Shown: piece after piece, positions 1 to 35,444 of the stretch
Layout: each line of letters opens with the position of its first letter
Numbering within the stretch: the first letter of the stretch is position 1
Source: Candidatus Poseidoniales archaeon
GTDB lineage: Archaea > Thermoplasmatota > Poseidoniia > Poseidoniales > Poseidoniaceae
Assembly (NCBI GenBank): GCA_013911465.1
Contig: JACETE010000004.1
Coordinates: forward strand, 1-35,444
Direction: 5' to 3'
DNA: 35,444 nt
Program-made: the position numbers and the translations under genes
The notes under the pieces: model-generated
What the model was told of the DNA's origin: nothing
The model's input: only the letters and a program-made list of their open reading frames with translations
Databases searched by the model: none

Positions 1-1
1 A

Positions 2-760
2 CCTGCTGATCGATCAAGCCCTGCCGATGCAGATCAGGCGATGGAAATCGCCCGGCTAACCGCAGAAATCGAACGCCTTCGCGGCGGCCTCGTAGGTGCT
101 GTTGAAGTCATCGAAGAGATCGAGGAAGCTCCACTTCCTCCAGTTGTTCTCGAAAACATCGTTGTTCCCCCACACATGGTTGCAGATTTCGCTCGAATGG
201 GGCGGCAACTCAGTCGAGAATCCTTGGTCAAAGGAACAATGGGGGCCATCTCCATGCTCCACCCAGATGAGCCAGGACTGATGATCAGCACCCGTCATTC
301 CACAATGCTTGGCCGTCTTGATGAACGAGGAATTGTGGGTGGCCGTCTGGGCGGAAATCCTCCGCGTGGAGCCATTGGCGAGTGGAAGGTTCACGAAGTA
401 CTCCTGGCTTCAGTTGCCTTGGTGACTGGAGGGCCAGCAGCCTGTATTCATATGCAAGGGCCATATACAACTGCAGCAAGTTGTGAGAAAGATTTGATTC
501 TCGTTCAACCCATTGACGTCCTTGGGAAAGAACACATTGGCAAAGTGGTGATTGTCGATCCTGATGATGATGCCCAAGAGGAATTCCTACGCCAAGTTGC
601 AGAAGCATTGCAGCAAGGAGGAATGCGCTGTGTTGTCGTCCGAGGGCATGGAGCATACGCTGTTGGAGCAAATCTCGACCAAGCAATGGCCAACGCAGCA
701 ATGCTTGAGCATTCAATGCAGATCTTGCTGCTTGCCCGACAAGCGAATCTTAAGATCTAG
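2..760 (+). CDS. Class II aldolase/adducin-like domain protein (5' end probably outside the window; first in-window ATG at 41)
   Basis: Frame open from position 2 to the stop at 758-760. Protein contains a class II aldolase-like pattern (LMISTRHSTMLGRLDERGIVGGRLGG, VRGHGAYAVGANLDQAMANAAMLEHSMQILLLA) with a Glu-rich N-terminal helix. Confidence 0.6.
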   Translation, partial: PADRSSPADADQAMEIARLTAEIERLRGGLVGAVEVIEEIEEAPLPPVVLENIVVPPHMVADFARMGRQLSRESLVKGTMGAISMLHPDEPGLMISTRHSTMLGRLDERGIVGGRLGGNPPRGAIGEWKVHEVLLASVALVTGGPAACIHMQGPYTTAASCEKDLILVQPIDVLGKEHIGKVVIVDPDDDAQEEFLRQVAEALQQGGMRCVVVRGHGAYAVGANLDQAMANAAMLEHSMQILLLARQANLKI

Positions 761-1350
761 TTTTCTCGAGCTTGCTGACACACTTCAACGAAGTTTTCGA
801 ACATCTCTTTACCGAATTCAGAGTCGTTGACTTCTGGATGAAATTGCAACCCAAACCGATCACCGTCTTCATTCTCCATACCTTGGACTTCACACGAAGG
901 ACTACTTGCGGTGATGAAAAACCCTTCAGGCACAACATGTACCTCATCGTTGTGCGATTCCCATACAGTTTGTGTTTCCGAAGTTCCAGCAAAGATTTTC
1001 CCGCCTCCATTTTGAAGCTGTATTTCCATTGCTCCAAACTCTGGGATAGGGGACTCTCTTGCATCGCCTCCGTAGAAACGCGCCATGAACTGATGGCCTG
1101 CACAGATACCGAGGATTGGAATATCGAGTTTGAGGAATTCAGCACAATTCCCCAATTTGCCGGAAAGACCGATACGAGCTGCACCGCCTGAAAGAATGAG
1201 TCCATCGAGTTCTCTCAGTTGATCGACAGGGGTGTCGTTCGTGATAATCTGAGTGTCGACTTTAAGATACTTCAACATCCTCCATTCACGATGTGTCCAC
1301 TGTCCGCCGTTGTCAACAACATCAATGACAAGAGGTGTCTCGTCGCCCAT
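757..1350 (-). CDS. guaAA: GMP synthase glutamine amidotransferase subunit (class I GATase); ORF extends to 1440 with a TTG start, ATG at 1350 preferred
   Basis: VIDVVDNGGQWTHREWRMLKYLKVDTQII N-terminus, GICAGHQFMA nucleophile-Cys motif, GLQFHPEV His-Glu motif. Typical archaeal two-subunit GMP synthase GATase. Confidence 0.88.
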   Translation of the reverse strand: MGDETPLVIDVVDNGGQWTHREWRMLKYLKVDTQIITNDTPVDQLRELDGLILSGGAARIGLSGKLGNCAEFLKLDIPILGICAGHQFMARFYGGDARESPIPEFGAMEIQLQNGGGKIFAGTSETQTVWESHNDEVHVVPEGFFITASSPSCEVQGMENEDGDRFGLQFHPEVNDSEFGKEMFENFVEVCQQAREN

Positions 1351-1398
1351 GAAATTCCTTGCATCGAGAACATCCTTGAACATGCCGACTTTGTCGCG

Positions 1399-1408
1399 AT
1401 TAATATAC
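1399..1408. promoter_or_regulatory. AT-rich TATA-like box (ATTAATATAC) in the divergent guaAA / tri-UBL intergenic region
   Basis: Located ~31 nt upstream of the UBL ATG at 1440 and ~48 nt from the preferred guaAA ATG at 1350; readable as a TATA box on either strand. Confidence 0.45.
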
Positions 1409-1439
1409 TGTGGAAATTCAAAGATTGCGAGGAAGAACA

Positions 1440-2060
1440 ATGTCAGACAAGATATTTACAGTTCACGTAGCCAAAGAGACCGGGCATGAGCAAATTGCCA
1501 TGACCCGTCAAGACATCGTAGACACGGTGTCAGCAAACGAAAACACATGGGTCTTTGTTGATTCACAAATGGTCAACGCACAAGAACTCGAAACCATCGA
1601 TTTGAACGATGCAACCGAGATTCGTATCAACCCAGGAATGGTTGGAGGTTCTGAAACCTTCACCGTCCTTGTGGCAAGCGAAAAAGGCGACCAAGCAATG
1701 CTCATGACCAAGCAAGAGCTCGCAGGCGAGTTGACAAACAACCAGGGCAACTGGCTCTTTGTCGATGGCCAAATGGTTGACGCAGCTACTATTGCAGACA
1801 CAGACCTCAGCCAAGACAATGTCTTGCGATTGGTTCCGTCCATTGTGGGCGGATCTGAAACCTTCACGGTTCAGATTACGGACGCCTCTGGACATTCGGT
1901 TTGCGAAATGACCAAGGAAGAAATCGCAACGAGCGCAAAGGAAGCCAACAACTGGGTTTTCGTTGACGGTCAGATGGTTGATGCAAACGCCATTGCAGAA
2001 ACGGACCTTGCACAGGCGACAGAGATTCGCATGACAAGACCGCTTGTTGGCGGCCTTTGA
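1440..2060 (+). CDS. Triple tandem ubiquitin-like (beta-grasp) repeat protein, candidate polyubiquitin-like precursor
   Basis: 206 aa = three modules (1440..1649, 1650..1853, 1854..2057), each starting with an (I/T)FTV strand and ending VGG. Consensus W(V/L)FVD(G/S)QMV(D/N)A..I..TDL....(L/I)R...VGG matches the ubiquitin C-terminal half in ungapped register. Final residue after GG is Leu. Confidence 0.8.
   Translation: MSDKIFTVHVAKETGHEQIAMTRQDIVDTVSANENTWVFVDSQMVNAQELETIDLNDATEIRINPGMVGGSETFTVLVASEKGDQAMLMTKQELAGELTNNQGNWLFVDGQMVDAATIADTDLSQDNVLRLVPSIVGGSETFTVQITDASGHSVCEMTKEEIATSAKEANNWVFVDGQMVDANAIAETDLAQATEIRMTRPLVGGL
1650..1853 (+). repeat. Second UBL module of the tandem repeat protein (68 aa)
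   Basis: SETFTVLVASEKGDQAMLMTKQELAGELTNNQGNWLFVDGQMVDAATIADTDLSQDNVLRLVPSIVGG; about half identical by eye to module 3 and clearly similar to module 1. Confidence 0.85.
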
Positions 2061-2112
2061 GTTCGGAAATTTAACGGACAGGTTCAAAACCAATGGGTCG
2101 GTCGGTTTGGCT

Positions 2113-2274
2113 ATGTCGGAACTTGTAGACTACAAGTGTGCGCTTTGTGGCACCCACGAAAGCTTTGACCGTGAGCGAAACGGAATCCACTGCAGTCACT
2201 GTGGATCAAAGATCTTCATGAAACTCCGCCGTAGCAGCGGAGACCGAAAGAAGAAGACGCTCAAGGCAGAGTGA
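2113..2274 (+). CDS. rpoP: DNA-directed RNA polymerase subunit P (Rpb12-like zinc ribbon)
   Basis: 53 aa MSELVDYKCALCGTHESFDRERNGIHCSHCGSKIFMKLR...: CxxC...CxxCG zinc ribbon with the typical Rpb12 IxCxxCGSKI(F/L) block. Confidence 0.85.
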   Translation: MSELVDYKCALCGTHESFDRERNGIHCSHCGSKIFMKLRRSSGDRKKKTLKAE

Positions 2275-2317
2275 ATTCACACAAATGGTCAAAGACCTTT
2301 GTCGCTGATTGGTTAGC

Positions 2318-3442
2318 ATGGCGAGTTGGCTTGAGTCGTACCCGCCACGCCGTTTCTCAGACTTAGCTCTTGAAGAATCAACAATTGATACCATAGAGCG
2401 CGTAGCTCTACAAGCCAATCCCCCTCACCTGTTGATATCAGGTCCACCTGGCTCAGGCAAGACTGCTACTTGGAACCTTATCGTTCGCCAAGTACTCGGC
2501 CCTTCATGGCGTTCAACAACCCACGTGTTGCAAGCAAAAGATCTCGCAAAGTCAGCGGGTGCAATGGCCGCCTTCGAAGCATTTCTGCGACCGGGTGGTA
2601 AGGATTCAAGCGATACTTTAGCCAGCCGAACATCACTCGATGCATTCGATTCAACATTCTCCCAAGTATCGGACGATGATATTGCCCCCGCAGGACACGA
2701 ATCTCAACGTGGAACACAAACTGAAGCCCACATATCAAGAATCATCGTTATTGAAGATGCGGATTATCTTGGCCACAAACGGCAACCTCTCTTGCGAAGG
2801 ATGATGGAGGCAACAAGTCAGACCTCGCGATTCATTTTTACCGCACAAACACCATCGCGATTGATCGATGCACTTCGTAGTCGGACACAACACATACGTC
2901 TGACAGGAGTTCCCAGGAAGCGAATAGAATCCAGACTCGCAGAACTCTGCTCAGCAGAAGGCATAGAACCAGTTCGCGGAATTCTTGGGGACATAGCACA
3001 CATCTCGGAAGGAAATCTCAGGAAGGCTATTTTCACGACAGAAGTACTTGCTTTACGAGAACTACTCGGGCAAAGAGAAAACCTTCACCGTCTCCTCACC
3101 ATGATCTCAACCAATGAAGTGCAACGGATGATAGAGGCCGCATTACGAGGCCAAGTTGTTGAATGGCGATGGGAGAAAGACGGTTACAAGAACGCTAGGA
3201 AACTCAAAGGGGCGTTAGGGATCTATGACGAGATCATCTCCAAACAGAGTCTTGAAGCAGAGGATGTTGTTGAGCAGGTGCATCAAGTCCTCACAGGCGG
3301 CAGGCTCAACCTACCAGAGCATCAATTGACCCTTGCACTCAGTGCGTTATCGGATTGCGATGTACGCCTGCGACGCTCTTCTCAAGGGCGAATACAAATC
3401 GAGCAAATGCTGCATGAATTTGCCGCAATGAAGCAACAGTAA
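2318..3442 (+). CDS. Divergent replication factor C (clamp loader)-like AAA+ ATPase
   Basis: Walker A SGPPGSGKTAT; IIVIEDADYLGHKRQPLLRRMMEATSQTSRFIFTAQTPSRLIDALRSRTQHIRL resembles RfcS Walker B through SRC region; RFC-type C-terminal helices. ORF also extends to a TTG at 2309. Confidence 0.75.
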   Translation: MASWLESYPPRRFSDLALEESTIDTIERVALQANPPHLLISGPPGSGKTATWNLIVRQVLGPSWRSTTHVLQAKDLAKSAGAMAAFEAFLRPGGKDSSDTLASRTSLDAFDSTFSQVSDDDIAPAGHESQRGTQTEAHISRIIVIEDADYLGHKRQPLLRRMMEATSQTSRFIFTAQTPSRLIDALRSRTQHIRLTGVPRKRIESRLAELCSAEGIEPVRGILGDIAHISEGNLRKAIFTTEVLALRELLGQRENLHRLLTMISTNEVQRMIEAALRGQVVEWRWEKDGYKNARKLKGALGIYDEIISKQSLEAEDVVEQVHQVLTGGRLNLPEHQLTLALSALSDCDVRLRRSSQGRIQIEQMLHEFAAMKQQ

Positions 3443-3473
3443 CCTCCTTGATAGGTGGCGTTTTGGCATCGCT

Positions 3474-3550
3474 GGGCGTGTAGCACAGCTGGATAATGCA
3501 TCGGCCTCCTAAGCCGAAGATCGCGGGTTCGAATCCTGCCACGCCCGCCA
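3474..3550 (+). tRNA. tRNA-Arg (anticodon CCT), with encoded 3' CCA
   Basis: Acceptor GGGCGTG / CACGCCC, anticodon arm TCGGC-CTCCTAA-GCCGA, T arm GCGGG TTCGAAT CCTGC, discriminator G then CCA. Confidence 0.93.
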
Positions 3551-3620
3551 AATTGCTTGGTTTGATTGTGGGGCAAGCGAAGAAGACATATGTGGGCAAC
3601 ACATAGTCGAGTTGAGTGAG

Positions 3621-5162
3621 ATGGAGCCCGAGGAAGAATCCATTGTTGCTCGCACTCGTAGGACCATCAAATCCTTGCCAGATCCGTATGGTCACGGTTT
3701 TGCTCGAAACGAAGATCCCTTAGAACGCACACGGGAAGCCTGGGAAAAAAGCGAGCGCTTCCGAATGAAAAGCGGTCGAATAGCCAACAACACATTCTTC
3801 CTAGCATTTCGAAATGTTGTCGGCTTTGGAATTGCAACAACTGCCGTCCTTCTCGTCATCGATTCATCCATTTTGCCATACACTTCACCGCTGTTTATCC
3901 TAGCGATTTGGTTGATTCCCGTACTGGCAGCATTCGCACCCCCAATCGCAGGAAGTGAGGCAACATGGTCCGCAGTTGAAGCGAAAATATCGCTTCGTGA
4001 ACAAGGAGGATTTGGGGATGGGAAAAGACACACCCTACGCTCGCAACCGGGTATGGACAGGGTCCTGGAAGGTCTGCGAGATGGCCGGAGACAAAACAAC
4101 ATTAGTGCATTTTTAGCGACAACATCCCTAACGCTTCTTTGTCTTTCCATGCTCATTACACCACGTTCTGTAGCTTGGAACTTGTTGTTGCTTATTTCGA
4201 TGACATCTGGAATCGGATTGAGCATCCATTCTATCTTGACCACATACTACATTCGTCTTCAGGCTGATTCAATGCCACTTCTCATTCATTATGCTCCGAC
4301 CCACCACCCCACTCAATTGGGATCACCACTCGGGCAACTGCTTCAATCGCACCTCGATCCGGATTCACAAATCGAATGGTCGGGGTGGGAACAACGATTC
4401 CATCAAGCCATACTGCCCGGGACCGATCCAATCCAAGCAAGAGAACGCCTTTTGTTCTTGCTTCACCTGAATGCAACCGATATCATCTCAGATCAAATTG
4501 TACTCGATTCATTACGAGATTTCATGTCCCCTGATGCCATTGACCGTTCGCTTCTTTCAGAAGAGGAATTTTTCAATTGGCGTACACTTCAGCGCGCCCT
4601 TGAGCATGCGCGAGCATGGCAACCAGGGGCATTCCGCTTGTTCGAACGTCTCCAGAATGATTTTCTTTCAGGCGCTCCAGAAATCCTCCTCTCTCCTTGG
4701 AGAATGGACATCTCTCTCGACTCAACATGCTACGATGGCTCAGGCAGTCTCTTCATCGCCCTGAACAACCAAACCTTTGACTCAACTCACGTCCGTGTTG
4801 AAGTCCAAGTTCCAGGTGGTGAGCCACAATCGATTGACCATCGTTTCGAACTTGCACCCTGTCCACCACCTCTCAAGGCGATTGAATTGACAAACCCATC
4901 CGAAGACGATGTGTTAAGTTGGCTTCCACGTTATCTTGAACGAACTGTGGTTCTTTGGGTTAACGTTGCATGGGATCGAAGCTTCAAGGGCGATGCGCAA
5001 GTTCAAGTTACGCTCCGAGACGATGACGGAGTCGTCCTCGGTTCGAGAATCGTGCGAACAAATGTTCTCCCTAAGGAAAGCCGTCAACGAATTGAAAGAA
5101 TCCGTCAATTGCTACGTGTCCGACGCTTTTCTGAACTCGACATCCCCCCCTCTACGAGTTAA
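3621..5162 (+). CDS. Membrane protein of unknown function with hydrophobic segments and a C-terminal beta-rich (Ig-like) domain
   Basis: Hydrophobic stretches FFLAFRNVVGFGIATTAVLLVI, FILAIWLIPVLAAFAPPIA, TTSLTLLCLSMLIT, WNLLLLISMTSGIGLSI; C-terminal repeats of hydrophobic/polar strands. ORF extends to TTG at 3612. Confidence 0.65.
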   Translation: MEPEEESIVARTRRTIKSLPDPYGHGFARNEDPLERTREAWEKSERFRMKSGRIANNTFFLAFRNVVGFGIATTAVLLVIDSSILPYTSPLFILAIWLIPVLAAFAPPIAGSEATWSAVEAKISLREQGGFGDGKRHTLRSQPGMDRVLEGLRDGRRQNNISAFLATTSLTLLCLSMLITPRSVAWNLLLLISMTSGIGLSIHSILTTYYIRLQADSMPLLIHYAPTHHPTQLGSPLGQLLQSHLDPDSQIEWSGWEQRFHQAILPGTDPIQARERLLFLLHLNATDIISDQIVLDSLRDFMSPDAIDRSLLSEEEFFNWRTLQRALEHARAWQPGAFRLFERLQNDFLSGAPEILLSPWRMDISLDSTCYDGSGSLFIALNNQTFDSTHVRVEVQVPGGEPQSIDHRFELAPCPPPLKAIELTNPSEDDVLSWLPRYLERTVVLWVNVAWDRSFKGDAQVQVTLRDDDGVVLGSRIVRTNVLPKESRQRIERIRQLLRVRRFSELDIPPSTS

Positions 5163-5232
5163 CCATTTGAAGCGGAACAAGCGCTTTGCTTATTGCGGGG
5201 GTTTGCTTCGCTTAGATTACCGGGGTAATGGT

Positions 5233-6867
5233 ATGGAAGCATGGGATGTCGTGATTCTAGGAGATGGCCCAGCAGCATTGTCTGCTGCTGCTCAAGCATC
5301 GAAAGATGGTGCAAGCGTTCTCATGATGAGTTCTTCAGGTCTTGGCGATGCCGGAATTGAGGCAATGGATGGCATAGCTTGCCATGTCCAAGAAGAAAGC
5401 AACAGAGGGCACAGAGAAGACACCATCAAAATGGGAGGCTTCCTTAGTGACCAAGATATCGTGGCGCATCATACGACAAAAGCACTTCGAATCGTCGATC
5501 TATTGGAACGCCGTGGCGTGAACTTCCGTCGCGACGCAAAAGGGATTGTGAAGGGCCATTACGCTGCAGGACATTCAAAACCTCGCCTGTGCAATGCAGG
5601 AGATGCTACAACCCAAGAACTTCAACAAGTTCTGGAAGAACAATGCATGAAACACGGCGTTACTCGCCGTGGGGATCAGATTCCACTCGAGTTGGTTCAC
5701 ACCGATTTTTCTGTGAACGGATTGGTTGCAATTGATATGCTCAACGGGCGAATCCTCTCAATCCAATGCAAAGCGCTCATCATCGCTGACGGAGGCTTCG
5801 AAGGAGCGTTTACCAACGGCCCATCCTCTCTTGGAATGGATCTCGCATATCGCGCTGGAGCACCGTTGCGGAATATGGAATTCATTGCTGAAACCCCTCT
5901 AGGCGTAGTCGGAACGAACCTCATTATTCCACAATCAATCCTTTCTGATGGTGCAACGCTTCACACACCTTCAGGAACTCCATTAGAGACGAGTGCAACC
6001 ACTCCAACCTCTGAAATTTGTGCAAAGATGCATGAAGCAGGAACGACAGTTCTCGATGCTCGAAATCTCGGTGAGCATGCTGCTTGGTGGTCTGTGCTGT
6101 TTGACAACATCAAGCAACGAACAGGCATCGACATGAATCGACAAACCGTCGAAGTTGCACCAGTTCATGATCACACTATCGGAGGACTGCCTGTCGATGA
6201 ACACGGCCGAGTTGTTCTTCAATCATGGGCTCGATGGTTTACTGGGCTTTACGCCGCAGGTTCCGCTTCATCCAGTGGATTCCACGGCGCCGATGTGTTG
6301 GGAGGTAACCGACTACTTGACGCACTAGCCGTTAGTGAAGCTGCAGGAATGCATGCCTCTGGTTGGATTGAATCCCGAAAATTCACTGCCGCATCCGCCC
6401 TTGAAGAAGCACATGGGCTCGCAGAAGCCGAACTCAGCATGCTCGGAGGAGAATCAGACGGGCCTGTTCAACGACTGAATCCTTTGCTTACTCGTCTGAA
6501 AGAGATCCTTGTTTCGCTTCAGTCTCCTGCTACGGTGGCTGCTGATTACGATAATGCAGCAGAACTACTTGAACAACTCTCTGTCAAGGGTGAGCAACTC
6601 TATTGCGATCAAACCTCATTGATCGCCAACCAAAATTTACTGGAGATTCTCCGTACTCAAGCAGCTATTCGTATGGCACAGGCATACGTCCAATCAGCAT
6701 CTCTTCGAACCGAATCAAGAGGGCTGCACCAACGTGCCGATTTCACAGAAGTAGATGCAGAACAACTTCACCATAATCTTGTTTTCGTAGATGGAACACA
6801 CGGCGCTCTCGCCTTGAGAAAGGGCCCTTCAGGAAACTGGATTCTATCTCCAACTGCTGCGGTTTGA
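5233..6867 (+). CDS. FAD-dependent fumarate reductase/succinate dehydrogenase-type flavoprotein
   Basis: N-terminal VVILGDGPAALSAAAQASKDGASVLMM Rossmann motif; HTIGGLPVDEHGRV; SSGFHGADVLGGNRLLDALAVSEAAG; helical C-terminal domain. Confidence 0.8.
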   Translation: MEAWDVVILGDGPAALSAAAQASKDGASVLMMSSSGLGDAGIEAMDGIACHVQEESNRGHREDTIKMGGFLSDQDIVAHHTTKALRIVDLLERRGVNFRRDAKGIVKGHYAAGHSKPRLCNAGDATTQELQQVLEEQCMKHGVTRRGDQIPLELVHTDFSVNGLVAIDMLNGRILSIQCKALIIADGGFEGAFTNGPSSLGMDLAYRAGAPLRNMEFIAETPLGVVGTNLIIPQSILSDGATLHTPSGTPLETSATTPTSEICAKMHEAGTTVLDARNLGEHAAWWSVLFDNIKQRTGIDMNRQTVEVAPVHDHTIGGLPVDEHGRVVLQSWARWFTGLYAAGSASSSGFHGADVLGGNRLLDALAVSEAAGMHASGWIESRKFTAASALEEAHGLAEAELSMLGGESDGPVQRLNPLLTRLKEILVSLQSPATVAADYDNAAELLEQLSVKGEQLYCDQTSLIANQNLLEILRTQAAIRMAQAYVQSASLRTESRGLHQRADFTEVDAEQLHHNLVFVDGTHGALALRKGPSGNWILSPTAAV

Positions 6868-6889
6868 TTATTTGTCCAATCCAATTGGG

Positions 6890-7327
6890 ATGAATATGGC
6901 CGAAGAAACGCTCTTCGAACGAATCCTTTCTGGAGAAATCCCTTCCCATGCTATTGGCTCCGGAGAAGGATGGTTCGCATTTCTGGACATTTTTCCCCGT
7001 CGAGAAGGACACACACTTGTCGTTCCAACAACTCCGGTGCAGCGTATTGCTGAACTTTCCGAAGGGGAACGAAGCAATCTGATGAATGGTGTTGTGAGCG
7101 TTCAAGCGCTTCTCTCCAAACATTTCGATACAACAGACTTCACGGTCATCGTTCATGATGGCCCTCTCGCAGGTCAGGAAATACCGCATGTTCACGTTCA
7201 CGTTCTCCCAAGGACGGATGGGGACTCTGGATCAACTCTTGCAGCGATGTGGCCACATACCCCAATTGGTGAACCCGATCATGATACTCTGAGTCGTTTG
7301 GCAAGCAAGATTACAAAGGAGGCCTAA
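6890..7327 (+). CDS. HIT family (histidine triad) nucleotide hydrolase/transferase
   Basis: FERILSGEIPSHAI..., FLDIFPRREGHTLVVP, and histidine triad HVHVHVLPR. Confidence 0.9.
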   Translation: MNMAEETLFERILSGEIPSHAIGSGEGWFAFLDIFPRREGHTLVVPTTPVQRIAELSEGERSNLMNGVVSVQALLSKHFDTTDFTVIVHDGPLAGQEIPHVHVHVLPRTDGDSGSTLAAMWPHTPIGEPDHDTLSRLASKITKEA

Positions 7328-7329
7328 CG

Positions 7330-8934
7330 ATGGCAAAAGGCGTTGCTCCATTCGACGGTGTTGTTGACCATCGTGGGGAAGCCCTGCCCGTATTATCCAA
7401 ATCGTCGGCTAACATGAAGATGGAAAAGTTACTCAATACTCCAATGCCTTCCTTCGACAAAGACACACCAGGGAGTCCATTTTGGACGAAACTTGCATTT
7501 TTCTTTTGTCGTCGAACAGCCGCAAACCAATTTCGTTCAATCGAATATTCTGGAATGGAACATATTCCTGCAGACAGGGGTTCACTTTGTGCTTCTTGGC
7601 ACACGAACGGACTTATCGATCCACTCGGGATTATGCTTGCCCATCCAAAGGAATTCGTCATGGGTGGCCGACACGATTTGGTAACGAGGCCAGTACTTTC
7701 CTTCTGGACTCGTAGACTCGCAGTTCAACCTGTTGTTCGGAAAGCCGAACTTCTGCGAGGAGGTTGCAGTGAAGAGGAAGCCACAAATCTGAACGGACGC
7801 TCACTCCTCACGCTCGCAACTGGCATTTCCAGCGGGTTTGGTTGTGTTCTGTTTCCAGAAGGAACAAGCCATGATTTGGCACACATGCTTAGATTTAGAA
7901 CTGGGCCTATGCGAACCGTCCTCGCAGCCGCAGCAATTTCAAAAGCATCCGGGAAAAAATGCCCCGTACTCCAACCTGTGGGCCTTCACTTCCGAACCAG
8001 ACACCATTATCGCACAGACATGTGGGTGGAATTTGCAGAACCCTATTACTTACCAGAAGATGAGATTCCACAAGATCTTATCCAAGCGGTAGAAAAACGG
8101 GAATGGGTTGAACCCCCAGGAGACCTTGTCCGCTCTCTCCGCGACGGTTTGCGCCCCCACCTTCTTCCAATCACACCAAATGCCTCGAGTTGGGAGGAAC
8201 ACGGTGCTTACCATCTCATTGCTCAACTTGAATCAAGGAGAGACAAGAACCCTCTTTCAACATGGAGAAAAGAAGTTCTCGCAGCGCGCAAGGTCAGGGA
8301 TCGATACCAAACTGAGCCCGAGGGTGAGGACGGGAAACCACCTGAAGTGGTCCACCCCGTAGTTGATTCTGCGAAGGCGATTCACGTTCAATTGAAGGAA
8401 CGGGATCTCGATGGCAGAGACTTGGATTCATCTGGGCTTCGCCTACGAAAAGGCAACCCAATTCATGGTATAGGGTTCGGAGTCAAGACTCTACTTATGG
8501 CGGCGTTATTGCCTGCGTTTCTTCTCTCATTATCTCCACAACTTACTCTTGGGCGGTTTCTTGGGGATCGAACGGACGAGGGCGTCGATGCAAGAACGAC
8601 ATACCAGTTTTTGGCAGCGATGTTTGGTTCTGCAATGATCTGGCCATTCTGCGCAATTGTTGGAACATGGTTTGTTTGGTTGAACGCATCTGATGTATCC
8701 TCAATCCTTTCCATTGACATATTGACAATCGCAGGAAATGAAATTGCTTCCTTGGCAGTAATTTATTTCTTGATGTTTCCTCTTTTCTGGAGCTCAGGAA
8801 GAATGTTCGGGTTTTGGTGGGACGGATATGTTGACGCTCGCAGGGCCCTTTCACGGCTTACAGCAGGGCGTGCTTACACTCAGAGTCTTGAAGAACGACT
8901 TCGCTCACTTACCTCGGATTTAGCCTCCCAATAA
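7330..8934 (+). CDS. PlsC-like glycerophospholipid acyltransferase with C-terminal membrane segments
   Basis: LCASWHTNGLIDP (H-x4-D acyltransferase motif) and LFPEGTSHD (PEGT motif); hydrophobic segments near the C-terminus. Confidence 0.8.
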   Translation: MAKGVAPFDGVVDHRGEALPVLSKSSANMKMEKLLNTPMPSFDKDTPGSPFWTKLAFFFCRRTAANQFRSIEYSGMEHIPADRGSLCASWHTNGLIDPLGIMLAHPKEFVMGGRHDLVTRPVLSFWTRRLAVQPVVRKAELLRGGCSEEEATNLNGRSLLTLATGISSGFGCVLFPEGTSHDLAHMLRFRTGPMRTVLAAAAISKASGKKCPVLQPVGLHFRTRHHYRTDMWVEFAEPYYLPEDEIPQDLIQAVEKREWVEPPGDLVRSLRDGLRPHLLPITPNASSWEEHGAYHLIAQLESRRDKNPLSTWRKEVLAARKVRDRYQTEPEGEDGKPPEVVHPVVDSAKAIHVQLKERDLDGRDLDSSGLRLRKGNPIHGIGFGVKTLLMAALLPAFLLSLSPQLTLGRFLGDRTDEGVDARTTYQFLAAMFGSAMIWPFCAIVGTWFVWLNASDVSSILSIDILTIAGNEIASLAVIYFLMFPLFWSSGRMFGFWWDGYVDARRALSRLTAGRAYTQSLEERLRSLTSDLASQ

Positions 8935-8971
8935 GCGTTGAGTTCAAATTACCCTAACGCTCCGCAAGAAC

Positions 8972-9598
8972 ATGGTCGATTCCGGTCACATACAACAAAT
9001 CCGGCAATGGCTTGCTAGCGAACGACTTGAAATTCGTGACAAAAACGACCCACGTGCTGATGCACACTTACTGGTTCGCTACCCTCCGGGGCCGCAAGGA
9101 CACATGTTTGCTGTCGTTTTACCCAAAGGACGAGATCTTGTCTTCGTTTCCAGTATGACGCGTGTCGACTTGGGCCAACAAGACCAGATGAAAGAACACA
9201 TGACTGAAGAACCAGAGGTATGGTCTGAATGGGTTCACGAATGTCGGCTTTCACTGATGCGTGCTGAACTTGATTGGGGCATCCACATGGGCCATGACGG
9301 CAAAGAGAAGCCAGGGCCACTTCAAGCGTTCAATGTCAGCCTTCCAATCTGGTTTGACGGGTTGAATAAGAATGCCCTCATGCACAGCCTTCGTCGACTT
9401 TGGCTTGCAAAATTAAGCATGATTCATGAGATTAAATTCGCATATGGGCCAGGAAAAGGAGAACCTGGTCCAGTAGACGATTGGGCCAACCAAAAGAAGC
9501 AGAATCAAACTGAAAACAAACCTTCTGAACCTGCCCAAATTGAGTACAACGATACCATGCCTTTTGGCACGGGATTAGATCCCGAAGAATGGGCTTGA
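8972..9598 (+). CDS. Conserved hypothetical protein (possibly DUF2299-like)
   Basis: 208 aa intact ORF, good coding character, in line with neighbours. Family assignment is tentative recall only. Confidence 0.55.
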   Translation: MVDSGHIQQIRQWLASERLEIRDKNDPRADAHLLVRYPPGPQGHMFAVVLPKGRDLVFVSSMTRVDLGQQDQMKEHMTEEPEVWSEWVHECRLSLMRAELDWGIHMGHDGKEKPGPLQAFNVSLPIWFDGLNKNALMHSLRRLWLAKLSMIHEIKFAYGPGKGEPGPVDDWANQKKQNQTENKPSEPAQIEYNDTMPFGTGLDPEEWA

Positions 9599-9687
9599 AA
9601 ACGGCTTCCTGATGCGTTTTGAATCTGACGCGTGAGGGTCGCGATTAAGTAGTGGTGAATACACGTTCTCGTTACACAGGTGGTACT

Positions 9688-12600
9688 ATGCGTCAAACAA
9701 CCAAATCGATAACTCTCGTCAGTCTATTTCTGCTATCCTTATTTTCAGGAATGGTTCTTGGAACAGAACAAGCAGAAGCATCTCAAGTTGTCATCACCGA
9801 AGCAGTGCGAGTTGTCGACGGTGGAACAGCCTCCGACAGTCAAGCGGCTGTGGCATCCGATAGTGAAGGAAACGTCCACATCGTATGGGCCAGAAACACA
9901 CAACATCTGTACTACTCGATGATTTCGCCACGCGGTGAGACCCTGATTGACGCCACTCAAATCACAAACCCCGGACTTCACAAGGTCTGGCATCCAGATA
10001 TGGTTGTTGACGACAACGATCGAATCCACCTGGTCTGGGCCGATAAATCCGGCCAACATAAGATCATGTACACGTCTCTCAACCCATACCTCGCACCACT
10101 CGACGGTATGGCCGCAGAGGACACCGCAATCTCAGTCATTGATGACACCATCATTTCGATGCGTGCTCAAGACCGCGATTGGCCATCCATCGATGTTGAC
10201 AGTCAAGGAAACCTCCACATCGCTTGGCAGGATTCGTACGATGAACTTCAACGATTTTTCAACCAACCCCAAATCTACTACACCATGCTCCAACCAGAAT
10301 TTAGTGGTGGTTCCGTACTCACATTGTTCGAAGACACATTGCTAACTCCAATCATTGGCCACAAAGGCCATCCTGACATTGTTGTCGACTCCAATGACTT
10401 GGTTCAAATCGCATGGGATGACACCCGTGGAGGCAAGGTCGAACTCGTCTTCCTCGTCGATACATCCGGTTCGATGTACTCCGAATGGGCAGATGTTTGT
10501 ACAGTTATTTACGGCGGTAACTTTGCTGCTGGCGGTTATTTCCAAGGACTCAAGCCAATGCTCCAAGAAGGAAACATGACGGTTTACGAAACCATTTACG
10601 GTCTCGGTAACACTCTACCAGGCGCTGCAAGCAGCGGAAACTGTGCAACCCACAACCAGAACGCAGGCCCCCGGCCAACTGCTCTTGGAATCGTCGATGG
10701 TGATGACTCCGGCGGTATTCGAAAACTCCCAGGAACTGTTTACAACGGAAACACGTACTCTGGATACTCGGGAGAAGACTGGGGCCCTGGAACTAACTGG
10801 GCCTGTCTGTCATGGAAGGACGCTCAAGGCAACGTTCCAGGAAACCCTCCAACACAAGACGACCACAAGTGGAATCCAAACGCAACCAAGATCGCAATCC
10901 CAATTTCTGATGAAGGTCCAAAGGACGGAGACCCAGCACAACAAGCAGACGACACGACTTCGATCGAAGAAGCACACGACAACTGTGTCAACGCTGGTGT
11001 CGTACCTGTAGGGATGTATGGACAAACCTACGGAGGCGCAACAAGCGTCCAATCCCACTTCAAGGATCTCGCCCAATGCCCGAACGGCGTTCAGAGCGTA
11101 GCTGCGCGCAACTGCCCAGGCAACACGATTCGTTCAACCGATGCTGGTGGCCAAGTTTACGAATTCCCATCCGGTAGTGGCGGTGCAAGCCAAATGTCAC
11201 TCCTTGTCGAAGCAATGGTTTACATTTCAACCAACAACTCTCGAGAAATCTACATGTCTGTTCTTGACCCATACGGCAAGATGAACAACGATCCAAGTTG
11301 GACACCAGGTGTCTCAGGAACCGTTGCTCAGAACGGGGGGTATGTCGAAGATACTGGAAAAGGATCCGAAGGCCACCTTGTTGTCGTGAACGACACACGT
11401 GTCACAATTGATGACGCATACTCATTCCACCCATCCATCGGTGTTGACATGGAAGGAAACACCCACATTGCTTGGATGGACGGCCGAGACTATGGATTTG
11501 AGAAGGACGTTAACTACGAAATTTACTACACAAAACTGCGCCTTCAAGGCGCTGGTGAATTCGATGGTCGCGATGAGGGACTCTCCACCTACGCCATCAA
11601 GAAAATCAACGATACTCCGATTTCCAACGTTGAAACCAATGCAGGCTTGCCACAGAATGCTCCATGGGGCGGCAACTCCGTCTTCCCGTCGCTCCTTACT
11701 GACGATCAGAACCAAATCCACATTGCTTGGGTTGATTCTGGAAACACCTCTGCAGGTGAGGAACTCCTCTACGTACGATTGAACCACACCTCTCTCGAAG
11801 GCGATGGACTAACAGCTCTTGACCCATGGGAATCTGTTGCAATCACCTCTTGGGCTTCGAACAAATTAGGTCCAAATTCAGGATATAAGCCAAGCATCGG
11901 TATGCCGCCAGCCTTCTCAAACGATTTGGGTAGCGGCGCTCACGTGGCTTGGTCGGATACGAACAAGTGTAACGATGAGACCAACAACAACCGGTTCACG
12001 GTCTGTTATTCTCACGTATTGACTGGACAAGTCGATGTCGAATTCGATGATGGAGAGACGTTCTATCACGTGATTGAACCCGGTGAGCAAACCATCTACA
12101 ACTTGACAATGAACAATTCAACACCTGGTCCGAAGGACTTGGTTGCAGATACCTATGGACTCAACATCACAGGTGTTCCAACCAATTGGACGGCAACGCT
12201 GTTCTTTGCAGACAACCACACTGCGATTTTCCCTGATACTGAAATCTTCCTTGAGGGTGGAGAATCAATCCGATTCTACCTCCGAGTTCGAGCACCTTCG
12301 ATCTACCAAGCTGGCGCCGATGAGTTAGCAGAAATCCGTGTGGATGCAAAGTCCTACAAGGACCCTGCAATCCGCTCCGAGATTACAACACTCACGCTCA
12401 TGGACGTTGTCCACGGAATCGACCTCGATGCATCGCACAGTGTAGCCGACGTTGAACAGGGCCAAACCGCGATTTTCTCGATTACAATCACCAATACCGG
12501 GAACGTTGCTGATACCTTCCTCTTCTGGGACCCTCAGACTCTCGAAGGTCGTCAAGAGTGGCTTCTGCCGTTCGCTTGGGACGTCAACTTCCCTCTTAGT

Positions 12601-14697
12601 GTACAACTCGATCCACAGCAAACTGTGACCAAGAATCTTGAGATTAATGTTCCAACCTCTGAAGATCCAGGGGCCTTCGTTATCTTGCTGAAGGGTTGGT
12701 CTGCAGGCGAACCTGTCAAGTCTGTTGAGAAAGGAACATACGATATTCTTGAATTGGGTGTCTTCGTTTCAATTCGCTCTTCGAACAACATTGTGTTCAA
12801 CATTACAGACCAAGAAGCAATGGTAACGCCTGCTCCGTATGCTCCGAATGCACTCGATCCGAATTGTCATGTATTCGAAATTGAAGTCGAGAAATACTTC
12901 GATACCGGCGACCTTGTCTTTACAACTCCAGGCACAACTGAAAATGAAGACAATTGGACTACAGAAGTTATCTTCCCGAACGGGCTCAATTTGAACCCTG
13001 ATGGCGTATCCTATCCTTGGGTCCTCATGTCAGGCGATGACTATCGAATGCACGTTGTGAAGGTCAAGATCTGTGCACCAGATGATGCCCCTGCGGGCCT
13101 CGGAAAGGCAGTGACAATCAAGGCAAATCTCAAGGGCTATCCTAAGATTTCAGCAGCCAAGATTCTGCAAGTCGACGTTGATCACGTCTACCAACTCAAG
13201 ACCGACGTTGCTCTCGTTGATGATGAACAACTCACCGTCAATCCTGGTGACGCCATCATTCTCCCAACCACAGTTAGCAACAACGGAAATGGTCCAGACC
13301 GATTCGATTACACCCTTGCACGGGTAACCGATTCCTCCGGAGTTGATGTCATTTGGGACATTACCATCCCTCGTAACACCCTAGAAGAACTCGATTCGGG
13401 CTCATCTCAAACCTTTGAGGTTCTCATGGACATTCCACAGCAAGTCCCTGCTGGCGACTACACAGTGGTTTTCCACACGAAGTCCGAACAAAAGGATGAG
13501 GATGCATCAGGACGTATGACTCGCTTGCGAGACATTACAACATTGACAGTTACAGTCCGTGAATTCCATGATATGCAAATCACCATGGACCCGACTGTAG
13601 AAAACGATGTCAAGACTTCTGCACCTGGTCGTGTTGTACGATTCATTGTCAACATCACGAATGCAGGAAACGTTCCCGATGTTCCGACCCTTGACAATCA
13701 CACTTCCATACGCTCAGGCTCAGACATTACAGTCAACGAGGAACCTGGAATGGGAACACTTGCTGGTTGGGATGTCGATTGGCGAATGATTCGTCAGGTT
13801 GGATTGGATCTCGAAAGCGAGGAAGATTGTGTAACAACACTCTCGACTGCAGCATCCTACCCAGAGGACAGCTGCGTGTACTTGTCGGACATTGATGAAT
13901 GGAGACTACCAGAAATGGACCCATATCAGACATACACTATGGTTGCAGTCGTATCCATTGACCCCGGAGCACAGTTGCTCACTCGAAGCCTCGGCCTCAA
14001 GGTTGTCTCGATGATGGGTAACGCTGACGAAGGTGGCGACCATGATGATTCCGCATCATGGGTTGGCGATCTGTTGGATTCCAACGAGAAGATTGTGACC
14101 ATCAACCTCCGTGCACCGGACCTCGTTGTGAAGTCAGCCTCGACGGATGTCACTTCCGCAGATGTTGGTGAATCAATCCCAATCCGTATTGAGATTGCAA
14201 ACACAGGAAACGTTCACGCTTCAGATATCGAAGTCATTCTTTGTGAGTACGATGATGATGACATGATGAAAGAAATTCGCAAGAACAACAACATGTGTGA
14301 TGAAGAGAGTATTGTCATGCGCCAGATTATTGGTGCATTGGACAAGCCAGACGATTCTCAAACAGAACGCGTAATCGAGTTGTACATGCTTTACCCAGTT
14401 ACTGCAGGTAGCAAGAACGTCTACGTCGTTGTTGACCCAGGAAACACTATCGTTGAAGCAAATGAAGGCGACAACATCGTCCGAATTTCAACCGAGCTCG
14501 GTTCTTCGAACCCATTCTTGGACGTTGCTGGCGAAGTTGCTGGTAAGGTTGCACTACCGACCATGATCGTCTTGCTGACCTTCTCGCTCTTCGGTGTCTT
14601 GTACCTCGTTGGTCGAGGCCGCCGTGCTGCAGTGAAGGATCGAATCGCTGAACAATCGTCATTGATGTCTGTTCTTGGTGATGAAGCCGACGCGTGA
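9688..14697 (+). CDS. Giant secreted/surface protein: signal peptide, beta-propeller-like repeats, embedded von Willebrand A domain, CARDB/NEW3-like Ig domains, C-terminal TM anchor
   Basis: SITLVSLFLLSLFSGMVLG signal; repeated D..GN.HI(A/V)W motifs; VELVFLVDTSGSMYSEW (MIDAS); several NTGN/NAGN domains (NTGNVADTF, NNGNGPDRF, NAGNVPDV, NTGNVHASD); C-terminal TMIVLLTFSLFGVLYLVGRGRR. Confidence 0.85.
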   Translation: MRQTTKSITLVSLFLLSLFSGMVLGTEQAEASQVVITEAVRVVDGGTASDSQAAVASDSEGNVHIVWARNTQHLYYSMISPRGETLIDATQITNPGLHKVWHPDMVVDDNDRIHLVWADKSGQHKIMYTSLNPYLAPLDGMAAEDTAISVIDDTIISMRAQDRDWPSIDVDSQGNLHIAWQDSYDELQRFFNQPQIYYTMLQPEFSGGSVLTLFEDTLLTPIIGHKGHPDIVVDSNDLVQIAWDDTRGGKVELVFLVDTSGSMYSEWADVCTVIYGGNFAAGGYFQGLKPMLQEGNMTVYETIYGLGNTLPGAASSGNCATHNQNAGPRPTALGIVDGDDSGGIRKLPGTVYNGNTYSGYSGEDWGPGTNWACLSWKDAQGNVPGNPPTQDDHKWNPNATKIAIPISDEGPKDGDPAQQADDTTSIEEAHDNCVNAGVVPVGMYGQTYGGATSVQSHFKDLAQCPNGVQSVAARNCPGNTIRSTDAGGQVYEFPSGSGGASQMSLLVEAMVYISTNNSREIYMSVLDPYGKMNNDPSWTPGVSGTVAQNGGYVEDTGKGSEGHLVVVNDTRVTIDDAYSFHPSIGVDMEGNTHIAWMDGRDYGFEKDVNYEIYYTKLRLQGAGEFDGRDEGLSTYAIKKINDTPISNVETNAGLPQNAPWGGNSVFPSLLTDDQNQIHIAWVDSGNTSAGEELLYVRLNHTSLEGDGLTALDPWESVAITSWASNKLGPNSGYKPSIGMPPAFSNDLGSGAHVAWSDTNKCNDETNNNRFTVCYSHVLTGQVDVEFDDGETFYHVIEPGEQTIYNLTMNNSTPGPKDLVADTYGLNITGVPTNWTATLFFADNHTAIFPDTEIFLEGGESIRFYLRVRAPSIYQAGADELAEIRVDAKSYKDPAIRSEITTLTLMDVVHGIDLDASHSVADVEQGQTAIFSITITNTGNVADTFLFWDPQTLEGRQEWLLPFAWDVNFPLSVQLDPQQTVTKNLEINVPTSEDPGAFVILLKGWSAGEPVKSVEKGTYDILELGVFVSIRSSNNIVFNITDQEAMVTPAPYAPNALDPNCHVFEIEVEKYFDTGDLVFTTPGTTENEDNWTTEVIFPNGLNLNPDGVSYPWVLMSGDDYRMHVVKVKICAPDDAPAGLGKAVTIKANLKGYPKISAAKILQVDVDHVYQLKTDVALVDDEQLTVNPGDAIILPTTVSNNGNGPDRFDYTLARVTDSSGVDVIWDITIPRNTLEELDSGSSQTFEVLMDIPQQVPAGDYTVVFHTKSEQKDEDASGRMTRLRDITTLTVTVREFHDMQITMDPTVENDVKTSAPGRVVRFIVNITNAGNVPDVPTLDNHTSIRSGSDITVNEEPGMGTLAGWDVDWRMIRQVGLDLESEEDCVTTLSTAASYPEDSCVYLSDIDEWRLPEMDPYQTYTMVAVVSIDPGAQLLTRSLGLKVVSMMGNADEGGDHDDSASWVGDLLDSNEKIVTINLRAPDLVVKSASTDVTSADVGESIPIRIEIANTGNVHASDIEVILCEYDDDDMMKEIRKNNNMCDEESIVMRQIIGALDKPDDSQTERVIELYMLYPVTAGSKNVYVVVDPGNTIVEANEGDNIVRISTELGSSNPFLDVAGEVAGKVALPTMIVLLTFSLFGVLYLVGRGRRAAVKDRIAEQSSLMSVLGDEADA

Positions 14698-14702
14698 GTG
14701 AC

Positions 14703-15473
14703 TTAACCAAGCCACCATCGCAATCCGGGATTGTCGTCTATGGCGACAACTTCCCCGGATCGGTCAGTCCGCTGACGTTCAACGAGTTCCCGCACACGGG
14801 ACATGACGACAGAGATATCATTCTCACTAAGATTGAGCTCTTGCGCCATCAAGCCAAGGTCTGGCTTCACTCGAGGTGTTTCAATCAAGGCATGGACCAT
14901 TGTCCGCTGAGAGTAATCTTCGAAATCAGTATCCACCGCAGCGGAAACTCTTCCTCGAATCTGTTGATGCAAAGCAATGAGTGCGTCGCGTTGTCGATCG
15001 AGTAACTCAAGTTGCTCATTCAATTGTTCGAGGTGAACAACGCCTTCTGTAACGCTGATTTTCTTTCGACCGCTAACAAGTTCAGCAATTGGCTGAGCAT
15101 GTTCAGGTAATCTGGAACTTAGCCTTAGAGGGCCTCCTGATGGAAGTTTCCTTCTCTCGATTTTGAAGAGATCGGGACCCAAATCAACGCGAAGGGAAAA
15201 GGCCTCACAAACCCTGAAAATCGTTCGTGGAGGGCCACCTTTTTCACTCGGAACTTTCATCTTTTCAACGAGATTACCCCGCTCCAATTCTTTGAGATGC
15301 TTGACGATTGCTTGCTGACTTACGCCGATCAAATCAGCAAGTTGCATTGGATAGTGCGGTTCTCGAACCAATCGTTCAAGGATGGACCGACGGGTCTTGT
15401 TTTGAAGCAACATCAAGGAGCGTTCCAGTTCGTCCATACTACTCAACCTGTAGTTAGGTAGAGAAGGACTCAT
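14703..15473 (-). CDS. ArsR-like winged helix-turn-helix transcriptional regulator
   Basis: LLQNKTRRSILERLVREPHYPMQLADLIGVSQQAIVKHLKELERGNLVEK: canonical ArsR-type wHTH followed by Pro/Gly wing. Confidence 0.8.
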   Translation of the reverse strand: MSPSLPNYRLSSMDELERSLMLLQNKTRRSILERLVREPHYPMQLADLIGVSQQAIVKHLKELERGNLVEKMKVPSEKGGPPRTIFRVCEAFSLRVDLGPDLFKIERRKLPSGGPLRLSSRLPEHAQPIAELVSGRKKISVTEGVVHLEQLNEQLELLDRQRDALIALHQQIRGRVSAAVDTDFEDYSQRTMVHALIETPRVKPDLGLMAQELNLSENDISVVMSRVRELVERQRTDRSGEVVAIDDNPGLRWWLG

Positions 15474-15505
15474 TTGAACTCGTCGGATGAAATAGCCACT
15501 AGATG

Positions 15506-16498
15506 TCAGTCTTCATCCCATGATTGCCAATCTTCGTCTTTGGCAACAGGAATCTTTCGTTCTGCAGCAGGTTTCGACGTGACTTCAAACGCTGGAGCAG
15601 TCACAGGAGGCTGAGCAATAGGTGTGGGAAATGGGTCGGCGACTTGTTGTTCATTTTGCTCCTGAGGTGTTGCGGATTCAACATCACCTCGCATGAGCGC
15701 ATAGACCTGTTCAGTGGTAAGCATACTACCGGCTTGAACATCCATCGCCCCATCCATTTGTTGGTTAGAATTGTTTTGTTGCTGATTCATGTACTCGCCC
15801 GTTCGTACGTCAAATCCAATATCCTCTGTAGCGCCCTGATTCATTGCATTGATTTGTTGTTGAACAACATCAGGAGTAAGATCGGTTAACGGCATCACAT
15901 TTCCGTCAGGTCCAACGACCATCATGACTCCCTGCTTTCGGTTCTGGGAGAAGGCGAGAAGAACACCAGATAGGGGCAAGAGGAAAATGCCTAGGCAACA
16001 AACAGCACCACCAATCATGACCCAAGGGGTTTCGAAAAGGCCACTCTCCATTTCGTCGATTGAGGTTAACCAAATCGTTTCGTTCGCACACGTTCCCACA
16101 CATTCGACTCTCAACAGATAGTCGCCTTTCTCAAGTTCCCAAGATCCAAGGATTGCGTATTCAACACTACCGTCAGCAGACATAGCATTCCAATCAAGTT
16201 TACATTTCGACTCGTTTTCTGGCTCTTTTACATCAGATCCATCAAGTTCCGAGAGGGTAATGTTTCCTTCGAAATCAATTCCATATGCACGATAACAACC
16301 GTCAGCATTGACAGTCATGAGTTTCTGACTCTCTGAGCCAGCATCAAGCGAATCTACGTTGTTGCGTTCAGGATCGAGCGCATCGCCAATGGAATCCATT
16401 TGTCCGAGCAAGAGGATGCTTCCGAGGACGAAACACGCCATTGATGCAATAAGCATGCGGAGCGGCCAAGGGTTCTTTTTCCCGCTCTCCATGTTCAT
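15506..16498 (-). CDS. Two-TM membrane protein of unknown function
   Basis: N-terminal TM (MLIASMACFVLGSILLLG), second TM (WVMIGGAVCCLGIFLLPLSGVLLAF), Gln/Asn/Pro-rich cytoplasmic tail. Confidence 0.65.
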   Translation of the reverse strand: MNMESGKKNPWPLRMLIASMACFVLGSILLLGQMDSIGDALDPERNNVDSLDAGSESQKLMTVNADGCYRAYGIDFEGNITLSELDGSDVKEPENESKCKLDWNAMSADGSVEYAILGSWELEKGDYLLRVECVGTCANETIWLTSIDEMESGLFETPWVMIGGAVCCLGIFLLPLSGVLLAFSQNRKQGVMMVVGPDGNVMPLTDLTPDVVQQQINAMNQGATEDIGFDVRTGEYMNQQQNNSNQQMDGAMDVQAGSMLTTEQVYALMRGDVESATPQEQNEQQVADPFPTPIAQPPVTAPAFEVTSKPAAERKIPVAKDEDWQSWDED

Positions 16499-16537
16499 TG
16501 GATGAACCACTCCTCAAAGAAGGCTCGCTTTTTCTTC

Positions 16538-17632
16538 TCACAATCCAAGCTGCTGGAGTTTTTCTGGAAGATATGTTTCCGTTACGAAATCGAGACCATA
16601 TTTTGCCAGGGATTGCTGTTCAGCCTTCTTTCCAACTTCGAGCATCATGTTGATTTGTTCTTGCCACCACCCATCAGCAAATCTAGGATCGCTCAATTCA
16701 GCATTGAGCGCTTCAATATCCTTCTTTGACAAATCATCACTTGGTAGGTCATACGCCAATATATCATCAGCAGTGATGCCCAGATACGTCGATGTTGGTG
16801 TTGCCAAGTATTCTGAAATGTGCGCAGTCTTGATTGCACCGTATGCAATGGATGCAAAAATTCGGAAGGACCATGGATCACCGTCAAGGAAGACAACAAC
16901 AGGTAAATCCCATTCTTCGCTCATTCGCTTCATGATTCGACGAGTTGAACGAGCAGGTTGTCCTTTGAGATGCAACAAAGCACAATTGAAATCTTCATCA
17001 AAACCATTCTCAACAAGACGATCAAACATACCACCAGTCTCGATTGCCATGATGAAATTGATATCGTGTTCAAGGAACTCGATTTTCTCAGATTCGACAT
17101 TGTAGGGAACTCCATAACCACTGTCACCGACATCATCGCGAGCGTTGATTCGCATCCATTCTCCTCGGCGGTTGCGTTCTCGCAAGGTCAGATTTCCGAT
17201 CATCCGAGCTCCATCTTCTTCAGGCCTGAGTTTGAAATCTTCTCGAAGGCAACGTGTTACGATTTCTAAATCTTCAGCAAGGTTGTTGCTTTCGTTTTGG
17301 GATTGGAATTTTCCTAGCCCCCAACCTTCTGAGATGTAGTACATTTCACGAAGCGTGGATGACTTTCCATCATCGATCATACTTTCAATAAATTCGATAA
17401 CGTGCAATGCTCGAAGCAGTTGCTTTGCAGAACCAAGACTCGTTGCATCACGAATGGTTTGTTTCTTTCCGTACTTGTAGACGCCTAATTTTGGATCAAA
17501 GCCAATGTTGTTCTTTGTACGTACAGGTAGGGTCATTGTCGGCGGTTCGCCTTTGACAATACGATCGTACATTTCTCGAACAACATCATGCAATGCAGTC
17601 TTGGTCTCTTCAACCGATTTACGCTCAGCCAT
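16538..17632 (-). CDS. top6A: DNA topoisomerase VI subunit A (Spo11 homolog)
   Basis: REMYYISEGWG with catalytic Tyr; Toprim block VVVFLDGDPWSFRIFASIAYGAIKTAH; paired with Top6B upstream. Confidence 0.95.
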   Translation of the reverse strand: MAERKSVEETKTALHDVVREMYDRIVKGEPPTMTLPVRTKNNIGFDPKLGVYKYGKKQTIRDATSLGSAKQLLRALHVIEFIESMIDDGKSSTLREMYYISEGWGLGKFQSQNESNNLAEDLEIVTRCLREDFKLRPEEDGARMIGNLTLRERNRRGEWMRINARDDVGDSGYGVPYNVESEKIEFLEHDINFIMAIETGGMFDRLVENGFDEDFNCALLHLKGQPARSTRRIMKRMSEEWDLPVVVFLDGDPWSFRIFASIAYGAIKTAHISEYLATPTSTYLGITADDILAYDLPSDDLSKKDIEALNAELSDPRFADGWWQEQINMMLEVGKKAEQQSLAKYGLDFVTETYLPEKLQQLGL

Positions 17633-19701
17633 CAGTAATCACCTCCAAACAATGTGGTCTGCTTTGTATCACTCGTCGATGCAGCAGAGTCCGTTTGTGG
17701 GAGTTCGCCTTCAGGTTCTTCGTCTGAATTCTCTTCGCTTTCTTCCCCAGAATGTTCTTCGGGAGGGGGCGCATTGAGCGCTTCTTCTTGACGACGGATT
17801 TCTTCAAGCAATTTTTCATCCATCTTTGTCGCACCAATGACTTCTTGAGAACCACGATAGAACACATCGGTCTCGTTCCAATCACCCTTTTCCAATCCAT
17901 CAAGGCTGTATGTGATAATTGTTTGAGAACCAGGTTGGAGGGTTTCGAGTTTCCATGCCCAGACCCCCATCGCTTCTTTACGTCCTCCGAGCTCATTACC
18001 GATCATCGTCGCACCTTGGCGTTCTGGCCAGTTCACGAGCATGGTGTAGGATCGTGCTCGCGAGGTGTAGTTGTAGAGAATGATGTGAACATCGGTTTGC
18101 TTTGTTTCCTTGTTCCAATTGGTCGTCGTTTCTGCAATAACTGCAGACATAATTTTGGTAATCGAAGCAGCGAGATCTGGAACAGGTAGTTCAAGCAAAG
18201 AAGCAGATTTCTCGGCGATTGCAGGAATAATGTCGTTGATGAGTTCGAACTTTTCCTTCGTCTTCCCCATTTTCTTTTGCTTTTCAAGATGCTTTCGCAA
18301 ACCGCGACCCATTTCGAGCATTGCCTTACGCGCTTCTTCCATGACAGTTTCATTGTCAGAAAGCGCTTCTTTTGCTTCAGAGGTGAACTGGACGTTTGTG
18401 CTTGCAAGGTGAACTAGAATCGCAGCTGGGCCCTTCGGAACACCCCTTCCGCCCGCTTGGTCAAGCCCATATTGCCTCCAATCTACGCTTTCGATTGCCT
18501 TGGTGAGCAAACAGCCACCTTGCTGGTACATGAGCGGAACACGGTTCGCGAAACGAAGGATTTCCACGGGTTTGTCTGCAGCCATACCCTCGCCAAAAAT
18601 CAATCCAACCTCGACTTGGAACGGGTTTCCTTGAGATACGCTCGGGGCACGTGTCATCGTTGCAACGAACTTTGAATCAATTGTTTTCGAAAGTCCTTTC
18701 TTGATGAGTAATTCCTCAATTGGCGACAAACACGATGTTGGTGGATTGAGAAGTTTGACAGGCTTACCTTTGAGGGTACGTTCACCCTGAAATGCTTCCA
18801 ACAGAGAGCGAATTTGTTGAGCTGACAAAGATTTTGGCTTCAATTTCTCTTCAAGTTCAGCAACTTCACACAATTCCTTTGCTGCTCTTCCAGAAACACC
18901 AGAGAATGTACGTCGAAGGAAAGTTGTCATTCTTGATTCAGAAGATTCTCCACAAAGACGTTGCAGTTGACCCAATTCGATCCCATTCGGGTGAGGTTTG
19001 ATGGCTTCAACGCGTCCTGGTAAGCGCTCGGTAACACGTTGCCAATGATGTTTTTCACCATCAGGATCGATGAAAAGAATATCTGCATGGGGATTGACAA
19101 TACTCGTCATTCTGAGGTATTGCCAGACGGATTGACGACCTCGCTGATATTTCGCCTTCATGGTCGTCTTGATCTTCAAACCGTGGACCTTTTCTCCCCA
19201 ATCGACTCGATCTTGATTGGACTTTATCGCTTTGTTCTTCCTTGTATCCAAGCCGATGTCAACGGAAACAGCCGTTGCTTCTTTGGCGATCTTCGATTCA
19301 ACATGAGTGGGATCTCCAGTCGTTAGCTGGGAATACATGACCACACCAGTGATTCCAATTCCTTGTTGGCCACGAGATTGACGAATTGCATGGAAACGAG
19401 AACCGAACAGAAGTTGTCCGAACACTTTCTCGATGCTTGCGCGAGGGATTCCTGGCCCGTTATCTTCAACTTCCATTTGTAGAATGTCTTTCTTGTTGTC
19501 CAATTTTGTGATCTTGACAACAATATCTGGTAAAATTCGAGCCTCTTCACACGCGTCTAAAGCATTGTCAACCGCTTCTTTGACTGCTGTAATGAGGGCT
19601 CGGTTTAGGGTGTCAAACCCAAGAAAATGTTTGTTCTTTTCAAAAAATTCCGAAATTGCGACTTGTTTTTGGTTTGCCGCCATTTTTTCTGCAATGCTCA
19701 T
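17632..19701 (-). CDS. top6B: DNA topoisomerase VI subunit B
   Basis: GHKL ATPase motifs AVKEAVDNALDACEE, VEDNGPGIP, QLLFGSRFHAIRQSRGQQGIGITG; C-terminal acidic tail. Confidence 0.95.
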   Translation of the reverse strand: MSIAEKMAANQKQVAISEFFEKNKHFLGFDTLNRALITAVKEAVDNALDACEEARILPDIVVKITKLDNKKDILQMEVEDNGPGIPRASIEKVFGQLLFGSRFHAIRQSRGQQGIGITGVVMYSQLTTGDPTHVESKIAKEATAVSVDIGLDTRKNKAIKSNQDRVDWGEKVHGLKIKTTMKAKYQRGRQSVWQYLRMTSIVNPHADILFIDPDGEKHHWQRVTERLPGRVEAIKPHPNGIELGQLQRLCGESSESRMTTFLRRTFSGVSGRAAKELCEVAELEEKLKPKSLSAQQIRSLLEAFQGERTLKGKPVKLLNPPTSCLSPIEELLIKKGLSKTIDSKFVATMTRAPSVSQGNPFQVEVGLIFGEGMAADKPVEILRFANRVPLMYQQGGCLLTKAIESVDWRQYGLDQAGGRGVPKGPAAILVHLASTNVQFTSEAKEALSDNETVMEEARKAMLEMGRGLRKHLEKQKKMGKTKEKFELINDIIPAIAEKSASLLELPVPDLAASITKIMSAVIAETTTNWNKETKQTDVHIILYNYTSRARSYTMLVNWPERQGATMIGNELGGRKEAMGVWAWKLETLQPGSQTIITYSLDGLEKGDWNETDVFYRGSQEVIGATKMDEKLLEEIRRQEEALNAPPPEEHSGEESEENSDEEPEGELPQTDSAASTSDTKQTTLFGGDY

Positions 19702-19848
19702 CGTAATACATCCACCCCAGGTCCTCCTCCGTCATTGACTTCGGGCCAGCAGGTAACAGCAGTCGATTGGCGAGGCTACTTGATATTTCGGCCGCATCTT
19801 GCAATAAATGATTCAATTCTCGGCAAAAACGCCCATGCGTTTCTGAAA

Positions 19849-21840
19849 TCAATTTCCAATTGCTTCAACTTTCCATGAACGAATGATTCCAGAAAAAGCA
19901 CTCATTGCCACAGTTAATGGGCTTGCGAGGTAGAGCTTCCCTGGGCCTGAACGGCCTTGGAAATTTCTGTTGATGGCAGACACGGTGACTTGATCTGGCG
20001 TCATGGATACTCCGGGACCTGCTCCGATACAAGCACCACATCCAGGATCAATGAGCTTCACGCCGACATCGAGGAACAATTGATGCCATCCTTTCGAAAC
20101 AGCCATGTCCTTGACGATTCCTGAGCCGTATTGGATGTAGAAATCAACACCTTCTTTCACAGAAAGGCCCTGTTCTTTTGCTGCCTGACAGACTTGAGCA
20201 TAGTAGGCAATATCATCGATTTTACCTGCAGTACAAGAGCCGCCATATGCAATGTCGATTTGAACATCCCCAATATCCTCAATGTATGCTCCGTTTGTAG
20301 GGTCGCTTGGAATGCCTTCGTCTGGATTGCCTGGGTGTGCAACCATGGGTCGAATCGATGAAAGATCGATGTGGTGCACACCACCATCGTAGTTGGCGCC
20401 TTCGTCAGGTGCTATCGCCCGATATCGTTGTTCTTCCATATTGAGATGAGGCATTTGTGCTTCCATCCAATCAAAGAGGATGTCATCCGCTTCGCAGATT
20501 CCAGTTCGAGCAGAACATTCGGTAGCCATGTTGCACAACGTTGCCCGCTCATCAGCAGACAATGACTTCAATCCTGGCCCTCCGAATTCCATCGAACGAT
20601 TGAGTGTGAGTTCCTTGCGCGCATGGTCGGCGAGGATGTGAAGAATCACGTCCTTGGCAGTACATCCATCGGATAACACTCCTGAGAGTTCAAACCGAAT
20701 CGATTCTGGAACCTTCACGAATGTGAATCCGGCAGATACAAGATTCGCGTATTCAGTTGCTCCGACACCCCATGTCAGTGCGTTCGATGCACCTCCCATG
20801 CATGTATGAGAATCAGTTGCTTGGATAAAGTCCGACACTTCAATGAATTCTTCTCGAGCAACTTGGTGACAGATTCCTGGAGACACGCCGTCAACTGCAG
20901 AGTAGTCACGAACACCGGTGTGTGCTTGGAACTCCTTCTGCAAAGACCTGAGCGTCTCTACCTTGTGCATAAATGGGACGAATTTTGGATTGTGGTGTGC
21001 GTAGAGCAAATGGTCCTCAAACACGCCAAACTTTTGCGGATTGGTAAGTTGGTATGATTCTCCGTACGTTTCTTGGAGGAAGGTATGAACCTGAGCGGTG
21101 GTGAACTCGTGAGAATATCCTCCTTGGACTTGAGCGATTACAGGATCATCAGGTTTCACACAAACGCCTTTCGGCTGACCGACGAGATTTCGAGCAATGA
21201 TTTTCTCAGCCATCGTCATTGGCCGCGGGGCCATGGAAAGTTCAGGCAGTGAAATTTCCCCGTTTTTGAGACGCTTTGAGAATTCAAACAAACCTCCAGA
21301 TTCGAGAATGAGAGCTGTCACTTCATCATACTGTGAAGTGAATTCTTCAAGCGATAAAGATTCACCATTTTGCAGACGCTTGAGCATTTCATGATTGCCC
21401 ATGAGTTGACCAAGGTTGATGTTGTTTCGTTCATGAATAGGGGCAAACGATGCTGCGATAACGATACGAATTCCGGCCCATCGCTCACACTGTGCTGCAG
21501 TTTCCCGACTGGAACCGGTTCCTTTCCGTTGACCCGAAACAATCACCTCAAAGTCGCCGTTGATGAGTGCATTTTCATTGAATACACGGATTCCATTCTG
21601 CATAAGGCCAGCATATGCATTTTTTGCAATCATCGCTGGCTCATGATCGAAACAGACCCAAGCAGGTGTCATGACATCAGTATTGATGTCATCGAGCAAA
21701 TCCTCAATTCGCAAATCTTCCATTTGCAAATCGAGGCCTTCATACAATTGTTGGCGAATCAAATCAAGGTCTTTCGTCAGGAACAATACGCGTTTTCCTG
21801 GCGTAAGCGAAATCGAATCCGGCATACCCTGCATCCTCAT
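19849..21840 (-). CDS. Aconitase-superfamily hydratase with small (swivel) domain fused N-terminal to the catalytic domains
   Basis: N-terminal DFEVIVSGQRKGTGSSRETAAQCERWAGIRIVIAASFAPIHERNNINLG is LeuD/swivel-like; downstream HHNPKFV, ATDSHTCMGGASNALTWGVGATEYA, YGGSCTAGKIDDI, DPGCGACIGAGPGV are Fe-S hydratase motifs. Several candidate starts (21840/21834/21825). Confidence 0.85.
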   Translation of the reverse strand: MRMQGMPDSISLTPGKRVLFLTKDLDLIRQQLYEGLDLQMEDLRIEDLLDDINTDVMTPAWVCFDHEPAMIAKNAYAGLMQNGIRVFNENALINGDFEVIVSGQRKGTGSSRETAAQCERWAGIRIVIAASFAPIHERNNINLGQLMGNHEMLKRLQNGESLSLEEFTSQYDEVTALILESGGLFEFSKRLKNGEISLPELSMAPRPMTMAEKIIARNLVGQPKGVCVKPDDPVIAQVQGGYSHEFTTAQVHTFLQETYGESYQLTNPQKFGVFEDHLLYAHHNPKFVPFMHKVETLRSLQKEFQAHTGVRDYSAVDGVSPGICHQVAREEFIEVSDFIQATDSHTCMGGASNALTWGVGATEYANLVSAGFTFVKVPESIRFELSGVLSDGCTAKDVILHILADHARKELTLNRSMEFGGPGLKSLSADERATLCNMATECSARTGICEADDILFDWMEAQMPHLNMEEQRYRAIAPDEGANYDGGVHHIDLSSIRPMVAHPGNPDEGIPSDPTNGAYIEDIGDVQIDIAYGGSCTAGKIDDIAYYAQVCQAAKEQGLSVKEGVDFYIQYGSGIVKDMAVSKGWHQLFLDVGVKLIDPGCGACIGAGPGVSMTPDQVTVSAINRNFQGRSGPGKLYLASPLTVAMSAFSGIIRSWKVEAIGN

Positions 21841-21924
21841 CCCCAACCTTCTCAGAAGCCATTGATGTTTAACCAATTCGCTGCTTACGCCTCAAGATTG
21901 GGTCTTGAATATCAAGGGATAAGG

Positions 21925-21980
21925 TTTAAAAACACCATGCCAATCGTTGATATATCTATTTCTCAATATTCATGAGGTGA
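21925..21980 (+). promoter_or_regulatory. Putative TATA (TTTAAAAA, 21925-21932) and Shine-Dalgarno (GAGGTGA, 21974-21980) for the TFB gene
   Basis: TATA-like box ~55 nt upstream of ATG 21987; strong SD-like GAGGTGA with ~6 nt spacing. Confidence 0.5.
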
Positions 21981-21986
21981 GATGTT

Positions 21987-22913
21987 ATGGATGATCAGCA
22001 AGTTGAAGATATTGTAAAGTGCCCAGAATGTGGCGGACGTGGCCTAACGAGAGACGAAACCCGTGGAGAAGTCACCTGTGACGACTGTGGGCTTGTCTTG
22101 GAAGACAATGTTATCGATCAAGGTGCAGAATGGCGTGTTTTCTCTCCCGAACAAGGAGACCAACGAGCACGAACAGGTGCGCCAATGACCGTTATGCTTC
22201 ACGACAAAGGTTTGTCAACCGATATCGATTGGCAAAACAAGGATTACTCAGGAAAGACAATCAATTCTCGCTATCGCTCTCAATTTTACCGAATGAGAAA
22301 GTGGCAAAAGAGAAGTCGAGTGAGCAACGCAACCGAGCGAAACCTCGCTATGGCTCTTGCTGAACTTGACCGAATGGCAAGCCGTCTCGAACTTCCAAAG
22401 ACTGTTCGCGAAGCAGCCGCTGTCAATTACAAGAAAGCGGTCGACAAGCGACTTATTCGTGGCCGTTCAATCGAAGGTGTAGCAGCTGCATCCTTGTATG
22501 CTGCTTGCCGACAATGTGGTGTCCCTCGTACACTCGATGAAATCGGACAAGCATCACGAACCGGACGAAAAGAAATCGGCCGAACATACCGCTTTATGGT
22601 ACGTGAATTGAAGATGAAGATCATGCCTACCGGCCCAGAAGATTACATTTCACGATTCTGTTCTGGACTCGGATTGGATTCTGAAGTCGAAGCAAAGGCA
22701 TACGAACTGATCAAGGCCGCTCAAGAGAAGGAATTGACCAGCGGACGTGGTCCAACAGGAATTGCTGCATCGATTATCTACATCGCTTCCGTACTTTGTG
22801 GCAAGCGACGAACTCAGCGTGAAGTCGCTGAAGTTGCAGGTGTTACTGAAGTCACAATTCGAAATCGATACAAGGAATTGATTCAGAACCTCAACATCGA
22901 ATTGGATATTTGA
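21987..22913 (+). CDS. tfb: Transcription initiation factor IIB (TFB)
   Basis: Zn ribbon [39 protein letters not shown] and two cyclin-like repeats ([36 protein letters not shown]). Confidence 0.97.
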
Positions 22914-22929
22914 GAAAAGAGGGTTCTTC

Positions 22930-24408
22930 ATGAGTAAGAGCCGTGATGCAATTGCGAAAGCAACGTTCGAGGTTGTTGCAACCCAACTGGTGCACGCTTT
23001 GGAAGAAGGCACCAAGGTTTGGCCACTGCCTGCGCCCCCAATGACGGATCCAGACTTTCCTCCTCGAAGCCCAGAACGAGATCAGGATTTGATTTCTCAA
23101 GGCCTGTCCATGCTTCATGCAGACGTTGGGATGTTCGATCGTCACTTGTCGACAATTGTTGATTTGATTGTCCCTCATCGAATGAATCTCAGTGATGACC
23201 CATTCGAAGTCCACCAAAAGTGGCTTGCTCGACGAACCAACGATGTTGCTCAACGAATGCTGTTTTGCATTGCTACGGATTGGCTCGCTCAAGCCTTCGA
23301 TCCAAGTGCTCCGAATACTGACCGGTGGTGGCTGGCTGTCGCTCTAATCAACGGATTAGCATCAACGCCTTACGGGCAACCTGTCCATCAAGGGTATCAC
23401 CTCGTTGAATCAATCGCCTTAGCAGAACGGCCAGGGACGTGGCATACTCAACCTGAGGACGGACCTCAAAACATGGGCTGGAATCCAAATGCAGTTGTTC
23501 CAAGAACAACCTCAGTGATTGCTCATGATGCCGGAGTTGCCGCCGCAACTTGGTTACTGAACTGTCTTGAAAACGATGAACTCGACCGCAGATTACTGTT
23601 AATGGAATGGGTCAAACTCCTTCTCGAACGACCAGCACTTATCGAGCCTCTCGGTTTGGTTGATATCTTAATTCGACGTTCGGAAGATGAACATGAAGAG
23701 GTTGCATCGAAGGTCATTCTCTGCCTTGCTCGCCTCTTAGAGTACGATCAGTCCCAAGGTCTCAGTGTCGCACAACGATTGCATCAGCGAAAGGAATTGC
23801 TTCTTCGCAGGGGGATGGCAGATGTTCTTACCCGTATTTTCCGCCGAACAGGTTGGGAGGCAGTACCTTATCTGGATGCAATGCTCATGGATGACGATGA
23901 AAGCGTTCTTGCAGCAGCTTCCGCTACGGTTGGGGATTTGAAATTCCTCGATGAGGATGTATGGGCCGACCGTCTCGCATCCTTGCTCGACCACGATGTG
24001 GCTATTGTCCGGCGTAACGTTGTTCTGAGCCTGCGAGATTATGTCGAAACGTATCCTGACGATACACGCGAAATTATCCCTACACTTTGGAACGACGGTG
24101 ATGAAGTGGTTCAAATCCGTCTTCGAGAACTTTTGATGAGAATGGATGAGATACATCCTGATCGCTTTTCCAAGCATCTACCGTTGCTGAAACCCGAACG
24201 TCTTGAGGCATTATGGATGACCATGGATGCTCGTCGAGAAGGCCGTAGTCAAGCATGGAAAAACTGGCTATCGGACAGTGGCCCATTGCCTGAACCAATA
24301 GCTCCAATTCAAGAAGTGCACCAGAGCTCAGGAGAAGCACCCGATGAATTACCGAATCTCGATGATGCTCTCGACATGTTGGACGATACGCTTGGTTTCA
24401 TCGATTGA
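22930..24408 (+). CDS. HEAT-repeat-like protein of unknown function
   Basis: 492 aa; C-terminal half has alpha-helical repeat texture (VPYLDAMLMDDDESVLAAASATVGDLKF; LASLLDHDVAIVRRNVVLSLRDYVE). Confidence 0.6.
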   Translation: MSKSRDAIAKATFEVVATQLVHALEEGTKVWPLPAPPMTDPDFPPRSPERDQDLISQGLSMLHADVGMFDRHLSTIVDLIVPHRMNLSDDPFEVHQKWLARRTNDVAQRMLFCIATDWLAQAFDPSAPNTDRWWLAVALINGLASTPYGQPVHQGYHLVESIALAERPGTWHTQPEDGPQNMGWNPNAVVPRTTSVIAHDAGVAAATWLLNCLENDELDRRLLLMEWVKLLLERPALIEPLGLVDILIRRSEDEHEEVASKVILCLARLLEYDQSQGLSVAQRLHQRKELLLRRGMADVLTRIFRRTGWEAVPYLDAMLMDDDESVLAAASATVGDLKFLDEDVWADRLASLLDHDVAIVRRNVVLSLRDYVETYPDDTREIIPTLWNDGDEVVQIRLRELLMRMDEIHPDRFSKHLPLLKPERLEALWMTMDARREGRSQAWKNWLSDSGPLPEPIAPIQEVHQSSGEAPDELPNLDDALDMLDDTLGFID

Positions 24409-24463
24409 ATTGTATTGACAACAATACGACATACTGATAACCAGTGCAAGGTAGTGCATTGCA

Positions 24464-26470
24464 ATGAGAGGTAGAGCCGTATTCATGTTTCTTCTTTTCG
24501 TGATGGTGTTCCCAATTCAGTCCGTAGTTGCAGATGAGAACGATTCAACATTGCAGGCACGAGAAACTCAAGCAGAGTTCCTTCCTGACATTGAAAGTAC
24601 AATGTTGCAATGGAGGAACATAGAAACATCAGATGGATTGTTACTTGACCAACTCAAGATGGCAACTTACGAAGTCCATCGAAAGGAAAACGGTCGCTTC
24701 TTTTCAAATTCCATTACTCCAGAGACATTGATTGCACAAGACATACCTGCATGCTACATGAATGACTGGAATGAGGTTTGTTCTGGAAAAGCGCATTCGA
24801 TCATGTATGAACCCAGCCCTGGAACTCAAACCAATGTTTACTACGCAATTGTGACCGTGTTACGAGACGGAACACGGACAGAAGATGTGAACATTGGATT
24901 CTCTCAAACACCAGATGGGCACATAGAAATCGTTGCACCTTCAATAGCTCCGGAGGAATTTACTGCATCTTATGATGTAACAAATCAAACAACCCACTTT
25001 TCATGGCGTCCTTCTTGTCCACAATCAGGGCTATCTCATGCCCTCTACGAGCACAGCGCCCCTGCATCAAAATCAACATGGGATTCCATGGACAAAATGC
25101 TCGTAACCAACTTCATTCCAAGTGATGCATCAGAGTTTTCGGTCGAATGGGCGAATGAGTCGGTTGATCGCTCAGTGTATTACTCACTGACGTGTTTTTA
25201 CCCTCCATATTGTGACGATGAAGGATGTTATCCTGCTCGTGAAGATACACGCTTCCATAGCGGAAATACGCTCCAAAACCCCATCGTTGAAGATAACCAA
25301 GCTCCACGGTTTGCCGGTTCCCTTTCCGCTCAATACAATTCTAACGAATCTCAAACCGTTTTACAATGGAGCCAAGTTCTGCAAAACGATATAGCAAAAG
25401 TCAGAATTTACCATGCACCGAAAGAAATCGTTTCCGTCGAGCAAGGAGGCGTCCAAGTACTCGCGGAATTGGATTCCAACAGCATTGAATTCATCCATCA
25501 TCTTCCAGCGGACTGGATGCTAACATCGTACTATGCAATCGGTTTGGTCGACAATCAAGGGAACATCCAAATCGATGAATTCGACGTTTCTGGAAAGGTA
25601 GGACCGATCGTGGAACGTAATATTCCTGTTTCAATTACATCTCTCAGCGTTGAACAACAGAATTCAACCCTCCTCTTCGAGTGGGAACTTCGTTCCGAAT
25701 TCATGAGTGGAGATGCAGTGTTGTGGACCTCTCAGTCTCCAAACCCAGACATGTCGCCTGCATGGGAAGAAGTTACACGACTAAATCCAACAACACTTGA
25801 GCATCATCTCAACCTTGAATCGATGCAAGAGGCTTGGTATGCGTTGACTCTTGATGGTACCTGGGGTTCTTCTCCTAGCATACACACTGACGACCGAATC
25901 TACCTTGGAATGAATGCTGTCTTGTTTACACCAATCATCGAACAGGAAATTGAGGATCTCAATGATGAGACATCGCCGATACCCATTGATCTTCCAGAAT
26001 TTTCCCTTTCGTTCGATGTGGGAAATCAAACCCTCAAAAACGGCGACTGGGTGACCTTTGAATCTCAAACTAACCAAACCTACACGCTTCTGTTTACTCA
26101 CTCTCAAGTGAATTCGAGCATTCGATGGACCGATGTACTCACATCAAATCCATTTTGGAGAGCCGCTACAACCGTAGAGAATGGTTTCTCAATCAGCATC
26201 GAAGAGCCAATCAATCTTATCCACATTGAATCAACCGATGCCAACGGTGATATTTCCATCGTTCGAGTAGGCATTGATTGGCCAGATGAACAAGAAGTTG
26301 AGCCAGAGCAAAGTAACGATACAGAGTTGATTGAACAGAACGATTCTTCTGAGGAAGAATCCGTCTCCATGCCACTTCTTCTTGTGATCGGTATCATTGG
26401 CGCTTACATTCTGATTATCCTTTCAATCAAACCGAAGGATGAACTCGGTTTGTACGGCGAAGAAGAATGA
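24464..26470 (+). CDS. Secreted surface protein with fibronectin/Ig-like repeats and C-terminal TM anchor
   Basis: Signal peptide MFLLFVMVFPIQSVVA; repeats with .. FSWRPS/LQWSQV/FEWEL strands; C-terminal MPLLLVIGIIGAYILIILSIKPKDE. Confidence 0.7.
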   Translation: MRGRAVFMFLLFVMVFPIQSVVADENDSTLQARETQAEFLPDIESTMLQWRNIETSDGLLLDQLKMATYEVHRKENGRFFSNSITPETLIAQDIPACYMNDWNEVCSGKAHSIMYEPSPGTQTNVYYAIVTVLRDGTRTEDVNIGFSQTPDGHIEIVAPSIAPEEFTASYDVTNQTTHFSWRPSCPQSGLSHALYEHSAPASKSTWDSMDKMLVTNFIPSDASEFSVEWANESVDRSVYYSLTCFYPPYCDDEGCYPAREDTRFHSGNTLQNPIVEDNQAPRFAGSLSAQYNSNESQTVLQWSQVLQNDIAKVRIYHAPKEIVSVEQGGVQVLAELDSNSIEFIHHLPADWMLTSYYAIGLVDNQGNIQIDEFDVSGKVGPIVERNIPVSITSLSVEQQNSTLLFEWELRSEFMSGDAVLWTSQSPNPDMSPAWEEVTRLNPTTLEHHLNLESMQEAWYALTLDGTWGSSPSIHTDDRIYLGMNAVLFTPIIEQEIEDLNDETSPIPIDLPEFSLSFDVGNQTLKNGDWVTFESQTNQTYTLLFTHSQVNSSIRWTDVLTSNPFWRAATTVENGFSISIEEPINLIHIESTDANGDISIVRVGIDWPDEQEVEPEQSNDTELIEQNDSSEEESVSMPLLLVIGIIGAYILIILSIKPKDELGLYGEEE

Positions 26471-26471
26471 T

Positions 26472-26882
26472 TCACTCTTCTTCTTTGAGGGGCCCATCCG
26501 TGACCAAATAAGCATACAGCCCGGTATATGTGACAAGCAAACCAATGAGCAACAACAAGATTCCTGAAGGCTCTGGCAATGTGTCCCTTGCTGAGGTCTT
26601 TCCAGAGACCCATGACAAGCCAATGAATCCGAGCCCTACTCCAACGACAATCTTCCAGGTAAATTGGGGGTTCTTCCATCGCTCAATCGAAGGAACGACT
26701 CCGAACACATCGAACGTGTGTTCATACCAACTGAGGTAGATCAAGGCCAGTCCAAGTAAGCCACTCATCCCTCTCGAGAAGGATGCATCGAGCCATGGCC
26801 CAGCTGGAAGGAATTCGAAGAATGCGAGTGACAAAAACACAAGGCCGCTGGCAAAAAGAATACCCTTTCGCTTCGACTCCAT
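26472..26882 (-). CDS. Multi-TM membrane protein, unknown function
   Basis: Four hydrophobic segments starting from MESKRKGILFASGLVFLSLAFFEFLPAGP. Confidence 0.6.
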   Translation of the reverse strand: MESKRKGILFASGLVFLSLAFFEFLPAGPWLDASFSRGMSGLLGLALIYLSWYEHTFDVFGVVPSIERWKNPQFTWKIVVGVGLGFIGLSWVSGKTSARDTLPEPSGILLLLIGLLVTYTGLYAYLVTDGPLKEEE

Positions 26883-26934
26883 TGACCTCTCGAGAAGGTA
26901 CACGCTTGATAGCCTGTCGCTTACGAGCAACCTC

Positions 26935-27795
26935 ATGGGCACGGTTCATGATGCTGTTATCGTCGCTGCTGGATTGGGCACCAGGATGTTACCAACAAGC
27001 GCTTACATTCCAAAGGAACTCTTACCCCTCGTCGATGTACCAGTTCTGCATCATCTCATCTTTGAAGCACGGGAAGCAGGATGTTCTCGTATCCACATCA
27101 TTACATCTCCAAACAAAGATTTCACATCGCTAGAAGAAGATCTTAACCAGATGTATCCAATGTATTCGAAAGGAAAAAATCACCTCAATCCACTTGATGG
27201 AGTTGAAGTATTCTTCCATACACAATACGAACAGAAAGGACTTGGTCATGCAATTATGATGGCAAAAGACAAGATTCAAGGCCCATTTCTCGTCCTTCTT
27301 GGTGACAACATCCTTACAACAAACCACTCTGCTTTGACTGAATTCAAACCATCGACGGTTTCGAAAGAGCTCGTCGAAAGGTACAACGCTACGCAACAAC
27401 CGTGCGCTTCGGTTTACGATGTGGGTATTGACCGTGTCAGCAATTATGGAATTGTCTCTATGCAGGATGGAAGCATTACGTCACTTGTTGAAAAGCCGAC
27501 TTCAGCTGATGCACCATCCACATTTGCCTTGTGTGGCCGCTATCTCTATGCTGCAGATACGTTTGACCTTCTCGAACAATATTCTGTTGAAGAATATGGT
27601 GAGTTGCAATCAATTGAATTGTTACGACATTGGATGCGTCAAGGAGAATTAGGCGCTCATCTTCTTGATGCTTCAGTCGCATGGTACGATTCTGGGCTTC
27701 CCCTTGAATGGCTGAAATCACAAATTGATCATGCTCTTCGTCGCCCTGAATACGCTCAACAACTTCGGCAGTGGTTGGACGAACGCATGGATTAA
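26935..27795 (+). CDS. galU: UTP-glucose-1-phosphate uridylyltransferase-type nucleotidyltransferase
   Basis: AVIVAAGLGTRMLPTSAYIPKELLPLVDVPVLHHLIFEAREAG, GLGHAIMMAK, LLGDNIL: GalU signature. Confidence 0.88.
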   Translation: MGTVHDAVIVAAGLGTRMLPTSAYIPKELLPLVDVPVLHHLIFEAREAGCSRIHIITSPNKDFTSLEEDLNQMYPMYSKGKNHLNPLDGVEVFFHTQYEQKGLGHAIMMAKDKIQGPFLVLLGDNILTTNHSALTEFKPSTVSKELVERYNATQQPCASVYDVGIDRVSNYGIVSMQDGSITSLVEKPTSADAPSTFALCGRYLYAADTFDLLEQYSVEEYGELQSIELLRHWMRQGELGAHLLDASVAWYDSGLPLEWLKSQIDHALRRPEYAQQLRQWLDERMD

Positions 27796-28340
27796 TCCTG
27801 TCCAGGTTTCCAGAATGTGAGCGGTAGCGGTCGTTCACGTCGCATTGCACGTTTTGCTAAGTGGTCTGCCCGCTCATTCCATCGATGACCACGATGTGCT
27901 CGAACATGGTCCCAACTCAACTCTCGCTGGGAACCCACTTCATCCCAAACCGATTGAACACGGGCTGCGAGCTCTCGATTGGCTTTAGCACGCCATGCTC
28001 CGGTTGCAATGTTTCCTGCATACTGACTATCAAGACGGATTCTAACAGGGTCATCCTGTTCTTCGGTTAACAACCAACGAAGCGCAGAAAAAAGGCCGGA
28101 GAGTTCAGCAGTATTGTTCGAGCCAACTTCTGCCCCAATGAAATCATCATCGTCAGGAGATGTGGAAACTGGGCCAGAAAATTCTGTGATAATTTCACCA
28201 CTACCCCGGCCAAGACCTGAATCCCCTAAGACGACGACTACACCCCAACCTGCAGCGGTTGAAGCATCCACGTTTTGATTTCCATCACAGGAACCATCGA
28301 CGTACAATGTAAGTCTGGTTGGTTCCGTCAATCTCTTCAC
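27792..28340 (-). CDS. rnhA: Ribonuclease HI-like protein
   Basis: LYVDGSCDGNQ, NNTAELSGLFSALRWL, IRLDSQYAGNIATGAW, WDHVRAHRGHRWNERADHLAKRA: RNase H DEDD residues and WxxVxxHxGxxxNExAD. Confidence 0.88.
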   Translation of the reverse strand: MKRLTEPTRLTLYVDGSCDGNQNVDASTAAGWGVVVVLGDSGLGRGSGEIITEFSGPVSTSPDDDDFIGAEVGSNNTAELSGLFSALRWLLTEEQDDPVRIRLDSQYAGNIATGAWRAKANRELAARVQSVWDEVGSQRELSWDHVRAHRGHRWNERADHLAKRAMRRERPLPLTFWKPGQD

Positions 28341-28720
28341 TCGCCCAACATGCTTCGATAAGCATCTGCAGACATAAGTGTTGAAACATCATCCGGGTTG
28401 GACAATCGCATTTTGACAATCCATCCATCACCGTATGGACTTGAATTCATTAGTTCTGGAGTGTCTTCAAGATCAAAGTTGACTTCTGTGATTTCTCCTG
28501 CTAGTGGTGCGAAAATTGGTGATGCTGATTTCACTGACTCAACAATGGCGAACTCGCCCATATCATCGAGGGCCTCTCCACCTTCTGGAAGTTCGATGTA
28601 TACGATGTCAGTAAGGGCATCTTGTGCGTGATCCGTAATACCAATGGTCGCAATATCTCCATCCATTCGAATCCATTCGTGTTCTTTTGTGTAAAACAAT
28701 TCAGTAGGTATTTCGCTCAT
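28337..28720 (-). CDS. gcvH: Glycine cleavage system H protein (lipoyl carrier)
   Basis: YTKEHEWIRMDGDIATIGITDHAQDALTDIVYIELPEGG ... VESVKSASPIFAPLAGEI, with lipoyl-Lys motif. Confidence 0.94.
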   Translation of the reverse strand: MSEIPTELFYTKEHEWIRMDGDIATIGITDHAQDALTDIVYIELPEGGEALDDMGEFAIVESVKSASPIFAPLAGEITEVNFDLEDTPELMNSSPYGDGWIVKMRLSNPDDVSTLMSADAYRSMLGE

Positions 28721-28779
28721 ACTCTCACCAATTTGATGCAAGTGAACAAAGGGTATGAATCAACCGCTCTCATCGTATC

Positions 28780-29103
28780 TCATTCAGACTCATCAAGTTC
28801 TGATTTCAAAACGTGTTGTTCAAGCGAAGCCCAGGCTTGCCCCACATTCTTCTCACGTTCCGTTTCTTCAACGTCTCCCTGTACTCGGCGTGTCATCTCA
28901 TCATCCGATTCATCAGGGAATTGCTGCCCAAGTCCGCCTCGCATGACGCCCGTGCCAATAAGTAGGATTCCAATGATTGGGAACATCAAGCCAATATCGA
29001 GATCAAGCGAGTATCTCCCCTGACTTAGGCCAACTGCGAACACAAACATGAGGCACATTCCTGTGCCCAAGAGAATTTTTCTTGCCCGGTCTGCAGGGGT
29101 CAT
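28780..29103 (-). CDS. Small membrane protein, unknown function
   Basis: Two hydrophobic segments (GMCLMFVFAVGL; IGLMFPIIGILLIGTGVM) and acidic C-terminus. Confidence 0.5.
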   Translation of the reverse strand: MTPADRARKILLGTGMCLMFVFAVGLSQGRYSLDLDIGLMFPIIGILLIGTGVMRGGLGQQFPDESDDEMTRRVQGDVEETEREKNVGQAWASLEQHVLKSELDESE

Positions 29104-29143
29104 CGATGTGGCGTAGGTGATGTGTGGTATCAAACCAACGATA

Positions 29144-29725
29144 TCAGTACGTTTCTCGCATCAGTTTGTGAATCTTGTAAGGGAGCAGAGCGCGGTTAAC
29201 AGGAGTCACTTCGAGAATTCGACCATCATCCCGCCGACGGATGTCTTGAAGGAGAGGATGTCGACTCTTCTTGTGAAGGGTTAGAAGCGTTGGCTTGTCG
29301 ACTTCAAGTGCAGTTCGGACAGAGTTGACGAATGCTTCGGACTCGACGGCAAACTTACCGATTTCATCGATAACAATGACTTCACAGTTATCGATTGCAT
29401 GCTGAATTGCTGGAATAGCAACACGTTCGAGCTCTGCAGTGTTCAATCCATAACCTAGGACACGCAATCGGGAATCAATGCTCTTGTGGGCGATTTCACC
29501 CTCATCACCTGTGACGAGATCACGAATTTTGTAGCCGAGTCGTTCACCGTTCTCGAGAATAGGCTCTGTACAGATGCCTCCAATGATTTCTGTTTCACCA
29601 GCGAGGTTACGGGCAGAAAGTTCACGGCCACGCTCTTCCCTGAGCATTGATAGAACCTTTTCCATCACAGCTGATTTTCCACTACGGGGAAGCCCCGTAA
29701 TGCCAATTTTTGGATGAATGCCCAT
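29144..29725 (-). CDS. Nucleoside-triphosphatase THEP1 family
   Basis: KIGITGLPRSGKSAVMEKVLSML Walker A, GGICTEPILENGERLGYKIRDL, VIVIDEIGKFAVES. Confidence 0.88.
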   Translation of the reverse strand: MGIHPKIGITGLPRSGKSAVMEKVLSMLREERGRELSARNLAGETEIIGGICTEPILENGERLGYKIRDLVTGDEGEIAHKSIDSRLRVLGYGLNTAELERVAIPAIQHAIDNCEVIVIDEIGKFAVESEAFVNSVRTALEVDKPTLLTLHKKSRHPLLQDIRRRDDGRILEVTPVNRALLPYKIHKLMRETY

Positions 29726-29822
29726 TACTTGAATCCTCCAACTGACAAATACTGATTGAAACTACTGAGGGTTTGGCTATAAAACATCGTATTCAAAGTA
29801 CCAATCAAGGCACGTTCTTGAA

Positions 29823-31817
29823 TCAGTTCAAGACCTCTTCAATACCGGTTTCGACTCCAAGTTGAAGTGGAAGCATTTCCAATTCGTAATTGTTGACGTT
29901 GTTGTTTGCAGACCAAGCCTTGGCCCAATCATCGAGATCGCGTTGATTCAGCTGTTCGCACATCCATTCGAGTGCCTTCTGTAAATCGCCTTTGGTTGCG
30001 GCAAGTCGAGTAAGGATTGCTTGATTCATTTCGATGTGGTTTACACTGTTTCCGAGAATGCAACCTTTTGGAATGACTGCCCAGCGCAATCGACGCTCTT
30101 GGTGCGCATTGACAATGGCTTGGCATGCGAGACGTGGGCCATAGGATTGCACTTCGCTTTTACCAGACCACATAGCCAATTGGCGTTCATTTGCACGTGA
30201 AGGGATGTCCTTACGGAAAGCCGGGTGACGGATGTAAACGCCCCCTGCCTCGTCTTCAGTAAAGTGTACGCCACGGATGAACGGACGTGATGACTTTGTT
30301 TTGTCCCAACTAGAGATGTTGCTGGAGTGGGCGGTTTGATCGATTTCCCCAACACGTACCTTGACTGTTTGTTCTTGGGTAGCAAGCCAATGATCACGGT
30401 CGCCAAGTCGTGGCAGTTGGGACATATTATCAAGGATTTTGAGAATGTTCTTCCTTTCGATTTGATCACGTGGCAATCGTGGAATAGCCCATGTATTTCG
30501 TGCCCACTGAACCCATTGGGATTGATTGAGCGAGAAGGTAGGGACTCGGGATGAGAGCCCAGTCCCAACACGACGGAGATCGGAACGGGTAACTGGGCCA
30601 ATGATGTTCAGGCTTTCTGTGCCGTTTGGTGTCGATGAAATTCCAAGAATTGCAACACCTTGAGTCATACCTGGGAACAGGAGATTTGCCTCTTCAATAG
30701 CCCAGACTTCGTTCCATGAGTGCTTCTCGACGAGGAGTTTTCTCAGAGGGTGAGAGGATTGCTCGCGCAGGAGGCTGTCTGGAGCGACGATACGCATCTT
30801 TCCTTCCTGCGAGAGAACTTGCATTCCTCGCTCGATGAAGAGTCGGTAGAGATTGACGTTTCCACGCATGGTCGAGAAACGAGGCCCATCAGGATTGGTT
30901 AGGCTGCGAAGCTTCTCGCTCAAATCCTTGCGACGCTGAGAACCGTCTTCCATTCCTCTGAATCGATCTTTGATTCGCAACCAAGGAGGGTTGGAGATGA
31001 TGAGACGAGGAGATTCGTCCCATGGCCAATCTTCCTGAAGTGTGTCGCATGAGATGATGTTCTTTTCGAGAATTTCTTCTGCCAAACTCCGATTCAATTT
31101 TCCTTCTTGTTCACCGGATAAGGCGACGAGATCAAGTCGAATGGCTTCGAGCAGCAAACGCCTACGGGTCGATGATACAACGAGTTCGTCGACGTCGACG
31201 AGTTGGAAACCACGGAGCAAACGTTCTGTGTCTTCCTTAAGCAATTCAGAACTTTGTCCTTCGAACAATTCACTGTGCTTTCGGAGCATACGGGCATGGA
31301 AAATTCCACCGCCGCATGACATGTCAGAGAACGGTAGAGGAATTCCACTGCTTGTTCGTTCATTGTTTTTGACAGCATCAAGAGCACTTTCATCGAGGGT
31401 GACTTCTTCTTCACTTGGTGGGAAGTTGAGCTTCTTGATGTGCTTCTGGAAGCCAGGAGGAAGGTCTGCAAGATGCATGTTTGTTGTCTGCTTCTTGACC
31501 TTTGGCTGAATAGTCGTCTCAAGCAGTTCAGAGGAAATAATTGAATCTGCAAGTCGAGGAGGAGTCGGGTGTGCTCCACGAGGGGAGCGACCATCAGACT
31601 CGGCATCGTGACGTGCTAGGAGATGGTCGAGAACGTGACCTGGGTCGGTCAAGAGATTTGCTGGAAGGGTTGGCCAATCTTCAGGGAGAAGCGCAGCGAT
31701 AGGTTGGTGGGTACGAAGGGAGTTTTCCCAAGCATCGAGCCACATTTCGATTTGTGTTTTTCTATCGTTTAAGCATCGATCTAATCTCGCATACCAACCG
31801 CTAACTCCGTTTTGCAT
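29823..31817 (-). CDS. N6-adenine DNA methyltransferase (Eco57I/TaqI-like class)
   Basis: Motif I-like FSDMSCGGGIFHARML; motif IV LIISNPPWLRIKDRF; extended C-terminal region as in type IIG/TaqI-like enzymes. ORF extends to a TTG at 31844. Confidence 0.82.
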   Translation of the reverse strand: MQNGVSGWYARLDRCLNDRKTQIEMWLDAWENSLRTHQPIAALLPEDWPTLPANLLTDPGHVLDHLLARHDAESDGRSPRGAHPTPPRLADSIISSELLETTIQPKVKKQTTNMHLADLPPGFQKHIKKLNFPPSEEEVTLDESALDAVKNNERTSSGIPLPFSDMSCGGGIFHARMLRKHSELFEGQSSELLKEDTERLLRGFQLVDVDELVVSSTRRRLLLEAIRLDLVALSGEQEGKLNRSLAEEILEKNIISCDTLQEDWPWDESPRLIISNPPWLRIKDRFRGMEDGSQRRKDLSEKLRSLTNPDGPRFSTMRGNVNLYRLFIERGMQVLSQEGKMRIVAPDSLLREQSSHPLRKLLVEKHSWNEVWAIEEANLLFPGMTQGVAILGISSTPNGTESLNIIGPVTRSDLRRVGTGLSSRVPTFSLNQSQWVQWARNTWAIPRLPRDQIERKNILKILDNMSQLPRLGDRDHWLATQEQTVKVRVGEIDQTAHSSNISSWDKTKSSRPFIRGVHFTEDEAGGVYIRHPAFRKDIPSRANERQLAMWSGKSEVQSYGPRLACQAIVNAHQERRLRWAVIPKGCILGNSVNHIEMNQAILTRLAATKGDLQKALEWMCEQLNQRDLDDWAKAWSANNNVNNYELEMLPLQLGVETGIEEVLN

Positions 31818-31882
31818 AGTCCGCCCCAACCAGTGGGTATTCAATCATGGTTTGAATGTGCCTGTCAAAATCATGAAACGAT

Positions 31883-32332
31883 TCATTCTGAGACTGAATC
31901 ATTCCGCACGGACAACTTTGCAAGTTGTACGCCAGTAGCATGCCATTCCCATCCATTTGCTACCCAATCGAACAAGGCCTTGAGATCGTTTTCATCCACG
32001 TCGGCCGCAGTTGCAATCTTTTTCAAAATACGTAATTCTCTTCGATCGTATTCACCATCTGCTGCAGCAAGAAGAACTCCGTCCCTCAAGACATATCTCA
32101 AGGTTTCAACTTCAGCATTCTTCAGGAGGTTTGTTAGTCGATTGGTATCGAAGAGACCTTGGCGAATCGAGGTTCTTGCTTCAGGATGAACCATCGCTCT
32201 CCCCATGAAACCTTCCAACAACTGAATTTCTTCTCGAACAAGTTCACCATCAGCAGCGGCAATCAAGACAAGCAAATCGGCGTATCGTGCACGTTCTGCA
32301 GCATCCAAATCGGCGACGCCGTCGCAAAACAT
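31883..32332 (-). CDS. TerB-like (tellurite resistance TerB family) domain protein, copy 1
   Basis: RYADLLVLIAAADGELVREEIQLLEGFMGRA ... LRDGVLLAAADGEYDRRELRILKKIA: duplicated AADGE acidic motifs. Confidence 0.7.
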   Translation of the reverse strand: MFCDGVADLDAAERARYADLLVLIAAADGELVREEIQLLEGFMGRAMVHPEARTSIRQGLFDTNRLTNLLKNAEVETLRYVLRDGVLLAAADGEYDRRELRILKKIATAADVDENDLKALFDWVANGWEWHATGVQLAKLSVRNDSVSE

Positions 32333-32337
32333 AGGAC

Positions 32338-32769
32338 TCAACTTTCAAGAGAATTCAACAGATCGTATCCGTCTTGCATCCACGCATACCCGATTTTCGT
32401 CCAATCGATGAGTTGCTGAACTGCGTCAGGAACAAGTCCCAAATGTTCAGCAATTTCTTTCAGTACTTCGAGTTCATCATCATCAACGGAACCGTCCGAG
32501 GCTGCCATGAGTACAGCATCTCGTAGCGCCAATCGGCCGGCTTCAGGGCCTAACCCATCCAGACATTCTTCCAGCGTAGGTGGGGACTTCAAAGAACGAC
32601 GAAGCACTTCGCGCTGGTTTGGCGATAGCAAAGCCTTGCCAAGCTGTTGTTCGAACATTGCGAGCTCATCAACGGTGATTTCTTCGTCAACGCGGGCCAT
32701 GTATGCAAGCAAACGAGCGTATGCATAGCGTTCATCACGGGGCAGATTTTGGAGAGTATCGGGTAGCAT
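32338..32769 (-). CDS. TerB-like domain protein, copy 2
   Basis: AYARLLAYMARVDEEITVDELAMFEQQL ... LRDAVLMAASDGSVDDDELEVLKEIAEHLGL; same layout and C-terminal W-containing segment as copy 1. Confidence 0.7.
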   Translation of the reverse strand: MLPDTLQNLPRDERYAYARLLAYMARVDEEITVDELAMFEQQLGKALLSPNQREVLRRSLKSPPTLEECLDGLGPEAGRLALRDAVLMAASDGSVDDDELEVLKEIAEHLGLVPDAVQQLIDWTKIGYAWMQDGYDLLNSLES

Positions 32770-32894
32770 CCGAACCACTCTCGTGCTTCTCCATCAAGAA
32801 CCTCTCGCCTCCAGAGCACTGGAATTCTTTGGTTTCAAAGGAAATTCCATGCCTCCACACGATGATTGATAGGGTGGTGTGACAACGGATAATC

Positions 32895-33257
32895 ATGCAT
32901 CCGTCAGTCAATGTACTTGGCACTGAACTCAAGCCTTGCTCAACCGATCCTCTCACAGGCTGGTATCGTGACGGTTGTTGCAATACCGATGATAACGATA
33001 GAGGGTCTCACACGGTTTGTTGCGTCGTAACACAAGCATTCCTCGAATTTGCCAAATCTCAAGGTAACGACTTGATGACTCCAGCACCCCAATTCTCATT
33101 CCCTGGCCTCAAACCCGGAGATTCATGGTGTGTATGCGCTCGAACATGGTTAGCTGCAGTCAATGCAGGATCGGCCTGTCCTGTTGATTTGGAAGCAACA
33201 CACGAAGAAGCACTTAGCATCATTCCGTATGATCTTCTTGAGACGCATGCGGTGTGA
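32895..33257 (+). CDS. DUF2237 family protein
   Basis: NVLGTELKPCSTDPLTGWYRDGCCNTDDNDRGSHTVCCVVTQAFLEFAKSQGNDLMTP...FPGLKPGDSWCVCARTW: highly characteristic Cys-rich DUF2237 pattern. Confidence 0.85.
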   Translation: MHPSVNVLGTELKPCSTDPLTGWYRDGCCNTDDNDRGSHTVCCVVTQAFLEFAKSQGNDLMTPAPQFSFPGLKPGDSWCVCARTWLAAVNAGSACPVDLEATHEEALSIIPYDLLETHAV

Positions 33258-33666
33258 ATTGGAAGACAAAGACTCTCATCGTTAACCAAATGAGAATTCC
33301 CCAGCACAACATGTTGGGAAGCCCCATCCATTCAATCTGATCCGGATATCGGTCAGATAGCCAACCAATGGTCATGCTTGAACCAACCAAGCTTCCAACA
33401 TAGACGGGGATTGCTGCAGGCAACGTCCAAGCGAGAGATTTGTGATTATCGAACGTATACCACCGATGAACAAAGTGTGCCAAGATACCTGTTAATCCCC
33501 AGAATGTCCCCCAAAGGATTCGCACATCGACCTCTGGAAGGACAATCATTGAAACTGTCCAAGCGATGTAAAACACAGCGCTGTTGAACGCTCCTGCAAG
33601 CGCAAAACGACCCAATGAACCTCGAGGTACCAATTGACTATGCAGAACCTTGAAATCAGTCGTCAT
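33220..33666 (-). CDS. GtrA-like membrane protein
   Basis: [27 protein letters not shown]...WYTFDN: GtrA-type small four-TM protein. Confidence 0.75.
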
Positions 33667-34480
33667 TGGTCACCACATCACTTGGTTTTCCAGTAAGAAT
33701 AGATCGCAGACGAGCGTTGTCGTTCTGCATGGCATCCATCCACTCGTACTTCACACCAAGTTGTTCAGCAAGAACGCCTAATGCTAAGGAATCTTTTGGC
33801 AAACATTTCCCCCCAAATCCTCGATTTAATCCAAAGATAGGATCGAGGTGAGAAGGACCAATCGGTTGTGCTTGTTCCGCAGTGATGACGTCACGGATTT
33901 TGTACCAATCTTCGCCTAACCCTTCACAAATATCGTAGAGTTGGTTCGCAAATGTCACCTTCATTGCATAGAATGTATTCTTGGTGTATTTGACCAACTC
34001 AGCCTGTGTTGGCGTAACGCGGAATGTTTGGTCACGACGAAGTACACCTGCTTGGCGATGTTGTTCAAAAACACGTTCAGCCACATCCGCATGGTGTGTG
34101 CCACACACGAGAATATCTTGATTCGCAAAGTCTTCCAATCGCTGACGTTCAACAAGAAATTCTGGGGAGTAGGCGATTTTCAGATTCGGATATTCTTCGT
34201 GGTATCGTTGTGTTGTACCTGGAACAACCGTACTTTTGATGACCGCTGTAAATCCGTCAGGTAATGCGTCAAGTGTTGCTTCAACAATCCGGGTATCGCA
34301 CGCTCCAGTCTCAGGATGAGGGGGGGTTGGGACTGCGATGTATGCAAAGTCGACGTTGTCGGTGATGATCGATAAGTCGGTTCCACGGACAGGATCGTGA
34401 ACAAACAATTCATGTGCATGCTCGAAACAATGCTCAATCGCTCCACCGACCATTCCAGCACCAATGATTCCAATTTTCAT
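33656..34480 (-). CDS. UDP-glucose/GDP-mannose 6-dehydrogenase family protein
   Basis: [86 protein letters not shown] catalytic Cys. Confidence 0.88.
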
Positions 34481-34484
34481 ATGA

Positions 34485-35237
34485 TCATCTCTCTCGATAT
34501 GGATGTGGGTTAAGTTTCCCATCCTTTGCCATAATGCTTGCTTGAAGAAGGGTTTCCGGTGTGCCACAATCGACCCACGTTTCGGCCCCTACGGAAACAA
34601 AATTCGCCTTCCCTTCAGCAATATATGCTCGATTGATATCTGAGATTGAGAAAGCATTTCCCTTTTCTTGAACGGCATCATCAAGTTTGTCCCAGAATGT
34701 TTCATCGAACAGATAAATTCCACCGATTGCAAGATTTGATGGTGGATTTTCAGGTTTCTCAACCACATCAATAATCTTCCCCTCATCATCAAGAACAGCA
34801 ACACCAAAGGCTTGTGGATTCGCTTCTTCCCGAGCAAGTAAAAGGCAACCCGGGGGTTGTTTAGCTTGTTTAAATTCTCGAACAAGATCCTCAAATTCGA
34901 CGGTTGTGATGTTGTCTGAAAAATAGATCATCAGACGACAATCTTCGTTGTGAGGTCGTGCCAGCAGCAAAGCTTGTGCAACACCTTGCGGTTCTTCCTC
35001 CAAGACGTAATGTATCTGTTCGCCTTCCATACTTTGTCCAACATGCTTTGCGATGTGGCCTATGTGTTCGTTTGAAATGATGGTAATTCGTCGAATCCCA
35101 CCTCGTCGAATTGTTCCGAGAGCATAATCGATGACCGGACGCTTGTAAAGGGGCAACAGCGTTTTCTGTGTGTAGCGGGTAAAAGGGTACAAACGAGAGC
35201 CTTTACCTCCTGCTACAAGAATGGCCTTCGTCTTCAT
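34485..35237 (-). CDS. Sugar-1-phosphate nucleotidyltransferase (RmlA/glucose-1-phosphate thymidylyltransferase-like)
   Basis: [70 protein letters not shown]. Confidence 0.88.
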
Positions 35238-35276
35238 AATGACAACTCTGAAGACGAACATACATCTTCTTTGCCC

Positions 35277-35444
35277 TCAACCAAATCTTCCAGAGATGTA
35301 GCGTCGGGTTAATTCCATGTTTGGATCGCCGAAAATTGTCTTCGTTTTATCGAATTCAATTAAACGCCCAAGATACATGAATGCAGTGTAGTCACTAACT
35401 CTCTGGGCTTGGGACATTGAGTGAGTAACAATGACGACAGTGAA
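35277..35444 (-). CDS. pstB: Phosphate ABC transporter ATP-binding protein, C-terminal fragment (truncated by window edge)
   Basis: Reverse-strand translation from the edge: [56 protein letters not shown]-loop THSM and PstB C-terminal signature. Not in the ORF track because it lacks a start. Confidence 0.9.

What the first reader, a model, noticed from the sequence alone, without database searches (positions are those of the whole stretch)
1440..2060. Candidate archaeal polyubiquitin-like gene: three head-to-tail UBL modules each ending in GG, with a one-residue C-terminal cap
Seen directly: 206 aa split cleanly into modules of 70, 68 and 68 aa with boundaries ...NPGMVGG|SETFTV... and ...VPSIVGG|SETFTV..., ending ...RPLVGGL-stop. 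Module 2 segment NWLFVDGQMVDAATIADTDLSQDNVLRLVPSIVGG aligns without gaps to human ubiquitin 42-76 [35 protein letters not shown] (about 10/35 identities by hand, including F45, Q49, D52, D58, L67, L69 and the terminal GG). Established knowledge: eukaryotic polyubiquitin genes encode head-to-tail monomers ending GG with an extra residue after the last copy; archaeal SAMP/Urm1-type UBLs end in GG and use an E1-like (UbaA/MoeB) activator and JAMM proteases. Inference: this could be a processed poly-UBL precursor or a fixed tri-UBL scaffold. Modules 2 and 3 are only about half identical, unlike homogenised eukaryotic repeats, so the three UBLs may have distinct roles. No lysine sits at positions equivalent to ubiquitin K48 or K63, which argues against ubiquitin-type chains at those sites.
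Basis: partly seen in the sequence, partly recalled or inferred. Interest (0 to 1): 0.93.

Follow-up and report, generated by a model that had tools for sequence, protein, structure and literature searches.

The report
Archaeal poly-ubiquitin-like precursor gene
A marine archaeon carries a gene that strings three ubiquitin-like units head to tail, each ending in the Gly-Gly tag and capped by one extra residue as in our own polyubiquitin genes, and its relatives keep it together with a dedicated activating enzyme and a metalloprotease, which points to a little-studied ubiquitin-like protein-tagging system in one of the ocean's commonest archaeal groups.

Summary
In detail: 1440-2060(+) encodes 206 aa, three modules (38-49% identical) each ending in GG, plus a Leu cap. 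AlphaFold gives a ubiquitin beta-grasp for each module, with confidence collapsing exactly at the three GG tails. Foldseek's best hits are ISG15 and di-ubiquitin.

The family is confined to Poseidoniales (Marine Group II), with 1-4 modules per gene. Every module join ends in the same motif as the gene's last module: 64 multi-module genes are GG throughout, 13 are AG throughout, none mixed. 107 of 109 complete genes carry extra residues after the last G.

Partners exist: a short PRTRC-type E1 with invariant Cys, an adjacent JAMM protease with intact motif, a small helical protein, and a new domain (A9) with one invariant Cys. They are joined by fusions: UBL-E1, E1-JAMM, UBL-A9. UBL and E1 co-occur across 146 genomes (71 both, 64 neither, 11 discordant). 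A9 is in 41/41 UBL-positive and 1/23 UBL-negative genomes. The window's genome holds all four.

Best reading: a capped poly-UBL precursor, cut by the JAMM into monomers that the E1 activates for protein conjugation. Cleavage, conjugation and A9 as E2 are inferred. New variant of a known kind.

The parts
1440..2060 (+). tri-UBL gene (206 aa), the poly-ubiquitin-like precursor
   Evidence: ORF and translation; orthologues with the same start; dN/dS 0.07-0.12; AlphaFold/Foldseek
1440..1649 (+). UBL module 1 (aa 1-70), ends MVGG
   Evidence: module HMM 106 bits; strands 5-12, 15-22, helix 23-32, strands 37-40, 43-45, 61-64 in the model
1650..1853 (+). UBL module 2 (aa 71-138), ends IVGG
   Evidence: module HMM 96 bits; 10/35 identities with ubiquitin 42-76
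1854..2054 (+). UBL module 3 (aa 139-205), ends LVGG
   Evidence: module HMM 99 bits; beta-grasp elements 141-199
2055..2057 (+). one-residue C-terminal cap (Leu) after the last GG
   Evidence: 107 of 109 complete relatives have at least one residue after the last G; within the genus it is L, F, Q, I or I plus three residues
2113..2274 (+). neighbouring gene: RNA polymerase subunit P (Rpb12-like zinc ribbon)
   Evidence: Pfam PF03604, 3e-5, just over its cut-off; lies about 80-300 bp downstream on the same strand in nearly all stand-alone poly-UBL loci with room
2309..3442 (+). neighbouring gene: replication-factor-C-like AAA+ ATPase
   Evidence: Pfam AAA, RFC lid and Rep_fac_C matches

Best explanation
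The gene is a poly-ubiquitin-like precursor of a dedicated ubiquitin-like modification system of Poseidoniales. It is translated as three beta-grasp modules on flexible GG tails plus a cap residue. The JAMM protease encoded next to the E1 cuts after each GG and removes the cap, releasing three UBLs with free C-terminal glycine (inferred). The short PRTRC-type E1 adenylates that glycine and takes it as a thioester on its invariant cysteine (inferred from family and conserved residues). The UBL is then passed to target proteins, perhaps through the invariant cysteine of the A9 domain (weakest step), and the JAMM also reverses the modification. Shown here: fold, motif conservation, gene fusions and gene co-occurrence. 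Inferred: cleavage, activation, conjugation and the E2 role of A9.
For: Fold: each module has ubiquitin topology, and pLDDT falls below 50 in segments only at residues 67-70, 135-138 and 203-206, the three tails; top Foldseek hits are ISG15, E 1.7e-5. Boundaries: multi-module genes share one motif at internal and terminal positions, 64 GG and 13 AG, none mixed; caps in 107/109. E1: hhalign to PRTRC ThiF 99.5%, E 1.6e-22; profile hits Uba1 2e-12 and NEDD8 E1 5e-12; invariant GxGGxG, DxDxV, N, K, D and Cys. JAMM: invariant Glu and HxHP...S..D in ten members. Linkage: di-UBL-E1 in one ORF (L081 6789-8063, L083 10539-11780, L099), E1-JAMM in one ORF (L085, L089, L238), UBL-A9 in one ORF followed by E1 and JAMM (L245). 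Co-occurrence: 71/4/7/64 in 146 genomes; A9 in 41/41 UBL-positive and 1/23 UBL-negative genomes. The window's genome has E1, JAMM and small protein at G000:C11 (L090 418-1861) and A9 at G000:C14 (L203 4987-7263).
Against: No experiment. In the window's genus the poly-UBL gene is not next to its E1/JAMM. Its modules differ by half their residues, so one E1 and one protease would have to handle three different UBLs. A9 matches no known E2 by Pfam, PDB profile or PRTRC_B comparison, and its fold prediction failed (pLDDT 34, two sequences). Di-UBL-E1 fusions could also mean a UBL that stays attached. The AG switch is probably one evolutionary event, and its two modules are 63-85% identical, so gene conversion could have copied it. 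The co-occurrence test ignores shared ancestry.
Confidence: 0.7

Rival explanations
1. Fixed tandem modifier, as ISG15 or bacterial BilA: the protein is only trimmed of its cap, and the whole tri-UBL is conjugated through the last GG. Internal GG are flexible hinges.
For: Foldseek's nearest structures are ISG15, a two-UBL modifier; modules 1-3 in this genus have diverged to 38-49% identity, as distinct roles in one chain would allow.
Against: Internal boundaries keep the full motif and change to AG together with the terminus, never alone; module number varies 1-4 between related genera, which a fixed architecture would not tolerate easily; f2 genomes use single capped modules with the same kind of E1 and JAMM.
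Confidence: 0.18
2. Sulfur carriers: the UBLs are activated to thiocarboxylates for tRNA or cofactor thiolation, as ThiS, MoaD or Urm1, and are stored as a poly-precursor.
For: E1 is of ThiF type; in three genomes read, E1 lies near a TYW1-like radical-SAM gene of tRNA modification.
Against: This E1 has no rhodanese domain in the ORFs read, and nearly all genomes searched carry a separate ThiF-family protein of 390-440 aa, presumably the MoeB/UbaA type; a dedicated JAMM lies beside the short E1 wherever the neighbourhood was read; whole genera lack UBL and E1, unlike a core thiolation pathway.
Confidence: 0.07
3. Non-conjugated repeat scaffold: tandem beta-grasp domains used only for binding, the GG tails being structural.
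For: Some tandem beta-grasp proteins (talin FERM, USP7) are scaffolds and appear lower in the Foldseek list.
Against: Strict terminal and internal GG/AG, caps, fusion to E1 and A9, tight co-occurrence with E1.
Confidence: 0.05

Closest known systems
Bacterial type 6e polyUbl operons (Iyer, Burroughs and Aravind 2006, PMC1779556)
   Same: One to three head-to-tail UBLs of about 70-75 aa; E1 and JAB, often fused; a further protein to which the UBL can be fused (E2/RWD-like there, A9 here); metal-binding-type neighbour proteins
   Different: Archaeal; the JAMM is C-terminal to the E1 when fused (N-terminal in 6e); the E1 is closest to PRTRC ThiF among the curated models; A9 has an invariant Cys while the 6e E2/RWD domain lacks one. 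Internal GG and cap could not be compared with 6e here
Bacterial PRTRC system / type 6d (NCBIfam TIGR03736 and partners)
   Same: E1 is a clear relative (99.5%, E 1.6e-22) including the SC[SQ] Cys motif; JAB, UBL and a helical protein in the same gene set
   Different: UBL and A9 are not recognisably related to PRTRC_C and PRTRC_B (hhalign); JAMM only weakly (15%); PRTRC_C is a single UBL ending in KG or KGGDA in the three read; no ParB seen in the MGII clusters read. Equating PRTRC with type 6d is my own reading of the gene content
Caldiarchaeum subterraneum pro-ubiquitin with Rpn11/JAMM, E1, E2, RING (PMC5654768, PMC6043591)
   Same: Archaeal UBL made as a capped precursor, JAMM maturation, E1 activation
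   Different: Single UBL with a nine-residue extension rather than a 1-4 module precursor; its E1, E2 and RING belong to families not recognised in the parts studied here
Eukaryotic polyubiquitin genes (UBB/UBC, UBI4)
   Same: Head-to-tail monomers, GG at every join, extra residue(s) after the last copy, variable copy number
   Different: Copies here are 28-100% identical depending on lineage; not ubiquitin by sequence (about 29% over 35 residues); different E1. USP and UCH proteases were not searched for
ISG15 and bacterial BilA
   Same: Tandem UBL modifier, nearest by fold search (ISG15)
   Different: Two modules, internal join not a conserved GG cleavage motif (own knowledge)
Haloarchaeal SAMP / archaeal Urm1
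   Same: GG-ended beta-grasp modifier with E1 and JAMM in Archaea
   Different: Single-module, without cap and with UbaA/MoeB-type E1 (own knowledge); weak similarity only (SAMP1 model 18.9 bits against cut-off 60)

Membership tests
Ubiquitin-like beta-grasp modifier (UBL) | Ubiquitin-type beta-grasp fold | tested here: met
   AlphaFold topology and pLDDT 81; Foldseek ISG15 E 1.7e-5, prob 1.00. Whole-chain TM is low (0.2-0.3), which I attribute to free domain orientation
Ubiquitin-like beta-grasp modifier (UBL) | C-terminal GG (or G) on a flexible tail | tested here: met
   169/169 last G, 167/169 penultimate G among aligned modules; pLDDT <50 at tails
Ubiquitin-like beta-grasp modifier (UBL) | Covalent attachment to proteins via an E1 | not testable with these tools
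   E1 present and fused or adjacent in relatives; conjugates not shown
Polyubiquitin-type precursor | Head-to-tail modules with GG at each join | tested here: met
   64 genes GG throughout, 13 AG throughout, none mixed
Polyubiquitin-type precursor | Extra residue(s) after the last copy | tested here: met
   107/109 complete genes, 1-19 residues, mostly 1-6
Polyubiquitin-type precursor | Variable copy number between relatives | tested here: met
   1-4 modules
Polyubiquitin-type precursor | Proteolytic release of monomers | not testable with these tools
   needs a cleavage assay; candidate JAMM has an intact motif
Eukaryotic ubiquitin | Significant sequence match to ubiquitin | tested here: inconclusive
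   ubiquitins are the best PDB sequence hits of the module profile but single copies only E 0.13-1; poly-Ub E-values are inflated by repeated weak hits
Bacterial type 6e polyUbl | UBL repeats plus E1 and JAB in one system | tested here: met
   clusters L081, L083, L086, L237, L238, L245, L247
Bacterial type 6e polyUbl | JAB at the N-terminus of the E1, E2/RWD domain without Cys | tested here: not met
   JAMM follows the E1 (L085, L089, L238); A9 has an invariant Cys and no proven E2 fold
PRTRC / type 6d | PRTRC ThiF-type E1 | tested here: met
   hhalign 99.5%, E 1.6e-22; NCBIfam TIGR03736 2.9e-19, but 69 bits against a cut-off of 145
PRTRC / type 6d | PRTRC_C UBL and PRTRC_B E2 | tested here: not met
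   no profile similarity
SAMP | NCBIfam SAMP1 model over cut-off | tested here: not met
   18.9 bits against 60
E2 (UBC) family, for A9 | E2 fold with active-site Cys | tested here: inconclusive
   invariant Cys but no Pfam/PDB match and fold prediction unusable

The most novel reading that the evidence does not exclude
Poseidoniales run an independent ubiquitin-like conjugation cascade with a true polyubiquitin-style precursor and a new class of transfer enzyme (the A9 Cys domain, often with an N-terminal zinc ribbon) unrelated in sequence to known E2s. Poly-UBL precursors with GG joins and a cap would then have arisen or persisted in Archaea outside the eukaryotic lineage.
Probability: 0.35. 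Interest if true: 0.9.

Novelty: new variant of a known kind. Interest (0 to 1): 0.8.

Why it matters
In the archaeal ubiquitin-type systems described in the papers read, the modifier is made as a single copy; capped head-to-tail precursors are the hallmark of eukaryotic polyubiquitin genes. An archaeal gene with the same logic, in an abundant surface-ocean lineage far from Asgard archaea and Caldiarchaeum, would show that the poly-precursor design is older than eukaryotes or arose more than once. It also makes three things directly testable: whether a JAMM alone can mature a poly-UBL, whether a roughly 220-residue PRTRC-type E1 supports protein conjugation, and whether the A9 domain is a new transfer enzyme. 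No paper found in the searchable library describes this system; one survey mentions a single Marine Group II genome with a UCH and RING proteins (PMC4327156), which is something else.

Tried and rejected
Pfam, PADLOC and NCBIfam scans of the tri-UBL give no match over a curated cut-off, and PADLOC only chance-level hits. Poly-ubiquitin PDB hits at 1e-16 to 1e-24 were not taken as significance: they add up many weak repeats. Viral contigs: no UBL relative and no relative of the A9 protein, so no sign of a phage origin. PRTRC_C and PRTRC_B as homologues of the UBL and A9: rejected. A9 as a recognised E2: not established. The weak Prok-JAB hit of about 250 aa seen in the genomes searched is, in the two read, another JAMM-motif protein (HTHPNAPAIPSGAD), not the one beside the E1; it stays possible as a second protease.

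Full report
Observation. The ORF at 1440-2060(+) encodes 206 residues. It divides into modules of 70, 68 and 67 residues ending MVGG, IVGG and LVGG, followed by one Leu. Pairwise identities are 38, 42 and 49%, and the ungapped match of module 2 to ubiquitin 42-76 is 10/35, reached by 5 of 100,000 shuffles. The gene is under purifying selection (dN/dS 0.07-0.12 against four congeners), so it is a real protein and not a chance frame.

Fold. AlphaFold2 on 21 aligned homologues gives mean pLDDT 81. Each module shows the ubiquitin order strand-strand-helix-strand-strand-short helix-strand. pLDDT drops below 50 in segments only at 67-70, 135-138 and 203-206, that is, at the three tails. Foldseek against the PDB returns ISG15 for the first 15 ranks (best E 1.7e-5) and a di-ubiquitin derivative at rank 16. 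Whole-chain TM-scores are low, which I attribute to the free relative placement of modules. Sequence alone is weaker: ubiquitin is the best PDB family for the module profile, but a single ubiquitin scores only E 0.13-1.

Family. Closest relatives are all Poseidoniales. A scan of GTDB contigs found 98 relatives, the best 80 (78 loci) kept, nearly all named as Euryarchaeota, Poseidoniales or Thermoplasmatota, including the MG-II chromosome CM001443.1. An even sample of the phylum found the module only in this order (20 of 147 genomes). The order has two families here: f1, to which the window belongs, and f2. Genes carry 1, 2, 3 or 4 modules. f1 mostly has 2-3 modules; f2 has single modules in the cases read.

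The boundary test. If the modules are released by proteolysis, internal ends must satisfy the same rule as the terminal end. That is what is seen: among non-identical multi-module genes with a readable end, 64 have GG at every internal and terminal end, 13 have AG at every end, and none is mixed. The 13 AG genes are probably one clade and one event, and their modules are 63-85% identical, so copying by gene conversion is possible. The GG genes include many with modules only 28-45% identical, in which GG is kept while most other positions have changed. A further point is the cap: 107 of 109 complete genes have at least one residue after the last G (52 have exactly one), so nearly every copy is made in a form that would need trimming.

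Partners. All 24 UBL-positive genomes first searched have a ThiF-family match, and with a specific profile 71 of 75 UBL-positive genomes have a short ThiF-family enzyme, mostly 216-250 aa when stand-alone, distinct from a longer 390-440 aa ThiF protein. Its best curated model is PRTRC_ThiF, hhalign to bacterial PRTRC ThiF gives 99.5% and E 1.6e-22, and its profile, built together with PRTRC ThiF, finds eukaryotic Uba1 (2e-12) and NEDD8 E1 (5e-12) in the PDB. Nucleotide-binding motifs and one cysteine are invariant across archaeal and PRTRC sequences. Next to it, often overlapping by a few bases, is a JAMM protein with invariant Glu and HxHP...S..D, nearest in the PDB to AMSH deubiquitinases (E 0.003). 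A small protein of about 80-100 aa, helical by eye, usually follows. In the window's own genome these three lie on contig C11 (L090: 418-1083, 1080-1622, 1568-1861).

A fourth component. A domain here called A9 (about 110 aa, invariant Cys in a [LIV]C[IVL] motif, then GD and a stretch ending in D) sits in larger proteins, several with N-terminal CxxC pairs. It has no Pfam or PDB match. It occurs in 41 of 41 UBL-positive genomes tested and 1 of 23 UBL- and E1-negative genomes. The window's genome has one at C14 (L203: 4987-7263). Its apparent order of elements and single Cys would suit an E2-like transfer enzyme, but the fold prediction failed for lack of homologues that could be used (pLDDT 34). 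This remains a candidate.

Gene fusions. Three kinds of fusion tie the parts together: two UBLs plus E1 in one chain (L081, L083, L099), E1 plus JAMM (L085, L089, L238), and UBL plus A9 followed by E1 and JAMM (L245; A9 match 2.4e-8 when searched alone, 6e-4 among all ORFs). In f2 the parts form one cluster: for example L086 has AAA ATPase, A9 protein, UBL, second A9 protein, E1, JAMM; L237 has UBL, E1, JAMM and two A9 proteins.

Co-occurrence. In 146 Poseidoniales genomes (all but the window's own at least 80% complete), 71 have both UBL and the short E1, 64 have neither, 4 have only UBL and 7 only E1 (Fisher P 4.6e-28). Relatedness is not corrected for, but presence and absence alternate within both families and within several genera.

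Mechanism. The simplest reading is maturation of the precursor by the neighbouring JAMM, as shown experimentally for Caldiarchaeum pro-ubiquitin (PMC5654768, PMC6043591), then activation by the E1 and transfer to proteins. Shown here: fold, motifs, fusions, co-distribution. Inferred: cleavage, adenylation, thioester, transfer, substrates. The main rival is an ISG15-like fixed tandem modifier; the boundary motif and the variable copy number speak against it but do not exclude it.

Comparison. The system works like eukaryotic polyubiquitin (capped head-to-tail precursor) and like bacterial type 6e polyUbl operons (PMC1779556), but it is not filed as a member of either: the JAMM is on the other side of the E1, A9 has a Cys where the 6e partner lacks one, and only the E1 is clearly of the PRTRC lineage. 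It is best called a new archaeal variant of prokaryotic UBL conjugation systems.

Limits. The window's genome is 65% complete, so absence of further parts means little. UBL-negative calls rest on draft genomes. The literature library is open-access only, so an existing description elsewhere cannot be excluded.

Noticed in passing
window 1440-2274 and L105-L182: The poly-UBL gene lies about 80-300 bp upstream of the RNA polymerase subunit P (Rpb12-like zinc ribbon) gene on the same strand in nearly all stand-alone f1 loci, often followed by an RFC-like ATPase; it recalls eukaryotic ubiquitin genes fused to zinc-ribbon ribosomal proteins, but here the genes are separate.
   Followed up: partly
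L014 2128-2772 / L098 8154-8801: In one congener (G002) a second ORF directly after the tri-UBL gene starts with a degenerate UBL ending LVGG followed by about 140 further residues (PFCRAEIWNQVQ...), perhaps a UBL fusion or a partial duplication.
   Followed up: no
L073, L067 (G000:C18, G034:C1): Another JAMM-motif protein (about 250 aa, HTHPNAPAIPSGAD) gives a weak Prok-JAB hit; similar weak hits occur in all 24 genomes searched. Alternative processing protease.
   Followed up: partly
L086 4070-5473, L187 3-470: An AAA ATPase gene sits beside A9 proteins in two genera; possible unfoldase of the system.
   Followed up: no
L090, L081, L083: A TYW1-like radical-SAM gene (recognised by eye) lies within a few genes of the E1/JAMM in three genera read.
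   Followed up: no
L093, L094, L097 (G055:C66, G055:C8, G015:C295): Some genomes carry further ThiF proteins (268-524 aa) next to proteins of about 320-580 aa that look like AAA/CDC48-type ATPases; possibly a distinct UBL/E1/AAA system. In L097 the upstream 226-aa ORF begins with what may be another beta-grasp domain.
   Followed up: no
L109 (CALDQY010000169.1): A contig titled 'uncultured Rhodobiaceae bacterium' carries a tri-UBL 86% identical to the window's; most likely a misnamed or mixed MAG.
   Followed up: no
window 29823-31844(-): Eco57I-type restriction-modification methylase (Pfam 4e-11), possible defence gene.
   Followed up: no
window 9652-14697(+): 1681-aa protein with a CARDB domain near its C-terminus, probably a surface protein.
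   Followed up: no
L134 9938-10627: Modules 2 and 3 are 100% identical in protein sequence, against 28-49% in the window's genus: recent duplication or homogenisation in some lineages.
   Followed up: partly
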